A DNA stretch of 64,000 nt, from NCBI GenBank assembly GCA_004193555.1, contig RPGP01000040.1:873127-937126 (forward strand), given 5' to 3'. The notes beneath the pieces were generated by a model, which made no database searches, was not told the origin of the DNA, and worked only from the letters and a program-made list of their open reading frames with translations. The position numbers were made by a program, and so were the translations under genes. This document shows positions 1 through 64,000 of the stretch, in pieces. Origin of the DNA: Desulfobacteraceae bacterium Eth-SRB1. Lineage in GTDB: Bacteria > Desulfobacterota > Desulfobacteria > Desulfobacterales > ETH-SRB1. Positions within the stretch are counted from its first letter, which is position 1; each line of letters opens with the position of its first letter.

Positions 1-489
1 GCACACAGGGAAAAATCGGTACTGGCCAAGAAACTGATCGAACAGAGTTGTGAGAAACAGTGAATCCAACAGGATCAGCTGATCATTCATTCGGATCGAG
101 GCCCAAGCATGACATCGAAACCGGTGGCATTGTTATTGGCTGATTTAGGGATTACCAAAAGTCATTCAAGACCCTACGTCAGCAATGACAACCCTTATTC
201 AGAATCGCAGTTCAAGACCATGAAATATCGGCCTGAGTTTCCAGAGCGGTTTGACGCTATTGAAGGATGCCAGATTCTTTTATTATGGCTTCTTCCTTTG
301 GTACAATACAGGACACTACCATTCAGGTATTGGTTCTCGGTCACACCGGAAGATGTACATTATGGACGGGCTGAACAAATTATCAAAGAGCGCGAAAAGG
401 TATTGAAAATAGCCTTTGAAAACATCCAAACCGGTTCAAGGAAAGGTTCCAAAAACCGATGGCATTACCAAAGGCAGCCTGATTATTAA
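1..489 (+). pseudogene. IS3-family transposase (integrase core), 3' part, decayed
   Basis: The plus strand encodes the C-terminal part of a DDE integrase-type transposase, with the recognisable motif HSDRGPSMTSKPVA followed by SHSRPYVSNDNPYSESQFK and a late TPEDVHYGRA block, as in IS3-family OrfB proteins. The frame is broken by an in-frame TGA at 61-63 (just before the HSDRG motif) and by two compensating frameshifts near 265 and 335, since the expected YNTGHYHSGIG stretch appears in another frame between them. The 5' end lies outside the window. It is a dead relic. The right end of the element follows at about 519-563. Confidence 0.85.
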
Positions 490-518
490 AACCATCACCG
501 AATGAAAGTGATCTGGTG

Positions 519-563
519 ATACACTAAATTACTGATGGAGGTGTCTCATTTTCATTGACACAT
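519..563 (+). repeat. Right terminal end of the IS3-type element
   Basis: The stretch ATACACTAAATTA is followed eight to ten bases later by GTGTCTCATTTTCATTGACA, which has the look of an IS3-family terminus, and GH26-like coding sequence begins immediately beyond it. A related end in the same orientation (ATACACTAAATTA, then GTGTCTCACTTATATTGGCA) is present at 9506-9550. Assignment as an IS end rests on position after the transposase relic and on this second copy. Confidence 0.6.
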
Positions 564-818
564 TCCGGTCGGATCATAAGAGGTGTTCGGAACAGACTCC
601 GCATTAGGACAAAAAACCCAGAGCACATTTTTTACATCCATATTTCTGAATATCGTAACAACATAGTGAAATATCTTTTTGTAAACAGTGGGACTTTGAG
701 GCCCGTAGTCGGTTTTTCCCATGCCCCAGTGGTAGCGCTCAATATTCATCTCGTGGGCAAATCGAATCATCAAGGGCCTGCCCCATGATTTTGCCTGCCT
801 TGCGAATTCAGTAATAGG
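563..818 (-). pseudogene. GH26 glycosidase (mannanase-type), internal 5' fragment
   Basis: Read on the minus strand, this fragment gives ITEFARQAKSWGRP, then LMIRFAHEMNIERYHWG and VKNVLWVFCPNAESVP. The RFAHEMN block is the family 26 motif whose Glu is the acid/base catalyst. The fragment has no start of its own: upstream codons come from the RAYT hairpin end, and downstream it stops inside the IS3-type end. It breaks off at SYDPTG, and the continuation (WNCAANFYPGDDYVDIVGI) is found on the plus strand at 9553. The nucleophile-bearing half is therefore separated by 9 kb and inverted. It is not functional. Confidence 0.75.
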
Positions 819-840
819 AAAAATGGGGTCAAGGAAAAAT

Positions 841-863
841 GGGGTCAAGTCTACTATTGACCC
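841..863 (+). repeat. Left REP-type hairpin end of the RAYT element
   Basis: GGGGTCAAGTCTAC followed by TATTGACCC forms a 7-bp stem (GGGTCAA/TTGACCC) around an 8-nt loop. Its inverse complement is the right end at 1851-1873, and a diverged solo copy is at 22241-22262. Confidence 0.75.
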
Positions 864-892
864 ATGTAAGATAAAATGTTATATATTACAGC

Positions 893-1863
893 ATGTCACG
901 TCCACTTAGAATAGAATATCCCGGAGCCTGGTATCATGTAATGAACCGTGGCAGGCGGTCTGAATCCATTTTTCGGATAAACATGATTATTTAATGTTTA
1001 TTGAACTGCTGATTGAACTATCTGAAATGTGTAATGTAAATGTAGCTGCATACTGTTTAATGACAAATCATTATCACATTCTGCTGCAAACACCCGATGG
1101 AAATATTTCAAGATGCATGAGGCATCTGAACAGCGTATATACCCAGAGATATAACAGAAGACATGGATTTGATGGTCAGCTTTTCAGAGGAAGGTACAAA
1201 TCGATTCTTGTCTGTAATGACAGCCATCTTCTGCAACTGGTGAGATATATACATAAGAACCCGTAAAAGCAGGTATGGTTAAAGATATGCCGGATTATAA
1301 ATGGAGCAGCACAAAGGTTATCTGTCATATGCGAAGAAGTGGGAATGGTTACACAAAGATTATATTATTTCCATGATAACCCCAAAAAAACGGGGCAGGC
1401 TGAAACCTTTTACTGAATTTATGCAAAAAGATGATTCAGAAGAGGTTACAAGGCTGTTTTCTTTAAAGAAACTCTCATCATTTTTTGGTCCGGAAAGTTT
1501 CATAACAGGAATAAAAGAAAATATTATTTTAAGAAAAAAAGCTATGAGGTTCCTGAATCAAAAAGTCTGGGTCCGACATCTGATTCAATCATTTCATCAG
1601 TGTGTGAACATTATCGTGTATCGTTTAATGAATTGTTGATAACAAGACGCGGGATTTTTAATGAACCTCGTAATATTGCAGTTTATCTATTACGTCAAAT
1701 ACGTGGTGAAAACCTTAATAACATAGGTGAACTGTTTAATATCAAAACATACAGCACAGTAAGCAGCATATTACGAAGAGTTTCGAGGCTTAAAAAATAT
1801 GACAAAAAAATTAAAAAACGGATAGGGAAAATTCAAGATAGTATTAATAAGGGTCAAAAGTAG
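893..1863 (+). pseudogene. REP-associated tyrosine transposase with DnaA-C-like tail, frameshifted
   Basis: The product would begin MSRPLRIEYPGAWYHVMNRG, the canonical start of TnpA_REP (Y1_Tnp) proteins, and it carries CLMTNHYHILLQT with the metal-binding HYH motif, then FRGRYKSILV with the region of the catalytic Tyr. The C-terminal part (VSFNELLITRRGIFNEPRN, then AVYLLRQIRGENLNNIGELF) is a DnaA domain IV-like helix-turn-helix often fused to RAYTs in deltaproteobacteria. The reading frame shifts at about 979, 1266, 1305 and again near 1530-1590, so at least four lesions inactivate it. The start codon ATG lies 30 bases inside the left hairpin. Confidence 0.85.
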
Positions 1864-2541
1864 ACTTGACCCCTTTTCTTCTTTCGAGTCATTTTCTATC
1901 AACATTAGTTTAAAATTTTTTCTGTCAACATAAAGGCTGCCACCCATATTTGTGGCTAAAATGTGACTTAAAATATTCCATGATTTACTAATGGTATTGT
2001 GATGCGGTGTTAGTTTGAATGCTTCTATGGTAGCTTCTCTTATTTTTTTTGTGCGCATATATTGAACACACAGATAATAAATAAACTCCATAAAACCCTT
2101 ATCTGTTTCAAAAAATGCAGTGTCTTTGCAAAGCAAACAATCCAAGTATTTTTCCCCAATTGACTCTATTCCAGAATGAAAATCTTCTTCTAAATTGTGA
2201 AGGCATACATTAATTGCTTCATGTACCTCTGGATCGTTCGTAGATGATAATTCAGGATATTTTTTTAACATTCGATGAACATGTGTAAATGCACTTACCA
2301 GTTGTTCGTGACCATGTTTTGTTACTTCTGGTGAATTCTCAATTATTAACTCTCTTATAAATTCTACATCATTGTCGTTCAAGTCGTTAAGTTTATAAAA
2401 GTCTCTTTGTTGGACAACGCCCATCAAATTTGGATTTATAATTTTATTATCACGTAGGCAATGAATCTTTTCATCTGTAGCCCAAGCTTTCAGATACTTT
2501 CTCCAAACATAATGATGTCTTCTCCTTTTATTAGAACTCAT
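1771..2541 (-). CDS. DUF4238 family protein, 3' end replaced by RAYT end (cassette gene)
   Basis: The protein begins MSSNKRRRHHYVWRKYLKAW. The early RHHYVWRxYLxxW block is the signature of the DUF4238 family, proteins of unknown biochemical role that often occur in variable genomic regions. ATG at 2541 is preferred to the longer open frame because it lies directly after the attC site at 2576-2707 and starts at the family motif. About 223 residues are native. From position 1873 onward the codons belong to the RAYT element, giving an artificial tail, so the C-terminus is truncated and activity is doubtful. It is the last gene of the minus-strand cassette array. Confidence 0.65.
   Translation of the reverse strand: MSSNKRRRHHYVWRKYLKAWATDEKIHCLRDNKIINPNLMGVVQQRDFYKLNDLNDNDVEFIRELIIENSPEVTKHGHEQLVSAFTHVHRMLKKYPELSSTNDPEVHEAINVCLHNLEEDFHSGIESIGEKYLDCLLCKDTAFFETDKGFMEFIYYLCVQYMRTKKIREATIEAFKLTPHHNTISKSWNILSHILATNMGGSLYVDRKNFKLMLIENDSKEEKGSSLLLTLINTILNFPYPFFNFFVIFFKPRNSS
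1851..1873 (-). repeat. Right REP-type hairpin end of the RAYT element
   Basis: GGGTCAAAAGTAGACTTGAC plus CCC is the inverted copy of 841-863 with one mismatch. It overlaps the stop codon of the transposase and replaces the natural 3' end of the neighbouring DUF4238 gene, whose frame runs through it to 1771. Confidence 0.75.
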
Positions 2542-2575
2542 ATTCTTCCAATTTTCTCGATAGCCAATGAGTGTG

Positions 2576-2707
2576 GCACAACGTAGAGCTGAGTGGCTGG
2601 GCAACGATAACCGAAAAGCTATGCTAAAGGTAAAAACTACCGGTCAAATACTTCCTTTCGAAAAGCGGCACGGCTTTGCCCAGTCCATCTCAAGCGCATG
2701 GTTCGCT
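2576..2707 (-). repeat. attC-like recombination site E
   Basis: On the minus strand the site opens with AGCGAAC and closes with GTTGTGC. The two arms pair over CTGGGCAA / TTGCCCAG, with unpaired extra bases in one arm, as expected for extrahelical bases. It follows the DUF262 gene and precedes the DUF4238 start by 34 bases, the usual cassette arrangement. Confidence 0.7.
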
Positions 2708-2716
2708 GATTATCCT

Positions 2717-4489
2717 TTAATTGTCAGCGGTTGCCTTAGTGTCAATTACTTCGAAATTAATGCCTGACAAGATGTCTCTTAATTTCTCTATTATGATGGA
2801 AACACGATCTTCTATAAACAGGTCAAGGGCATTTTCTGGCATACTCTCAAGCGTTGACCACTCAATCAGTTTGGAAGACAACAAGTGCGATTTAAGGACA
2901 TTTACAAAATTTGGATTTTGATTGTAGTCCCGGATATATATCAACGGATTCTGGTCGCTGATTTCAAGGTTTGTCAGTTGCGTAATATACGCAATGTTCA
3001 TAAGGCTATTATTTGAATGAGAATTCCTCCCTGGATTTTGAGTAATAAAATTAGAAGGAAAAACATGATGTAAATTTGGCTTGTCGGTAGAAAAGAAGAA
3101 GTTGTCGGCAATTACACTTCTATCTGTATACTTCCAGTCTTTAGGATTGTTGTTGGAGTATAGAGAAAGGATAGCTCTCGATAATCGACCTTTTGAGCTG
3201 TAAGATGAATTTCGTAGAACTTCTTTGTCGATTAAAAATCTATCAAAATTATATTCTTCACCTTTTTTCTCTTTATACAACAACGACAGATGGTCATTTA
3301 TGTCACCTGTATTGCTTAACAGGTCAGAATTGTGAAAACTGTTAAACCAAAAATATTTTTTCATGAAATCATAGTCTGGATTCTCATTTTTATAAAAATA
3401 ACAGGTGAGAGTTAAGTAGAAGTATCTGTAGGGAATAAGAGGTGGTCCCTTGATGTTTAAGGTGTTTTCAAAAAAATCAAATGTTTTGAGTACAGCATTT
3501 TTAGTGTCGTCCCAAATTGCCTCAACTTGTTCTGCTGTTAAATTGTTTAAATATGTTGGGGTAATATTCATTACACCCGATTTTTCGATGTTTTCTCGGA
3601 CAATCAAGGCGATAATTTGAAGATAATCAAAGTAGTCGATTTGTAAAAACTTACTATTATTTGTAGTTCTAAAATCGTCTATCAAGTCCCGAAGATAGAA
3701 ACCTTGGTTCCCGTTATGTTGAGGCCGGAAAGTTTTAGCAACCACAATGTCAAAAATATCTAAAGGCTTACCTGCCTGATTAATTCGTTCAAAAATCTGG
3801 CAGACCTCCGCGACCTTAATTCCTTTCAGCTCTATAAATGACAGTCTGTAGTTGTCCAAAACTTGTTTGATTCTTCTAAGCTCCACCCAAAATGGATGGT
3901 TATACTGTTGGTTCACCTCGGAATGATTAACAATTTGTTCTTGAACGGTGTCAAAATTTTCTTTTATGTTGATCAGCTTGACGATTAAGCCTGAGTCAAA
4001 TTTCTTTTTTCGTCCCGTGTTTCTTTTGAAAGTGCCATCTTTATCATCTATTTCGTCCCAGTACAAAAAACGCTTTTTATAAATTTCGTCGTCGGTTTCA
4101 TCTACATTTTCCATGGATAAATCCACATACAGTGAAGGGTCAAAATTATCTCTTCCCTCGATTGAGCCACCATATAATGAGGTTAGCAACGATGTAGTTC
4201 GTTGCTGACCATCTAAAAGATATTGAAATTCATTTGAAAAAGAATGGTTGTCGGTAATCTTATGGCCTCCGATATGCCTATGGTTTTGTAATTTAATGTC
4301 TGTCTTCCAAACAAGAATACTGCCAAGCGGGTAGAATTTATAAATGCTGTCCCACAATTTTTTTACATTCTCTTTTTCCCAAACCACTTCTCTCTGGAAT
4401 GTAGGAATCTGGTATGTAAGATTTTTGAGTTCATCAAGATATGTCGTAATGCCTTTATCTGTGGGTTTTATTCTATCCGTGAAATTCAT
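2717..4489 (-). CDS. DUF262 + HNH protein (GmrSD-like, single chain)
   Basis: This is a 590-residue protein. The N-terminal half is a ParB-like DUF262 domain with FQREVVW at residues 31-37 and the nucleotide-binding motif LLDGQQRTTSLL at about 91-102. The C-terminal part near residue 475 carries LHHVFPSNF followed by spaced Asn residues, resembling the HNH/DUF1524 nuclease domain. Fusions of these two domains resemble GmrSD type IV restriction enzymes, which use nucleotides and cut modified phage DNA. The role here is inferred from domains only. The gene is a complete cassette: an attC lies 10 bases beyond its stop and another ends 32 bases before its ATG. It is AT-rich relative to the core genes, which fits transfer. 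Confidence 0.8.
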   Translation of the reverse strand: MNFTDRIKPTDKGITTYLDELKNLTYQIPTFQREVVWEKENVKKLWDSIYKFYPLGSILVWKTDIKLQNHRHIGGHKITDNHSFSNEFQYLLDGQQRTTSLLTSLYGGSIEGRDNFDPSLYVDLSMENVDETDDEIYKKRFLYWDEIDDKDGTFKRNTGRKKKFDSGLIVKLINIKENFDTVQEQIVNHSEVNQQYNHPFWVELRRIKQVLDNYRLSFIELKGIKVAEVCQIFERINQAGKPLDIFDIVVAKTFRPQHNGNQGFYLRDLIDDFRTTNNSKFLQIDYFDYLQIIALIVRENIEKSGVMNITPTYLNNLTAEQVEAIWDDTKNAVLKTFDFFENTLNIKGPPLIPYRYFYLTLTCYFYKNENPDYDFMKKYFWFNSFHNSDLLSNTGDINDHLSLLYKEKKGEEYNFDRFLIDKEVLRNSSYSSKGRLSRAILSLYSNNNPKDWKYTDRSVIADNFFFSTDKPNLHHVFPSNFITQNPGRNSHSNNSLMNIAYITQLTNLEISDQNPLIYIRDYNQNPNFVNVLKSHLLSSKLIEWSTLESMPENALDLFIEDRVSIIIEKLRDILSGINFEVIDTKATADN

Positions 4490-4520
4490 GAGTACCTCAT
4501 TTTGTGGTTATCGTTGTGAC

Positions 4521-4620
4521 AGCGAACGCCTAAAATGAGCTGACACAAAAGCTGCTGAAATATTAGGTTTTACGAAAAATCGGCTCGGCTTTTGTGGTCA
4601 GCTCCATTTTTTTGTTGGGC
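4521..4620 (-). repeat. attC-like recombination site D
   Basis: On the minus strand it begins with GCCCAAC (consensus RYYYAAC) and ends with GTTCGCT. The arms GAGCTGACCACAAAAG and CTTTTGTGTCAGCTC pair fully except for one unpaired C, matching the extrahelical base that orients attC recombination. It lies between the lipoprotein gene and the DUF262 gene. This is the clearest of the five sites. Confidence 0.8.
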
Positions 4621-4679
4621 TTTCTTGTGGTTTGTGTAAAATCTTTAAAGGATGAAGACCCTTCGGTTTTAGAATTTAT

Positions 4680-5141
4680 TTATTTATTACATCTGTCAAA
4701 ACATTCATTCTTGGTGTAGTCAGTATATTTAAGGCATTTATTGTAACAATCATCAAATTCGGTTTGACTCGGGTCATTTCCGTAGGGTGAAAATGCAGAT
4801 CTGCATTTTAATGCAGCTGCCCGTCCGTTTAGCCAAGCTATATTTTTCCTTGCTAGTATCCTTATATATGTTTGATCCATTGTGCTGTCTAACATTGAAG
4901 AAGCTGTATCGATGATCGATTGTACCCGCGCAATTTCATTCCGGATCCATTGACATTGTTTTACTTTCTCTGCCTCAGAAGAGGGTAAATTACGGTCAAC
5001 AGAAAAATCAGTATAATGTGGTTGTTTCTTAGTTGCTTCTTGTCTTACCGGAGTTGTTTCCTGTCTTACCGGGGTTGTTGAGCATCCCAAGATTGGGCTA
5101 AAAAGTACAATTATCAATGCTATGAAGGCCATTCTTTTCAT
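4680..5141 (-). CDS. Small cysteine-rich lipoprotein with a duplicated heptapeptide
   Basis: The start at 5141 is chosen because it follows AAAGGAAAAATC and begins a type II signal peptide, MKRMAFIALIIVLFSPILGC, with a lipobox before Cys20. The mature protein begins with a tandem TTPVRQE/TTPVRQE repeat and ends in a Cys-rich segment (CYNKCLKYTDYTKNECFDRC) whose CxxxC spacing suggests disulfides. About 153 residues. No family was recognised. It is probably anchored in a membrane on the periplasmic side. There is no attC between it and the gene starting at 5613, so both may have travelled as one cassette; its own attC (4521-4620) follows. Confidence 0.65.
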   Translation of the reverse strand: MKRMAFIALIIVLFSPILGCSTTPVRQETTPVRQEATKKQPHYTDFSVDRNLPSSEAEKVKQCQWIRNEIARVQSIIDTASSMLDSTMDQTYIRILARKNIAWLNGRAAALKCRSAFSPYGNDPSQTEFDDCYNKCLKYTDYTKNECFDRCNK

Positions 5142-5259
5142 GATTTTTCCTTTATTCTCTTTGCAAAACCCGTTTTTACACAAACCGGTGGTAGAAACTT
5201 TATGTCATTCTGCTTATTCAGTATTTATTTGTCGAATTAAAGCTTTAATGTTTATGAAT

Positions 5260-5613
5260 TTAGCAAATTGAAAAAATTCTGAAGTATCGATATGATAGCT
5301 TTTTAATTTTTTTATATACTTGCCTATCTGACAATTCCGTGTGGTATAAATTGTCAAATTCGATTGTCGAATATGTAGCACATTGGGTAGAAAGAAATTG
5401 TCCCTTTTGAAGAGTATTAATTATTTGATCAAGGATTGATATCTTATTTTTTGTCTGTTCTTGATTGAATCGGACTTCATCTATTAAAGCATTCTTACAA
5501 TCTTTTCGTTCTTTACACTTTTTAATTATTGCTGAAAGCTCTGCAAAACCGAACCCTATAACAATACCTAATATCGTCCATGTTCCATTGTGATTTAATA
5601 TCTCAGTGCACAT
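5260..5613 (-). CDS. Small single-span membrane protein, hypothetical (cassette gene)
   Basis: This 117-residue protein has one hydrophobic stretch at about residues 12-30 (WTILGIVIGFGFAELSAII), followed by a charged, probably helical segment that would lie in the cytoplasm if the short N-terminus faces out. The ATG at 5613 lies 14 bases after the attC core GTTATGC, which is typical for the first gene of a cassette. No family was recognised. Similar short membrane-anchored proteins of unknown role are common in integron cassettes. Confidence 0.55.
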   Translation of the reverse strand: MCTEILNHNGTWTILGIVIGFGFAELSAIIKKCKERKDCKNALIDEVRFNQEQTKNKISILDQIINTLQKGQFLSTQCATYSTIEFDNLYHTELSDRQVYKKIKKLSYRYFRIFSIC

Positions 5614-5626
5614 AGAATTTTCCTTG

Positions 5627-5749
5627 GCATAACGTTAAGTTGAGGGGTCGGGGGCTTATGCCTACAACCTCCACAAAGTTAAAATTTATGTTAAAGCCAA
5701 AACCTTCGAGAGCCGCTCAGTAGCCCCCGATCCGCTCAAACGGTTTGTT
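5627..5749 (-). repeat. attC-like recombination site C
   Basis: Minus strand: starts AACAAACCGTTTGAGCGGAT and ends TCAACTTAACGTTATGC. The arms pair as GATCGGGGGCT / AGCCCCCGA with one unpaired A. The AACAAAnCG...CGTTATGC layout is close to Vibrio-type attC sites. It separates the HEPN-like gene from the small membrane protein gene. Confidence 0.8.
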
Positions 5750-5764
5750 CTGTATTGAGTCTTT

Positions 5765-6229
5765 TCATAATTTGATTTTTAACATGAGATCGAGATTCTC
5801 GTTCCAAAGTGTTCCAATCAGTAATTTGCAAAAATGAGCCAAATCATTCGGTTTCAGTTTAGATTCTCCTGGTAAAAATCTATCTAATCCATTATTCAAA
5901 ATTTGCCATTCTGCGGTAGTGATTGAAAATGAGGCTTCATGAGCCGCTCGATTCCTGATTTTTCTAAATTTATCTAAAATTTGGAATAGCGTGTCATCTA
6001 AAAAACTTAGCTCATTTAGCAAGGTTAGCTTAACTGAAAGTGTAAAATCACGGGTGTTTTTAGTTATTCTTTTTTTTCCATGCTTGCATTTTTTATCAAT
6101 AATACAATTTAGAAAAAGTTCTATATAACCATGGGCAATTATTACAAGAGATCGATGATGCTTTTCTACAGAAATTAACTCTTCAAAAAAAGCTTCAAGT
6201 ATATCTTTGTCACTCTTTGAATTTGCCAA
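5765..6229 (-). CDS. HEPN-like / MltR-type protein (cassette gene)
   Basis: This 154-residue, mostly helical protein contains RKIRNRAAHE at residues 89-98, in which R92 and H97 form the Rx4H motif of HEPN-fold proteins. The overall pattern (HGYIELFLNCII early, then the RNRAAH motif) resembles the MltR/DUF4145-type group. HEPN proteins often act as RNases in toxin-antitoxin and abortive infection systems, but MltR-like members are regulators, so the function remains open. A GGAGGTAC ribosome-binding site precedes the ATG. The gene lies between attC sites B and C and so forms a single-gene cassette. Confidence 0.6.
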   Translation of the reverse strand: MANSKSDKDILEAFFEELISVEKHHRSLVIIAHGYIELFLNCIIDKKCKHGKKRITKNTRDFTLSVKLTLLNELSFLDDTLFQILDKFRKIRNRAAHEASFSITTAEWQILNNGLDRFLPGESKLKPNDLAHFCKLLIGTLWNENLDLMLKIKL

Positions 6230-6253
6230 ATTTGTACCTCCGGTTATCCTGAT

Positions 6254-6315
6254 ACAGAACGTCGCTTTTCAGCGGGCGCGGCTTTTTGCGCTCCGCTGCA
6301 AAAGCCTTGTTATGC
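6254..6315 (-). repeat. attC-like recombination site B (short)
   Basis: Minus strand: GCATAACAAGGCTTTTGCAG at the start and CGCTGAAAAGCGACGTTCTG at the end. GCTTTTGCAGCGG pairs with CCGCTGAAAAGC leaving one unpaired G. At about 62 bp it is the shortest site of the array. The stop codon TAA of the upstream gene lies inside the opening GCATAAC, as is common for cassette genes. Confidence 0.8.
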
Positions 6316-6525
6316 ATTTATAATTCCATGTGAAATCAGATACTCGATCCCTTTTGGGGTTATACCATACCTGTTAATAATGTCTTTGATCATCAGGCCT
6401 TCGTTAATTGCTTTAGACATATATCTATCAAATGTCAGCCGATGCATGTCTGTATTTACAAGCATTGATTTAAGACTAATAACCTCATCAGGGTTATTGT
6501 TGAATGCTTCAGACACTGCTGTCAT
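6310..6525 (-). CDS. C-terminal winged-helix-like fragment, probably the shifted 3' part of the TIR gene
   Basis: Seventy-one residues follow the ATG at 6525, but the frame is open from 6606 and reads GTNPFKPLGESKPDRISDG upstream of this Met, which looks like native coding sequence. The C-terminal half (YGITPKGIEYLISHGIINA) resembles the end of a winged-helix domain. The TIR frame closes at 6594, only about 12 bases after this frame opens, so a single-base slip near 6600 would join the two into one protein of about 247 residues. Alternatively it is a separate small gene. No ribosome-binding site stands out at 6525. Confidence 0.5.
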   Translation of the reverse strand: MTAVSEAFNNNPDEVISLKSMLVNTDMHRLTFDRYMSKAINEGLMIKDIINRYGITPKGIEYLISHGIINA

Positions 6526-6593
6526 TACATGTTTGAGACCATCTGAGATCCTATCCGGTTTCGATTCGCCCAGCGGTTTAAAGGGATTGGTGC

Positions 6594-7052
6594 CTATTCC
6601 TGGCTTTCAAATAATGGAGAATTAAGAAGAGTCCTAAGTAGCTCATCAAGGCTGTATTCAACATCCTCATCTTTAGAAAAATCTATGTACAGTTTTGAAC
6701 CGAGAAACGTTGGGAGTTGTCCACCAGATCCTTGCCTAATAATTGGGATGACTTTATTACTATCAATTTTTTGTAATAAAGAGGAGGTCATAATCATTTT
6801 TTCGTAGCCTACTCCTCCCTCACCAGCATTAGCTTTCTCGACATATCGATTGGTGCAAATCATGAGCGCGAAATCAGATCTTGCAAGCTCCGTTTCCATG
6901 AAGTGAGGCAAGTCATCTCCCGGTTTCAAATCCCATTGATCAAGGACGGAATCAACGCCACGGTTTCGGAGAGTTGTAGCAAAATCCAATACCCAACCCT
7001 TATGTTCAGCGGAGTCATGTGAATATGAAATAAATACTCTAGGTGGTTTCAT
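6594..7052 (-). CDS. TIR/SEFIR domain protein (cassette gene)
   Basis: This 152-residue protein starts MKPPRVFISYSHDSAEHKGW, the SEFIR/TIR_2 signature. It continues with LRNRGVDSVLDQWDLKPGDD and an FALMICTNRYVEKAN strand, and ends with the conserved GSKLYIDF segment. TIR domains in bacteria can cleave NAD+ or produce nucleotide signals during phage defence; SEFIR members are less well characterised. Only the TIR domain is in this frame, and the expected C-terminal partner appears shifted (see 6310-6525). The ATG at 7052 lies 30 bases after attC site A, as expected for a cassette. Confidence 0.75.
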   Translation of the reverse strand: MKPPRVFISYSHDSAEHKGWVLDFATTLRNRGVDSVLDQWDLKPGDDLPHFMETELARSDFALMICTNRYVEKANAGEGGVGYEKMIMTSSLLQKIDSNKVIPIIRQGSGGQLPTFLGSKLYIDFSKDEDVEYSLDELLRTLLNSPLFESQE

Positions 7053-7081
7053 AAAATATTTCTGTTCCTACATGTGTTTTT

Positions 7082-7183
7082 GCATAACGGAAAGGTCAGC
7101 AGCGGGCCAAGGAATCGCGAATATGCACAAATTTTACGAAAAATGCCATCGCTTTCCCCGTCTGCTGCACTTAAAGGTTAGGA
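7082..7183 (-). repeat. attC-like recombination site A
   Basis: Minus strand: begins TCCTAACCTTTAAGTGCAGC and ends TGCTGACCTTTCCGTTATGC. CAGCAGACGGG pairs with CCCGCTGCTG with one unpaired A. The stop codon of the upstream cassette gene (TAA, 7178-7180) overlaps the opening TCCTAAC. Confidence 0.8.
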
Positions 7184-7470
7184 GCCGACAGCCCTGAGCG
7201 TAGGTACAGGGAGCACTTTGTCAATATAGAAACCATTTGTACAGCGGTAGATACCGATCTGCTGCGCGTCTTTGCACTTCGCTTTATCTCGATAGCGGAG
7301 ACTCCCATCGATTATTACTTCGGCAACAGGATCACCTGCCCTAGGGTAAAGGTTCTCGAAGAAGTAAGTGCGCTCAGCCAGATGCACGATTCCATCAGAA
7401 GTGATCACCGCCTTAGGGCTTGATGTCGTATGTGGTTGCACACCATCACGCCACTTGCATTCCTTGTCAA
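7178..7470 (-). CDS. Hypothetical cassette gene, 5' end removed by IS21
   Basis: About 97 native residues are readable, starting DKECKWRDGVQPHTTSSPKA and ending VLPVPTLRAVGS with its stop inside attC site A. Codons before 7470 come from the end of the IS21 element, so the true start is lost. The frame remains open into the IS, so a chimeric product from a GTG in the IS end is possible. There is no recognised family. It is the first preserved cassette of the array. Confidence 0.5.
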
Positions 7471-7524
7471 TGGACAATAATTTTGACCCACTACCGGACA
7501 ATAAAACTGACCCACCCCCTGCAC

Positions 7525-8268
7525 TTAGTTTAAATTGATTTTTTGTTTGAGCCGATAGCTTTCTCCACCCATCATAAAAATATGTGAATGATGGATAATG
7601 CGGTCTACAATCGGAACAGCCACATTGTCATCAAAGAAAAAGTCACCCCAGTTCGTAAAGTCCTTGTTTGTGGTGATAATAATAGAGCGATATTCATACA
7701 AAGCATTTATCAGCTGGAAGAAATTAAACATGCTTTGTTTGTTCATAGGCAGATATCCCAGCTCATCAATTACAAGAGTATCGAACTTTGATATTGTATT
7801 GATTTTCTTTTTCAATTCTCCTTTTGTCTCAGCAAGATCAAGCATCTCAATAAGTTCAAGGGCTGTAGTAAACAGAACCTCGTATCCGGCATGAACCGAT
7901 TTATAGCTGATACCGATGGCCAGATGAGTTTTGCCGACACCTGGAGGCCCGATAAAAACGATATTTTCACGGTTGTCGATATAAGAAAAATCAAGCAGCC
8001 GATTGATCTGTTTTTTTGTAATAGTAGTCTGAGATACAAAATCAAATTCTTCAATCTGTTTTTTAACAGGAAACCCGGCCCGTTTCATATTGAGATTAAA
8101 TCTGTTTTTATCCCTTTTACTCAGCTCATGGCTTACAAGCATATCAGCAAACTCCAGATACGAGGTTTCGTTATCTTCAGCCTGGCTAACCAGCATTTCC
8201 AGAGACTCTGCGATGGAGTTAAAACGCAAAGAGTTATATTTGTTTATGACTGTTTCAAATGTATTCAT
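7525..8268 (-). CDS. istB: IS21 helper ATPase IstB
   Basis: This 247-residue AAA+ protein has Walker A GPPGVGKTHLA at about residues 108-118 and Walker B LVIDELGYLP, with the DnaC/IstB-like pattern FFQLINALYEYRSIIITTN. It assembles on DNA and activates the IstA transposase. It appears intact, starts with ATG and overlaps the end of istA by 14 bases, the usual translational coupling of IS21. Confidence 0.92.
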   Translation of the reverse strand: MNTFETVINKYNSLRFNSIAESLEMLVSQAEDNETSYLEFADMLVSHELSKRDKNRFNLNMKRAGFPVKKQIEEFDFVSQTTITKKQINRLLDFSYIDNRENIVFIGPPGVGKTHLAIGISYKSVHAGYEVLFTTALELIEMLDLAETKGELKKKINTISKFDTLVIDELGYLPMNKQSMFNFFQLINALYEYRSIIITTNKDFTNWGDFFFDDNVAVPIVDRIIHHSHIFMMGGESYRLKQKINLN

Positions 8269-9390
8269 GCGCTGTAACCTCCTTGTTGTGATGTCCTGAT
8301 ATCGATACTATACTATATCTGCTTAAAGCATCGGAGCGAGGTTCTTGATTGTCCGGCCAGGAAAAGGGCATATATTCCTTGTTTGTATAAAAAGCCTCAA
8401 GATAGTCTCTTATGAACGTAACTCTAAGACGCGGTCTCTCAGCCAACAGTCCAAGAGGATTATTGATATCCTGTTTGTCAGAATGCTGTTTTATGATTTT
8501 GATTAATCCTGCGACCTGATCTCTGTAGATTTTGGGAGATGATGCCTTTAAAATAGTACAAAGCTTTTGCCCAAGGTCATTTCCAACAATACCGGCTATA
8601 TCCTCTTCAAAATCCTTTATGCGTTTTTGATGATCACGATAATGGTTTGTGTTTTTTATGATATGCCCTTTACCCTCACAAATATCGTGCTTGGCAATTA
8701 TATCGCTCGATTCAGGCTTGTAAATTATCAGTTTACTGCCGTCCTGTCTTATCATAACAGTTGATGACTGATATATCATGGGAACCGAGTATTTGTTTGA
8801 CTTGTATGATATCAGAGATGTTTTATCCACATTCCGCTTCTCGCCATTAACATCAAACATCATCTCCGGCTGCAGGTAAGGCTTCATTTTTGACTGTTCA
8901 ACAAGAGAATAAAGTTCTTCCGGCTTTTTCTTTGTTGTGCCGTGAATACGCTTGTTTGCAACCGTATCCACCCAACTGCAAAGATCTGTGTTGAGCTGAT
9001 CAAAAGAATCAAATGTGTCGCCATAGAAAAAATCGTTCTTTACATATTTTACACCGGACTCGACCTTGCCCTTGCTTTCCGGGTCATATCCTTCACATAC
9101 CCGTATATCCAAGCGGGCCGCAGAAGCATATTGATAAAACCTTTCATTGAACCAGACCTCCCGGAACTCTTCGCGGATTGCAACAAGCTTAGTCTGGTCA
9201 TAGACACATTCTTCACAAACACCGTCAAAGTATCTAAAGGCCTCATCATGCATCCTGATAAACATTTCTGTATTAATTGGCCGATTAGAGGCCGCAACAT
9301 ACATTTGTCGTGAAAAAGAGAGAACAAATACTACAAAATAGACAGTGATAAATTTATCGCCAACAGGAACATTCCTGATTTCTCCGATTC
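8255..9390 (-). pseudogene. istA: IS21 transposase IstA, N-terminally truncated
   Basis: The readable part (350 codons from the ATG at 9304, extended in frame upstream to VPVGDKFITVYFVVFVLSF) covers the second half of the DDE domain and the C-terminal DNA-binding region. The helix-turn-helix region and the first catalytic Asp are missing: homology stops at a segment reading IGEIRNVPVG near 9385, with a TGA just before it. Typical IS21 transposases have about 400-500 residues. The loss makes the element non-autonomous. Confidence 0.85.
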
Positions 9391-9505
9391 ACCTTGGTGA
9401 CTGAACCCTGGAACCATATATCTTATAACATTTGTTGCTTTGCTAACATGGGTTGCTATTGATGCATTCTTTAACATTTTATTTCTCCTTCCCGCCCTCT
9501 ATAAT
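9391..9505 (-). other. Junction segment with a short open frame
   Basis: On the minus strand a GGAGAAATAAA ribosome-binding-like motif precedes ATG at 9477 and the frame reads MLKNASIATHVSKATNVIRY before running into the istA relic. It looks like the start of another transposase-type gene fused to the IS21 remnant by a deletion, but the family was not recognised. Confidence 0.3.
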
Positions 9506-9550
9506 ATACACTAAATTATAGGTTGGGAAGTGTCTCACTTATATTGGCAC
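9506..9550 (+). repeat. Second IS3-type terminal end
   Basis: ATACACTAAATTA followed by GTGTCTCACTTATATTGGCA repeats the layout of the end at 519-563 in the same orientation, with several substitutions. GH26 coding sequence resumes directly after it. No transposase belonging to this end is left. Confidence 0.5.
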
Positions 9551-9552
9551 AG

Positions 9553-9977
9553 AGGGGACAGCCGGTTGGAATTGTGCAGCCAATTTTTACCCGGGTGACG
9601 ATTATGTCGACATAGTGGGAATAGATGGTTATAATTGGGGCACGACACAAACCAAAGAAAAGGATGGCTGGGAAAGCCAATGGAAATCTTTTGATGATAT
9701 CTTCAAGAATGCTCATGCTGAACTGGCAACCATAGCGCCCGGCAAACCCATCATCATCTTTGAGACAGCAAGTGTTATGCAGGGTGGAAACAAGAATAAA
9801 TGGATCAGGGATGCGCTGGCAACCACATGGGAGTGGGGTCTACGGGGGATCGTCTGGTTTCAGGTAAAGAAAAAGTTGGATTGGCGAATCAACAGCTATA
9901 ATGATATAGGATATATCGATATCATGAGAAACAATAATTTTCGTTCCCATGACTGGATAAGGAGTCTGACCAGATGA
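9553..9977 (+). pseudogene. GH26 glycosidase, 3' half
   Basis: The frame reads WNCAANFYPGDDYVDIVGI, then DGYNWGTTQTKEKDGWESQW and KPIIIFETASVMQGG, ending WIRSLTR. FETAS contains the Glu expected to be the GH26 catalytic nucleophile, in the strand KPIIIFE. The fragment lacks a start and the acid/base half, which is the inverted piece at 563-818. Its stop overlaps the ATG of the next gene (ATGA), showing that the intact gene was once cotranscribed with the downstream small genes. Confidence 0.78.
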
Positions 9978-10210
9978 GAAAAGAAGAATTGCTCAAATGC
10001 GTCCAGGAAAGCATAAGACGGGAAGAAAGTGCCACTACCGTTTACCTTGGGCATTTAAAGGCGCTTATTTTACGAAGCGGCCTCTCTGAATCGGACATTG
10101 CGGAAGCAAGAAAAACTATCGAATTTCTCGTTAAATCCAATATGGCACACAAGAAATTCATGGAGAACATGCTAAACAGGATTGAAGAGGACCCGAAAGA
10201 TGTTTACTAA
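9974..10210 (+). CDS. Small helical ferritin-like / rubrerythrin-type protein
   Basis: This 78-residue protein is entirely helical and charged. It has RREESATTVYLGHL with a Glu preceding a possible metal-ligand helix, then KKFMENMLNRIEED. The pattern of E..AxxxY and an H-containing second helix resembles half of a rubrerythrin-like four-helix bundle, but not all iron ligands are present. It overlaps the GH26 stop by 4 bases and the next gene's ATG by 11, indicating an operon. The function is unknown; pairing with the next gene to form one bundle is a guess. Confidence 0.6.
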   Translation: MRKEELLKCVQESIRREESATTVYLGHLKALILRSGLSESDIAEARKTIEFLVKSNMAHKKFMENMLNRIEEDPKDVY

Positions 10211-10394
10211 AGAGACCTTTATTGACTATTTTCAGCAGATACTCATCCTGGAAAAGGAAATGGAAAAGGGTTATCTACATATCCTTGGCAGTATAGCCCA
10301 TCCGGAATACAAAGCAATTTTCAAACGTTTAGCGAATGAAGAGCGATTCCATCAATCGAAAGTTCAAGAATTAATCGATCTTTTTCAAAAATAA
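10200..10394 (+). CDS. Small helical ferritin-like protein, partner of the preceding gene
   Basis: The ATG at 10200 overlaps the end of the preceding gene and gives 64 residues: MFTKETFIDYFQQILILEKE, then HILGSIAHPEYKAIFKRLAN with EERFHQ near the end. The ExxxxxGYLHIL and EERFHQSKV helices look like the E...ExxH iron-binding helices of ferritin-like proteins. A longer TTG start at 10182 is less likely. The two adjacent half-size genes could form a heteromeric bundle. Confidence 0.6.
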   Translation: MFTKETFIDYFQQILILEKEMEKGYLHILGSIAHPEYKAIFKRLANEERFHQSKVQELIDLFQK

Positions 10395-10441
10395 AACCTG
10401 CTTTGAAAGCCATTTGAGATGGTTGACTTACAATTGACGTT

Positions 10442-10696
10442 ATGCATGATTTATGGATAGTAGCTCTTTCGGTTTTGCTTCTGAACCTTCCGTTTGGCTT
10501 CTGGCGAGCAGGGGTCAAGAAATTTTCCCTGCCCTGGTTTCTGGCAGTGCACATTCCCGTTCCTTTCGTCATCTGTATTCGTCTTTCGGCAGGAATTGGA
10601 TGGCATTTTACTACATTTCTGGTACTGATAAGCACATTTTTAATCGGACAGTTCCTCTGGGGACATGGTGGTGACATGGGCGTCCGTTCGCAGTAA
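10442..10696 (+). CDS. Small integral membrane protein, conserved hypothetical
   Basis: The 84 residues form two to three membrane spans: LWIVALSVLLLNLPFGFWRA, then FLAVHIPVPFVICIRL and FTTFLVLISTFLIGQFLWG. The LNLPFGFWRxGxxKFSxxWFLAVHxxxP pattern is seen in small membrane proteins of deltaproteobacteria and related groups whose role is unknown. The gene ends within sequence directly preceding the group II intron, so its last residues may have been altered by that insertion. Confidence 0.6.
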   Translation: MHDLWIVALSVLLLNLPFGFWRAGVKKFSLPWFLAVHIPVPFVICIRLSAGIGWHFTTFLVLISTFLIGQFLWGHGGDMGVRSQ

Positions 10697-10951
10697 CAAC
10701 TAATTATCTTGCGGGTTAAAGTCCCGCCCAAGGAATTATCCGTTCACCTTGGTAGTTCAAGGGAGTGGCGTCTGAGTAATCAGGGGTCGTAAGTTCCCAA
10801 CTGTCAAAGCCGCAGGCCGCAACGAAAGTGAACCTATGTGTAGCCTAATCTATTGGAGGTGCCGACCCTGTGGACGTAAGGGGAAGGCTGCTACTCATCG
10901 ACATAGATAACGGAAGCAATCGGTAAGACCTTCCGGGGTAGCAGGGGTGGC

Positions 10952-11170
10952 ATGTGGCGGAAGATAATCAGTCCAGTGCTGGAAATCCAATTCAGTGATG
11001 ATAGAGAGTCATCAACCAGTGAGTATAAGGAAACGAAATCTTGCTGGTCTGAACTGGAAGGAACCCTGCTTTGTTCATGCAACCAAAGAGTGGAGGATGA
11101 GGGGATTGCTGCTGTGCTACTAACCCCGGAAAACATCAGGACACTACAGAGGAAGCTTTACCGCAAGGCC
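10952..11170 (+). pseudogene. Group II intron reverse transcriptase, N-terminal remnant
   Basis: The frame carries LTPENIRTLQRKLYRKAKQ, the N-terminal RT-0-like block of group II intron proteins, after which the sequence jumps to the region before domain V. The catalytic YADD block, maturase and endonuclease domains are absent, so more than 400 residues were deleted internally. Confidence 0.65.
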
Positions 11171-11228
11171 AAGCAGGACTCCAGCAGGCTGGACGAATGC
11201 GCATGCCTTATAGTGAAGAACATCGGAA

Positions 11229-11260
11229 AGCCGTGTGCGGGAAAACCGCATGCACGGTTT
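11229..11260 (+). ncRNA. Group II intron domain V
   Basis: AGCCGTGTGCGGGAAAACCG followed by CATGCACGGTTT folds into a long stem with a GAAA tetraloop. This is the catalytic core hairpin of group II introns, and it is intact apart from usual variation. Confidence 0.8.
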
Positions 11261-11488
11261 GATGAGGGAGGATTGGTAAAGGTTGCTATGGCACGACCAT
11301 TTAGGCACCGTCAAACGAAAGGGACGGAAACGGATAAGTCAAGCCTACGGTAGCGATAGCCAGCTCTCTACTCTACCCTACTTTGGCCCTTTTATAAAGC
11401 TACTCGTAACTACTCAGGTAGATAGACTGAAGGCTGAAGACTGTGTTAGGAAAAACGGTAATACTGCACACTTTGAAGCTATGTTTGG

Positions 11489-11516
11489 TGTAAAAAGCTG
11501 CTGTTTTTACGCCAAA
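11489..11516. terminator. Stem-loop downstream of the outer-membrane barrel gene
   Basis: GGTGTAAAAA and TTTTTACGCC flank GCTGCTG and pair with one mismatch, giving A- and T-rich sides in both directions. It lies about 40-65 bases beyond the stop of the minus-strand barrel gene at 11555. The rest of the gap between intron and gene holds no other feature. Confidence 0.4.
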
Positions 11517-11554
11517 GCGCCGCAATAGTGTTTCCAACATTCTTGATGGTTGAC

Positions 11555-13048
11555 CTACATGCTCCATTTGATGGATGTAACAAGCCTGTCGTTATTACGC
11601 CATCTGCCGAAATATGTATCCAGCGGCCCGTCAAAAAATTCAAAATCAAGGGTAAATACAAGCCCCGACATAATACGCAGAGAGGTGCCGATTCGCTGGA
11701 AATGCGCGTTGTCAGAGAGGGTGAAATCCGAGAGATAATGCAGTGAAAGATCATCCGTGGCGGTAACAAGGATATTGGCTATAAGATCGTTTCGACCGAT
11801 ACGCGTATATCTGGAACTCAGAATGTAATCAGTGGCATTCTGCTTAGCAGTAATAACCTCACCGGCATATTCCAGTAAAATATCAATTTTTTCCAGGCCC
11901 AGACTTGAGGCCAGATTTTCACTGGTATGACAAAACCCTCCTACATAGTCAATATAGCTGTCGTCATAATTGTGGATGCTGTGACTGTAGAGCGCTTCTC
12001 CGTGGAATTCCGTATTTTTCCAGGTTGTTGAAAACCCTCCTGCCATCTGGTACACATTGGGTGTATCCTTGATGAGTGTCGCGATATCCTTAGTGTCTTC
12101 CAGTTTGATGACCGGGTAAAAGGCTGGGCCGTGATAGGCCGATACAAAGGTGTCCCATATTCCCATTGATTTTTTGACGCGACCGAACCATCCCCAGTCT
12201 TTGGGGTCGTTTTCGGGCAGTTCTTCCCTGACTGCAACGGACTTGCCGCTGTCGACAAGATCAGCGAACCGGTCATTTTCCATGAGTCTGTCCATATAGT
12301 AATAAAGGATTTCAAGCATTTCTTCGATCGATCCTGGGACAAAGTTATATCCGGACGGAATGTCGGAAACGATCCAGCGAGATCCGGGTGCCGGGATTTT
12401 TTTTTCCTGGTAAAACGGAAGAAGTGCTCCCGTATAGACGGTATCTTTGTGTGAATAATCGCAGGCCAGCTGCCAGGAACCTGTCTGAATCGGATTCACC
12501 GGATCATTCAGGTCTGCGGATGTGTAACGGTTAGCAGGTGAATAAAGCGTCGATATCCCGTTGTTAAAGATCTTTTTCCCGATGGTAAATTCGGCAGCGC
12601 CGTTTGAAAGATTCAAAAAGCTCTCATTAAGTTCAGCGTACCTTTTCTGGTTGTCGCGATCTGTCATTAAGTGGGTTACACCGCTGCAGGCGTCGTCCCG
12701 GGTTCCGGCCTCAAACCAGCCAGCGGCATGAAAACTCCACCAGTCTTTGCCCGTCCATGAGGACCAGTTTGCACGCATTTCCCCGACAAGACGGTCATCA
12801 TCAACGTCCGCATAAGTTTTAAGAGAGTCAATGGCCGGGTCGAAGAAGTATGATGTCCGAAGTTCCAGATCCGCACGGAAGTGATCTGCCAATTGCTGGG
12901 CAATATCCGATGATGAATCGGTTGGTGTTTTGTCCGTTTCCAGATAAACATCCAGTTCATTCAGGATATCCGGATCACCGGCTGACGCACATGCGCTCCA
13001 CCCGCCCACGGTCAGCATCAAAACTGCGGCAACAATCATTTTTTTCAT
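11555..13048 (-). CDS. Outer-membrane beta-barrel protein (DUF1302-like)
   Basis: This 497-residue protein has a signal peptide (MKKMIVAAVLMLTVGGWSAC, cut near ASA) and a body of alternating amphipathic strands rich in aromatic residues, ending with ...SIKWSM. Patterns such as GEMRANWSSWTG and FRADLELRTSYFF early and DNAHFQRIGTSLRIMSGLVF near the C-terminus fit a porin-like barrel. It lies 9 bases after the exporter gene and is probably the outer-membrane partner of that RND protein and the LolA-like protein upstream. Substrate unknown. Confidence 0.7.
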   Translation of the reverse strand: MKKMIVAAVLMLTVGGWSACASAGDPDILNELDVYLETDKTPTDSSSDIAQQLADHFRADLELRTSYFFDPAIDSLKTYADVDDDRLVGEMRANWSSWTGKDWWSFHAAGWFEAGTRDDACSGVTHLMTDRDNQKRYAELNESFLNLSNGAAEFTIGKKIFNNGISTLYSPANRYTSADLNDPVNPIQTGSWQLACDYSHKDTVYTGALLPFYQEKKIPAPGSRWIVSDIPSGYNFVPGSIEEMLEILYYYMDRLMENDRFADLVDSGKSVAVREELPENDPKDWGWFGRVKKSMGIWDTFVSAYHGPAFYPVIKLEDTKDIATLIKDTPNVYQMAGGFSTTWKNTEFHGEALYSHSIHNYDDSYIDYVGGFCHTSENLASSLGLEKIDILLEYAGEVITAKQNATDYILSSRYTRIGRNDLIANILVTATDDLSLHYLSDFTLSDNAHFQRIGTSLRIMSGLVFTLDFEFFDGPLDTYFGRWRNNDRLVTSIKWSM

Positions 13049-13057
13049 CGTTTTTGC

Positions 13058-15793
13058 CTATTGCACCCCTTCACGCAACACCCAGTTGCTGACGACCAGT
13101 TGATCATTCAGAATTCTAGCGATATTTCTAAAGATGCGGCTGGCAATATGCGGGTAAAGGCTGTGCAGTCGATCCAGGCTTTGCCTGCTGAATTCGACAA
13201 ATTTGATGTCTGTTTCTGCGCGGACATTAGCGGAACGTGGCAATTCATCCAGTATGGAAATATGGCCGAAAATATCGCCTGGGCTGAACTGATTATACGC
13301 GACTTCCGTTTGAGCTTCATCCTGGATGCCATATCGGCGCACATGGCCTTCAAGCAGAAGGAACATACTGTCTCCCGGGTCGCCTTCCCTGTAGATATGC
13401 TCGCCGTAAACCGCTTCCCTGATCTGGCCGAGAAGAACGATTTTTTTGACCTGCCACATCCGCATTCCTCTGAAAAATTCGGACTGCTCAATCACTTCCT
13501 TTTTCAGGGTGAGACTGAGGATGTCCCAGAGTGTCAGCAGACGTGTCGATGATAGAAGTATCGGGGTAATCAGCATGTCGTTCAGGAATGCTACCAGCAT
13601 GACGATGGCCGAAAGGATTCCGAAATGTATGATGGCTACAAAATTGGAGAAGGCCAGAACAGCAAAACCAAGGGCCAGGGCTATGGAGGTTGAAAAAACC
13701 GGCTGCAGTTCCGTCTTGAGGCAAATCCGCAGTGCCTGCTCCTGCTCCTTTGTTTTGTGCATTTCCGTGTTATAGCGGGTCATGAAGTGAATGGTATCGT
13801 CTACCGATATGCCGATGGCGATGACTGCCACCATGGCTGTCCCCACATTCAGTGGAATAGAGAAAATTCCCATAATGCCGAAATTCACGGCAACGGGAAT
13901 CAAGTTAGGAATCAGGGACAGAAACCCCGCTTTCATATTGAGAAACATCACCGACATGATAACAAAAATGATAAAAAGAAGCAGGCTGATGGAACTGGCC
14001 TGTCCTTTGGCTATGGAATCGGCGGCACTAAGGGTCAGGATGCTGTCGCCGGTCAGTTCATATTTGAAATGTGGATTCATATTTGAATCGATGAATTTTT
14101 TTAATTCTCCAATAGCTTTTTTCTGCTGGTAAGAAGAGTTCAGATTATGGCGGACCATGATGTTCAGCTCGCTGAAATCCGGTGTCACATACCGTTCCAG
14201 CGCATCATCTTCAACAAAAAGAAGGTATTGGGATACTTTTTCCCTGGTCGGCGGAAGCGGCGTGTACGAGGCTGGATCTCTTCCGTTCATTGCCCGATGA
14301 ATGAGTTTGATCATATCTACCAGCGACACGGAAAGATCGAGCTTACTTTTTTCCTTTATAAAATCCTGGATTGCAGCAATCTCGGCCAGGTTTTTCGGGT
14401 CTTTGAATAATCCTTCGTGCCCACCCTCGATTCGGATAAAAAAGGTCTGGGCACCGGGCAGTTTCTGATTCATTTCGTTGATTCGCTTAACGATAGCGGA
14501 ATCTTTTTTGAAAAGCCCCATGATATCATTATCTATTTTGACATTGATGCTGAATGCGCCGATAACGGCGGACAGTCCCAGGACAATCAATAAAACGGTT
14601 CGCTTCCTGGCGCTGACCAGATAGGTTATCTTGTCGGCCATGCGGTCGAAAAATCGGTAATACCCTGATGTTTCCCTGCGCTTTTTTACCGGCCCGAAAA
14701 ATCTTAGGTAAACGGGTACTGTAAGGCATGTAATGACCGGGTTCACCAGGAGTCCGAAGGAGGCAGCCATACCGAATTGCCTGAGAATGGTGATGCTGTT
14801 GATGCAGATGGATAAAAATCCGAGAAAGGTGGTAAGTGAAGTGACCAGGACCACTGTTCCCATTCTGGAAATCATGAAGGCAATCGCCAGGTTCCGGCTG
14901 CCTTTCAAATTCACTCCCTCAAAATACTCGGAGAGCAGGTGAACGTCCTCCGTGGAGCCGATTACGATGATCAGTGATGGAACGATGATGGTCAGGATAT
15001 TGACAGGGATTTGAGCAATGCTCATGAAACCTGCCGTCAGGAGGATACTCATGCTGGCCGTCAGCATGGGCAGTGCTGCACCGCTCATGGAGCGGGTAGT
15101 TAACATCAGCGCCACGAAGAGAACCATGACCGAAAGAGGGATCAGGCTTTTCTGATCCCGGTCCATCATATCCGAGATCTGTGTCCGCAGATACGGATTG
15201 CCGATTTGGTCGATGATACTGAAATCGTTTTTCATCGGCTCGATCAGCCGTGCCACGGATTCGGCCAGGTCCCGGTAAAATTCGGGGTTGTCCTCTTCCG
15301 GTTCGATGAAAAGATTGATCGACGTCGCCTGCCCATCCCTGGAAACGAGATTGTCGGCAATTAGCGGATTTTGCAGGGCATCTTCGAGTATTCGGCGGGC
15401 TTCCTCCACCGATTCAGGGATTGAATCGATCAACGGATTGCTGCTGAGTATCCCCTCCTCATTTTTGAAATTGGTTACCGAGAACAGACTTTCAACCGTT
15501 GTCACCCCGGGCAGCTCTTCCAGGGCCAGGACAAGTTTTTCGAGTTTTTCAAGCTTTTCCGGAGTAAACAGGTCCCTGTCGCGGACAAAGACGATGCTGA
15601 TCTGATCTGATCCGAACGTTTTGCGGGTATCCTCGTAAACCAGACGGGCGGGATCGTTTTCCAACATGAGTCCCTCCATGGAGGGGTCCTGTTGGAGATT
15701 CGGAATTTGAAAAGCGGCAAACAGACATGCAGCCGACAGGATAAAGACCACGATCCATGGGTGCTCGTAACCGAACTGTAGAATTTTACGCAT
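13058..15793 (-). CDS. RND/MMPL-family exporter with C-terminal cyclic-nucleotide-binding domain
   Basis: This 911-residue protein has a duplicated RND architecture: a first span (VVFILSAACLFAAF), a periplasmic loop, and membrane bundles at about residues 215-370 and 615-745. The bundles contain IGSTEDVHLLSEYFEG and IGISVDDTIHFMTRYN, the paired acidic motifs of HAE3/MMPL exporters. Residues of about 770-890 form a cNMP-binding domain (YREGDPGDSMFLLLEGHVRR, then FSPGDIFGHISILDELPRSA). RND proteins are proton-driven exporters of lipids, hopanoids or drugs. A cytoplasmic cNMP domain suggests ligand-gated activity, which is inferred. It is encoded between the LolA-like and barrel genes in one operon. 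Confidence 0.85.
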   Translation of the reverse strand: MRKILQFGYEHPWIVVFILSAACLFAAFQIPNLQQDPSMEGLMLENDPARLVYEDTRKTFGSDQISIVFVRDRDLFTPEKLEKLEKLVLALEELPGVTTVESLFSVTNFKNEEGILSSNPLIDSIPESVEEARRILEDALQNPLIADNLVSRDGQATSINLFIEPEEDNPEFYRDLAESVARLIEPMKNDFSIIDQIGNPYLRTQISDMMDRDQKSLIPLSVMVLFVALMLTTRSMSGAALPMLTASMSILLTAGFMSIAQIPVNILTIIVPSLIIVIGSTEDVHLLSEYFEGVNLKGSRNLAIAFMISRMGTVVLVTSLTTFLGFLSICINSITILRQFGMAASFGLLVNPVITCLTVPVYLRFFGPVKKRRETSGYYRFFDRMADKITYLVSARKRTVLLIVLGLSAVIGAFSINVKIDNDIMGLFKKDSAIVKRINEMNQKLPGAQTFFIRIEGGHEGLFKDPKNLAEIAAIQDFIKEKSKLDLSVSLVDMIKLIHRAMNGRDPASYTPLPPTREKVSQYLLFVEDDALERYVTPDFSELNIMVRHNLNSSYQQKKAIGELKKFIDSNMNPHFKYELTGDSILTLSAADSIAKGQASSISLLLFIIFVIMSVMFLNMKAGFLSLIPNLIPVAVNFGIMGIFSIPLNVGTAMVAVIAIGISVDDTIHFMTRYNTEMHKTKEQEQALRICLKTELQPVFSTSIALALGFAVLAFSNFVAIIHFGILSAIVMLVAFLNDMLITPILLSSTRLLTLWDILSLTLKKEVIEQSEFFRGMRMWQVKKIVLLGQIREAVYGEHIYREGDPGDSMFLLLEGHVRRYGIQDEAQTEVAYNQFSPGDIFGHISILDELPRSANVRAETDIKFVEFSRQSLDRLHSLYPHIASRIFRNIARILNDQLVVSNWVLREGVQ

Positions 15794-15934
15794 TATCGAA
15801 CTCCTGAGCTGCCCCGTTTCCGGTTCCTGGCAACAATTTGCAACTTCTCAACAGGTTCAGGCTAAAAAATATGCTCTGCATGAGCGACAGGTCAATTTGC
15901 AGTAAAGCAACTCCTGTGCAGACCGGTTCTTTTC

Positions 15935-16732
15935 TTACTGAAGGTATTTTCCGGAAAGAATGAAATTTTCCGTGAATACCGCGTCTTCCAGAACAATATC
16001 CGCTTTCCTGTTTTTGATTCCCATGAGGGTTTTGTGGTTTTTCTTATGCCGGATAATCAGAGTTTTATTCGCGGTCCAGGTATCTCCGTCAAGTTTTTCA
16101 AGATCGTGGTTTGTCTGGGTTTTAAGCAGTATTCCCCTCTGGTTGTAAAAAACGATCTTTACCGTAAAGAGGATATCTTTTCGCACAAAGACCACACGTT
16201 TTGCGTATCCGCTTACCTTTGCTTTTTCTTTAGTCCCTGGTGTAATCTCGATTACGTAGCACGCATTGCCGTCCAGTGTTTCCTCTCCGGTGAGGGTGTA
16301 AGTATAATCATCTATTTTATCAGACATCAGGTCTTCGTAAGTCAAGTCTGTGCCCATGAAATAGCTTTTCAGGCTGTTGCTTGACATGCGCTGGAGTTTT
16401 TTCTGCCCGGGCAGGTAAAGCCATTGTTTGCTCTGCCCGTCGTCGAGTTCCCATGTTAACAGGGCGGTGCCCGCAATATCCTTTGGCTCTCTGAATACGA
16501 TCAGGCTCCGCTTTAATCCGTTTTCAAATTCCTTGAAATACCGCTTGAGAAACCGCTTTTTCTTATTTCCTTTCTTGTTAATGATCAGCATGACAATATC
16601 TGCCGTATCATTTTTGACATCATGTGCTTCTTTTACAAGATCCATAATACGCCGGCCTGTCATCTCTTCGGCAAAAGTTCCGATCGGAACCAGGAATGTC
16701 AGCATTGTAAGGCAAACGATCAATTTTTTCAT
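15935..16732 (-). CDS. LolA-like periplasmic lipoprotein-sorting-type protein
   Basis: The 265 residues have a signal peptide (MKKLIVCLTMLTFLVPIGTF, cut after AEE) and a LolA_like domain: LKRSLIVFREPKDIAGTALL, then QWLYLPGQKKLQRMSSNSLK and GTDLTYEDLMSD. The pattern matches the outer membrane lipoprotein-sorting protein family found next to RND/MMPL exporters. It probably carries the hydrophobic cargo between the exporter and the outer membrane. It starts the operon with the exporter (142 bases downstream) and the barrel. Confidence 0.85.
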   Translation of the reverse strand: MKKLIVCLTMLTFLVPIGTFAEEMTGRRIMDLVKEAHDVKNDTADIVMLIINKKGNKKKRFLKRYFKEFENGLKRSLIVFREPKDIAGTALLTWELDDGQSKQWLYLPGQKKLQRMSSNSLKSYFMGTDLTYEDLMSDKIDDYTYTLTGEETLDGNACYVIEITPGTKEKAKVSGYAKRVVFVRKDILFTVKIVFYNQRGILLKTQTNHDLEKLDGDTWTANKTLIIRHKKNHKTLMGIKNRKADIVLEDAVFTENFILSGKYLQ

Positions 16733-17483
16733 GTCATCTCCTCATTTTTAAAACATTAGAACCAGAAACCAATCCCGACATTTCAGAATTCAGAGCAGGA
16801 TGGGCGACAAGTGCCATGGTCATGATAACAGACCAAAATTCCGGCAGGATAGTTTATCGCATTTGCTTTTAAGAACTTCCTTTTTCGCGAAGAGAGTATA
16901 AGAAAAACATCCGTGTGAGTCAATCGAATAATAACCGCAACAACTTTCCCTGGACGGCAAGTGTGGAGTTTTTTTTGTAGGTCGTAATCAGATATAACTC
17001 GTTCCACGCTACGTATCCCTATTTGATGTCTGCATTGGATAAGCATATGTGAAATAACCTCCGGGCTCATATTCGGATCTAAAAACCGATATCTTATCAC
17101 CTTTTCGCCATATTTAAATTTGACAAACTGGCGGAGTTAAAATAGACACCATGCCTCATGTTAAATATATTGCAATCGTAAATAAAAATTGTTAAACAAT
17201 TTATCATTATAAAACCCCCTGTCGACGCCGGCGACCCGGCCAAGCAAATCGCGGCTTGTCAAATTAATTGGCCTCAAAAAATTTCTGCGAAGACCGGGCA
17301 TGTAGTGACACGAAGTAAAGCATCAGCGCCAACCATTAGCGCTATCCAGTGAATTTAATATGTTCTGGATGCCGGATCAAGTCTGGTATGACGGTTTTTT
17401 ACAAGTGTATTATGTTTTGCTTTTGCATGATTTACATGTTCATTTTGTCGTAATGTTTATGACTATAAAAAAGGAAAGTCATT
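16733..17483. other. Intergenic region without a credible gene
   Basis: This 750-base gap separates the divergent exporter operon and the partner-switching operon, and should carry promoters for both. An open frame on the minus strand at 16783-17100 (105 codons, Cys/His-rich) has no ribosome-binding site or family and is not believed. A dispersed repeat lies at 17285-17410. The last 70 bases before 17484 contain an AAAGGAAAGTCATT ribosome-binding site. Confidence 0.5.
17285..17410 (+). repeat. Dispersed palindromic repeat, family 1 copy 1
   Basis: The copy reads ACACGAAGTAAAGCATCAGC, then TTAGCGCTATCCAGT, GTTCTGGATGCCGGATCAAG and a closing TTTTTTACAAGTG. The same blocks are found at 40805-40960 (same strand) and 52085-52195 (opposite strand). 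Confidence 0.7.
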
Positions 17484-17816
17484 ATGAATTTGAATGTAAA
17501 GAATGAAGAAAAGGAGACGCTGGTATCTCTCGCTGGCAGGATGGATGCCGTTTCATCACCCGAGTTCGAAAAGGAACTTGGGAGGTTGATCGATGAAGGG
17601 AATGTTAATTTTGTCATCGATTTGACTGAACTTGACTACATAAGCAGTGCCGGCCTTAGGAGTGTTCTGGTAACGGCCAAGAAGCTCAAAGGGAAAAACG
17701 GACAGATACTGTTAGCTTCTCTCCAGGCCGTCGTCAAAGAAGTCTTTGAGATTTCGGGATTTAGTACCATTATTCCCATTTATGAATCTGTGGAAGAGGC
17801 AATGGCGGCCCTGTAA
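17484..17816 (+). CDS. STAS-domain anti-sigma factor antagonist
   Basis: This 110-residue single STAS domain (SpoIIAA/RsbV-like) contains LTELDYISSAGLRSVL, where the Ser of ISSAGLR is the usual phosphorylation site. In its unphosphorylated form such a protein binds the partner kinase and releases the bound sigma factor or other target. It begins a plus-strand module with the HATPase gene (64-80 bases downstream), a periplasmic binding protein and a PP2C phosphatase, so all parts of a partner switch except the final target are present. Confidence 0.9.
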   Translation: MNLNVKNEEKETLVSLAGRMDAVSSPEFEKELGRLIDEGNVNFVIDLTELDYISSAGLRSVLVTAKKLKGKNGQILLASLQAVVKEVFEISGFSTIIPIYESVEEAMAAL

Positions 17817-17885
17817 TTCGCGGGGAAGATTTCCAGGCATTTATTGCACAGGCATTACACGCATAATTATAGAATCTGATTGTGG

Positions 17886-18299
17886 ATGCATTTCATGAAA
17901 TCTTTAAAACTTGCAGCCCTCATTGAAAATCTTAACCGGTTCGTATCCTTTGTCCATACATGCTCAGAAGAGTGTGGCTTTGAGGGCAAACGATTGATGG
18001 AAATAGAACTTGCCGTGGAAGAGGCAATGGTTAATATATTTAACTACGCCTATCCCGAGGGAGAGGGGCAGGTGGAAATGCAATGCGCCTTGAAGGAGGG
18101 CAAAAAATTCGTAATAGAGATACATGACAAGGGGATACCGTTTGACACCCTTTCACGTTCCGATCCCAATACAACATCTGATATAGGAGACAGAGAGATC
18201 GGGGGGCTGGGAATTTATTTTATTAAGAAAGTGGCGGATGAGGTGCGATACAGCCGCAAGGATGATATGAACATCCTTACTGTCGTATTTCTGGTGTAA
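17886..18299 (+). CDS. Anti-sigma factor serine kinase (RsbW/HATPase_c_2 type)
   Basis: About 137 residues with the Bergerat fold: IELAVEEAMVNIFNYAYP is the N-box helix, IHDKGIPFD the G1 box and GGLGIYFIKKVAD the G2/lid. Such proteins phosphorylate the STAS antagonist and sequester a target. The start is uncertain between ATG 17886 and ATG 17895, and a TTG at 17880 is also in frame; no strong ribosome-binding site separates them. It sits downstream of the STAS gene and upstream of the sensor genes. Confidence 0.85.
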   Translation: MHFMKSLKLAALIENLNRFVSFVHTCSEECGFEGKRLMEIELAVEEAMVNIFNYAYPEGEGQVEMQCALKEGKKFVIEIHDKGIPFDTLSRSDPNTTSDIGDREIGGLGIYFIKKVADEVRYSRKDDMNILTVVFLV

Positions 18300-18384
18300 T
18301 ACCGAGCCCTTAGTGGGGCTGCTGCGTTTTTTGCGTTGCACTTCAAGCGATTAAAATAATCTGTGAAATTTGTGGATCAAGATT

Positions 18385-19398
18385 ATGTTACATGCGAAAA
18401 TAAAAAAATACTGTAGATTTATAATCTCCGTCGCATTCTTTGTGATTACTATATGCGTGGCGCCCGTCGAAGGCGGCGATACCTTGAAAAAGGTATCATT
18501 CATACCTCAATGGGTTCCTCAGGCCCAGTTTGCGGGGTATTACATCGGGCTTGAAAAGGGTATCTACAGGAAATATGGTATAGATCTCACCATCATTACC
18601 GGCGGGCAGGACAGTCCGCCATCAGATCTCCTTATGGATGGAGGAGCGGATTTCGCTTCGCTTTGGCTGTCTACAGGAATCCAGATGCGGGCTGGGGGAG
18701 CAAAGATCTTCAACATTGCCCAGATAATGCAGAGATCGGCACTGATGCTTGTGGCCAAAAAGGCGAGCGGCATTGAAAAACCCTCGGACATGAATGGCAA
18801 AAAGGTCGGGTTATGGGGACCCGTCTTTCAGCTTCAGCCCCGGGCATTTTTCAGAAAATATAATCTTACAATGCAAATCATTCCCCAGTCCTTTTCCGTC
18901 AATCTCTTCCTGAGAGACGGCGTCGATGTGGCCTCGGCAATGTGGTACAACGAATACCATACAATTATGAACTGCGGCATTAATCCAGATGAGCTGACCA
19001 CATTTTTCTTCCATGAACACGGCCTCAATTTTCCTGAAGACGGCATTTACGTGCTTGAAGAAACATACAGGAAAGACCCGGCGCTGTGCGGGGCCTTTGT
19101 CCTGGCCTCTATCGAGGGATGGCAGTATGCCTTTGATCATCCCGATGAGGCACTGGCTGTTACCATGAGGAACCTAAAGAAGGAGCACATCCCCACTACT
19201 CTGGTCCATCAGAAGTGGATGCTGGAAAGAATGAAAGATCTGATTTTGCCGGAAAATGGTGAGGATACAGACATGGGAGGACTCCAGATTGAGGATTACA
19301 GCCGCGTTGCACGAGGCCTGAGGGGCATGGAACTTATAGACTCGGTCCCCAGTTTTACCTCTTTTTATAAGGTGATCAGAGATAAAGATGAAAAATAG
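18385..19398 (+). CDS. NMT1/THI5-like periplasmic substrate-binding protein
   Basis: The ATG at 18385 gives 337 residues with a signal peptide (FIISVAFFVITICVAP, cleavage near VEG). The mature part has FIPQWVPQAQFAGYYIGLEK, then GIYRKYGIDLTI and MNGKKVGLWG, the hallmarks of NMT1/ThiY/SsuA-type binding proteins for pyrimidine, sulfonate or related ligands. No ABC permease or ATPase gene is nearby. Its 3' end overlaps the start of the PP2C sensor gene by 11 bases, so the natural inference is that it presents a ligand to that sensor rather than to a transporter. Confidence 0.85.
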   Translation: MLHAKIKKYCRFIISVAFFVITICVAPVEGGDTLKKVSFIPQWVPQAQFAGYYIGLEKGIYRKYGIDLTIITGGQDSPPSDLLMDGGADFASLWLSTGIQMRAGGAKIFNIAQIMQRSALMLVAKKASGIEKPSDMNGKKVGLWGPVFQLQPRAFFRKYNLTMQIIPQSFSVNLFLRDGVDVASAMWYNEYHTIMNCGINPDELTTFFFHEHGLNFPEDGIYVLEETYRKDPALCGAFVLASIEGWQYAFDHPDEALAVTMRNLKKEHIPTTLVHQKWMLERMKDLILPENGEDTDMGGLQIEDYSRVARGLRGMELIDSVPSFTSFYKVIRDKDEK

Positions 19399-21316
19399 GG
19401 GATTGGCCTTCAAACTTATACTGCTCATATTGAGTAGCGTCACACTGATTTTTCTGCTGATTTTCGGCTACAGCTACATGTATTCCAGAAAAATCATCAT
19501 CAAGAATATCGAAAAAAACGCGATGAACCTTGCCAGAGCAACGGTAAATCAGATCGACGTTGTCCTCAGTTCTGTCGAAAAGGTCCCCGAAAATATGGCC
19601 TGTGTCCTCGATCAGTCGCTCTGCACCGGAGAGGAACTCAACAACCTGTTAAAACACATTGTACAAAATAATAAGGAAATCTACGGGTCTGCGGTTGCCT
19701 TTGAACCCTGGATATATGACGGCGAAAAAGAACGATACGCCCCCTATTTTTATAAGAGCAGCGGTAAAATAAGGTATTCCAATCTGGGGACGGCATCATA
19801 CAAGTACTTCTTCCAGGACTGGTATCAGATCCCAAAAGAATTGAATCGGCCTGTCTGGACCGAACCATATTTCGATGAGGGGGGCGGCAACATCATCATG
19901 TCCACCTATTCGGTCCCCTTCTACAGAACGGTGGAGGGGAAGAAAGGGATTACGGGAATCATTACAGCCGATGTTTCGCTGTCGTGGCTTCAGGAAATAG
20001 TCGCTTCAATCAAGATAGCAAAAACAGGATACGGTTTCCTCATATCTCAGAATGGCACCTTTGTAACCCATCCCCAAAAAAAATTCGTCATGAACGAGAC
20101 CATTTTCAGCCAGGCAGAGGCGCGGGGAGATGAGGAACTGAGAAGAATCGGGCGAGAGATGATTCGCGGGAAATCAGGCTTTGTTCCCTTTCGCAGCCTC
20201 TTGACAGGAAAACTGTGCTGGATGGTCTATGCTCCGCTTTCCTCCAGTAAATTGTCACTCGGTGTCCTTTTCCCGCAGGATGAACTGATGGCCGATGTGG
20301 TACGCCTCAATAAAATTGTGATAATTCTCGGCGTACTCGGTTTCATCTTTCTCTTTGTCGTCATAGTCTTCATTGCCCGATCAATAACAAGACCGCTGAG
20401 CGCTCTTGCCGGCGCAACTGAAGATATCGCCACGGGAAACCTCGACGTATCGATTCCCGAGATCAGGACAAGAGATGAGGTGGGACAACTTGCCCACTCT
20501 TTTGACTACATGAAACAGTCCCTGAAACAATATATTGCCGACCTGACGGAAACAACAGCCGCAAAGGAGAGAATAGAAAGCGAACTGCAGATAGCACACG
20601 ACATTCAGATGGGGATTCTGCCCAAAATCTTTCCTCCCTTCCCCGAAATGCCCGAGTTTGATCTCTATGCCACAATTGAACCGGCACGGGAAGTGGGGGG
20701 GGACCTCTTCGACTTCTTTTTTCTTGATGACGACCATCTCTGTTTTAACGTGGGCGATGTTTCAGGGAAGGGGGTGCCCGCATCTCTATTTATGGCTGTT
20801 ACCAAAACGCTGATAAAAACGAGGGCCACCAAAGACATGGCGCCGGAGGTTATCTTGAACCAGGTCAATCAGGACCTTTCCACTGATAATCCGTCGCTCC
20901 TTTTTGTCACGCTCTTTCTCGGTATTTTCAATATCAAGGACGGAACGATAGAATACTGCAACGGCGGTCACAATCCACCCTACATTATTCGTGCAAGCGG
21001 TGAGATCGAAGCTGTTGAAACGACCGACGGGTTAGCCCTGGGTGTGATGGAAGATTTTTCCTTCCAGTCGAAGCGGGTCGTTTTAAACAAGGGGGATGCG
21101 ATTTTCATCTATTCCGACGGTGTTACCGAGGCCATGAACAGCAGGCATGAACTCTTTTCCGAAGAAAGACTGGAAGGCGAACTGAAAAGGCTCAAGGGCC
21201 TCCAGGTAGGTGATATCCTGGCTGGAGTCACGGAAAAAATCCGTGAATTCTCACAGGATGAACCGCAGACGGACGACATCACCATGATGATTATCCGATA
21301 TAACAGAAATGAATAA
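19388..21316 (+). CDS. Membrane sensor phosphatase: dCache + HAMP + PP2C (SpoIIE)
   Basis: The 642 residues comprise TM1 (LAFKLILLILSSVTLIFLLI), a periplasmic Cache domain of about 45-300 (YGSAVAFEPWIY, DWYQIPKELNRPVWTEPYFD), TM2 (IVIILGVLGFIFLFVVIVFI), a HAMP domain at about 330-390, and a PP2C domain from about 405. The PP2C metal residues are visible in REVGGDLFDFF, GDVSGKGVPASLF, YSDGVTEAMN and TDDITMM. It would dephosphorylate the STAS protein of this cluster in response to a periplasmic ligand. It is complete and closes the four-gene module. Confidence 0.92.
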   Translation: MKNRGLAFKLILLILSSVTLIFLLIFGYSYMYSRKIIIKNIEKNAMNLARATVNQIDVVLSSVEKVPENMACVLDQSLCTGEELNNLLKHIVQNNKEIYGSAVAFEPWIYDGEKERYAPYFYKSSGKIRYSNLGTASYKYFFQDWYQIPKELNRPVWTEPYFDEGGGNIIMSTYSVPFYRTVEGKKGITGIITADVSLSWLQEIVASIKIAKTGYGFLISQNGTFVTHPQKKFVMNETIFSQAEARGDEELRRIGREMIRGKSGFVPFRSLLTGKLCWMVYAPLSSSKLSLGVLFPQDELMADVVRLNKIVIILGVLGFIFLFVVIVFIARSITRPLSALAGATEDIATGNLDVSIPEIRTRDEVGQLAHSFDYMKQSLKQYIADLTETTAAKERIESELQIAHDIQMGILPKIFPPFPEMPEFDLYATIEPAREVGGDLFDFFFLDDDHLCFNVGDVSGKGVPASLFMAVTKTLIKTRATKDMAPEVILNQVNQDLSTDNPSLLFVTLFLGIFNIKDGTIEYCNGGHNPPYIIRASGEIEAVETTDGLALGVMEDFSFQSKRVVLNKGDAIFIYSDGVTEAMNSRHELFSEERLEGELKRLKGLQVGDILAGVTEKIREFSQDEPQTDDITMMIIRYNRNE

Positions 21317-21629
21317 CCCCGTTGAGACACAGATTGGGGAAAAGGGACGCTCCTCAGTTTATAAGTTTGTATCATCAAGAATGGAATAGCTAAATCTTTT
21401 TTTTAGTTCATAGTTCCCGATCTTGTTAACAGCTTGTTATAATAATCATGTTTTCTATTCGCTTTAAAAGCAAATACTGTGATGGCCGGCATTGATTCAT
21501 CTCAGTATCGTCAACCCTGAAAACTTAAAATTGTTGTCAAACTTAAACAGGACTGGAAAATGTTTCAGGTCTTTCTTTTTTAGCTCAAAAGCAAAGTTGC
21601 CATAATCCAGCTTATCTTGTAAATCTTGT
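21317..21629. other. Intergenic region with a possible gene remnant
   Basis: On the minus strand about 47 codons ahead of 21490 read LDYGNFAFELKKKDLKHFPV, then LFKFDNNFKFSGLTILR and a stop, which looks like the end of a coding region. It has no start and no recognised family. It may be a leftover of a gene that once preceded or followed the ORF6N gene. Nothing else is evident. Confidence 0.3.
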
Positions 21630-22202
21630 CTAAGAAGTCTTTCTTTTGCGTTTAGGTCTCAAGCTGCCATATGTTGCCTTCTTTTCCTTTACCACAAACC
21701 CAATCTTTTTGCGTGGCTTTTCAGGCGGTGTCATGAGTTGCCGGATCGTCTCAAAAATGGCCTGAATCTGTTCATCATGACTTTCCAGATGTTGTTCGAG
21801 TTCTGCAAGTTTCTGTGCCAGTTTGTTATTGGATGCGATCATTTTTCTTAACTGAACGAAAGCTCTTATGATTGCAATATTCACGTCAATTGCCCGCTTG
21901 CTATTGAGAACAGATGACAACATCGCAACTCCTTGTTCTGTAAAGACATAAGGCAAATAACGGCGACCACCACGCCCAGGCTTTGAGATGCCAGTTTGGC
22001 ATCTCAAAAGCTCCGCCTCCTCGCCGGTAGCCTGAAACATGAAGTCTTCAGGGAAGCGTTCAGTGTTTCGTTTAACCGCTCGATTCAGCGCACCGGTTTC
22101 TACGCCATAAAGGTCTGCAAGATCCCGATCCAGCATAACTTTTTCATCGCGAATAAAGACTATTTTATTTACAATTGACTCAATGGGAACAGTTGTTGTC
22201 AT
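21630..22202 (-). CDS. ORF6N domain DNA-binding protein
   Basis: This 190-residue protein has an N-terminal ORF6N domain: IVNKIVFIRDEKVMLDRDLA, then DLYGVETGALNRAVKRN, RFPEDFMFQ and FTEQGVAMLSSVLNS. A coiled-coil follows at about 120-150 (LAELEQHLESHDEQ), and the C-terminus is a basic tail. ORF6N/KilA-N-type proteins occur in phages and mobile islands and are thought to bind DNA. It is isolated between unrelated operons, with a solo REP-type hairpin 40 bases upstream of its start, consistent with acquired DNA. Confidence 0.85.
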   Translation of the reverse strand: MTTTVPIESIVNKIVFIRDEKVMLDRDLADLYGVETGALNRAVKRNTERFPEDFMFQATGEEAELLRCQTGISKPGRGGRRYLPYVFTEQGVAMLSSVLNSKRAIDVNIAIIRAFVQLRKMIASNNKLAQKLAELEQHLESHDEQIQAIFETIRQLMTPPEKPRKKIGFVVKEKKATYGSLRPKRKRKTS

Positions 22203-22240
22203 AGTAGCTCCAAAATTACAAAAATGTGTTCAGTCTCAGA

Positions 22241-22264
22241 AAGGGGTCAGGTCTGCCTTTGACC
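22241..22264 (+). repeat. Solo REP-type hairpin related to the RAYT ends
   Basis: AAGGGGTCAGGTCTGCCTTT followed by GACC matches the RAYT end at 1851-1873 (inverse complement) at 19 of 22 positions, about 20 kb from that element. It keeps the GGTCA...TGACC hairpin. No transposase is nearby, so it is a non-autonomous copy or relic. Confidence 0.65.
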
Positions 22265-22460
22265 ATTAATGATATTATCTTGATTGAATGTTGTTTTTTC
22301 CGGTCTTATCTGGACTTTGTTCCACGTCGTCTGATAATTTCTTCTCGTTGGCCTGGTGTTGGTTTTGCCATTTTTTAACAAAAAGAGGTTGTAATGTAAA
22401 ATCACACACATTGCCGAAAAAATCAATTTAAATCAGGGTATATCTGTCTGATCGTAGTTT

Positions 22461-22488
22461 GACATCAAACAGCCAGTGTTTATTTTTA
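22461..22488 (+). promoter_or_regulatory. Possible sigma70-type promoter of clpB
   Basis: TTGACA is followed after 16 bases by TATTTT about 80 bases upstream of the clpB start. No clear sigma32 consensus or CIRCE element was seen. Assignment is by motif and position only. Confidence 0.35.
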
Positions 22489-22529
22489 ATTAAATTATGA
22501 AATTCATAATTCATAATTTAAAATTGTGT

Positions 22530-22550
22530 ATGAACGATCTTTTCGTTCAT
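22530..22550 (+). promoter_or_regulatory. Inverted repeat in the clpB leader
   Basis: ATGAACGA and TCGTTCAT form a perfect 8-bp inverted repeat around TCTTT, 19 bases before the clpB start and directly ahead of its AGGAGG site. It could be an operator or an RNA hairpin affecting translation. Confidence 0.45.
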
Positions 22551-22569
22551 GCACTGATCAGGAGGCATT

Positions 22570-25176
22570 ATGCGTTTTGATAAATTTACAATAAAATCAC
22601 AGGAACTCATTCAAAATGCCCAGGCCACGGCATCGAAGCATAATAACCAGCAGATTGAGCCGGAGCATTTGCTTAAATCCATGCTGGATGAAGAGACCGG
22701 AATAGCCGCTTCAATGCTGTTGAAGCTTGGCGTTTCTCCAAAGGATGTCGCCCGGGACCTGGCGCTTGCCATTGATAAATTGCCAAAGGTAAACGGAAGC
22801 GGAATGGGGGATGCTCATATATCACAAATGACAAAAGATGTTCTGGATGCCTCCTTTGTAGAAGCAGCTAATATGAAAGATGAATATGTGAGCATAGAAC
22901 ATATTATTCTGGCAATTGCCGACAAAAAGGATTGTGAGGCATCAAAGATTCTTGGCCGTTATGGGATAAAAAGAGAATCGATCTTAAAAGTATTATTGGA
23001 TATCCGTGGTTCGCAGCGGATTACAGACCCGAACCCTGAAGAAAAATACCAGGCCCTTGATAAGTTCAGCCGTGATCTGACAGATCTTGCCCGTCTGGGC
23101 AAACTCGATCCTGTTATCGGGCGGGATAATGAAATAAGACGGGTTGTGCAGGTTCTTTCAAGACGGACCAAGAATAATCCTGTTCTCATAGGAGAGCCCG
23201 GAGTCGGCAAGACAGCTATTGTCGAAGGTCTCGCACAGCGAATTATCGAGGGGGATATTGCCGAAACCTTAAAGAACAGGCGGGTGGCTGCTTTGGATAT
23301 GGGCGCCCTTATTGCCGGCGCCAAGTACAGGGGGGAATTTGAGGATCGCCTGAAAGCGGTATTAAAGGAGGTGGAGCAGGCAGAAGGAGAAGTTATACTT
23401 TTCATTGATGAGCTTCATACCGTGGTTGGAGCAGGCGCGAGCGAAGGATCGATGGACGCTTCAAACATGTTAAAGCCAGCCCTTGCAAGAGGAACCCTCC
23501 GGTGCGTTGGGGCGACCACCCTGAATGAATACAGGAAATATATTGAAAAAGATGCCGCTCTTGAAAGACGTTTTCAGCCTGTTATGGTACAGGAACCCAC
23601 TGTTGAAGACACCATTTCTATCCTCCGGGGCCTTAAGGAAAAATATGAGGTGCATCATGGCGTAAGAATAAAGGACTCCGCTATTGTTGCCGCTGCAACG
23701 CTTTCAAACCGTTATATTTCAGACCGCTTTCTTCCTGATAAGGCCATTGACCTAATTGATGAATGCGCTTCAAAGCTCAGAATCGAGATAGACAGTATGC
23801 CTGTGGAGATAGATGAAATCCAGCGCAAAATTACACAGCTTGAAATCGAACGGGAAGCGTTGAAAAAGGAATCTGATCAGGCATCAAAGGATCGTCTGAT
23901 AAAGATTGAAGAGGATCTGGCAGCCTTAAAAGATGAAATCCAGGCAATGAAGGCCCACTGGCAAAACGAGAAGGATGCGATTAAGAACATAAGAGAGATA
24001 AAGGAAAAAATCGAAAAACTTGGCATCGAGGAGCAACAGGCTGAGAGGGAGGGCAACCTGGCAAGGGTTGCGGAAATCAGATACGGAAAGTCATCTGAAC
24101 TTAAGAAGCATTTTGATGAAGCTAAAACAAAGCTTTCAGAGCTTCAGAAAGACAGAAAAATGCTCAAGGAAGAAGTTGATGCTGAAGATATTGCCAGGGT
24201 AATATACAGGTGGACAGGTATCCCTGTCAGCAAGATGCTTGAGGGTGAAAGGGAAAGACTCGTACACATGGAGGATCGTATCGGAAAAAGGGTCATCGGG
24301 CAAAAGGAGGCTGTTGAAGCTGTTTCAAATGCTGTCCGCCGGGCGCGTTCCGGGTTGCAGGATCAAAATCGTCCCATTGGATCGTTTATATTTATGGGTC
24401 CCACAGGTGTGGGCAAGACAGAGCTTGCCAAGGCCCTTGCAGAATTTATTTTTGACAGTGAACAGGCAATGGTAAGAATCGACATGTCGGAATATATGGA
24501 AAAACATTCTGTCTCAAGGCTTATCGGCGCTCCTCCCGGTTACGTGGGATACGAGGAAGGCGGCTATTTAACCGAGGCCGTGCGAAGAAGGCCATATTCC
24601 GTGGTGCTGTTTGATGAAATTGAAAAAGCTCATCCAGAAGTTTTTAATATTCTGCTTCAGATCTTAGATGACGGACGAATGACGGACGGCCATGGAAGGA
24701 CAGTCGATTTTAAAAACAGTATAATTGTCATGACTTCAAATGTCGGCAGCCAGTGGATTCAGGACCTTGGCATCTCAAAACGGGAAGATGTGGAAGCTAA
24801 GATGACAGAGGCTCTTCACGCAACTTTCAAACCTGAATTCTTAAACAGAATAGACGACATAATAATTTTCCATAACCTTATACCGGAACAGATTCGTAAG
24901 ATAGTGGGGATTCAGATAAAAAGACTCAATTCAAGACTTTCTGAAAAAAAGATTAATCTTGTTATTTCAGATAAAGCTATGTCGTTTCTTGCTGAAAATG
25001 GATATGATCAGATATTCGGAGCACGGCCTTTAAAACGCGCAATTCAAAAATATATTGAGAATCCATTGGCCATGGAAATACTTAAGGGGCAAATTTCTGA
25101 AGGAACAAGTTTAAAGGCTGATATAGAGAATAATCAAATTGTTTTTCGCAATTTGTCGCCAGCCGGAATTGTTTAG
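22570..25176 (+). CDS. clpB: ATP-dependent disaggregase ClpB
   Basis: The 868 residues match ClpB length and order: N-terminal Clp-N repeats (to about 145), AAA1 with Walker [14 protein letters not shown] near 205, a long coiled-coil middle domain of about 410-530, AAA2 with [16 protein letters not shown] near 608, and a C-terminal D2-small domain with [19 protein letters not shown]. The middle domain marks ClpB rather than ClpA/C. It solubilises aggregated proteins with DnaK. AGGAGG lies 8 bases before the ATG. It is transcribed alone. Confidence 0.97.
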
Positions 25177-25298
25177 CCGCAGATCTACGCTGATCATCAC
25201 TGACTAAATCAGTTTAACCTTGAACTTTGAACCTCTGAACCGTGAACGGTTACTTGTATTTAAACCTATCTGCGTTCATCTGTGTGAATCTGTGGCCG
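25176..25298. repeat. Dispersed inverted-repeat element, family 2 copy 1
   Basis: It starts on the last base of the clpB stop with GCCGCAGATCTACGCTGATC and ends with TGCGTTCATCTGTGTGAATC then TGTGGC. The two ends are imperfect inverse complements. Reversed, it matches the copy at 53725-53926 almost base for base at both edges; a shorter relative is at 29971-30096. Confidence 0.75.
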
Positions 25299-25350
25299 AA
25301 TAGTTACAAAAATTATTGAAATCCACTGTAATTCATTGTAATATTTTTAT

Positions 25351-26358
25351 ATGAGTCTTTCTGCTTCTGAAAAATTGCGCCGTTTCTATGATCAATTTTC
25401 AAGTAATGATCATGTTCTGATTATAATTGACGCTGATCCGGATTCGATTGCCTGTACCATGGCTGTTAAAAGACTGCTGTGGCGTAAAGTAGCAGGCGTA
25501 GATATTTCAAATATTAATACTATCAAACGACCGGACAACCTGGCCATGATCAGGCTTTTGGGAGTCAATCTAACACATATATCAAAAATCGATAAAGCCA
25601 GGTTCAACCGTTTTGTCATGGTTGATTCTCAGCCCGAACATAATGAGTCTTTTTCAGGAATTAACCCTGATGTTATAATTGACCATCATCCTGAAACAGG
25701 CGCGCAGGCGTCTTTTACAGACATTCGTCCACAATACGGCGCTGCCGCCAGTATTTTGACTGAATATTTGAGAGCAGCCGGAATAAAACCCTCCTCCAAA
25801 CTTGCTACCGGCCTGTTTCTCGCCATAAAAACAGATACGAACAACTTTGTCAGGCAAACTTCATTTGAAGATGTCCGGGCCTTTCAGTTTCTTTTTCACC
25901 ATGCCAACGTTCACCTTGCGCAAAAGATCGAGCAGACAGAGATACGTTTTGATTTTCTTAAATATTTCAAAATCGCTCTTGAGAACATGCGCAGGCGTAA
26001 AGACAGGGTATATGTGCATCTTGGCCCGGTAGTAAATCCGGATCTATGTGTGATTATTGCCGATTTTTTCATGAAGGTAAATTCTGTCAGGTGGAGCATT
26101 ATTTCCGGCATATGCAATAAAAAACTGATCGTTGTTTTCAGAAATGACGGCCTCCGCAAGAATGCGGGCGAGGTCGCCAAACAGAGTTTCGGCCGTATCG
26201 GTTCTGCGGGCGGTCATAAAAATATGGCGCGTGCCGAGATTCCGGTCGCTGATTTAGAGGAGCATGTAAAATATAAGAACGATAAAATTTTGCTTAATTG
26301 GATCATTAATCAGATTGAAAAAAAGGGATTAGGCGATAATGGCAACCAGCAGCAATGA
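25351..26358 (+). CDS. DHH-family phosphoesterase
   Basis: This 335-residue protein has the DHH superfamily layout: an N-terminal IIIDADPDSIACTMA motif (Asp ligands), VIIDHHPET with the DHH triad at about 112, and the DHHA1 motif GSAGGHKNMARAEIP near the C-terminus. Members are manganese-dependent exonucleases or cyclic-dinucleotide/nanoRNA hydrolases. It differs from the NrnA gene at 38636, and DPDSI replaces the more usual NPDGDA. Its 3' end overlaps the next gene by 20 bases, implying coupled expression. Exact substrate unknown. Confidence 0.85.
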   Translation: MSLSASEKLRRFYDQFSSNDHVLIIIDADPDSIACTMAVKRLLWRKVAGVDISNINTIKRPDNLAMIRLLGVNLTHISKIDKARFNRFVMVDSQPEHNESFSGINPDVIIDHHPETGAQASFTDIRPQYGAAASILTEYLRAAGIKPSSKLATGLFLAIKTDTNNFVRQTSFEDVRAFQFLFHHANVHLAQKIEQTEIRFDFLKYFKIALENMRRRKDRVYVHLGPVVNPDLCVIIADFFMKVNSVRWSIISGICNKKLIVVFRNDGLRKNAGEVAKQSFGRIGSAGGHKNMARAEIPVADLEEHVKYKNDKILLNWIINQIEKKGLGDNGNQQQ

Positions 26359-27127
26359 CATCTCTGTGACCATATTAGGTTCAGGCACGTGTGTGCCTTC
26401 ACTCAAGCGAAGTTCATGCTCTGTATTAATGGAAACAGGCGGCAGAAAACTGCTGTTTGATTCCGGGGCCGGCACTATGAGAAGGCTTCTTGAAACCAGC
26501 ACAAAAATTTTTGATATTTCTTTTATTTTTTTCAGCCACTTGCATCCCGACCATACAGGAGAGCTGGTTCCCTTTTTGTTCGCGACAAAGTATCCTGATA
26601 TCGAGCGGCGGCAAAAACCTCTCACAATCGTTGCAGGAAAAGGGTTTGCAGGATTTTACAACAGGCTTAAAAATGTCTACGGAGAATGGATAGAGCTTAA
26701 GCCGGGGATGCTTGATATTGTTGAGATGGATAACAGAGGAAAGGATTTTATCGATTTCAGTAATTTTACCGTGGAATCGATTCCGGTTGAGCACACTGAT
26801 GAGAGCCTGGCTTACCGGATAAACTGTTTTGATGGGAAATCGGTTGTCTATTCAGGTGACACGGATTTTTCCGATAACCTTGTCAGCCTGGCAAAAAATG
26901 CAGATCTCCTTATTTGCGAATCTGCTCTTCCTGATGAATTAAAGGTTTCAGGCCATCTGACCCCTTCCCTGGCCGGCGAAATCGCTACGCAGGCAAATGT
27001 TCGCAAGCTGGCTCTAATCCACTTTTATCCTGAATGCGATCAGGTGGATATTGAAAAGCAATGCCGTAAAATCTGGTCCGGCCCATTGATTTTAGCCGAG
27101 GACCTGATGAAAATAGAATTCGATTAA
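26339..27127 (+). CDS. MBL-fold hydrolase, ribonuclease Z-like
   Basis: The 262 residues contain the zinc motif FSHLHPDHTGEL (HxHxDH) near residue 64, GDTDFSDN as the bridging Asp, and ALIHFYPECD as the last His. The start VTILGSGTCVPSLKRSSCSV is typical of RNase Z/YhfI-like proteins. The flexible exosite of true tRNA-processing RNase Z was not recognised, so a general phosphodiesterase is as likely. It overlaps the DHH gene upstream, so the two probably act together on nucleotides or RNA fragments. Confidence 0.82.
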   Translation: MATSSNDISVTILGSGTCVPSLKRSSCSVLMETGGRKLLFDSGAGTMRRLLETSTKIFDISFIFFSHLHPDHTGELVPFLFATKYPDIERRQKPLTIVAGKGFAGFYNRLKNVYGEWIELKPGMLDIVEMDNRGKDFIDFSNFTVESIPVEHTDESLAYRINCFDGKSVVYSGDTDFSDNLVSLAKNADLLICESALPDELKVSGHLTPSLAGEIATQANVRKLALIHFYPECDQVDIEKQCRKIWSGPLILAEDLMKIEFD

Positions 27128-27239
27128 GTATTGTTTATAAAATATGACAATTAAATGTTTTATCTTAACACTTAACACTTGATGAATTCAACTTTTCACA
27201 AATTCATAAATATTAGAATTAGATAAGGTAAGCAACATA

Positions 27240-28076
27240 ATGAAAAAAAGCGTAATCACAGTAGTATTAATTTTAATCGTTTTAGCGGCAGCCGCATGGA
27301 GTGGTGGGCCAAAAGAAAAGGAGAATCCTGTGTATAACATTCAAACAAGTTTAGGCAACATTGAAGTTGAACTGTTTCAAAAAGATGCTCCCAATACTGT
27401 AACCAATTTTATTGGTCTGGCAGAAGGCACAAAGGAATTTGCAGATATAAAGACCGGCGAAAAAGTCAAAAAGCCTTTTTATGACGGTTTGATTTTTCAC
27501 CGGACAATCAAGGGGTTCATGATTCAGGGAGGTTGTCCACTGGGCGACGGCAGAGGCGGGCCTGGCTACTCTTTTGCTGATGAGATTAATGCCACAGCTT
27601 TAGGTCTTGACAAATTAAAGGCAATGAATCCCAAAGAGGGCCCACATCCTTTTCTGATGATTCGCAGACAGGAGGATTACCAGAATATCATTCTTGGGCC
27701 CCTGTTTCAAAAAATGGGCATTACTTCCCAAAAAGAACTTGATCAAAGACGTGATGAAATTGAAACCGGACTTAATTCCCTTACACTCAAAGAAGCTTAT
27801 GAAAACATGGGTTATTCATATTCCGACAAGGGATCGCCTCATTCTCCGGTCCGCGGTTCGCTGGCCATGGCTAATTCAGGGCCAAACACCAATGGATCTC
27901 AGTTTTTTATTAATCTGACAGATACTGACTGGCTTGCCGGCAAACATACTGTATTCGGCAAGGTGATAAATGGCATGGATGTGGTCGATAAAATAGGAGC
28001 TGTTAATGTTGACGACGGAAAGAAGCCGGTTGAAGATGTGAAGATCATTTCGATACGTCGTAATGATTCGCAATAG
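27240..28076 (+). CDS. Cyclophilin-type peptidyl-prolyl isomerase, exported
   Basis: The 278 residues begin with a hydrophobic leader ([18 protein letters not shown]), suggesting export or membrane anchoring. The cyclophilin domain has [20 protein letters not shown] and [14 protein letters not shown], including catalytic Arg and Gln. An insertion of about 70 residues between these blocks ([20 protein letters not shown] to [10 protein letters not shown]) makes it longer than standard cyclophilins and is typical of a deltaproteobacterial subgroup. It speeds proline isomerisation in periplasmic proteins. Preceded by AGATAAGGTAAGC. Confidence 0.9.
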
Positions 28077-28137
28077 CTGTGTATAAAAAGGGTTGATGTG
28101 TGACAAAAAAAATTGATAAGTTGATTTTGTAATAATT

Positions 28138-28207
28138 CACGGTTTACAGTTATCGGTTCAAGGTTGAAAAAAAACTGTGAACTGTGAACCGACAACCGTG
28201 AACGGTT
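28138..28207. repeat. Dispersed repeat, family 3 copy 1
   Basis: The copy has CACGGTTTACAGTTATCGGT, then AAAACTGTGAACTGTGAACC and GACAACCGTGAACGG. It forms an imperfect hairpin and occurs inverted at 62957-63024. Confidence 0.7.
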
Positions 28208-28235
28208 TCTAATTTTTTATAACAGGTTGCTTCTT

Positions 28236-28904
28236 ATGAGATATTACCCTGTAAATCTTGATATTCTGAATAGAAAATGTCTAATTGTGGGCGGTGGCAC
28301 TGTAAGCACACGTAAGGTTATAACGCTTCTGGATTGCGGCGCAATTGTAACGATTGTCAGCCCTGATGTCAGCGAAAAACTGCTGGAGCTGGCCGGTAAT
28401 GGTTCGATTACATGGGAAAAACGGTCATATCTAACCTCTGATCTTGACGGAATGTTTCTTGTCATTGGCGCAACCGATGACGAGGAATTAAACCGTCGAA
28501 TCAGCGCTGATGCAGAAAAAAATAACATGCTGTGCAATATTGCAGATCGTCCCGATGTATGCAATTTTATACTCCCGGCTATAGTGAATAGAGGGGATCT
28601 TGTGATCGCTGTCTCCACTTCAGGAAAAAGTCCTGCTTTTGCAAAAACGCTTCGGAAAGAGCTTGAAAAACAGTTCGGCCTTGAGTATGCCGAATTCCTC
28701 CGGCTAATGGGAGCTATAAGAAAAAAACTTTTAAGCGAAAAACACGAGCCCGAGGCTCATAAACACCTTTTTGAACAATTGATAAAAAGCGACCTTGTTG
28801 GAATGATAAAGAGCAATAGAAAAGAAGAGATAAATTTCCTTCTTTTTGATATCATTGGTAAAGGGTATGAGTTTGAGAATTTGATGAAAACTAAAGTGCG
28901 CTAA
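28236..28904 (+). CDS. Precorrin-2 dehydrogenase / sirohydrochlorin ferrochelatase (Met8p/CysG-N type)
   Basis: The ATG at 28236 (222 residues) is preferred to an upstream TTG because the family starts MxYYPVNLDI. NAD-binding CLIVGGGTVSTRKVITLL is at about 15-32, and CNIADRPDVCNFILPAIVNR followed by LVIAVSTSGKSPAFAKTLRK are the family core. It oxidises precorrin-2 to sirohydrochlorin and may insert iron for sirohaem, or feed the alternative haem pathway known in sulfate reducers. Its last four codons and stop lie inside the repeat starting at 28892. It is followed by ccsB and hemA. Confidence 0.92.
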   Translation: MRYYPVNLDILNRKCLIVGGGTVSTRKVITLLDCGAIVTIVSPDVSEKLLELAGNGSITWEKRSYLTSDLDGMFLVIGATDDEELNRRISADAEKNNMLCNIADRPDVCNFILPAIVNRGDLVIAVSTSGKSPAFAKTLRKELEKQFGLEYAEFLRLMGAIRKKLLSEKHEPEAHKHLFEQLIKSDLVGMIKSNRKEEINFLLFDIIGKGYEFENLMKTKVR

Positions 28905-29091
28905 AGTGCCTAAAGTGCCTAAAGTGTCTAAAGTGCCTAAAGTTGTAGTACGCCTTCGGCTTGCTAATTGATAACTCAAAGCTACAGGAATTTACCCACC
29001 TCGTGCATTGATGGCTTAAGGAAAATATATAAAAATGACAGAATGCCTTAACTTTAGGCACTTTAATATACTTTAGCTCACTTTAGGCACT
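28892..29091. repeat. Dispersed element with tandem 9-mers at both ends, family 4 copy 1
   Basis: The left side has four to five tandem units of TAAAGTGCC, then GTAGTACGCCTTCGGCTTGC; the right side has the inverse (ACTTTAGGCACTTTA, CTTTAGCTCACTTTAGGCAC). The same layout is found reversed at 45277-45495. It overlaps the end of the precorrin-2 dehydrogenase gene. Confidence 0.75.
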
Positions 29092-29128
29092 CATGTCCGC
29101 ACCGAAGGTGCGCTACTCGAAGGTTAAT

Positions 29129-29950
29129 ATGGATATTGTGATCATAATTACAATCCTGCTCTATATGCTAAGCACATCAGTATATTTTGCATATCTTTTA
29201 TTCCAGAAAAATTATCTTCATCAAACCGGTTTTTATTTGTTAGCCGCCGGTTTTTTATGTCATTCAGCGGCAATCGGTTACGTGTTTATTAAATCAGGTG
29301 TCGTTCCTGTTAATAATCTTCACGAAACCTTCGCAATAGCCGGGTGGGCAATAGCCGGTGTATTTATTATATTCAAGTATAAATATAACCTGAAGATTCT
29401 TGGCATTTATACCGCGCCTCTTGCCGCAGTTGTCATGTTGATTGCATCACGCCTGCCCAACGATCCGGAACAGGTAAAAAGTGTCTTTAACAATATTTGG
29501 CTTTTTCCCCACGCAATAATGCTGCTGATCGGCGAAGCGTCGTTCGCCATAGCCTGCGGTGTAGGTATCATGTACCTGGTCCAGGAGCATGCAATCAAAA
29601 CTAAAAATCATGGCTTTTTTTTCAAACGTCTGCCTTCACTGGAACTGCTTGATACCGTAGGATATGCAAGCATAGTATTAGGATTTACAATGCTTACAAT
29701 AGGCCTTATTTCCGGTCTTGTATATGCAAAGATAGTCTGGGGAAGGTTCTGGGGCTGGGATCCAAAAGAGGTCTGGTCCGGTATAACATGGCTATTGTAT
29801 GCCGCTTTGCTGCATGAGCGTCTTGCTGTTGGATGGCGGGGAAGACGCACGGCTATAATGGCTATTATTGGTTTTGTGGTGCTTTTGTTCACTTTTTTTG
29901 GTGTCAATATCCTATTGCATGGGCATCATGCGGAATTAATCAGCTTTTGA
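29129..29950 (+). CDS. Cytochrome c assembly protein (CcsB/ResC-type, CcsA family)
   Basis: From the ATG at 29129, 273 residues form about eight membrane spans. The family signature WGRFWGWDPKEVWSGITWLL, the WWD-like haem-handling loop, is at about 205-224, and periplasmic His residues are present (NLHETFAIAGW, FPHAIMLL). The open frame continues upstream into the repeat, so the first Met after it is chosen. It helps move haem across the membrane for cytochrome c maturation. Location beside hemA and the sirohaem gene is usual for this group. Confidence 0.92.
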   Translation: MDIVIIITILLYMLSTSVYFAYLLFQKNYLHQTGFYLLAAGFLCHSAAIGYVFIKSGVVPVNNLHETFAIAGWAIAGVFIIFKYKYNLKILGIYTAPLAAVVMLIASRLPNDPEQVKSVFNNIWLFPHAIMLLIGEASFAIACGVGIMYLVQEHAIKTKNHGFFFKRLPSLELLDTVGYASIVLGFTMLTIGLISGLVYAKIVWGRFWGWDPKEVWSGITWLLYAALLHERLAVGWRGRRTAIMAIIGFVVLLFTFFGVNILLHGHHAELISF

Positions 29951-29970
29951 AAAAATGTAAAAGACAAATT

Positions 29971-30096
29971 AGCCGCAGATTAACGCGGATACAAACAGTT
30001 TTTTGGTAACTTCTCAATAACCTGAAGTGGAGTTGATGCAGAGCCATTTTTTTTTAAAAAAGCGCTTTTTGGTTTTATCTGCGTTTATCTGGGGCT
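29971..30096. repeat. Dispersed inverted-repeat element, family 2 relative
   Basis: AGCCGCAGATTAACGCGGAT at the left and ATCTGCGTTTATCTGGGGCT at the right are imperfect inverse complements and resemble the edges of the elements at 25176 and 53725. The middle contains a run of T followed by AAAAAAGCGCTTTTT. Confidence 0.65.
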
Positions 30097-30133
30097 AATA
30101 AAAAAGGGTTACAGATCTACAGAAGAATAAGTT

Positions 30134-31438
30134 ATGCTTGATATAGTTTTATTAGGATTAAATCATAAAACAGCGCCGGTGGAACTAAGGGAGTGTCTTG
30201 CTTTTTCAAAAAATGAAAGCGCTGCTGCCATGGAGACGTTGCAGAAGTATCCGGCTATCAGCGAAGTCGTAGTTATTTCTACATGCAATCGTGTAGAGGT
30301 GCTTATGGCAACCGTAAACATGCCGGAAGCAGTTGATGCTGTCAAAACCTATATCGCCGAGGTAAAAAATCTGCCGGTCAGTCGATTCGAAGGGTCTTTT
30401 TATATTCATGATGGCGACAGCGCTGTTCAGCATATTTTCAGGGTCGCATCCAGCCTGGACTCGATGATTGTGGGCGAACCGCAGATATTAGGTCAGATAA
30501 AAAAGGCTTATATCGCAGCCACCGATAAAAAGACAGCCGGCGTTATTCTCAACAGGCTGATGCATAAAACCTTTTTTGTGGCAAAACGTGTTCGAAGTGA
30601 AACAGGAATTGGAGACCATGCAGTATCAATAAGTTATGCGGCAATTGAACTTGGGCGGAAAATATTCGGCAGTCTCGAAGGAAAAAAGGTGCTTCTTGTC
30701 GGTGCAGGCGAAATGGCTGAGCTCGCAGTTGAGCACCTGATAAGAAACAGGGCAGGAAGTATATCGGTCGCAAATAGAACTTTCAAGCGAGGTGTTGAGC
30801 TTGCCAAACATTTCAACGGCAAAACTATACAGCTCAAAGAAATCCCAGAGCATTTGAAGCTTGTTGATATTATTATAAGCTCAACCGGTTCGCCTGATTT
30901 TATTATCAAACGCGATCAGGTTAAAGGGGTTATGAGAAAAAGACGTAATCGTCCAATCTTCTTTATTGACATCGCTGTTCCCCGTGATATCGACCCTGAA
31001 ATAAACAGAATAGCCAATTCATATGTTTATGATATCGATGATTTAAAAGGAATTATCGATGAAAACATTGAAGAACGCAACCAGGAATCTTTAAAGGGGG
31101 AAAGGATCATTGAGGAGGCTGTAATCACTTTTCGGCAGTGGTATGAAAGCCTGGATGTGGTGCCTACGATAGTTGCTTTAAGAAACAAATTCGATGCCAT
31201 TGCTGAAACTGAGATCAGAAAAACCATGCAATCTTTAAAGCACCTGTCAGATGATGATTGTCAGGCCATTTACAAAATGACGAACGGGCTTATAAACAAA
31301 ATGCTGCATGATCCGACCCTTTTTTTAAAAAGCAATGGCTGTCATGGGGACAAGTCGGTTTACCTTGATATTACCCGTAAACTTTTTAAAATCGATGAGG
31401 GACAGGGGTCGGAGGTTAGAGGTCGGATTAAAAGATGA
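30134..31438 (+). CDS. hemA: Glutamyl-tRNA reductase
   Basis: This 434-residue protein begins MLDIVLLGLNHKTAPVELRE. The catalytic Cys51 is in VVISTCNRVE, and the family block MIVGEPQILGQIKKAY follows. The NADPH domain (VLLVGAGEMAELAVEHL) is at about 180-200, and the C-terminal dimerisation helices are complete. It makes glutamate-1-semialdehyde from glutamyl-tRNA, the first step of tetrapyrrole synthesis. ATG follows AGAAGAATAAGTT. Its last codons merge with the repeat at 31435. Confidence 0.97.
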   Translation: MLDIVLLGLNHKTAPVELRECLAFSKNESAAAMETLQKYPAISEVVVISTCNRVEVLMATVNMPEAVDAVKTYIAEVKNLPVSRFEGSFYIHDGDSAVQHIFRVASSLDSMIVGEPQILGQIKKAYIAATDKKTAGVILNRLMHKTFFVAKRVRSETGIGDHAVSISYAAIELGRKIFGSLEGKKVLLVGAGEMAELAVEHLIRNRAGSISVANRTFKRGVELAKHFNGKTIQLKEIPEHLKLVDIIISSTGSPDFIIKRDQVKGVMRKRRNRPIFFIDIAVPRDIDPEINRIANSYVYDIDDLKGIIDENIEERNQESLKGERIIEEAVITFRQWYESLDVVPTIVALRNKFDAIAETEIRKTMQSLKHLSDDDCQAIYKMTNGLINKMLHDPTLFLKSNGCHGDKSVYLDITRKLFKIDEGQGSEVRGRIKR

Positions 31439-31520
31439 ACGTCCAACATCGAACATCGAATGAAAAACAAAAGAAACTGAAATCAGAGGTCGGAGGTCGA
31501 AGGTCAGAGGTCAGGATTAG
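31435..31520. repeat. Dispersed repeat, family 5 copy 1
   Basis: GAACGTCCAACATCGAACAT followed by an A-rich stretch and AGAGGTCGGAGGTCGAAGGT. Both blocks recur at 61321-61510, where the second block is inverted relative to the first. The hemA stop is at its left edge. Confidence 0.65.
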
Positions 31521-31529
31521 GAGATTAGA

Positions 31530-32471
31530 GTGAAAAAAACAGCATTTCTTTTTCCAGGTCAGGGCTCACAGGCAGTCGGCATGGGCCTTGATCTTTATCA
31601 GGAATATGATTTTGTTCGTGAGCTTTTTGACATGGCAGAGGAAATTTGCAGGATAAATCTATCAAGACTCTGCTTTAAAGGCCCAATGGAAGAACTTACA
31701 ATGACAGTTAATTTACAGCCTGCTGTAACAGCGGTGAATCTTGCCTTTTTATCTGCGATAGAAAAAGAGGGCTTCATGCCGGATATTTCGGCAGGACACA
31801 GTCTTGGCGAATACAGCGCACTCTGTGCATCCGGGATTGTTTCAAAAAAGGATGCGTTAAGCCTTGTTTTTAAAAGAGGAAAGCTCATGCACAGGGAGTC
31901 CACGAAACATAAAGGGGCAATGCATGCCATTATCGGGCTTTCTATTGATACTGTTTTCGAACTTGTTTCCGAGGTTCAAAAGGAAGGCGTTGTGTCTATA
32001 GCCAACCACAACACCGAACATCAAATTGTCATAACAGGCGCTCCTGATCAGGTTGAAAAGGTTTCTTTACTTGCCACTTCCCAGGGAGCAAGAGCCATAC
32101 CATTAAAGGTAAGCGGAGCGTGGCACAGTGAATTGATAAAAGGCGCCGAAGGTGAATTTAAAGTTTTTTTAGATACATTTAATTTTAGCGTGCCGAAAAG
32201 ACCTGTAGCGCATAATGTTACTGCCGGTTTTGAAATGAATCCTGATGAAGTCAAATCGATTATGGCAAAGCAGTTATGCAGCCCTGTAAAATGGTATGAC
32301 TCCATGCAGATGCTTTTAGCGGAAGAGGTTGAAATTTTTGCCGAAATTGGCCCGGGAAGGGTGCTCACAGGCTTATTAAAAAAGATATTGCCAAAGGAAT
32401 CACCCTGTAAAACTTATAATGTGAATGACATGAAGAGTCTTGAAATGTTCCTTAAAGATGTTGCTCCCTAA
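31530..32471 (+). CDS. fabD: Malonyl-CoA:ACP transacylase
   Basis: The 313 residues have the family order: FLFPGQGSQAVGMG at the start, the nucleophile motif SAGHSLGEYSALCA with Ser91, and SGAWHSELIKGA supplying the catalytic His near 199. It loads malonyl groups on acyl carrier protein for fatty acid synthesis. Other fab genes are not adjacent. The stop codon lies in the first arm of a perfect palindrome (32466-32493) that may end transcription. Confidence 0.96.
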   Translation: MKKTAFLFPGQGSQAVGMGLDLYQEYDFVRELFDMAEEICRINLSRLCFKGPMEELTMTVNLQPAVTAVNLAFLSAIEKEGFMPDISAGHSLGEYSALCASGIVSKKDALSLVFKRGKLMHRESTKHKGAMHAIIGLSIDTVFELVSEVQKEGVVSIANHNTEHQIVITGAPDQVEKVSLLATSQGARAIPLKVSGAWHSELIKGAEGEFKVFLDTFNFSVPKRPVAHNVTAGFEMNPDEVKSIMAKQLCSPVKWYDSMQMLLAEEVEIFAEIGPGRVLTGLLKKILPKESPCKTYNVNDMKSLEMFLKDVAP

Positions 32472-32493
32472 TTGAGCCAAAGCTCAATTAGGG
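32466..32493. repeat. Perfect 12-bp palindrome (family 6 copy 1), possible terminator
   Basis: CCCTAATTGAGC and GCTCAATTAGGG pair fully around CAAA; GAGGGG follows instead of a T-run. The fabD stop is in the left arm. A second copy with one mismatch lies at 61238-61265. Confidence 0.75.
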
Positions 32494-32520
32494 AGGGGCC
32501 GTGGATCGGAGATCAGTGGA

Positions 32521-32862
32521 ATGATTGAGACCTGTTCATTCGGGATAATAGTTGTTGAAGGAAAAAAATATACTTCAGATCTGATAATATACCCTGACGG
32601 CCGCGTTGAGGATTACTGGCGCAGGAAAAGAGGGCACAATCTTTCAAGTGAGGATATAAAAAAGCTTATAGAATCTTGTCCTGAAGTCATAGTCGCCGGC
32701 ACAGGTGTCAACGGATTAATGAGGCCAGATTATAAGCTTGAAAAATTGCTTCATAAAAAGGGAATAACATTCATTTCTGAACCAAACCGTAACGCAATGG
32801 AAATATACAATGAACTGTCATCAGGAAAAAGGGTCGGAGCGTGTTTCCATTTAACATGTTGA
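32521..32862 (+). CDS. Mth938-like (DUF498/NDUFAF3 family) protein
   Basis: This 113-residue protein has FGIIVVEGKKYTSDLIIYPD early, EVIVAGTGVNGLMRP in the middle, and NRNAMEIYNELSSGKRVGAC at the end, the conserved core of the Mth938/NDUFAF3 fold. Family members in eukaryotes assist complex I assembly; the bacterial role is unknown. It lies in its own small unit after fabD. Confidence 0.85.
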   Translation: MIETCSFGIIVVEGKKYTSDLIIYPDGRVEDYWRRKRGHNLSSEDIKKLIESCPEVIVAGTGVNGLMRPDYKLEKLLHKKGITFISEPNRNAMEIYNELSSGKRVGACFHLTC

Positions 32863-32938
32863 TTGTATGGCTGCAATTAATTGTTGAAAAAATATTGACA
32901 TATATCATTTGTTATAATAGTTTAATATTTTTAAGGAC

Positions 32939-33014
32939 GCGGGCATAGCTCAGCTGGTAGAGTACAAGCTTCCCAAGCTTGGTGTCGCGAGTTCGAATCT
33001 CGTTGCCCGCTCCA
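32939..33014 (+). tRNA. tRNA-Gly (anticodon CCC)
   Basis: The 76-nt cloverleaf has an acceptor stem GCGGGCA paired with TGCCCGC, a D-arm GCTCAGCTGGTAGAGTAC, an anticodon arm CAAGC-TTCCCAA-GCTTG with anticodon CCC, a T-arm GAGTTCGAATCTC, and an encoded TCCA end. Upstream TTGACA (32895) and TATAAT (32913) are separated by only 12 bases, so the promoter is uncertain. CGGGTGCCCG followed by CCTTTTT just downstream may terminate it. Confidence 0.95.
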
Positions 33015-33211
33015 CGGGTGCCCGCCTTTTTCGTTTGAAAAGGTTATTAACAGGTCGTTGCATCTGTTTTAAAAACAGGTTGTTTTGTAAAGGTCTGTTG
33101 TTAAGGTTGGAACTTTTATCTATGCGTGTTAGGGGTTGGAGTTAATTTTTCTTATGGTTAATCACTTGAACAGATAAAATTTCTCACTGCACAGCAATAA
33201 TCTTGAAAATG

Positions 33212-33241
33212 AACGGGCTTTCGCCCGTTTTTTATTTTTTA
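33212..33241 (+). terminator. Rho-independent terminator / attenuator before rimP
   Basis: AACGGGC-TTTC-GCCCGTT is followed by TTTTATTTTTT. It lies only 20 bases upstream of the rimP start, so it may stop transcripts from the tRNA-Gly region or attenuate the rimP-nusA-infB operon. About 190 bases between the tRNA and this hairpin contain no gene. Confidence 0.8.
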
Positions 33242-33260
33242 GAAGAGTTGGTTTATTAGC

Positions 33261-33800
33261 GTGAAAGTTCAAAGAAAAAAAAGACCTGAATCAAGACATA
33301 AGGGTCAGGAGAAAAAAGAGTGCTCTCCGGAAATCCGGAAGCGGTTTGTTACACACCTTAAAGAACTGGCTGAATCGATGTGTGAGGCCCAGAGTATGGA
33401 ACTGGTGCATATTGAATACCAGCGTGAACCAGGAGGAACGATAATCCGCCTTTATATTGACAGGGAGGGAGGAGTTAAGCTGGACGATTGCGCATTTATC
33501 AGCCGCCAGCTTGACAATCTCATCAAGGCCGATCTAATGGGGCAGGATTTTGACAATATCGGGCCGTTTAATCTTGAAGTTTCATCGCCCGGTCCTGATC
33601 GCCCTCTAAGCAAAAAAGTTGACTTTGAAAGATTCAAAGGGCAAATCGTTAAGATTAAGACTTCTCAGCCTCTTGACGGGCGAAAGAGTTTCAAAGGTGT
33701 CCTGCTGGGAATATCAGAAGATATGGTAAAACTTCTAATTAATGACGAAACAGTCGCTATCCCTTTTGATGAAATCATCAGTGCGCGGCTCAGGTGTTAA
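33261..33800 (+). CDS. rimP: Ribosome maturation factor RimP
   Basis: The 179 residues contain ELVHIEYQREPGGTIIRLYI and the family signature SSPGPDRPL preceded by FNLEV, then the C-terminal SH3-like domain (GQIVKIKTSQPLDGRKSFKG). The N-terminus has an extra basic segment of about 25 residues (KKRPESRHKGQEKK). It binds the 30S subunit during assembly. A GTG start at 33261 begins the conserved rimP-nusA-infB-ylxP-rbfA-nrnA-truB-rpsO-pnp order. Confidence 0.94.
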   Translation: MKVQRKKRPESRHKGQEKKECSPEIRKRFVTHLKELAESMCEAQSMELVHIEYQREPGGTIIRLYIDREGGVKLDDCAFISRQLDNLIKADLMGQDFDNIGPFNLEVSSPGPDRPLSKKVDFERFKGQIVKIKTSQPLDGRKSFKGVLLGISEDMVKLLINDETVAIPFDEIISARLRC

Positions 33801-33818
33801 TTATTGCGGAGAAAACAG

Positions 33819-35216
33819 ATGTTAATAACAGACATAAAGCGTGTCATAGAGCAGGTTAGCCGGGACAAGGGAATAGATCGTGAGGTTCTTATTCAGGCCC
33901 TTGAAGAGGCATTAAGATCTGCTGCTAAAAAAAAGTTTGGAAGCAAGGTTGAAATTGAAGTTAAATATAATGAAGAAACAGGTGAAATTGAAATCTTCCA
34001 GTTTAAAGATGTAGTGGAAGAGATTACAGATCCTGATCTTCAGATCAGTCTTGAAGAAGGCCTGAAGCTTGATTCTGAATGCACAATAGGAGACAGCCTC
34101 GGCACAAAAATAGATATTTCCAATTTTGGCAGGATAGCCGCTCAGTCGGCCAAACAGGTCATCATTCAAAAAATGAAGGATGCGGAAAAAGGAGCGGTTT
34201 ATTCCAGTTATATTGACCGGAAGGGTGAAATAATAAATGGAATCGTTCAGCGCGTCGACCGCGGCGATATTATTGTGAATCTTGGCACAACAGAAGGCAT
34301 ACTTCCGGCTCGGGAGCAGGTTCCGAAAGAAACTTATCGACGTGGTGACCGGCTAAGGGCATATATAATGGATGTAGTTCTTGACACACGGGGCCCTCAA
34401 GTTGTTCTTTCAAGAACGCACCCAAACTTTCTGGCAAATCTTTTCAAAACAGAAGTTCCTGAAATCAGCGAAGGTATCATTTCAATCATGGGAAGCGCCA
34501 GGGAACCCGGAATCAGGGCAAAATTTGCTGTGTCATCAAACGATTCTGATATCGATCCGGTTGGAGCCTGTGTGGGAATGAAAGGAAGCCGTGTGCAGAA
34601 TGTTGTTCAGGAGCTCAGGGGTGAAAAGATAGACATTATATCCTGGCATATCGATCCGGCAAAGTATGTATGTAACGCTTTGTCACCTGCTGAGATATCA
34701 AGGGTTATTATTGATGAGGAAAACCGTTCGATGGAAGTCATTGTTCCTGACGAATTTCTTTCAATAACTATTGGAAAACATGGCCAGAACGTTCGGCTTG
34801 CCTCAAAACTGACGAAGTGGCGCCTTGATGTCATAAGTGAATCACGTTATAATGAAATAATGCAAAGTGGCTACAACTCTTTAATGTCGCTGCCGGGGAT
34901 CGGGGTAAGCATGGCAGACACATTGTATGAAAAGGGATACTTTTCCGCTGAAGAACTCGGCAACGCAACCATAGAGGATTTGATTCAGATCAGAGGCATT
35001 GGTGAAGAAAAAGCGGTAAAACTTATCGAAACAGCAAAAAATTATATAGCAAATGCCGGGAGTGTCGATAAAACAACCAAAGAGGTTGCGCTGGATGATA
35101 CGCCTGATCAAACTGACGAGCCTGCCGACGAGCCGGAACACGCAGAACCATCAACTATTAGGGATGCTCAGGAGGCTTCCGGAGAAGATGCGGATACTAA
35201 TGATTTAATAGTATAG
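33819..35216 (+). CDS. nusA: Transcription termination/antitermination factor NusA
   Basis: The ATG at 33819 follows GGAGAAAAC and gives 465 residues. The N-terminal RNA polymerase-binding domain, the S1 domain (INGIVQRVDRGDIIVNLGTT), and KH1/KH2 (GACVGMKGSRVQNVVQELRG; ITIGKHGQNVRLASKLT) are followed by a helix-hairpin-helix-like C-terminal repeat (LMSLPGIGVSMADTLYEKG; IRGIGEEKAVKLIE) and an acidic tail. It modulates pausing, termination and antitermination. It lies 18 bases after rimP. Confidence 0.96.
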   Translation: MLITDIKRVIEQVSRDKGIDREVLIQALEEALRSAAKKKFGSKVEIEVKYNEETGEIEIFQFKDVVEEITDPDLQISLEEGLKLDSECTIGDSLGTKIDISNFGRIAAQSAKQVIIQKMKDAEKGAVYSSYIDRKGEIINGIVQRVDRGDIIVNLGTTEGILPAREQVPKETYRRGDRLRAYIMDVVLDTRGPQVVLSRTHPNFLANLFKTEVPEISEGIISIMGSAREPGIRAKFAVSSNDSDIDPVGACVGMKGSRVQNVVQELRGEKIDIISWHIDPAKYVCNALSPAEISRVIIDEENRSMEVIVPDEFLSITIGKHGQNVRLASKLTKWRLDVISESRYNEIMQSGYNSLMSLPGIGVSMADTLYEKGYFSAEELGNATIEDLIQIRGIGEEKAVKLIETAKNYIANAGSVDKTTKEVALDDTPDQTDEPADEPEHAEPSTIRDAQEASGEDADTNDLIV

Positions 35217-35354
35217 GAATTTCCATTTTATGCCTAATGAATTCGGAATCATAGGATATAGGTGAATTTTTTTGAACGTCATCTTTTAAGCCCGCCCGAA
35301 GGGCGCTAAGTTCTGACTAAAATAGTATTACAACAATATAATCAGGGGGTATAA

Positions 35355-38006
35355 ATGGCAAAAATCAGAGTATATGAGTTTGCCAGGACTCTTAATATGC
35401 AAAATAAAATGCTTCTCGAAAAATTAAGGGAAATAGGCATTGATGTGAAAAGCCATATGAGTTCTCTTGACGAGAAGACAGTTGACAAGATCAAGGAAAA
35501 GCTTTTCAATGCAAAAGCCGAAGTTGTCGAGGTAACCCGCGTAAAGCCGACGGTTATCCGGAGACGCAAAAAAACTGTAAAGGAAGAAGCGGATTCCAAG
35601 ACAGCCCGTGTCAGCAAAACAGCTCCTCCTGAAAAAATTGAAAAGACTGAAGAGCCCTCTGAAAAGGCTGTTGAAAGCAAAAGAATCTCTGCCAGAAAAC
35701 CTATTAAAAAGGCCAAAGAAAAAATCATTGCAGATCAGATTCCAGAGGTCAAAGATGTTACAAAAGCGGATATTATAGAAAAAGCTGTTCCTGAAATAGT
35801 TGAGCCCGAAAAAAAGCGGCCGGCCAAACTCAAACCTGAAAAGCCGGTGGCTTTAAAGGTTTCTAAGCTTAAAAAAGTAAAAAAGGATACTCCGGCAAAA
35901 ATCATAAAGATGCCGTCAGTGCAAAAGAAACAGGTCCCCAAGGCAAAAAAGCCGGCAATCAAAGTTGGAAAAGCGCCTTTGCCGAAGAAAGCCGTCCCTG
36001 AAAAAGTAATTCCGATAGAAGATGCAATCGCAAAGGAAAAAAAGAGGAAAAAACATAAAGAATTAGATTTAGATAAAAAGCCAAAGGATATTAAATGGAC
36101 CAAAAAGAAAATCTCCTTTAGAAAAAAGGAGGTTGTCGAAGGTAAAGACCTGTATGCTAAAGGTCGTTTAGCCCGAAAAGGCCGTAAAATCGGCAAGGGC
36201 AAACCAGCGGTTCAGGGACAAAAGCCACAGATAACCATCCCCAAAGCTATCAAACGCCGCATAAAAATTGATGATGCCATTGTTTTATCAGATCTGGCAA
36301 AGCGTATAGGAATAAAAGCAAGTGAAATGATCAAAACACTTATGTCTCTCGGTGTTATGGCGACGGTTAACCAGACAATAGATTTTGATACCGCTGTTCT
36401 TGTTGCCGCTGAATTTAATTACGAAATTGAAAAAGCCTCTTTTGAAGAAGAACCTCTTTTAAAGGTAGAAAAGGATGAACCCGGCAAACTGGTTCCACGG
36501 CCGCCGGTTGTTACTATCATGGGGCATGTTGATCACGGAAAAACATCTCTACTCGACCTGATCCGTAACACCAGAGTAACAGAGCACGAAGCCGGAGGAA
36601 TTACACAACATATCGGCGCCTATCATGTTCTCACAGATAAAGGCTATGTTGTTTTTTTAGACACTCCGGGACATGAAGCTTTCACCGCAATGCGCTCTCG
36701 CGGAGCCAAGATTACAGATCTCGTAGTGCTGGTTGTTGCAGCCGATGACGGCGTGATGCCACAGACCATAGAGGCTATCAATCATTCCAAGGCGGCAGGC
36801 GTTCCTATTATTGTCGCGATCAACAAAATCGACAAGGACAATGCAGACCCTGAACGCGTTCAACGTGAACTTGCTGAGATAGGACTTGTTCCCGAAGATT
36901 GGGGCGGCGATACAATCTTTATCAAGGTATCGGCAAAGGAAAACCGCGGGATAGACGATCTCCTTGAAATGATTCTACTTCAGGCAGAAGTATTGGAGCT
37001 GAAAGCCAATCCGGACAAGCTGGCAACAGGTCATGTAGTTGAAGCGAAAATTGACGCGGGCAGGGGTGTTGTCGCCACAATTCTTGTACAGGAAGGAACG
37101 CTACATATCGGAGATCATGTGGTTTGCGGAATCCATCACGGAAAAATTCGCGCCATGCTGAACGACAGAGGAGCTATGGTAAAATCGGCCGGTCCGTCGA
37201 TGCCTGTGGAGGTGTTAGGCCTTTCCGGCGTTCCCAGCGCCGGAGACGATTTGATAGCTCTTACTGATGACAAACTTGCAAAACAGGTAAGCATACATCG
37301 TATCCAGAAACAGCGTTCAAAAGAGCTGGCTAAAACCAGCAGACTAAGTCTTGAGAATCTTTACGAAACCATTAAGGAAGGCGAGGTTAGCAATCTAAAT
37401 CTTATAATAAAAACAGATGTTCATGGTTCTATTGAGGCACTTTCAGATTCTCTGACAAAACTTTCTAATGATGAAGTAAAAATAAATGTGGTTCATGCGG
37501 CTACCGGCACCATAACCGAATCTGATGTATCTCTGGCCACAGTATCAAATGCGATTATTATTGGCTTTAATGTACGCCCCAGCGCTAAAACGCTGGCTTT
37601 TGCCGCGGAAGAAAACGTTGATATACGTTATTATAACATTATCTATAATGTTATAAAAGACATAAAAGATGCCATTGTCGGCATGATGTCATCAACTTAT
37701 GAAGAACGGATACTTGGCAGGGCTGATATCCGCGAGATTTTTCATATCCCAAAGATCGGCACTGTTGCCGGCGCTTACGTCACTGATGGAAAAATTGAAC
37801 GCGGGAAACTCGTACGGCTTCTTAGAGATGGCATCACCTGTTATGAAGGAAAGCTTTCCTCTCTTCATCGTTTTAAAGACGACGTTAAAGAAGTTCAAAG
37901 CGGGTATGAGTGCGGAATCGGCATTGAAAATTATAATGACATCAAAGCCGGCGATACGATAGAATGTTATTATCTCGAAGAGATTAAACCAAAGCTGGAA
38001 GAGTGA
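35355..38006 (+). CDS. infB: Translation initiation factor IF-2
   Basis: This 883-residue protein begins with an IF2-N domain ([20 protein letters not shown]), then a long Lys/Pro/Ala-rich linker at about 55-280 and a second IF2-N module near 300-350. The G domain from about 385 has G1 [14 protein letters not shown]3 DTPGHEAF and G4 NKID. Domains II, IF-2 and IV follow. It delivers initiator tRNA to the 30S subunit. The linker is highly charged and variable, as in other deltaproteobacteria. Preceded by CAGGGGG. Confidence 0.97.
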
Positions 38007-38293
38007 TGGTTATCGGTTCAGGTGTTATCACATTCAGGCTGCATGGCTGCCGTTCTTTAAAAGAAAAAAGAAAAATCGTAAAATCGATTATCGGCTTTTT
38101 GCGTAATAATTATAATGCCTCGGTCGCCGAGGTTGATCTAAATGATGTTCATCAAAGGGCAATGGTAGGCCTTGCCCTGGTGGGTAACGACAAGATGGTT
38201 ATAAATTCAAAATTAGATAAAATATTCAACAAGGTAGACAGCCTGGGAATAGCCGAAATCATAGATACCGATATGGAGATAATGAGTTTATGA
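38006..38293 (+). CDS. YlxP-like DUF503 protein
   Basis: The 95-residue protein reads [20 protein letters not shown], then KRKIVKSIIGFLRNNYN and EVDLNDVHQRAMVGLALVGN, the DUF503 core. The infB stop and this ATG overlap (TGATG), and its own stop overlaps the rbfA start. YlxP-like proteins are found between infB and rbfA in many bacteria and are suspected to assist translation or ribosome assembly, but this is not proven here. Confidence 0.9.
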   Translation: MVIGSGVITFRLHGCRSLKEKRKIVKSIIGFLRNNYNASVAEVDLNDVHQRAMVGLALVGNDKMVINSKLDKIFNKVDSLGIAEIIDTDMEIMSL

Positions 38294-38667
38294 AGCCCTT
38301 TGAAAGAAGTGAAAGGGTTGGCGGCCAGATACAAAAGGTTCTATCTGACCTGTTGCAAAAGAAAATCCAGGATCCTCGCCTTAAAATGGTTACGGTTACA
38401 GGCGTAAAAATGTCGCGGGATTTAAGAATCGCTCGAATCTACTTCACAACATCCGGCAACCCGAAAAGCAGGGACAAAGCAGAAGAAGGTTTTAAAAGCG
38501 CCATTGGGTATGCAAAACGTTCACTTGCTCGCGAGCTGGGTTTACGCTATACACCCGATCTGAGATTCATCTACGATGAATCTTTTGACTACGGCTCACA
38601 CATAGATAAGGTTCTCAAAGCCATAAAGACAGATAATGGATCAAATAATACACCATTTGAAGAATAG
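38290..38667 (+). CDS. rbfA: 30S ribosome-binding factor RbfA
   Basis: The 125 residues include RSERVGGQIQKVLSDLLQKK, then VTVTGVKMSRDLRIARIYF and the KH-type end YTPDLRFIYDESFDYGSHID. It assists late maturation of the 16S rRNA 5' end. It overlaps the DUF503 gene by 4 bases and the nrnA start by 32 bases. Confidence 0.95.
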   Translation: MKPFERSERVGGQIQKVLSDLLQKKIQDPRLKMVTVTGVKMSRDLRIARIYFTTSGNPKSRDKAEEGFKSAIGYAKRSLARELGLRYTPDLRFIYDESFDYGSHIDKVLKAIKTDNGSNNTPFEE

Positions 38668-39616
38668 TAATAATGTTTTACTTGCAAGCCACATCAATCC
38701 GGACGGTGATGCAATAGCTTCTCTTCTATCTATGGGAATTCTACTTGATACTCTGAACAAACAAACTACTGTTTATAACCAGAGTCCTATTCCGTCCAGG
38801 CATCGTTTTTTGCCTTCAGTGCAGCGTATAGTTCAGAACGTTAACAGCGGAAATTACTATGACACGGCCATTATCCTTGATTGCGGCGACCTGCAGCGTA
38901 TCGGCAAGGCTGCTGTGACAGTAAACCGGATACCTGTTGTAATTAACATTGACCACCACATCACCAATACACGCTTTGGTGATTTTCAGTTGATAGATAC
39001 CTCTGCATGCGCCACCGTTGAAATCATTTACCGCCTGTTTAAAAAGATGGACGTGCCGATTAACTTAAGCGCCGCCACATCAATATACACAGGGATTTTG
39101 ACCGATACAGGTTCATTCCGTTTTTCCAATACAAACAGAGCCGCTTTTGAAATTTGTGCGGAAATGGCCGCGCTGGGAGTCGATCCCTATTATGCTGCGA
39201 AACATATATACGGGACATATTCGTTAGGTCAATTAAAGCTTATCAACCTGGCCATTGAATCTATTGAAATTTCACAGAATGGAAAACTGTCATTGATGAC
39301 TCTGACTCAGAGCATGCTTTATGAAACCGGCACCCTGCCCGAGGATATTAACGGCCTTATAAGCTATATTAAAAACATAGAGAATATTAAGCTTGCGGTT
39401 TTGATACAGGAACAGATGGACGGCAAAGAAAAATCAACCCAGCCCCAGCGGGGTCAACGTTTCCATGTAAGCCTCCGTTCCGACGAAACAGTTGATGTGG
39501 CCGCAATCGCCGCCTCTTTTGGCGGTGGCGGACATCCCAGGGCAGCAGGATTTAGTATTGAGTCTAAGGTGGTTGATTTAAAAAAACGCATTTTCAGCCT
39601 TGCTGAAACACTTTGA
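38636..39616 (+). CDS. nrnA: Bifunctional oligoribonuclease/pAp phosphatase NrnA
   Basis: This 326-residue DHH/DHHA1 protein has SHINPDGDAIAS at the start, ILDCGDLQRIG, NIDHHITNTRFG with the DHH triad near 107, and GGGGHPRAAGFSI at the C-terminus. It degrades nanoRNAs of 2-5 nucleotides and can dephosphorylate pAp. Its place between rbfA and truB is conserved. The ATG lies within the end of rbfA. The stop codon falls in the left arm of an 18-bp perfect palindrome. Confidence 0.94.
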   Translation: MDQIIHHLKNSNNVLLASHINPDGDAIASLLSMGILLDTLNKQTTVYNQSPIPSRHRFLPSVQRIVQNVNSGNYYDTAIILDCGDLQRIGKAAVTVNRIPVVINIDHHITNTRFGDFQLIDTSACATVEIIYRLFKKMDVPINLSAATSIYTGILTDTGSFRFSNTNRAAFEICAEMAALGVDPYYAAKHIYGTYSLGQLKLINLAIESIEISQNGKLSLMTLTQSMLYETGTLPEDINGLISYIKNIENIKLAVLIQEQMDGKEKSTQPQRGQRFHVSLRSDETVDVAAIAASFGGGGHPRAAGFSIESKVVDLKKRIFSLAETL

Positions 39617-39649
39617 TGAATTCGTAAAAATCGAATTCATCAAAGTGTT
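39607..39649. terminator. 18-bp perfect palindrome at the nrnA stop
   Basis: AACACTTTGATGAATTCG and CGAATTCATCAAAGTGTT pair fully around TAAAAAT, with the nrnA stop in the first arm. Tandem GTTAAGT units follow to about 39680. No T-run follows, so it may protect or process the transcript rather than terminate it. A related CTTGATGAATTC motif is at 27178. Confidence 0.6.
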
Positions 39650-39845
39650 AAGTGTTAAGTGTTAAGTGTTAGGTGTTAAGATAAAATAGTTAGTTATTAT
39701 ATCAAACACTTGACACATTTCGCAAATAGCAGTTTTTTGACTTTTTACGAGACCATCATGCTTTGCATGATTATAAACTGCGGTTTTTGAAACAGTCAGA
39801 ATGTCAGAGGATTAGGGATTTTCTTAACTTAACACTTCTATAATT

Positions 39846-40760
39846 ATGACTGTCCACAGTATAAACGGTGTTATAGTCGTTGACAAACCGGCAGGTATAA
39901 CTTCAGCTCGAGTCGTGGCGCGTGTAAAGGCGCTGCTGAACGCCGGAAAGGCCGGACATACCGGCACCCTTGATCCGTTTGCAACAGGCGTTATCGTATG
40001 CTGTATCAATGATGCAACAAAACTGGCCAGGTTTTTATTACACGGAAATAAAAAATATGAAGCGGTTATTCAGCTTGGAGTTGAAACAGACACACAGGAT
40101 TTTACAGGAAATATCATTTCCACATGTGATAAAATCGGGTTTTCCGACAGACATCTGCGGACGGCATTTAACAAATTTAAAGGGGATGTTAAACAGCTGC
40201 CGCCGGTTTATTCGGCCTTAAAACACAAAGGAGTTCCCCTTTACAAGCTTGCCCGAAAAGGCAAGCCTGTTCAAAAACCGGCAAGACAAATTTTCATCTC
40301 AAGCATTAACATACTTGAAACAGATCTGCCGGCAATACGTTTTGAGGTATCCTGCTCCGCAGGAACTTACATAAGAACACTTTGTTCGGATATCGGTAAA
40401 GTTCTTGGATGCGGTGGATGCCTGAAAGAACTCAGAAGGATTGAGAGCAGCTGGTTTACAATTAAGGAGTCATTAACCTTGCCGGAGCTGGAAAGGCTTG
40501 CTTTGTCAAACAAGCTGTCAGGCCGTATTATAAGCATGGCAGATACCCTGCAGAATATGCCTGAACATATTGCCGATAAGGCTTTGACAGATAAAATAAT
40601 TCATGGCAATACAATAACCATGCTTGACGGTATCGGCAAGCATGCAAAGAACGAGGATGCTTTTATCAAAATTCTTGATACTAATAAGGATCTTATAGCT
40701 GTATTAAACTTTAAAAAAGATAGTGACAAATATAATTATTGCTGTGTTTTTAATAAATAA
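39846..40760 (+). CDS. truB: tRNA pseudouridine55 synthase TruB
   Basis: The 304 residues have GVIVVDKPAGITSARVVARV, then the catalytic motif GHTGTLDPFATGVI with Asp43, YSALKHKGVPLYKLARKGKP and CSAGTYIRTLCSDIG, the full TruB pattern plus a C-terminal PUA-like region. It modifies U55 in the T loop of tRNAs. It is separated from nrnA by 230 bases of repeats, so it may have its own promoter. Confidence 0.95.
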   Translation: MTVHSINGVIVVDKPAGITSARVVARVKALLNAGKAGHTGTLDPFATGVIVCCINDATKLARFLLHGNKKYEAVIQLGVETDTQDFTGNIISTCDKIGFSDRHLRTAFNKFKGDVKQLPPVYSALKHKGVPLYKLARKGKPVQKPARQIFISSINILETDLPAIRFEVSCSAGTYIRTLCSDIGKVLGCGGCLKELRRIESSWFTIKESLTLPELERLALSNKLSGRIISMADTLQNMPEHIADKALTDKIIHGNTITMLDGIGKHAKNEDAFIKILDTNKDLIAVLNFKKDSDKYNYCCVFNK

Positions 40761-40804
40761 TATTATTATTGTTAATGCAATCTGAAAGATATATATATTA
40801 TTTG

Positions 40805-40960
40805 ATGGCTTCGTAAAAAATCAAAAAACACGCACTTTTGTCATTCCGGCGAAAGCCGGGCACGCAGTGAAGCCTTAGCGCTATCCAGTTTTTCCAATAA
40901 GTTCTGGATGTCGGATCAAGTCCGGCATGACGATTTCGATGCTTTTTACAGGTGCATCAT
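40805..40960 (+). repeat. Dispersed palindromic repeat, family 1 copy 2
   Basis: Edges TGATGGCTTCGTAAAAAA and TTTTTACAGGTGCATCA are imperfect inverse complements. The interior has TCATTCCGGCGAAAGCCGGG, then TTAGCGCTATCCAGT and GGATCAAGTCCGGCATGACG. It matches copies at 17285 and 52085. Confidence 0.75.
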
Positions 40961-41011
40961 ATTTAAGTAGCTGTATAAAAAAAAATATAAAAAAATAAGG
41001 AGGCAATAGAA

Positions 41012-41281
41012 GTGGTTCAAACTGCAGAAAACAAAAAGGAGCTGATTGATCGATTTAAACTGCATGAAACAGATACAGGTTCACCTGAAGTACAAATCGG
41101 ACTTCTGACACATCGCATTTTATATCTTACAGAACACCTGAAAATTCACAAAAAGGATCATCATTCCAGAAGAGGTTTGTTGATACTGGTCGGCAGACGA
41201 CGCAGACTCTTAAATTACGTAAAAAACAATGATATAAAACGATACCGCACCATAATTAAAGACATGGGGCTTCGAAGATAA
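41012..41281 (+). CDS. rpsO: 30S ribosomal protein S15
   Basis: The 89 residues have the family core: [20 protein letters not shown], then [36 protein letters not shown]. It binds 16S rRNA helix 22. The start is GTG, 11 bases after an AGGAGG site. A stem-loop separates it from pnp, as in many bacteria. Confidence 0.97.
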
Positions 41282-41316
41282 GGTAGCCGTTTACTAATTT
41301 CAACGTTTCAGCATAT

Positions 41317-41358
41317 GCGACTTTTTGCGTAACGATTGGCTTGAAGTCGCTTTTTTTT
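41317..41358 (+). terminator. rpsO-pnp intercistronic hairpin with T-run
   Basis: GCGACTT pairs with AAGTCGC across a 20-nt loop and is followed by TTTTTTTT. The T-run merges with the pnp ribosome-binding site GGAGGAATAT. It could partly terminate after rpsO and also affect pnp translation or processing. Confidence 0.7.
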
Positions 41359-41368
41359 GGAGGAATAT

Positions 41369-43468
41369 ATGGAAAATGTATTTAAAACGGAAATCGGGGG
41401 TAAAACTCTGAGTATCCGGTCAGGCAAAATTGCAAAACAGGCTTCCGGTTCAGTGGTCGTTCAATATGGAGAAACAATTGTTCTGGTTTCCGTTGTGTCT
41501 GCCAAAGAAGAACGATCAGTAGATTTTCTGCCTCTTTCGGTTGAATATCAGGAAAAGATTTACGCGGCTGGCCGAATACCCGGCAATTATTTCAGACGCG
41601 AAATCGGAAGACCCAGCGAAAAAGAAATATTAACCGCGAGACAGATTGACCGCCCTATTCGTCCTCTGTTCCCAAAAGGTTATTGCAGCGAAACCCAGAT
41701 TATTGCTGTGGTGCTGTCCATGGACCAGGAAAACGATCCTGATGTTCTGGCAATGATAGGAGCTTCGGCTGCCATCGAAATATCAGACATCCCGTTTGCG
41801 GGACCGATTGCCTCTGTTCGCGTTGGCCGTATAGACGGACAATTTATAATCAATCCCGCAATAAGTGAATATGAGAATTGCGATATCAATATTGTTGTAG
41901 CCGGTTCAAAATCCGGTGTTGTTATGGTTGAAGGAGGAAGCAAGATCGTTAGTGAAGCGGATATGTTAGAGGCCATCTTCTTCGGTCACGAGGCAATGCA
42001 GCCGATAATAGATATGCAATCCAAATTAAGAGAAACTAATGGAGTGCCAAAGCGTTCATTTGCGCTACCTGAAAAGGATGAAAATCTTGTCAAAAAGGTT
42101 ACTTCCGAAGCAACATCTCTCATACAAGACGCCCTCCAGGCAACAGGAAAAATAGAACGGAATAAAGCGCTTAGAGCAGCTAAATCCGCTATATTTGAAA
42201 AACTTGGAGAGGAATATTCTGAACGAAAAACCGAAGTAAGTGATATTATAAAGGATATTAGAAAAAAAACAATTCGAGAACTTATCCTGAAAAATGGACG
42301 CAGAATCGACAACAGGAAGTTTGACGAAGTAAGGCCGATCACATGCGATGTGGGCATTTTGCCCAGGCCTCACGGCAGCGGCCTCTTTACACGCGGAGAA
42401 ACCCAGGTATTAGGAGTTTTGACCCTTGGTTCGGGCAGGGATGAACAGAGGGTGGAAACATTATTAGGAGAAGAATTCAGACCGTTTATGCTGCATTACA
42501 ACTTCCCGCCATATTCGGTTGGAGAAGTAAAACGGGCAGGCGGACCAAGCCGCAGGGATATTGGACACGGTGGATTGTCAACAAGAGCTATAGAAAATGT
42601 CCTGCCGGCCAAGGAAGATTTTGATTATACTATCCGAATTGTCTCTGAGGTCTTAGAATCAAACGGTTCCTCATCCATGGGAACCGTATGTTCCGGTATT
42701 TTAGCTTTAATGGACGGAGGAGTTCCCATATCAGCGCCTGTTTCCGGCATTGCAATGGGTCTGGTTAAAGAAGGAGATAATGTAGTTATCCTGACGGATA
42801 TTTTAGGTGAAGAAGATCATGCCGGAGATATGGATTTTAAGGTGGCTGGCACAAAAGAGGGTATTACCGCTCTTCAGATGGATATTAAAATTCATGAACT
42901 AACCAGGGATATCATGGGAAAAGCTCTTGAACAGGCCCGTTCAGGCCGGCTGTCTATCCTTGAAAAAATGCTGCAATCACTTGAAAAACCTCGCGATGAA
43001 ATCTCTTCTTATGCTCCGACAATAATTACTTTAAAGATTAACCCTGACAAGATTCGTGATATTATCGGGCCGGGTGGAAAAACAATCAGATCCATTCAAA
43101 GTGAAACAAACACACAGGTAGAAATAGATGATGCAGGCATGGTGAAAATTGCAGCTTTCTCGAAAACAGAAGGAGATGCAGCTTTAAACAGGGTAAAAGA
43201 ACTTGTTTTAGAACCTGAAGTTGGAGTTATTTATGAAGGAAAAGTGGTAAAAATAATGGATTTTGGAGCATTTGTGCAGATAATGCCCGGCACAGACGGT
43301 CTTGTCCACATCTCACAACTTGCGCCAAACCGCGTGGCTAAGGTTACAGATGTTGTAAAAGAAGGCGAAATTATTAAAGTAAAGGTTCTTGAAATTACAA
43401 GGGACGGGAAAATCCGTCTGAGCCGCAAGGCAGTTCTGGAAGATAAAAATGATTCAGACAGTAAATAA
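41369..43468 (+). CDS. pnp: Polyribonucleotide nucleotidyltransferase (PNPase)
   Basis: From the ATG at 41369 (after GGAGG) there are 699 residues: RNase PH domain 1 ([20 protein letters not shown]), a helical domain, RNase PH domain 2 ([20 protein letters not shown]; the phosphate-binding [10 protein letters not shown] region), KH ([20 protein letters not shown]) and S1 ([20 protein letters not shown]). It degrades RNA by phosphorolysis. A longer TTG start at 41357 overlaps the hairpin T-run and is rejected. The 3' end overlaps the peptidase gene by 20 bases. Confidence 0.97.
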
Positions 43469-44714
43469 AACCGTCCTTCAAAACGGCATCAGGATTCTTA
43501 CAAAAAAGATGCCTTATGTACGTTCCGTGTCAATGGGTATATGGGTAAATGTTGGCGCTCGCGATGAGAGGCTGGCTGAAAACGGGCTTTCTCATTTTAT
43601 TGAGCACATGATTTTTAAAGGCACAAAAAAACGGTCGGCATTTCAGATTGCCAGGGAATTTGATGCAATAGGCGGTCATTCAAATGCCTTTACAGGCATG
43701 GAAAACACCTGCTTCCACGCAAAGGTAATGGATACCCATATAGAGATACTTGTCGATATTCTCTCCGATATTTTTTTAAACTCAGTGTTTAATGCAAAAG
43801 AGGTTGAAAATGAACGACAGGTTATTTTGCAGGAAATAGGGATGGTTGAAGACAGCCCCGAGGAATATATACATATCCTGACGAATAATAACTTCTGGGG
43901 TGACAATCCGCTGGGCCGGTCGATTCTGGGAAGCCGTGAAAATGTCACAAATTTTGATGCAGATGCAATAAAAGAATTTTTTTACCGCCTTTATCAGCCT
44001 GGATATATTGTCATTTCTGCTGCGGGCAATATTGAGCATGACCGTATAGTTGATATAATCGGCCCTGCCTTTGAATCTATTACATCCGGCAAAGGGTTGC
44101 CTGAGCGGACAACTCCGGAAAGCATTTCCAGTGTTGATATGCACTACAGGAATCTGGAACAGGTTCATATTTGTATAGGAACAAAAGGATTACCAGCAAC
44201 CGACGAGCAACGTTATGCCTTTTCACTCATGAACACCATATTAGGCGGCAACATGAGTTCAAGACTTTTTCAGGAAATACGTGAGCAAAGGGGGCTCGCC
44301 TATTCTGTTTACTCCTTTATATCTTCTCACATTGATACAGGCATGTTCGGTGTCTACGCAGGTATTGACCCTGAAAACGCACAGGTCTCAACAGAGCTTA
44401 TTTTAAATGAGATGCGCAAATTAAAAGAAAAGCGGGTAAGCTCAACAGAACTGCACAATGCAAAAGAATATACAAAAGGAAATCTTCTGCTGGCATCGGA
44501 GAGCAGCGACAACCAGATGGTTAGGCTTGCCCAGAATGAGATCCATTTCGGGCGTTATATCCCCATGCAGGAGGTTGTGGATAACATTGATACGGTTTCA
44601 AAAAATGATATCCTGAATCTTGCTGAAAACCTTTTTCAGTCAAAACGTCTTGCCCTGACATCACTTGGACCGGTTAGAGATAATACATTGTTAAAAAACA
44701 GTTTAACCTTTTAA
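43449..44714 (+). CDS. M16-family zinc peptidase
   Basis: The 421 residues have the inverted zinc motif [14 protein letters not shown] (HxxEH) at about 46-59, with the distal Glu in [14 protein letters not shown], and a second M16_C half containing [20 protein letters not shown] and [11 protein letters not shown]. It is a processing-peptidase-like enzyme of the PqqL/YmxG group, usually found just after pnp. It overlaps pnp by 20 bases. The specific substrate is unknown. Confidence 0.93.
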
Positions 44715-44801
44715 TCCACAGATTACGCAGATTTCACAGATTTTTGTGACCTATAAGTATAACTTTTGCGCCTTTGCGCGTGAGATATGTTTTTTTGAAA
44801 A

Positions 44802-45263
44802 ATGAACAATTTCACTCCCACTATTGAATTTCTTCGTTTAAGGCCGGAATTACATGGAGATATACCTTTGCCGTGTTACATGACTCCCCAATCCGCCGGT
44901 ATGGACATATGTGCTGCCATTGAAAATGATGTTGTCCTTGAAGCTGGAGCAATTGCCTTGATACCAACCGGTTTTGCCATGGCCATCCCGGAAGGGTTTG
45001 AAGCCCAGATCCGTCCAAGAAGCGGATTGGCCGCAAAGTATGGCATAGGGTTAATTAATTCACCCGGCACAATAGACTCGGACTATCGTGGCGAAATAAT
45101 GTTGCCTGTTATAAATCTGGGAAAAAACGCCTATACTTTTCACAGGGGCGACAGGATCGCACAGATGGTCATTAAAAGGGTTTACCAGGCAAAGTTAAAA
45201 GTTGTTAAGCAGTTAGACGAAACCGACCGCAATACAGGCGGTTTCGGGCATACAGGCTTGTAA
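44802..45263 (+). CDS. dut: dUTP diphosphatase
   Basis: The 153-residue trimeric dUTPase has all five motifs: [46 protein letters not shown], and GGFGHTG at the end. It removes dUTP and supplies dUMP for thymidylate synthesis, here probably by the ThyX encoded at 54840. The ATG lies after a short repeat that begins just beyond the M16 gene (ATCCACAGATTACGCAGATT). Confidence 0.96.
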
Positions 45264-45276
45264 AAGATTAGTTGCA

Positions 45277-45495
45277 AGTGCCTAAAATGAGCTAAAGTGC
45301 CTAAAGTTAAGGTGTCGCTTTGCTCCATTAATTCATAAATTTTAGTTGCTTCATACTTCATTAGCGTTGATTGTTTTTTGCCAGGGTTTTTAAATGAGCT
45401 AACGTGTCTATTAAAAGTTATAATCAGCACGCCGAAGGCGTACCACAACTTTAGGCATTTTAGGCATTTTAGGCACTTTAGCTCACTTTAGGCAC
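45277..45495. repeat. Dispersed element with tandem 9-mers, family 4 copy 2
   Basis: The reversed copy of the element at 28892: AGTGCCTAAAATGAGCTAAA at the left, CCGAAGGCGTACCACAAC inside, and ACTTTAGGCATTTTAGGCAT to TTTAGCTCACTTTAGGCACT at the right. The centre differs from copy 1 while the ends are conserved. Confidence 0.75.
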
Positions 45496-45554
45496 TCAAA
45501 ACAGGGTGCCTTGCAGAACTACAAAAACGAGCCACCTCCTCCGGGGATGATAAT

Positions 45555-46349
45555 TTGACTATGCCTGATAATGACCATAATTTATCAGTATGTGTGCTGG
45601 CAAGCGGCAGCAAGGGCAACGCTATATATATTTCAGACGGCTTAACCTCTATACTTGTTGACGCCGGCCTTTCAGGAATAGAAATCGAGCGCAGGCTGAA
45701 ATCAAAGGGGCTTTGCCCTGAAGATCTGGACGCCATCCTTGTATCACATGAACATAATGACCATATTCAGGGCGTTGGAATCCTTTCCCGACGTTTTGGT
45801 CTGCCTGTTTATATCAACCGCAAAACCATAGAAGCCAGTTCATCATATATCGGGAACATTCAAAATATTGTGAATTTTGATACAGGTTCACCCTTTGCTA
45901 TCAACAACTTAAAAATACATCCCTTCTCCATATCTCATGATGCAGAAGATCCGGCGGGCTTTACTATATGCCTTAACAATACAAAGATAGGAATAGCAAC
46001 AGATCTCGGAATAGCGACAGCTATGGTTAAAGAACATCTTAAGGATTGTACATTATTAATTCTTGAAGCTAATCACGATCCTGACATGCTTCAAAACGGT
46101 CCTTATCCATGGCCTTTAAAACAACGCATCAGGGACAGAACAGGTCATCTTTCCAACGAGGATTCGAAAAATCTTTTACATGAAGTGCAGCATGACAGGC
46201 TTAAACACGTAATTCTGGCTCACATGAGCGAAACAAACAATACACCTGAAAAAGCCTTAAATGTTGTTGGGCGGGCAATAACTCATTCCAGGACACGGAT
46301 TACCGTTGCTTCCCAAGATGTTTCCGGAGAATTAATCCGTGTAAAGTAG
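45555..46349 (+). CDS. MBL-fold hydrolase (YycJ-like)
   Basis: This 264-residue protein has VCVLASGSKGNAIYISDG at its start, LVDAGLSGIEIERRL, and the zinc motif VSHEHNDHIQGVG near 60-70, followed by AEDPAGFTICLNN, IGIATDLG and ILEANHDPDML. This is the YycJ/WalJ subgroup of metallo-beta-lactamase-fold proteins, exonuclease-like enzymes linked to DNA repair or wall control in other bacteria. The start could be the second ATG at 45561. It stands alone between the repeat and the ClC gene. Confidence 0.85.
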   Translation: MTMPDNDHNLSVCVLASGSKGNAIYISDGLTSILVDAGLSGIEIERRLKSKGLCPEDLDAILVSHEHNDHIQGVGILSRRFGLPVYINRKTIEASSSYIGNIQNIVNFDTGSPFAINNLKIHPFSISHDAEDPAGFTICLNNTKIGIATDLGIATAMVKEHLKDCTLLILEANHDPDMLQNGPYPWPLKQRIRDRTGHLSNEDSKNLLHEVQHDRLKHVILAHMSETNNTPEKALNVVGRAITHSRTRITVASQDVSGELIRVK

Positions 46350-46376
46350 CCTCCTATCTTCCAGGCCTCTCTTTCT

Positions 46377-48188
46377 TTATTCTTTAGCTCTGTTTTTGAG
46401 CTGTTGTACCTGCTGGTTGTAAAATGCAATCACTTCTCTTCTGTTCAGCATTCCGAGGAGAATACCATGATCATCTTCCTCGACAACAGGAAGACTATCA
46501 ATATTTTTTGTTGTAAATTTTTGAAGAGCTGTGTTCAGATCGTCTGATTTAGTTACTACAATTATATCAGAAGTGCCGACATCCTGCATCAAAACAAGAT
46601 GCTCTATTTCCTTTGAAAAGAGTACTGCCCTGACATCAGTGCTGGAAAAAATGCTGGCCAGCCTTTTATTGTTATCCATAACCGGGAAATAGTGCTGTTT
46701 TGTTTCGGAAAAATACCTCTTGAAATCCAGAAAAGTCATATCCTGAGGAATAAGCTCTACTTTTTTCACAAGGTGCATCAGGTCCATGATCTTTATGGTC
46801 TGTAAAATATCCACAAAAAACTCACCGGCGTGGGCAGGAGAACTTATCCTGTTTTTGACCTGTTTTTGATAAATGGTCCATTTTTGTGCCGCGAGATAGG
46901 ATAAAGAGCATACAAGCAGGCTTGGCAAAAGCAAATGATATGAATTGGTCATTTCGCTGACAAAAATAATTGTTGAAACCGGTGTGTTTGAAACAGCGGT
47001 AAAAAACCCTGCCATCCCGACAACAACAAACGCACCGGGCGCTGTTACAATACCAGGCATGATTAAGTGAAACAGTTTTCCCACAACTCCGCCTATCGCT
47101 CCCCCTATTACAATTGACGGACCAAATACACCGCCGCTTCCCCCGGAACCTATGGAAAATGAGGTTGTAATTATTTTACCAAAAGCGAGAAAGAACAAAA
47201 ACGGAATGGTAAGTTCGTTATCAAGCGCTTTCTGGGCAAAACCGTAACCAAAGGATAGCGTCTGTGGCAAAAAAAAACCAATTATCCCTGTACAGAGCCC
47301 TCCGATAGCGGGCTTTATATGATTCGGAATGTTCCAGGATTTAAAAAGAGCGGTTACACCATAAAAAGATTTGATATATAAAAAACCTGTCCCTACAATA
47401 ATAAATGCAAGAACAATATATGGTCCCAATTCTAATGGATTGCTGAATCTATAATCAGGGGACTCAAACAAAGACCCCCACCCAAACACCAGACAAAAAA
47501 CGCAGTAAGCAACAACCGAAGAGATGCCGGCAGGTATAATGACATCAGATTCAAACTCCGGGTCTCTGTAAAGCACTTCAGCAGCAAAAAGAGCTCCGGC
47601 CAGCGGAGCCCTGAAGATACTGCCGACGCCGGCTCCTATTCCTGCCGCCATCATTATCCTGCGCTGCCGGTCTGAAAGGTTTAGCTTTGTCGCCAGAAAT
47701 GAACCGAATCCGGCGCCTATCTGGGCTATAGGCCCTTCCCTCCCACCGGAACCTCCTGTTGTGAGGGTTAGCGCTGAGGCTATGGTTTTAATCAGAGGCA
47801 CCCTGCTCCGTATAAAACCCCCTTTTTTATGATATGCATCAATAGCGGCATCAGTGCCGTGGCCTTCAGCTTCAGGAGCAAAGGTATATACCAGCCATCC
47901 GCTTAATATGCCGCCAAAAGCAGGAAGAAACAATAGAATTAATCGATTGAATGAAGTGCCGCTTGATGGAATCAGATGATGTTCGCCGGCAGGGGAAGGA
48001 GGTCGATAACCGGCTATAAAATCCATAAAGAAATGACTTCCGAGCTGGCAAAGATAATGGAAAAGAATTGAGCCTAATCCGGCAATTATACCTATTAGTG
48101 CAAAATAAAATACCCGTTTGCCCGCAAGAGCAATATTTGCAGAACTGTCTTTGCCGGCAATCGTTTCAAACCATTTTTTAAATCGCAT
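46377..48188 (-). CDS. ClC-family chloride channel/antiporter with CBS pair
   Basis: The 603 residues form the ClC membrane domain at about 20-430 with GSGGREGPIAQIGAGFGS, where the Glu of GREGP is the gating residue of H+/Cl- exchangers, and GSGGSGGVFGPSIVIGGAIG. Two CBS domains at about 455-590 follow (TKQHYFPVMDNNKRLASIFS; TTKNIDSLPVVEEDDHGILL) and probably sense adenine nucleotides. It is a complete gene on the minus strand, convergent with the MBL gene, from which it is separated by 27 bases. Confidence 0.94.
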   Translation of the reverse strand: MRFKKWFETIAGKDSSANIALAGKRVFYFALIGIIAGLGSILFHYLCQLGSHFFMDFIAGYRPPSPAGEHHLIPSSGTSFNRLILLFLPAFGGILSGWLVYTFAPEAEGHGTDAAIDAYHKKGGFIRSRVPLIKTIASALTLTTGGSGGREGPIAQIGAGFGSFLATKLNLSDRQRRIMMAAGIGAGVGSIFRAPLAGALFAAEVLYRDPEFESDVIIPAGISSVVAYCVFCLVFGWGSLFESPDYRFSNPLELGPYIVLAFIIVGTGFLYIKSFYGVTALFKSWNIPNHIKPAIGGLCTGIIGFFLPQTLSFGYGFAQKALDNELTIPFLFFLAFGKIITTSFSIGSGGSGGVFGPSIVIGGAIGGVVGKLFHLIMPGIVTAPGAFVVVGMAGFFTAVSNTPVSTIIFVSEMTNSYHLLLPSLLVCSLSYLAAQKWTIYQKQVKNRISSPAHAGEFFVDILQTIKIMDLMHLVKKVELIPQDMTFLDFKRYFSETKQHYFPVMDNNKRLASIFSSTDVRAVLFSKEIEHLVLMQDVGTSDIIVVTKSDDLNTALQKFTTKNIDSLPVVEEDDHGILLGMLNRREVIAFYNQQVQQLKNRAKE

Positions 48189-48446
48189 GTTAAATTATTT
48201 GTAACATTTTAGTTTCTTGGCAAAAAAACAATCACGAAAACACGAAATTAGGAAAGCACGAAATATAAAAAAGGTTTAAAGCTACTAAAGTGAACCGAAT
48301 AATTTCAACTTTTCACGAATTCATTAACTATAGATGGCTAAGTATAAAGGTCCATATGCAAGGCATAGCGATTTTTCAGGAATGAGGCGATACATGTAGT
48401 ATACCGAGTGTCTGAAAAAATACTACAACGCAGTAGATGGGACTTT
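48189..48446. other. Intergenic spacer with repeat-like fragments
   Basis: The spacer has AATTTCAACTTTTCACGAAT and, near its right end, GACTTTTTACGACGCCATCA, both recurring edge motifs of repeats elsewhere in the window. It should include the ClC promoter. No gene is apparent. Confidence 0.45.
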
Positions 48447-49766
48447 TTACGACGCCATCAGATCTTCAACCCCTTGCAAAACTATATCAAACAGTTCCCT
48501 GATATCGGTTTCCTCGAGGCAGGAAAAGGCTATTCTTAAATTTTTCTTTCCTATGGAAATAAGCCCGACTCCGTATTTTTCGAGCAGGTGAACACGGAGT
48601 GTTTCAGCATCTACGGTTTTGAGCTTAATGCACATAAAATAGCCTGAATTAAACGGATAAACATCCCATGCATCTTTGTATCCTGGATCTAAAAGGGTTT
48701 CTTTTACGCGCTTTGCCCTGCTTTTAAGTATTTCAAATTTTTCTTTTTTTTCTGTATGATATCTTTGGTCCTGCATAGACTTTAATATAATAGTCTGGCC
48801 CAGATGGGAAGCATTGGATATGGAGCCTCTAACGCATCCCGCCGTCTTCTTCTCAAGCGCATCATATACGGGCGCCGGATCTCCTTCGACCACGCATCCA
48901 TATGTAATAAAACCAACGCGTAAACCCCACACATAATTTTCTTTTGTGGCGCCATCCAGCTTAACTGCAAGCAGCCTGGGATGCGCGGAGCAAAGACGCG
49001 CAAAAATCGATTCTTTTATGGCAGCATCTTCATAAAAAAGCCCAAAATAGGCATCATCGGCAACAACAATTACGTTTGTGCCTTTTTCAGCCACATCAGT
49101 TAGAATTTTTACAATGGCTGACCCTTCTTTTTCGGTAACAGTATAGCCGCTGGGGTTGTGCGGAAAATTGAGCAGCACTGTAATCTTGTCACGGTTTTTT
49201 GCCTCATTGAGAACCTTTTCTTCAAAGGCCGCGAGATTAAACCCTCCTTCTTCTGAAAACATTGGATACCGGCTGATTATCCCGCCTTTTCTGACATTCA
49301 AAATAAGGTTATAGTTTCCCCACATCATATCCGGCACTATGATCACATCACCAGGGTCTATCCAGATATCTGCGAACACACTGACTGCATGCGTTATGCC
49401 GCACGCAACAACAGGAAGACTTATTTTTTTGCCTGCAAGAGAAGGGTTTTTTTCAAATATGGAATCCTGCCAGATCTTTCTCAAAGCAGGAATTCCATAA
49501 GATGGCGCATAGGTTAATGACTCTTTTGCCCTGATGCCGTTTATCGCATCCATAACCGAGGAAAGACGCATAGTCTTACCCTTCTCAGTAGCGATGCCTA
49601 TTGTTGCGTTTAACTTGTGAGCCTTCTTTTTTGCCTCAGCGCTCTGGCTTAATATCCCCTTAGGGAAAAAGAGGTTTTTCCCTATATCGGACAACATTTC
49701 CATGAGAAATGGATTGTCCGTCTCGATCGTGTTGTTAAGCTGTTTTGCAATAGGATTCATATTCAA
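48447..49766 (-). CDS. PLP-dependent class I aminotransferase
   Basis: The 439 residues follow the fold-type I pattern: LTYAPSYGIPALRKIW, GITHAVSVFADIWIDPGDVI, NFPHNPSGYTVTEKE with the conserved NPSG, VADDAYFGLFYED, and KLDGATKENYVWGLRVGF, whose Lys should bind PLP. The C-terminal domain is complete (NLRIAFSCLEETDIRELF). The amino acid substrate cannot be read from the sequence. It is a single-gene unit on the minus strand. Confidence 0.9.
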   Translation of the reverse strand: MNMNPIAKQLNNTIETDNPFLMEMLSDIGKNLFFPKGILSQSAEAKKKAHKLNATIGIATEKGKTMRLSSVMDAINGIRAKESLTYAPSYGIPALRKIWQDSIFEKNPSLAGKKISLPVVACGITHAVSVFADIWIDPGDVIIVPDMMWGNYNLILNVRKGGIISRYPMFSEEGGFNLAAFEEKVLNEAKNRDKITVLLNFPHNPSGYTVTEKEGSAIVKILTDVAEKGTNVIVVADDAYFGLFYEDAAIKESIFARLCSAHPRLLAVKLDGATKENYVWGLRVGFITYGCVVEGDPAPVYDALEKKTAGCVRGSISNASHLGQTIILKSMQDQRYHTEKKEKFEILKSRAKRVKETLLDPGYKDAWDVYPFNSGYFMCIKLKTVDAETLRVHLLEKYGVGLISIGKKNLRIAFSCLEETDIRELFDIVLQGVEDLMAS

Positions 49767-49972
49767 TCTCCCAATCGATGAATTTGTAAAAAGTATAATT
49801 TAACACAGAGAATACAGAGATATACTATGTGATTTCTGTGGTGCAAAACCGACTTTTTACAAAGTAATAAACATTAAATTTTATAATTTAGATGAGAAAA
49901 ATGTCAAGAAAAAAGAATCTGAAAAAAAACAGGGAATAGGAGCAGTCTTCACAGGAAGGATGACATAAAAAA

Positions 49973-49999
49973 ACCCCGCTCAATACCTGAGCGGGGTTC
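49973..49999 (-). terminator. Rho-independent terminator after the PxxKW gene
   Basis: AACCCCGCTCA and TGAGCGGGGTT pair perfectly around ATACC. Read on the minus strand it is followed by a T-run (the AAAAAA on the plus strand). It lies just past the end of the gene at 50023. Confidence 0.9.
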
Positions 50000-50022
50000 G
50001 CCTGGAGATCAAAAATCAAATA

Positions 50023-50301
50023 TTACCTATTACCTCTTTTAGATGCCTTAAGGGGATTGATTTTCGTTTTTGAGGCAGTAGAAGAAGCTTTTACATGAGA
50101 TGCAAAGTTGCAATTCCCGTTTTTCCACTTCAATGAAGGATCAGGATATGCTGTACAGTACCATCTGGATGAAAACTCGGCGCTGCGATCACAACCATTG
50201 CACTGCTCAACGATCTCATGGCAAATCCCGCCGTTGTATGAACATCCTCTATTTGTCATAAAAGGACACTCAACACCTTTTTTTATCGTTGCACAAACCA
50301 T
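50023..50301 (-). CDS. PxxKW-family cysteine-rich protein
   Basis: The ATG at 50301 is preceded by a perfect AAGGAGGTGAT site. The 92-residue product has about eight Cys in pairs (VECPFMTNRGCSYNGGICHE; EQCNGCDRS) and the namesake PDPSLKWKNGNCNFASHV, followed by a basic Ser/Lys tail. PxxKW proteins are small cysteine-rich proteins typical of sulfate-reducing and related deltaproteobacteria, with unknown role; metal binding is plausible. The strong ribosome-binding site and the terminator suggest high expression. Confidence 0.88.
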   Translation of the reverse strand: MVCATIKKGVECPFMTNRGCSYNGGICHEIVEQCNGCDRSAEFSSRWYCTAYPDPSLKWKNGNCNFASHVKASSTASKTKINPLKASKRGNR

Positions 50302-50337
50302 CGGAATCACCTCCTTTCCAACATATTGGTTTAATAA

Positions 50338-50373
50338 AAAAAAGGCTGGGATTAATCAAAACCAGCCTTTTAG
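50338..50373 (-). terminator. Terminator after the glycosyltransferase gene
   Basis: AAGGCTGG and CCAGCCTT pair around a 19-nt loop; on the minus strand a run of T follows. It lies about 80 bases beyond the stop of the gene at 50451. Confidence 0.75.
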
Positions 50374-50450
50374 AATACAAAAAAACTTGCGCAATATAAT
50401 CAAGCAAACCACACTTGTCAATCAAAAAAATAACGTTCCGTAAACGCTTG

Positions 50451-51725
50451 CTATGATCCGTAATAGTTAATTAGAAGCTGCTCAATTTTTTCTTCTAACA
50501 TTTCATATGAAAGATAACGCCATCCTAACATGTAGTTTTTTTCTGCCATTTGAGCTATCCGCTCAGGATTTCCTAAAAGCTCGTTTATTTTATTTATAGT
50601 TTGTTTGGTTATATAGTTGTCAAAAGATATAACATCAAAACCCTTGGGTTCAATGTCGGCTACAAAAATTGAGTACCTGTTGATAACTATAGGCTTTCTA
50701 AAGTAAATAGCTTCAACAAAGGCATTGCCGTAACCTTCATATGCAGAGGGATAGGTCACGAGATCGGCATGTTGATACACATCCCATAATGTATATATTT
50801 TTTTGCCGTTTTTATCAATACCTCTTTTCAAACTGATTCTATCTGCAATTATCTTTAGATCAACATCGATTAATTTAACAAACTCTTCGATGCGCATTAA
50901 ATAATCCTGGCCTTCATCTCCGGCTTTGTGAGATATCACAAGGGAGGCCTTTGGATGATCAAGTCTTTTTACCAGTTCGGCAGCGGTTTCGATTCCTTTT
51001 CTTGAAATAACCCTTGTTGGTTGAAGCACGAGAAGCGAGTCTTCATCAAGACCGATTTCCTTTCTTAAGTCACGATTAAAATTATCTATTTCAGGCGGAA
51101 GAACTTTAAAGTCAACCACATTTGGTATTAATGTCCAGGTTGATCCTGTATAACTCCCAAACTTTTGCCCTGCTATGGAATTAATCACTACATGCTGGAT
51201 TTTAGGATGAACCGGAGGAAATGCAGCCCTTAAGTAATCTGTTGCAATAGGGCTGTAAAATCTTTCCCGTTCCCAGAAAAAATCATGATGATGGGCAATG
51301 GTGGGTATTCCAGTCTCAATTATGAATTCAGTAATAGCGAGACCAAGGGGAATATTTACAGGAATTGCCAGTGCATTTTGGACAACAAGTATTTCAAATC
51401 CGAATTTTTTATGAAATTTTCGAATTTCAGCCTTTAGCTCTTCCTTAAGCTCCTGAATTCTCCTGCTGACTTCAGGAGTCCGTTTTTTTTCAACAAAAAT
51501 AGCGCGCTGAACTTTAACAATTTCTTCGTGTTTAAAAAATGCCTTGGACGCAAGATGAGAGATTGCAGGATCTGTATCCAGCATTCCTGCCATAAAATAT
51601 ACTGAGCAGCCTTTGGATGTAAGCATATCTGCCCATTTGCCTGTTTCAAGGGACACCCCGTCTAATCCGGAAAATCTTGTTGAGATAAACCCAAAAGAAG
51701 GTTTTTTGCGATCCCAAATACTCAT
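50451..51725 (-). CDS. Glycosyltransferase family 4 (GT-B) protein
   Basis: The 424 residues form a GT-B fold: FGFISTRFSGLDGVSLETGK at the N-terminus, IAHHHDFFWERERF, a C-terminal domain with LLVLQPTRVISRKGIETAAE, and the nucleotide-sugar-binding segment YPSAYEGYGNAFVEAIYFRK carrying the E..E motif (EGYGNAFVE). The architecture and length resemble synthases of glucosylglycerate-type solutes, but the acceptor cannot be deduced. It is a stand-alone gene with its own terminator. Confidence 0.82.
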   Translation of the reverse strand: MSIWDRKKPSFGFISTRFSGLDGVSLETGKWADMLTSKGCSVYFMAGMLDTDPAISHLASKAFFKHEEIVKVQRAIFVEKKRTPEVSRRIQELKEELKAEIRKFHKKFGFEILVVQNALAIPVNIPLGLAITEFIIETGIPTIAHHHDFFWERERFYSPIATDYLRAAFPPVHPKIQHVVINSIAGQKFGSYTGSTWTLIPNVVDFKVLPPEIDNFNRDLRKEIGLDEDSLLVLQPTRVISRKGIETAAELVKRLDHPKASLVISHKAGDEGQDYLMRIEEFVKLIDVDLKIIADRISLKRGIDKNGKKIYTLWDVYQHADLVTYPSAYEGYGNAFVEAIYFRKPIVINRYSIFVADIEPKGFDVISFDNYITKQTINKINELLGNPERIAQMAEKNYMLGWRYLSYEMLEEKIEQLLINYYGS

Positions 51726-51806
51726 ATCTGCAACTCTTGTACATTAAGGCAACAATAATATTTTCTGGTGAAAAAAGCTATCAACAACACGAAGAGGCGC
51801 TTTCTA

Positions 51807-51989
51807 TCAGGATTTATCATCCTGATCAAGCTTGTCAGTCTTCTTAGTCTCTTCGTCATCTGAAACTCCCTTAAAATTTCTTATTGCCTTACCCATACCC
51901 GCTCCTATTTCCGGAAGTTTTCCAGCTCCAAAAATAATCAGTATAATAACAAGTATGATGATAAGTTCAGGCATTCCAATTCCAAACAT
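51807..51989 (-). CDS. tatA: Sec-independent translocase subunit TatA
   Basis: This 60-residue protein has [20 protein letters not shown], then [20 protein letters not shown], the transmembrane helix, FG hinge and amphipathic helix of TatA/E, and an acidic tail. It forms the pore for folded proteins. No tatB or tatC is adjacent. An AGGAGG-type site precedes the start. Confidence 0.94.
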
Positions 51990-52084
51990 ACAATCCTCCT
52001 ATGTAATACAGTTGATTTTGACAATCTCGTAAAAAGTACAATTTACCACAGAGCGCACAGAGAACACAGAGACAACTATTTGTA

Positions 52085-52195
52085 ATTACTGGATAGCGCT
52101 AAAGGTTAGCGCTGACGCTTCACTTCGTGTCAATACGTGCCCCGTTTTCACTGGAATGACGAAAGTGTGCTTTTATGACTTTTTACAAATGCATC
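52085..52195 (-). repeat. Dispersed palindromic repeat, family 1 copy 3
   Basis: Reversed copy of the repeats at 17285 and 40805: ACTGGATAGCGCTAAAGGTT, GCGCTGACGCTTCACTTCGT and GACTTTTTACAAATGCATCA. The stretch from 51990 to 52645 otherwise holds the tatA upstream region and the fold-back below, with no credible gene. Confidence 0.7.
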
Positions 52196-52362
52196 AATTA
52201 TAATAATATATAACACCGGATTGATTAAGTGTCAATATTTTACAACTCACAGACAGATTCATTATTAATGCTGTTTTATTCAGCTTTAAAGCAGGACAGG
52301 AAATGCACTCGCTTTTGCAGTTCAATACCTTGTAATATTCCCTTGCTCATGATATTAGGGAG

Positions 52363-52503
52363 TGTCCATCCACAAATGGCATCTTTCGGCCCCTGGCGGC
52401 GTTCTCGCTTTTTTGCAATCCTCGGAATAGGCGCACTATGCCTGTGGTTGCAAAAACGCTCGAGCCTTGCCAGGAACCAAAATCTACCACTTGTGGATGG
52501 ACA
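52363..52503. repeat. 141-bp fold-back (MITE-like) element
   Basis: TGTCCATCCACAA and TTGTGGATGGACA are perfect 13-bp terminal inverted repeats. The arms keep pairing inward with mismatches (CTGGC / GCCAG; TTTTTTGCA / TGCAAAAA) over about 60 bases each. No coding sequence is inside. It looks like a non-autonomous transposable element or a large RNA hairpin. Confidence 0.75.
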
Positions 52504-52645
52504 TCAGGGAATCTTGGATTTTGGATTTAAGGAATTCTATCAATTTTATAAAAAATGATAGAGCGACCCGCCGTGCTCGCGCAAGTCGCGGCAGGAGCGA
52601 TACAACAATCATAAATCAACAATTCTTAAGGGAGTCTGCTTTATC

Positions 52646-53746
52646 ATGGATAAATTTCAAGCTGATTGTCTGCCTGTTCTGATCGGAAGCCTTCCTATGA
52701 ATAATCATGCGGAAGCCGCAAGGCTTGTTTTCAAATATACTCCTGAAATCCCATTATGGATTCAACTGCCGGTTTATAAAGAAGAAGGTATGCTCGCACA
52801 ATTTCTGCCGGGCATGCCCGGTTTTACAATAGAAAAAGACAAGGCTTTCATAAATGTTTCAAGTAAAAATTTTGATGATGATCTTCTCCGGTTTTATGAA
52901 GACTATATGTCGGTAGTCGAACAAAAAAGTGATCTTTTATCTTCAAGATTTGCCATGACAAAAGATACAGGCATGGGTTTTTTTGAATTTATGAATCAAT
53001 TAAACGGACTCTCCGATTTTCCCTGTGCAGTTAAGGGCCAAATAACAGGCCCTGTTACCTTTGGTATTGGTGTTTGCGATCAGGATGGAAGGGCAATTTT
53101 TTATAATGAACAGTTAAGGGATGCGGCAGTAAAGCTTTTATCTCTAAGAGCCGCATGGCAGGTCAGGCAACTTTCAAAATTCGGACGACCTGCCATGATT
53201 TTTTTTGACGAACCAGCGCTTGCCGGTTTTGGCTCATCTGCATTTATCAGTATATCACGTGATGAAATTTCAAGCTGCTTTGAAGAAGTGATTGAAGCCG
53301 TACACTCCGAAGGCGGGCTTGCAGGAATACATGTATGCGCCAATGCCGACTGGTCTCTCGTGTTGCAATCTTCCGTAGATATTGTCAGCTTTGATGCATA
53401 TTCTTTTTTTGACAGATTTATTCTTTATCCTGATCAAATCAGGAAATTTATCGATTCCGGCCGTATTTTTGCATGGGGAATTGTGCCGACTTCAAGTCCA
53501 ATAGATATTGAAAAGGAAACAACAGATTCTCTGGTAGCAAATTGGCAGGATAAAGTCTGTAAAATCGAAAAGCTTGGGATAGACAAGTCAAATATTTTTA
53601 AACAATCCCTGATAACCCCGAGTTGCGGCACAGGCTCACTGACTTTTGATCATGCAAAAAAGGTACTCAGATTGACGAGGGAAGTTTCAGATCGTTTGAG
53701 AAGTATAAATTTTCGTAACCATTCAGCCACAGATTCACACAGATGA
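52646..53746 (+). CDS. MetE/UroD-like methyltransferase-fold protein
   Basis: The 366-residue protein has the cobalamin-independent methionine synthase/uroporphyrinogen decarboxylase fold: PVLIGSLPMNNHAEAARLVF, KGQITGPVTFGIGVCDQDG, IFFDEPALAGFGSS, LAGIHVCANADW with His-Xaa-Cys zinc ligands, and ITPSCGTGSL with the third Cys. It is about half the length of MetE, lacking the N-terminal duplicate, and may transfer methyl groups from corrinoid or other donors. The last 12 residues (NFRNHSATDSHR) are encoded by the repeat starting at 53725, so the native C-terminus has been altered. Preceded by TTAAGGGAG. Confidence 0.8.
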   Translation: MDKFQADCLPVLIGSLPMNNHAEAARLVFKYTPEIPLWIQLPVYKEEGMLAQFLPGMPGFTIEKDKAFINVSSKNFDDDLLRFYEDYMSVVEQKSDLLSSRFAMTKDTGMGFFEFMNQLNGLSDFPCAVKGQITGPVTFGIGVCDQDGRAIFYNEQLRDAAVKLLSLRAAWQVRQLSKFGRPAMIFFDEPALAGFGSSAFISISRDEISSCFEEVIEAVHSEGGLAGIHVCANADWSLVLQSSVDIVSFDAYSFFDRFILYPDQIRKFIDSGRIFAWGIVPTSSPIDIEKETTDSLVANWQDKVCKIEKLGIDKSNIFKQSLITPSCGTGSLTFDHAKKVLRLTREVSDRLRSINFRNHSATDSHR

Positions 53747-53926
53747 ACGCAGATAGGTTTAAATACAAAGTAGCCGTTCACGGCTTGAAACTTGAAACTT
53801 GAAATTGGAAATTGGGGAGAGATTAAGCCCGAATTTCCAATTTCTAATTTCAGCATTTCGTGAACGGTTACGTATATGATAATAAAAGAAAAAATATCAG
53901 TGATGATCTGCGTAGATCTGGGGCTG
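53725..53926. repeat. Dispersed inverted-repeat element, family 2 copy 2
   Basis: AGCCACAGATTCACACAGAT, GAACGCAGATAGGTTTAAAT at the left; TCAGTGATGATCTGCGTAGA then TCTGGGGCT at the right. Both ends match the reversed copy at 25176-25298. The centre has an extra inner palindrome (AAATTGGAAATTGG / CCAATTTCTAATTT). Confidence 0.75.
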
Positions 53927-53964
53927 AATAATTCAAATTTTCAACATAAATTTAGGAGGCGATC

Positions 53965-54201
53965 ATGAGTGAAATTAGAATGGTTGGAGAAATCCGAACG
54001 GATTATGACTGTGAAACAACGGGTATTCCGGCGGAACGATGGGGAGAAGCTTTGTTTACGATTGGAGAAGAAGAGATTGCCATGGAGGTCAGCGTAGAAG
54101 AAGAAATAATAGTATCAATAATGGCGGGAGATGGCGCTGTATGGAAGGGCACTCTCGAGGGCTTAAAGAAATTTCTAAAAGCTGATATCAAAGGCAAATA
54201 G
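53965..54201 (+). CDS. Small acidic hypothetical protein
   Basis: The 78 residues are rich in Glu and form alternating strands (GEIRTDYDCETTGI; EALFTIGEEEIAMEVSVEEE; VSIMAGDGAVWKGTLEGLK). AGGAGGCGATC before the ATG and a terminator after the stop support it as a real gene. No family was recognised. It sits convergent with cspA. Confidence 0.65.
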   Translation: MSEIRMVGEIRTDYDCETTGIPAERWGEALFTIGEEEIAMEVSVEEEIIVSIMAGDGAVWKGTLEGLKKFLKADIKGK

Positions 54202-54254
54202 CTCAACTGTTACGCTGCAACAGGATCAGAATTTTCGGACAGGGTTCAAAGTAA

Positions 54255-54299
54255 AAAGGGCATACCATATAAATCGGTGGAATGCCCTTTCTTTTTTTG
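54255..54299. terminator. Bidirectional terminator between the acidic protein gene and cspA
   Basis: AAAGGGCAT and ATGCCCTTT pair across a 20-nt loop, with AAAAA on one side and TCTTTTTTT on the other, so it can serve both convergent genes. Confidence 0.8.
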
Positions 54300-54310
54300 A
54301 AAACAGCAAG

Positions 54311-54511
54311 TTAAACGACAGTTACATTTACAGCAGCAGGGCCTTTTTCCCCTTGCTCTACGTCAAAAGTAACGCGGTCGCCCTCGTTCAGCGTCTTAAA
54401 GCCGGTTGCATTGATCCCAGAATGATGAACAAATACATCTGTTCCATCTTCTTGCTGAATAAAGCCGTAACCCTTGCGCTCATTAAACCACTTCACAATT
54501 CCATTAGCCAT
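54311..54511 (-). CDS. Cold-shock protein (CspA family)
   Basis: The 66-residue single cold-shock domain reads [20 protein letters not shown], then [20 protein letters not shown], with the two RNA-binding motifs KGYGFI and DVFVHH. It melts RNA structure. An AAGGAGGGTGT site precedes the ATG. A likely promoter lies about 125 bases upstream, leaving a long 5' leader as in cold-regulated csp genes. Confidence 0.95.
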
Positions 54512-54635
54512 AGTGACACCCTCCTTTCAAATATTTTCATGGTTCCAAACTTCAGGTGCCATTTTTGACAAATGGGCCCTCACCTCAAAGTAAAACCAGC
54601 CTGCCAATAAAAACAAGGCTTCATGATTATTTTGT

Positions 54636-54664
54636 ATAATAATCTACTTTAAAATTAAAATCAA
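54636..54664 (-). promoter_or_regulatory. Sigma70-type promoter of the cold-shock gene
   Basis: On the minus strand TTGATT and TATTAT are separated by exactly 17 bases. The start site would be near 54628, giving a leader of about 115 nt. The rest of the 54512-54839 gap shows no gene. Confidence 0.6.
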
Positions 54665-54839
54665 GCTATTTTAAAAAATGGCATAGTTTTAAGAAGCATC
54701 TCCAGATTTTCAAAATGTGGGCTCAGTCGGTCTCAATATTTTCAAAGCGCCGCTATTCATTGATAAAACCTTCAGGCATCAGCGTTGCCCATTCCGTGGG
54801 GTATCTCAAGCTGGTATGGTTCGATGTTCATTTTAGCGC

Positions 54840-55601
54840 TTATGCCACTAATTTTTTAAGCTTAGCGTAGCGTTTCTTTATTTTTTCAAATTTTCCGCAT
54901 GTCAACTTTTTTTCAGGGCATTTACCAAGACGTATACACTTCGGGCCTGCTTCATTAAAGACGCTTGGACATGCCTCACGCGCAAGCATCAGCATCTGGT
55001 TTGCAACGCCGCGAATTTCCCACTGAGCGCGCAGGCAGAGCCTTTCTTCAAAAAAATGCAGAAGTACTCTGGCGTTCATAGTCATCAGGATTTTGGTCTC
55101 ACAGGCATTTGGGAGCACATAGCGGGCATCCTCATTACTCGATTCTCCGCTGCTTCCTAAAGCCTCATTGAGTTTAACATAACGTCCGGCCAGGTATCCA
55201 ATAGTCTCCTCAAAGTACCTTTCCGCATCTACCTCTGCGCCATTATCTTTAACTTTTTTTCCTTTAAGCTGCGGAGGAATGACATAATCAAAACCACCAT
55301 GTGTCACGTATCGCTGGCTCCGCTGCGAATAGCTGGCCAGCCTGTGTCGGACAAGCTGGTGGGTCATTGCTCGTGATACGCCCTCAATATAAAAGGTAAA
55401 AACACAATGCTCAATCGGACTCATGTGCCCCATATCACGCAACATTCCAACAAACTTCTCTGCCTGGCCAGGATCCTGGTCAAAAATCGTTTCCGTTTCT
55501 TCTGCATAACAGAGCCTGGCAGCAGAAGCGATCAGCTCGCCTGGAGCGCCGGTATAACGGATCAATCGCACTTTTGCTTTAGTTTTCTTCACCTTATTCA
55601 T
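54840..55601 (-). CDS. thyX: Flavin-dependent thymidylate synthase ThyX
   Basis: From the ATG at 55601 there are 253 residues. The ThyX signature RHRLASYSQRSQRY (RHRx7S) lies at about 83-96, preceded by EHCVFTFYIEGVSRAMTHQL, and IRGVANQMLMLAREACPSVF follows. It methylates dUMP with methylenetetrahydrofolate and FADH2. No thyA is in the window. The last 45 residues add a Cys/Lys-rich tail (KCIRLGKCPEKKLTCGKFEK) beyond the usual core. A GTG at 55613 is also in frame. Confidence 0.94.
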   Translation of the reverse strand: MNKVKKTKAKVRLIRYTGAPGELIASAARLCYAEETETIFDQDPGQAEKFVGMLRDMGHMSPIEHCVFTFYIEGVSRAMTHQLVRHRLASYSQRSQRYVTHGGFDYVIPPQLKGKKVKDNGAEVDAERYFEETIGYLAGRYVKLNEALGSSGESSNEDARYVLPNACETKILMTMNARVLLHFFEERLCLRAQWEIRGVANQMLMLAREACPSVFNEAGPKCIRLGKCPEKKLTCGKFEKIKKRYAKLKKLVA

Positions 55602-55657
55602 AAATTTTACCACGTTTTGTTCCTGCCTCCGTGAGGATGTATTTTTGGTGAGGACTT

Positions 55658-56713
55658 CTAACTCACAATAATTTTTTCTTTTGGTTCTGACAAAACTTCT
55701 CCGATAACTGCGGCATCATCTATCCCTTTTTCCTTTAATTCATTTACCAGATCGCCCGCGCTTTCCCTTTCCACACAAATCAGCAACCCCCCGGAGGTCT
55801 GAGGATCATACATGATATCCAGAACAGCCTGTTTTACGGAAGAAGAAATATCGACCATACCCTCACGAAACTCCCTATTTTTATAGGCTCCCGCCGGTAT
55901 CAAACCCATTGCCGCATAATCAAAGGCTTCGGGAATTATCGGTATCTTTTCAGACCAGAGGCCGATTCCGAATCCGGAATCTACAACCATTTCAGCAACA
56001 TGACCTATCAGGCCAAAACCGGTAATATCGGTGCAGGCGTGAACGGGGAACCCTTCCATTACCTGAGCTGCATCCCGGTTAAGTGCAGCCATAAGATGTG
56101 TAACAAATTCTATGGCTTGCCCGGAAGCAAGCCCCCCTTTAATAGCTGTGTTAATAATACCGGTGCCAAGCGGCTTGGTAAGTATTAAACGATCTCCGGT
56201 CTTAAGAGCCTTCTTTGTAAGGACACGTTCAGGGTGAACAAAGCCGGTAACCGACAGACCGTATTTCAGTTCTTTATCTTCCACACTGTGTCCGCCCACA
56301 AGAACCACGCCGGCCTCTTTCATCTTATCCAGCCCTCCCTGGATGATCTGGCGGAGAACGGACATATCCATATCTTTTAACGGAAACGCTACAAGATTCA
56401 TGGCTGTCTTGGGAATACCGCCCATGGCATAGACATCGCTTAATGCATTGGCAGCGGCTATCTGTCCGAACCAGTATGGATCATCTACAATCGGCGTGAA
56501 AAAATCCACGGTCTGGATAATGGCGATATCATCCGTGATTTTATAAACTCCGGCGTCATCCGCCCTGTCCAAACCAACAATAAGATTTGGATCGGTCGGA
56601 AACTCAAGTCCGCATAATGCCCTCTCCAGGTCCCCTGGAGGCAATTTCGAAGCTCAGCCTGAACCGGCAACCGTTTCAGTAAGGCGAAGTTTCTTTGCTT
56701 TCCGTTCCACCAT
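55658..56713 (-). CDS. selD: Selenide, water dikinase with selenocysteine (UGA at codon 20)
   Basis: Reading from ATG 56713 gives MVERKAKKLRLTETVAGSG, then TGA at 56656-56654, then ASKLPPGDLERAL. This TGA is at the position of the catalytic Cys/Sec of SelD (GxGCxAK...), so it encodes selenocysteine and the protein has 351 residues. Further motifs are GLDRADDAGVYKITDDIAII, ANALSDVYAMGG, VGGHSVEDKELKYG and the end block YDPQTSGGLLI. It makes selenophosphate from selenide and ATP. A SECIS-like hairpin follows the UGA. It is the distal gene of the minus-strand selenium operon. Confidence 0.93.
56618..56643 (-). promoter_or_regulatory. Bacterial SECIS-like hairpin in selD
   Basis: On the minus strand TGCC-TCCAGG-GGA-CCTGGA-(GA)G-GGCA folds into a stem with a GGA apical loop about 20 nt after the UGA, the distance used by SelB in bacterial selenoprotein mRNAs. 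It lies within the coding sequence. Confidence 0.7.
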
Positions 56714-56741
56714 TTTTTATTTCCTTTATTGAAAAAACTTT

Positions 56742-57212
56742 TTATGAGCGCAATGTCGCAGTTAGACGCATGTGGTTTGTGAGAAGATCAAATGCGAACA
56801 ATATGTCGGTTACCACCACGTCCGCAGACAAAACAGCAGAGGCAGCCGCTCCCTCATCCTGGACAACCGCTATGCCAAGAGCCGCCTTTTTTAGCATCAT
56901 AACGTCGTTGCGGCCGTTTCCAATGCATACGGCCCTGTCCGCGCCCAGTCTATCTATATATTCCATTTTCGCTTTATCCTGAGCTTCAACCGGTAAGACA
57001 TGTATCTTGCATGGAATATCTGAGAGCTTTTTCTCGACCCCTCCAAATGTATCTGCTGTCAGGACGTGGATTTCGACGTGCCGCGCAAGAGCTATTAAAC
57101 GTTCTTTCACCCCCTGAACAGGTTGGCCGTCAACAGCTATCGTGCCGTTATAATCCAAAACCAGGTACTTGAGCCGCAATATGCCAAAACCCGGTATATC
57201 TATTTCGATCAT
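56742..57212 (-). CDS. HAD-family protein (soluble P-type-ATPase-like)
   Basis: The 156 residues have LKYLVLDYNGTIAVDG, in which the HAD nucleophile Asp20 is followed by Asn instead of the second Asp, LTADTFGG as motif II, and VCIGNGRNDVMMLKKAALGI as motif IV. The DYNGT form is known from COG4087-like small HAD proteins related to the P domain of P-type ATPases. It sits 28 bases from selD and 12 bases from yedF in the selenium operon. A phosphatase or regulatory role in selenium handling is inferred only from location. Confidence 0.8.
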   Translation of the reverse strand: MIEIDIPGFGILRLKYLVLDYNGTIAVDGQPVQGVKERLIALARHVEIHVLTADTFGGVEKKLSDIPCKIHVLPVEAQDKAKMEYIDRLGADRAVCIGNGRNDVMMLKKAALGIAVVQDEGAAASAVLSADVVVTDILFAFDLLTNHMRLTATLRS

Positions 57213-57224
57213 GATGAGCGCACC

Positions 57225-57821
57225 TTATATATTAATCACCTTGTCGGCTAACTGCATGGCTGTAACTATGTCCAGCATATTAGTTGTCTCTCCTACCTGT
57301 TTCTTATCAAGCAGATTAAAATGGGTCAGGCACGTCCCGCAGACCAGGATATGAAGCCCGTCTTTTTCATATTCTTTCAGAACAGATAATACCTCGGAAC
57401 CTTGAATTGTCAGTTTAACGCCGTTGTTCACAAAAACCAGCCGCCATAGCTCGGGTCCCATCTCTTTCAGCGTCTTGATGTAGCTGATCATGAGCTTTAA
57501 ACCAAGCTCATCATCGCCAAAGCCCATACGGTCAGTAGTTAGCATAACCATGATTTTTTTTGTATCGGTGCTGGCTTTCTTATCGGTCGAAATTTCAGGA
57601 GAAATACCCTCTTTAAGCTTCCCAATAACATGAAAATCGTTCCCCTCCTCTTGTACAGAGGTTTCAAAGTTCCGGGATTCTAAAAACCTGCAAACATTCT
57701 GTCTGGATGCCTCATTATCTACGACAACTTTGATTACATTCGGATTTGCTTTTTCTATGGCTGCTTTTGTTTGCAGCACCGGGGCCGGACAGGCGAGCCC
57801 CCTGGCATCGATCTCTTGCAT
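57225..57821 (-). CDS. yedF: Selenium metabolism protein YedF
   Basis: The 198 residues consist of an N-terminal TusA-like domain (MQEIDARGLACPAPVLQTKA, Cys11 in CPxP) and a C-terminal DsrE-like domain (IMVMLTTDRMGFGDDELGLK; GLHILVCGTCLTHFNLLDKK) with a CGTC motif. This two-domain form is the selenium-associated YedF subfamily, found beside SelD and YedE. It probably carries activated selenium as a persulfide-like form to SelD. Confidence 0.92.
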   Translation of the reverse strand: MQEIDARGLACPAPVLQTKAAIEKANPNVIKVVVDNEASRQNVCRFLESRNFETSVQEEGNDFHVIGKLKEGISPEISTDKKASTDTKKIMVMLTTDRMGFGDDELGLKLMISYIKTLKEMGPELWRLVFVNNGVKLTIQGSEVLSVLKEYEKDGLHILVCGTCLTHFNLLDKKQVGETTNMLDIVTAMQLADKVINI

Positions 57822-57847
57822 TTTTTCTCCTTTCTCCCCAGTCTAAC

Positions 57848-58048
57848 CTAAGTAAACGGGCACGTAAGTTCATTTACGTCAAAAATATGTTTACTTCCAC
57901 AAAATGGACATGAAGATAAAAGTTCAACCTTTGCATCCCAGGTTTTATTGCCGGAGCCGTCTGTCAAAATTCCTCGATCATCGATGATCCTGAAGCGATC
58001 ACTTTCAAAAATTTTGTTATTCTCAGGACAAACAAAGATAAATTTCAT
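57848..58048 (-). CDS. Small zinc-ribbon-like protein
   Basis: This 66-residue protein has FVCPENNKIFESDRFRIIDD at the start, and SCPFCGSKHIFDVNELTCPF at the end, giving one CxxC and two further CP sites that could bind zinc. It overlaps the next gene upstream by 4 bases, so it is translated with it. No family name is assigned. The tight operon context suggests a role in selenium or sulfur handling. Confidence 0.65.
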   Translation of the reverse strand: MKFIFVCPENNKIFESDRFRIIDDRGILTDGSGNKTWDAKVELLSSCPFCGSKHIFDVNELTCPFT

Positions 58049-58920
58049 TTTGTGGCGGCTACCTTCTCCTCTAAAATTTCCTCCAGCGCTCCGGGTATCT
58101 GGCGTATAATTTCTATCACCTGGGTAGCCGGAGTCGGCCGGGCATAATACCCGGCTAATCGATTCGCCTTTGCAGCAACAATCGCGGCCTTGCTGATTTC
58201 CATTCCCGATTCAATCAAGGCCGCTACAATGCCGGTGAGGGTATCCCCTGTGCCGCCCATAGCCTCCATGGCTTCACAGGCAGGGCTGTCAACCGTTGCC
58301 TTAATTCCATCCTGGTCAGATAGGTAATCCTTTTTTCCCTTAACAAGGAGAAAGCGCGAAGCATTTTTATGTGCATATGCACGTTTAATCAGATCCGGCG
58401 CCCGTTTTTCATCCTGAAGAATAAAGCCCCGTGTATAAAATGGATGAGGCGCAGTTTCATCGGCCAGAAAGGCCAGCTCGCCTACATCTGGTGTAAACAG
58501 ATCATATGCAGCGGCCTGACCGCTCATTTTGGCTGCATACATAAATCCGGCATCCGCAATCAGGACAGGCTGTTTTACCATTTCTTTTATAGCAGATAAA
58601 ACACGGTTGTGCCAGTCTACATCCGGCTGAAGATAATGAAATGTGATGGCAGAAAACTCGGATCGACCAAGATTCTCAGTCAAATATTCATAAAGATTTC
58701 GGCTGCCCTTTCCAAGACCAATGTCTCCAATTAGATACCCAAAAAGTTCCGATTGCCCCAGCGCTTCTCCGGTTTTGACAGCCGCGGCCAGCAGTGCCGG
58801 AGTTCCGCGGTTAACATGGACCCGCCTCCCCTGGATCCAGATTTCATCCTCTTTCAGACTGACTTTACCTGTTGATAGGGGAAACTTTTGATCAGGAACG
58901 GTTCCCACTATGGCGAGCAT
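58045..58920 (-). CDS. Ribokinase-fold protein related to NAD(P)HX dehydratase (YjeF C-domain)
   Basis: The 291 residues have DAGFMYAAKMSGQAAAYDLF, TPDVGELAFLAD, FLLVKGKKDYLSDQDGIKAT and the phosphate-binding AMGGTGDTLTGIVAALIESG, the core of the carbohydrate-kinase/YjeF-C family. Typical NAD(P)HX dehydratases carry NxxELxRL after TPHxGE; here it is TPDVGELAFL, so the substrate may differ. It overlaps the DUF3343 gene by 13 bases and the zinc-ribbon gene by 4, placing it firmly in the selenium operon. Confidence 0.75.
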   Translation of the reverse strand: MLAIVGTVPDQKFPLSTGKVSLKEDEIWIQGRRVHVNRGTPALLAAAVKTGEALGQSELFGYLIGDIGLGKGSRNLYEYLTENLGRSEFSAITFHYLQPDVDWHNRVLSAIKEMVKQPVLIADAGFMYAAKMSGQAAAYDLFTPDVGELAFLADETAPHPFYTRGFILQDEKRAPDLIKRAYAHKNASRFLLVKGKKDYLSDQDGIKATVDSPACEAMEAMGGTGDTLTGIVAALIESGMEISKAAIVAAKANRLAGYYARPTPATQVIEIIRQIPGALEEILEEKVAATK

Positions 58921-59459
58921 TTGCGTGTCATCTCCTCATAAGCCAGTTGCAGCGCATATCCACAAAGGGTATGACCGATTTCCCTGGGATTAGGCGCTTT
59001 GGAGAGCGATTTGCCAACCATTTCCTGCGCCAGATATGGAACATCCGGGCATCCTCCACCTGATATGTTTACGATATTCAGGTTCTTTTTCTCAACAGTT
59101 AATTTCATATTGGCAGCGCGAACCATCAGGTATTGGTCAAAATCCTTAATCTGAAAAAGATCCACAGGCCGCAATAGAGGACTGCTGACAGGGACTATTT
59201 CCAAAGGCGAAGCTCCGACTTTTTGGAGAGTCCTTAAGATATTCAGTTCTTCTATAAGCGGAAACTCGATAACCAGGTCGCAGCCGCTCTGAATCTCGGG
59301 CGGAGGCCCCATAACCCGGATTTTCCACCCTGACGCCTTAAGAACGCTCTCAGCACGAATTACCTCGCTGGTATGTTCAAATACCAGTATGCCTCTGTCC
59401 TGATCAGATTCTACTAATTTTTCTCGTTTTTTTGGTTTTAAAAACCCTAAGAATGACAC
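58908..59459 (-). CDS. DUF3343-containing protein
   Basis: The 183 residues have an N-terminal DUF3343-like domain (GILVFEHTSEVIRAESVLKA, GWKIRVMGPPPEIQSGCDLV) and a C-terminal part of about 90 residues with VNISGGGCPDVPYLAQEMVG and REIGHTLCGYALQLAYEE. DUF3343 proteins are often near YedF/SelD and carry a conserved Cys (here SGCDLV), suggesting sulfur/selenium carriage. The GGGCPDVPYLA segment is a second candidate Cys site. It overlaps the kinase-fold gene. Confidence 0.78.
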   Translation of the reverse strand: MSFLGFLKPKKREKLVESDQDRGILVFEHTSEVIRAESVLKASGWKIRVMGPPPEIQSGCDLVIEFPLIEELNILRTLQKVGASPLEIVPVSSPLLRPVDLFQIKDFDQYLMVRAANMKLTVEKKNLNIVNISGGGCPDVPYLAQEMVGKSLSKAPNPREIGHTLCGYALQLAYEEMTRKCSP

Positions 59460-59585
59460 TTTTTTATTCCTTCTTATAATGGTTCAGCCACAAAGGCACC
59501 AAGCTACCAAGATTATAATATAATTCCGTTAAAATTCATAATTTAGGAATTGATCCGCCTGCAACGGACTACTGCTTTTAATCCC

Positions 59586-59804
59586 TCAATTCTTCTTAAT
59601 GGCAATCTGATATCCTCCTTCATTCTCCTGAACATCAGCAATCTCCCAGCCCTGGCTTTGGGCAGCCCGGCTCACATTTTCTTTTGAGGTGTCTGTATCC
59701 ACCTTTATTAGTATTTCCCCTTTTTTAATTTCCTTGATTTTATTTAGCGTCATCAAGACCGGTTGAGGACAGGAGAGTCCTCCGGCATCAACAATTATAT
59801 TCAT
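59586..59804 (-). CDS. TusA-family sulfurtransferase
   Basis: The 72-residue single-domain protein begins MNIIVDAGGLSCPQPVLMTL, with Cys12 in the CPxP motif, and ends EIADVQENEGGYQIAIKK. It relays persulfide sulfur or selenium between proteins. It lies 12 bases after the YedE gene, so the two are likely cotranscribed; a YedE/TusA pair is common in selenium loci. Confidence 0.92.
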   Translation of the reverse strand: MNIIVDAGGLSCPQPVLMTLNKIKEIKKGEILIKVDTDTSKENVSRAAQSQGWEIADVQENEGGYQIAIKKN

Positions 59805-59816
59805 AATTTTACCTCC

Positions 59817-60905
59817 CTAATTTACTCTTTTTCTCATCGTAAATCCGATAAACAGACAGACTATAAGACCGATAATAACTGCCGCAATACCATGTGGCCC
59901 AACTCCCTTAGGCGAGCTGGCCAGGCCGAAATTGTGGGCAAAACCTGCTCCCACTATCATGCCCATTACAAAAACAGCAGCATCCCCGTCACCTTCGCCG
60001 GCTAAAAAAAGCTGCCGTCCAGGGCATCCCCCGGCCAGAGCAAAAGCAAGCCCTGCCAGAACCATGCCACCAAAATTCCAGATTTGCATGGTATGGGCTA
60101 CCGGCTGTTTGGCAAAGCCCGGGTGGAATTGCTCAAGGATCAGATTTACGACAAATGCGCTTACCACCAGAGCAATAATACCGAAAAAAAGATGGGCCTG
60201 TTTAAACAGGATCAAATCCCTAAACGCGCCCATAGTACAGAAACGGCTTCTCTGTGCGGCAAATCCAATGGCAAGGCCAACCAGCAAAGAAATGATCAGG
60301 GAAGCATGCATCACGCCGGGGCCTTTTACGCTGTAAAACAGGATCCCGCTTTTAGCCTCTCCCTTAATTTGAGGAAAGATGAGCATCAGTATTAGAAACC
60401 CTAACATAGTCAAAGGCAATAACCATCCTGCCGAGGCGTATGTCTTCTGAACGCGCCCCAGGTTATATCCGCCTTTTAGAAAAAGCGTGCCTATCCAGAT
60501 ACCTCCTATTAGTCCTAACAGACCAAAAATTGCATTCCCGTCTCCAGCAGCTAGGCGCAGCATTGCCCTCCAGGGACATCCCAGGAAAACAAGAGCCCCG
60601 ATCATGGCAAAAACGCCTAAAACAAACCTGACAATGGGAGCTGACCCTGTTCTTGGCCGGAATTCTTTAAAAATATATGCGGCAACCAAAGAGCCAAGGA
60701 CAAACCCGATAATTTCGGGTCGCATATACTGGACAACGGCTGCCCGATGAATTCCTATTGCTCCTGCGATGTCTCTCTCAAAGCAGGCCACGCAGATTCC
60801 CATGTTGCCTGGATTTCCCAGCTTCTGCAAAAGGGCGGCAATAATCCCAATAAATGCTCCTACGCCGATAATTCCCCATTGAGTTGCAAAAATATTTTTT
60901 TTCAT
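59817..60905 (-). CDS. YedE-family putative selenium transporter
   Basis: The 362-residue protein has about ten membrane spans and two YeeE/YedE halves, each with a Cys motif: GNMGICVACFERDIAGAIGI and LGCPWRAMLRLAAGDGNA in the first, AAQRSRFCTMGAFRDLILFK and LAGGCPGRQLFLAGEGDGDA in the second. This duplicated form is the subfamily linked to selenium metabolism. It is thought to import a selenium compound for SelD. It is the first gene of the operon, and AAAGGAGGGACTG precedes its start. Confidence 0.92.
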   Translation of the reverse strand: MKKNIFATQWGIIGVGAFIGIIAALLQKLGNPGNMGICVACFERDIAGAIGIHRAAVVQYMRPEIIGFVLGSLVAAYIFKEFRPRTGSAPIVRFVLGVFAMIGALVFLGCPWRAMLRLAAGDGNAIFGLLGLIGGIWIGTLFLKGGYNLGRVQKTYASAGWLLPLTMLGFLILMLIFPQIKGEAKSGILFYSVKGPGVMHASLIISLLVGLAIGFAAQRSRFCTMGAFRDLILFKQAHLFFGIIALVVSAFVVNLILEQFHPGFAKQPVAHTMQIWNFGGMVLAGLAFALAGGCPGRQLFLAGEGDGDAAVFVMGMIVGAGFAHNFGLASSPKGVGPHGIAAVIIGLIVCLFIGFTMRKRVN

Positions 60906-61237
60906 TTTAATTCAGTCCCTCCTTTTTATGTGTTTTGCATATTTCCGCGTTGATTTTTTCGTGAAATATCCGGGCTAAAAGACACATGATGAAATCTGAT
61001 CGATTTGTAAAAGTGAAAGGCTGCAAGCGGAAAAGAATGGACGCAATTTTTCGGCTAACCCCCGTGCCTACCGAACCCGGGCAGAATTGCTTATAATAAG
61101 TCAGGTAAAGCCGGAAAATTGATACATAAATAAACTCCTTAAGGAATGATTAAATACGGAAAATATGGGAATTGCTCCGATTTGTCAAACTGGATATTCC
61201 GATAATAGGATGGGTTTTTCTTAGTAAAAACCTATAA

Positions 61238-61265
61238 CCCTAATTGAGCCAAAGCTCAATCAGGG
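61238..61265. repeat. Palindrome, family 6 copy 2
   Basis: CCCTAATTGAGC-CAAA-GCTCAATCAGGG repeats the hairpin at 32466-32493 with one mismatch in the stem, and both copies are followed by AGGGG. Confidence 0.75.
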
Positions 61266-61320
61266 AGGGGTAGGGGGTCAGTATTCAGAGGACAGTAAGG
61301 GATGTACGTCGAACAGACTG

Positions 61321-61510
61321 AACATCGAACGTCCAACGTTGAACATCGAATAAAAAAACAAACACCCAATGAGAAATAAAAGTTCAGGGTTCAGGAATAT
61401 TTGGTTGCTCTTTTTCCGACCTCCGACATCTGACCTCCGACCTCTGATTCTTCATCTTTGCTCATTCATCATTCGATGTTGGACGTTCGATGTTCTATGT
61501 TCATCTTTTA
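61321..61510. repeat. Dispersed repeat, family 5 copy 2
   Basis: The left half has AACATCGAACGTCCAACGTT and GAACATCGAAT; the right half has the inverse, ATTCGATGTTGGACGTTCGA, so the whole is a large imperfect inverted repeat. CCGACCTCCGACATCTGACC in the centre matches, inverted, the AGAGGTCGGAGGTCG block at 31435-31520. Confidence 0.7.
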
Positions 61511-61572
61511 AGTAAACCTTCCACAGTCCATCCGGCGCAAAAAATAACTCAGCGCTTATGGGATTGAGGGGG

Positions 61573-62892
61573 TTAAAGAAAGATTGAGGTTAGGTTAAAG
61601 GGTGGATAGCTGTTGGGGGTGTAGGGTTTTTCCGTGCTGCCCAGTCGATGACCAAACAGGGTAGACCGATCAGAATAATTAATGATCATAAGCATTAACT
61701 CTTTTCCCCTCAGAAGGCCCAGACAACCTGCGGCAGCGCTTATTTCGTCAAAGGCGGCTACTTCATCGCGCCGCACGTTTGGCCCCACCAGGACGACAGG
61801 CACCGACTCGCCAGAGTGAATCAGTATGGATGAACTTGGGGTGGAATGGTCTGCCGTGACCGCTACTAATAGATCGTCACTTTTTTCCACCTCCCTTACA
61901 AGTTCATCAAGGCCTTGATCCAGAAGTGCTATGACAGTCTGTTTTCGCACGGGATTTTTTGTATGGGCTGCCTCATCCGGCGCCTTGGTGTGGACATGAA
62001 TGAAATCATGAGAAGAATCAGCAATGGCCAATTGTATGCGCCGGCGCAGGTCGTCGCCTGGATCCCGGCTGTCTTTGACCTGCCTGAAAGTAAGGCCCAA
62101 TTCATGGGCAAGACCGCCGTACATAGAACCCGATCCGATGAGCATACCGCTCAGGCCCCAACGCTCACAGAAAGGTTCCTGAACGATTCTCCGTCCACAC
62201 CGCTGGGTGGCCAGGAAGTTGGCGGGAGAAAGATCTGCCGCGATTCTATGCCGGTTGTTTTCATGCCCGGAAAGCACGCTGAAACAATGAGACAAATAGT
62301 CATTTAATGCATCTGCCGTTCTTGCGGCCTTTTCCGGCTCCGGATTTCCTGAAACAGGAGTAATTTTGGCCATGGCCCGTCCCACAACCATTGGGTCTGA
62401 ATCAGAAATATAAGGTGATACCTGGCCATTCATGATCAGGATGGCGTCATTACGGCGGGTCTGGTGAAGCCGGAAGCCGATACCGTGCGCTTCATAGGGC
62501 GAGACAGCAGCAAACAGCCGTCCAATCTCCTGGCCACTTCCTTCAATATCATCACGGCCCTGGGTGAGAATTGGCACACCCTTCTGCCAGGTCACACCCG
62601 AGAGGTGAGCAAGACACAGGACATCGCTATCATCAAAGGGAACTTTCTCCCCTACGGCCTCAAGGAGTCCACGGCCGGGAAAGGTGTTAAGATCATAACC
62701 AAAGAGCAGGTAATGGGCTGTTTCGCTTGGCAGGCATTGTCCCATCAATGCAGTATGAAACAGGCCGTTGCTACCCAACTGAGCTAATCTGTCCAGGTTA
62801 GGTGTAGGGGCTGCCTGAAGGGGAGTGCGATTATTGAGAATTTTATAGGACCGATCTCCAAGACCGTCTAAAAGAACAAGAATGATCTTCAT
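61573..62892 (-). CDS. 2,3-bisphosphoglycerate-independent phosphoglycerate mutase, archaeal type
   Basis: From ATG 62892 there are 439 residues. MKIILVLLDGLGDRSY carries the first metal Asp, CLPSETAHYLLFGYD has the nucleophile Ser region, DPMVVGRAM follows, and HVHTKAPDEAAH with VTADHSTPSS supplies the remaining metal ligands of the alkaline phosphatase superfamily. The short size and motif order match the archaeal ApgM group rather than bacterial GpmI. It converts 3- to 2-phosphoglycerate. The first 12 codons of the longer frame are not homologous and are left out. Confidence 0.85.
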   Translation of the reverse strand: MKIILVLLDGLGDRSYKILNNRTPLQAAPTPNLDRLAQLGSNGLFHTALMGQCLPSETAHYLLFGYDLNTFPGRGLLEAVGEKVPFDDSDVLCLAHLSGVTWQKGVPILTQGRDDIEGSGQEIGRLFAAVSPYEAHGIGFRLHQTRRNDAILIMNGQVSPYISDSDPMVVGRAMAKITPVSGNPEPEKAARTADALNDYLSHCFSVLSGHENNRHRIAADLSPANFLATQRCGRRIVQEPFCERWGLSGMLIGSGSMYGGLAHELGLTFRQVKDSRDPGDDLRRRIQLAIADSSHDFIHVHTKAPDEAAHTKNPVRKQTVIALLDQGLDELVREVEKSDDLLVAVTADHSTPSSSILIHSGESVPVVLVGPNVRRDEVAAFDEISAAAGCLGLLRGKELMLMIINYSDRSTLFGHRLGSTEKPYTPNSYPPFNLTSIFL

Positions 62893-62956
62893 GCAAGGCT
62901 TCCTTAATTCCGCCAAGGCGGGACTCACTCGTAACTATGTTGCTGATTTGGTAAAT

Positions 62957-63024
62957 GTTTACGGTTGTCGGTTCACAGTTCACAGTTTTTTCAACCGTTA
63001 ACCGATAACTGTAAACCGTAAACA
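62957..63024. repeat. Dispersed repeat, family 3 copy 2
   Basis: TTTACGGTTGTCGGTTCACA, GTTCACAGTTTTTTCAACCG and TTAACCGATAACTGTAAACC form the inverse complement of 28138-28207. A further AACCGTGAACGGTT palindrome at 63056-63069 overlaps the stop of the gene at 63054. Confidence 0.7.
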
Positions 63025-63053
63025 GTTACTTTATCCTCTACCTTCCGTTCTTT

Positions 63054-63854
63054 TCAACCGTGAACGGTTACCTGATTTGCTTGTCTTAAATAGTCATCTA
63101 CGATCTTCCTGGTTTTTAATAAACCCTCGGGCTCCCTGATCTCTAAGACCCACCATTTACAACCGATCTCCTGCAGCAACGCGAGACGGTCTTCAATATC
63201 TTCCCTCTTTTCCGGCGGGATATGCCCCTGGCCGGGAATTTCGGTATGGTAAACATGGGCATTAAAAACCCTGTCCGCATGGGGCGAGACAAAATCTTCA
63301 ACGATATATTGCCGGCTCTGCACAGATTCACACGCATACGCATGCCCAATATCCAGGGTGACATCGGCTCCGCTGAGTCGAATCAACTTTTCAAAAAGAT
63401 TCGGTTTGCTCGTCCATCCCCATACCAGGTTTTCAAGACAAACCTTTACTCTTTGCCCGGCCCCGAACTGGACCAGTCGTCTGAGGTTGTCTATGGTTGC
63501 TTCCCATGAGAGAGGTTCGGTTGAATTGTGGCCAAGCCCGATGTGGATGGACATGTATTCACCTCCCACTTTGGCGACAAGGCGGATAATACGGCGAAAA
63601 ATGGTTTCCGCCTTCTCTGCTAAAGCAGGGTCATCGTTGCCCAGGTCTATCTGATGAAATGGACAATGATACCGAACTTCAAGGGGAACTAATATTTCCT
63701 GGTCTTTTGCCCACCTGGATTCCTGCATTGGTGTCTCAGGTAACCGTTCAAGGTCAAATGACCAATCGATCCCCGAAAACCCATGCTCAAGGGCAAAGTC
63801 TCTGACTTTTCCTGTATCAGAAAAAAAATTACACATTACAAGTTTTGGTTTCAT
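63054..63854 (-). CDS. Sugar phosphate isomerase/epimerase-type TIM-barrel protein
   Basis: The 266 residues have the xylose-isomerase-like barrel: FALEHGFSGIDWSFDLERLP, YHCPFHQIDLGNDDPALAEK, MSIHIGLGHN, VCLENLVWGWTSKPNLFEKL, VTLDIGHAYACESVQS and HVYHTEIPGQGHIPP, with the Glu, Asp and His ligands of the metal site. Its substrate is unknown. The stop lies inside a short palindrome, and the last residues (QVTVHG) derive from it. The stop of the gene upstream is 13 bases away, so they form an operon. Confidence 0.82.
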   Translation of the reverse strand: MKPKLVMCNFFSDTGKVRDFALEHGFSGIDWSFDLERLPETPMQESRWAKDQEILVPLEVRYHCPFHQIDLGNDDPALAEKAETIFRRIIRLVAKVGGEYMSIHIGLGHNSTEPLSWEATIDNLRRLVQFGAGQRVKVCLENLVWGWTSKPNLFEKLIRLSGADVTLDIGHAYACESVQSRQYIVEDFVSPHADRVFNAHVYHTEIPGQGHIPPEKREDIEDRLALLQEIGCKWWVLEIREPEGLLKTRKIVDDYLRQANQVTVHG

Positions 63855-63866
63855 ATATTTTTAACC

Positions 63867-64000
63867 TCAACCAAGAACGTCGGCTGCAATTGCTTTATGG
63901 TCAGGTATCTGCCCTGCCACATATGTTTCGATGATCTCTCTTGTCAATGGACATGCAAATTCTTCCAGGTACTTAAGAACCTGCTTTCCGGTTATGCCAA
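63867..64000 (-). CDS. 3' end of an unknown gene (cut by the window edge)
   Basis: The last 43 codons read GITGKQVLKYLEEFACPLTR, then EIIETYVAGQIPDHKAIAAD and VLG before the stop at 63867. They belong to the gene immediately upstream of the TIM-barrel gene. The family cannot be told from this tail. Confidence 0.6.
   Translation of the reverse strand, partial: GITGKQVLKYLEEFACPLTREIIETYVAGQIPDHKAIAADVLG

Follow-up and report, generated by a model that had tools for sequence, protein, structure and literature searches.

A probable decayed fragment of a chromosomal integron array with antiphage-type cargo, including a candidate type IV restriction cassette that recurs across phyla

We describe here a locus that is, with high probability, a fragment of a chromosomal integron array that has no integrase (a CALIN), carries antiphage-type cargo and has decayed. 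It occupies the minus strand near one end of a 64-kb window (the whole stretch of DNA analysed) from an uncultured Desulfobacterales-type bacterium with a genome of 3.34 Mb in 52 contigs. By profile search, four of the seven genes in the array are of defence type. One of these, an intact gene for a single-chain DUF262/HNH protein, has relatives that carry matched cassette ends in several bacterial phyla and on an archaeal contig.

The array was delimited with a custom script (not IntegronFinder) that looks for AAC...GTT core sites and pairing of the arms between them, run on the regions around the window and around the other integrases of the genome. Five attC sites lie within 4.6 kb and bound the stretch 2576-7183 (Table 1). 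An integron array or CALIN is defined by at least two attC sites that have R''/R' core sites and a paired stem, and the five found here exceed that number. At the same threshold the remaining ~58 kb of the window yields one isolated, false-positive-like match, at 39603. The same script finds no attC sites at that threshold in 80 kb of flanking sequence, and mono-shuffles of the first 10 kb (n=3) contain no equally good match. The cassette ends provide a test that is independent of the attC scan, in which the true cassette start (GTTNNNN) is compared with the complement of the R'' end of the cassette's own attC. The SEFIR, HEPN and DUF262 cassettes are each complementary at 7/7 positions, and a two-gene cassette encoding a membrane protein and a lipoprotein at 5/7. 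The Rfam scan shows no attC-like family, its sole match being a group II intron at 10.7-11.4 kb, and in the promoter scan promoter-like sites are not above shuffled sequence. The cassettes would have been captured singly, by an integron integrase that recognises attC sites folded into hairpins, capture events to which the observed attC sites and complementary cassette ends point.

Read on the minus strand from 7501 to 1771, the gene order is a 107-aa ORF, SEFIR/TIR, DUF4145 (HEPN-type), the two-gene cassette, DUF262/HNH and DUF4238. The four defence-type genes named by the first-pass annotation are all present on this strand by Pfam, and the profile and fold searches place none of their proteins in an unrelated housekeeping family. 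The annotation had taken them as the cargo of one short array at 1771-7052. The five attC sites and complementary ends bear out the array, although no integrase adjoins it and it is decayed. Its bounds shift on both sides, since the array extends beyond 7052 to about 7501 and positions 1771-1883 are the end of an IS200-type element, not cassette DNA.

Table 1. Features of the integron array and its immediate flanks, in window coordinates
Feature	Coordinates	Strand	Basis or detail
IS200-type (Y1 transposase) element	831..1883	+	33-nt inverted ends; Y1_Tnp 42.6 bits
DUF4238 gene, C-terminus lost	1884..2541	-	Pfam DUF4238 29.0 bits (cut-off 27)
attC	2576..2707	-	R'' AGCGAAC, R' GTTGTGC
DUF262/HNH single-chain GmrSD-family protein, 590 aa, intact	2717..4489	-	profile, fold and motif searches
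attC	4521..4620	-	R'' GCCCAAC, R' GTTCGCT; z -3.17
Lipoprotein-like ORF, LGCS motif (by inspection), no family	4680..5138	-	same cassette as 117-aa ORF
117-aa ORF, one predicted membrane helix (by inspection), no family	5260..5613	-	ORF list, profile searches
attC	5627..5753	-	R'' ACAGAAC, R' GTTATGC
HEPN-type protein, DUF4145, 154 aa, motif RNRAAH	5765..6229	-	profile, motif
attC	6254..6315	-	R'' GCATAAC, R' GTTCTGT; z -2.75
C-terminal part of SEFIR gene, other frame, winged-helix-like	6310..6606	-	56% identity over 99 aa
SEFIR/TIR domain, 152 aa, first part of frame-broken ~248-aa gene	6594..7052	-	profiles, alignment
attC	7082..7183	-	R'' TCCTAAC, R' GTTATGC
107-aa ORF, 5'-most cassette, start lost to IS21 element, no family	7178..7501	-	ORF list, profile searches
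IS21 istB	7525..8268		254 bits

The DUF262/HNH protein is the strongest defence case in the array, and a defence role for it is strongly suggested by an end-to-end PADLOC match and the modelled fold. Its N-terminal DUF262 domain matches Pfam GmrSD_N (PF03235) with 104.4 bits against a cut-off of 33.2, and there is no match to Pfam DUF1524 in the protein. The PADLOC profile PDC-M55C aligns end to end with 135 bits (134.6), this M55C-type protein being the only component of PDC-M55 that is matched. The motifs DGQQR (D93-R97) and HHxFP (H474-H475-x-F-P) are invariant across 34 sequences. The AlphaFold2 model (pLDDT 80.5, 34 aligned sequences) aligns in VIA-align with BrxU at a Z of 17.4 over 493 residues, followed by SspE (9.9) and DndI (8.6). 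Foldseek agrees with these matches, and residues 433-553 of the model fit HNH nuclease domains, including that of Cas9, with Z ~5. By sequence, too, BrxU is the sole relevant solved relative (E 3e-10). The TM-score of the model against BrxU is low (0.37) and the rmsd large, as expected if the two domains differ in relative placement. The protein is most likely a single-chain modification-dependent (type IV) restriction enzyme, and the fold supports the resemblance to GmrSD type IV restriction proposed in the first-pass annotation. In such an enzyme, nucleotide binding and recognition of modified phage DNA would fall to the N-terminal DUF262 domain, and cleavage of that DNA to the C-terminal HNH domain. 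A phosphorothioate-linked role like that of SspE or DndI is disfavoured because the window genome has no dndC.

One scan of 84,980 species genomes returned 70 relatives of the DUF262/HNH gene, 61 of them with a usable gene. An attC-like site lies within 150 nt of the gene at 18 of these 61 loci (15 downstream, 6 upstream), compared with ~0.6 expected downstream and ~0.6 upstream (~1 in all) from the density elsewhere in the same loci. For 12 of the 15 downstream sites, the exact 7-base complement of R'' is found just upstream of the start codon, as against 0.8% of control windows. The 12 include Bacteroidota, Chlorobiota, Pseudomonadota (Thiomargarita), a Desulfuromonas and a Candidatus Altiarchaeales contig, and at a WOR-3 locus with attC on both sides of the gene the complementarity is 6/7. 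At the Desulfobulbaceae locus L123 a copy with 87% identity occupies the first cassette position next to an intact integron integrase, from which it diverges in the canonical way. The start (GTTCGCT) and end (AGCGAAC) of this cassette, which were read from the sequence, the attC script having chosen another AAC there, are identical to those of the window DUF262 cassette, and at the DNA level the cassettes share 77% identity. A copy in Electrothrix gigas shares the sequence that precedes the cassette start, but no integrase lies beside it.

The gene tree of the DUF262/HNH family has phyla mixed at well-supported forks. Among 14 tested genomes with the cassette, only 2 have an integron integrase above the curated cut-off; the other 12, which include Bacteroidota isolates and the altiarchaeal assembly, have none. 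It follows that many copies stand alone or in CALINs, unless the genomes are incomplete. Bacteroidota very seldom carry integrons (PMC9024848). We give even chances to the view that the gene became a stand-alone cassette that spread, matched ends included, among several bacterial phyla and reached an archaeal contig, often sitting alone in genomes with no recognisable integron integrase. If so, few known single cassettes would be dispersed as widely, and one would have to ask what moves it in genomes that lack an integrase. Dispersal of one DUF262/HNH gene as a cassette on this scale was not found in the literature searched; for a single restriction cassette the spread is unusually wide.

The SEFIR protein likewise has a strong defence reading from its sequence. 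It matches Pfam TIR_2 (79 bits) and SEFIR (49.7 bits) and PADLOC bSEFIR (244 bits), keeps the catalytic Glu84 that is invariant in ten SEFIR sequences, and has PDB 5y8e as its nearest solved structure (E 1.8e-25). Relatives are found on plasmids (156 records) and on viral contigs. The domain noted in the first-pass annotation is thus real, but the ORF taken to encode it is not a complete gene. The intact Aliarcobacter plasmid protein WP_172694205.1 (248 aa) is 80% identical where it aligns to 7052-6597 in one frame, and its residues 150-248 align with 56% identity to 6606-6310 in another. Because this relative aligns across two frames, we conclude that the window gene is frame-broken, near 6595-6610, and that a 71-aa ORF at 6310-6525 is a piece of its C-terminal part. 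An error in the assembly could account for the frame break. However, the window's long housekeeping ORFs (ClpB-, IF-2- and PNPase-like) remain intact, so a high assembly error rate is not an obvious cause of the breaks. To judge from its family, the intact gene would have encoded an NAD+-consuming, infection-triggered suicide effector.

For the DUF4238 gene the family match suggests defence with moderate strength. One DUF4238 member is a single-gene system of P2-like prophages that confers strong T7 resistance (PMC9122126), and by family likeness an intact version of the window gene would be a single-gene antiphage protein. The IS200-type element, whose own ORF is also frame-broken, truncates the gene at 1883, so that the last ~37 residues of the ORF come from the transposon; the full-length relative WP_174051702.1, annotated at 2275-3282, continues well beyond the truncation point. 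The gene is rare, being present in 1 of 144 genomes (the window's own), and none of its relatives are on viral contigs.

A defence reading of the HEPN-type protein is weak. The DUF4145 match (23.8 bits) barely exceeds the cut-off of 23.1, and the AlphaFold2 model, built from a single sequence, is all-helical with a pLDDT of only 53. The motif is of the Rx4-6H type in a DUF4145-type sequence, and a 55%-identical relative keeps RNRAAHE; by family, the protein would be an RNase. It has no sequence match to solved structures and no PD-T7-4 match, none of its relatives are on viral contigs or plasmids, and the gene is rare, occurring in 2 of 144 genomes, the window's own included. The link to antiphage families drawn in the first-pass annotation accordingly varies from gene to gene.

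The rest of the cargo has no defence match. The two-gene cassette at 4680-5613, between the HEPN and DUF262 genes, has no defence match in any library used. An attC site between its lipoprotein-like and 117-aa ORFs was ruled out, with neither hairpin nor core sites at 5150-5225, so the two ORFs share one cassette. The 107-aa ORF matches no family. The original claim of cargo mostly of defence type is partly confirmed: only four of the seven genes are defence-like, and two of these are broken, SEFIR by its frame break and DUF4238 by truncation.

The state of the locus is that of a remnant. The divergent, adjacent intI with attI that marks a complete integron is absent, and the locus is a CALIN by the usual definition because no integrase adjoins it. 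The nearest intI (TIGR02249, 427 bits), whose transcription runs leftwards, has its end ~7.5 kb past the truncated DUF4238 gene; a canonical array extending from it would read rightwards, opposite to the observed polarity. Since the array is also bracketed by a ~2.7-kb inverted repeat, it was probably flipped by recombination between the repeat copies. With two of the four defence-type genes broken and no integrase or platform promoter attached, the array is better described as a decayed fragment than as a working reservoir. Little or no expression would be expected, with the DUF262 and HEPN cassettes as possible exceptions, given the broken SEFIR and DUF4238 genes, the flanking insertions of the IS200-type element and of the IS21 element that cuts the 5'-most cassette, and the lack of an adjacent integron promoter. 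The broader suggestion that integrons act as reservoirs of defence genes draws support from relatives, namely the array L048 described below and the DUF262/HNH cassette across phyla.

We accept that the array contains defence-type cassettes. It is a serious possibility, in our estimate a little short of even, that their concentration here reflects the chance of cassette sampling, with arrays drawing random single genes of which about a tenth are antiphage, four of them happening to show in this one. The arrays L071, L095 and L097, which contain the same DUF262 gene, have cargo that is by inspection mostly unrelated to defence, so the cluster in the window may be chance. Likewise, in the second array of the window genome (L052), PADLOC gave one weak match (DrmC-like PLD, 32.7 bits) among the three of seven cassette proteins scanned, and about 16 of 179 V. 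cholerae cassettes are active according to the summary in PMC12409362. The array was, moreover, picked by the first-pass annotation for its look. Four of seven is nevertheless far more than the roughly 10% of active V. cholerae cassettes. At a base rate of 10%, simple arithmetic puts the probability of at least four such genes in seven at ~0.003, a figure uncorrected for the selection of the array by its defence look. A further point against chance is the same-family array L048, which is again rich in such genes, having eight attC sites, a full-length PD-T7-4 (299 bits), a SEFIR gene (223 bits), SIR2 and a NERD gene.

It is unlikely that the genes serve stress dormancy, toxin-type stabilisation of the array (with HEPN and SEFIR as the toxins) or housekeeping, and not phage defence. 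Toxin-antitoxin cassettes do stabilise integrons. For HEPN domains in integron cassettes, a role in dormancy has also been put forward (Anantharaman 2013, PMC3710099). However, neither the HEPN nor the SEFIR cassette contains an antitoxin partner, the DUF262/HNH protein is modelled with the fold of type IV restriction enzymes, and both the SEFIR and DUF4238 families have antiphage members (PADLOC; PMC9122126). That the attC-like sites are ordinary terminator hairpins in a normal defence island is highly improbable: terminators likewise form hairpins after genes and such genes do occur in defence islands, but terminators in place of attC are ruled out by the exact complementarity of cassette starts and ends, here and in the relatives, and by a terminator scan that found only one terminator-like site in the region, below shuffles, and a relative of the DUF262/HNH gene sits directly beside an integron integrase at L123.

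Our preferred reading, a decayed integron fragment with antiphage-type cargo, adds to what is already known. Integrons as mobile stores of defence genes, streamlined type IV enzymes included, were described in 2025 (Darracq, Kieffer, Getz, as summarised in PMC12409362), HEPN cassettes in 2013, and archaeal integrons with restriction-type cassettes in 2022 (PMC9668308); the window contributes a decayed example. From this standpoint, integrons would serve as antiphage stores not only in Vibrio and among mobile integrons but also in an anaerobe lineage of sulfate-reducer type, and such stores would decay in place through insertions and frame breaks. The DUF262/HNH cassette offers a concrete, intact gene for asking whether type IV restriction crosses phyla as an integron cassette.

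As far as the summary in PMC12409362 goes, the window array resembles the sedentary chromosomal integrons (Darracq, Getz 2025) and mobile integrons (Kieffer 2025) in having single-gene antiphage-type cassettes between attC sites. It differs in being a short, integrase-less remnant from a sulfate-reducer-type lineage outside Vibrio, read from sequence and with half of its defence-type genes broken. Similar mixtures of likeness and difference are seen for the individual proteins. The DUF262/HNH protein shares with BrxU, SspE and GmrSD a single chain with an N-terminal DUF262 domain bearing DGQQR and a C-terminal HNH domain bearing HHxFP, and its modelled fold matches BrxU over the whole chain, but it is only 16% identical to BrxU and is encoded alone in its cassette, and the array holds neither a BREX nor an Ssp partner for it. 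The SEFIR gene has the SEFIR/TIR domain and invariant Glu84 of PADLOC bSEFIR and PDB 5y8e, whereas its match to the 412-residue PADLOC profile is confined to residues 35-187 and, with its short winged-helix-like C-terminal half and broken frame, it lacks the full-length architecture. The DUF4238 gene belongs to the same Pfam family as the P2-like prophage system (PMC9122126), from which it is set apart by the weak match (29 bits) and the truncation by a transposon. The HEPN-type protein is like the integron-cassette HEPN proteins described earlier (PMC3710099, PDB 3jrt) in being a DUF4145-type HEPN in a cassette, with the RNRAAH motif, and it is unlike PD-T7-4, a clear cassette of which is instead present in the related array L048.

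The array is enclosed between the two copies of an inverted repeat, which share 91% identity across 2.7 kb with 146 gap positions, the left copy being the degenerate one. Inversion between the two repeats would make the polarity of the array canonical again relative to the nearest integrase. Left of the array, an IS3-type element has split the gene of a family 26 glycoside hydrolase, and a duplicate of the hydrolase's C-terminal part lies inside the right-hand repeat. Group II intron domains are also present (Rfam RF02005, 52 bits; RF00029, 49.8 bits), and a long reverse-transcriptase ORF is not obvious across them.

Positions of the features (L019, locus reaching left of the window; L052, locus of the second integron array; G000, the window's genome; C, its contigs; L096, archaeal locus)
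Feature	Position	Strand
Split family 26 glycoside hydrolase gene and IS3-type element	window 552-848	-
	window 1-545	
	L019 18560-19030, 19040-20000	
Second hydrolase C-terminal copy	window 9540-9977	
Group II intron domains	window 10718-11376	
Inverted repeat, right	window 9431-12114	
Inverted repeat, left	L019 19113-16478 (G000:C40:869604-872239)	
Integron integrases	C40:866291-867523; C1:450107-451390; C29:72491-73429; C1:3178-4125; C28:756-1691	
IS91-type (Y2) transposase	L019 14917-16086	
BrxC/BrxD-like ATPase	L052 17106-18344	-
Altiarchaeales DUF262/HNH cassette	L096 5900-7950	

This one genome encodes five integron integrases above the curated TIGR02249 threshold. Those at C40 and C1:450k are 410-427 aa long and carry an N-terminal extension of ~100 aa with a second SAM-like domain. 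The IS91-type transposase directly adjoins the C40 integrase, and the BrxC/BrxD-like ATPase (83.7 bits) lies just past the genome's second integron integrase.

An array with eight attC sites in a same-family genome (L048, G014:C182) carries NERD, PD-T7-4, trypsin-like, SEFIR, SIR2 and DeoR-C genes, the SEFIR, SIR2 and DeoR-C genes forming, as far as the attC scan shows, a single long cassette.

Relatives of the DUF262/HNH gene at five Bacteroidota loci (L063, L064, L065, L066, L068) are followed by an attC-like site ~130 nt long. Integron integrases above the threshold were absent from the three of these genomes that were searched (those of L063, L066 and L068); the recombinase matches there do not cover the central section of the integron-integrase profile. 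Nor was one found on the 1.39 Mb contig of Candidatus Altiarchaeales IMC4, where the DUF262/HNH gene has complementary cassette ends and one attC, with a tyrosine recombinase ~5 kb upstream.
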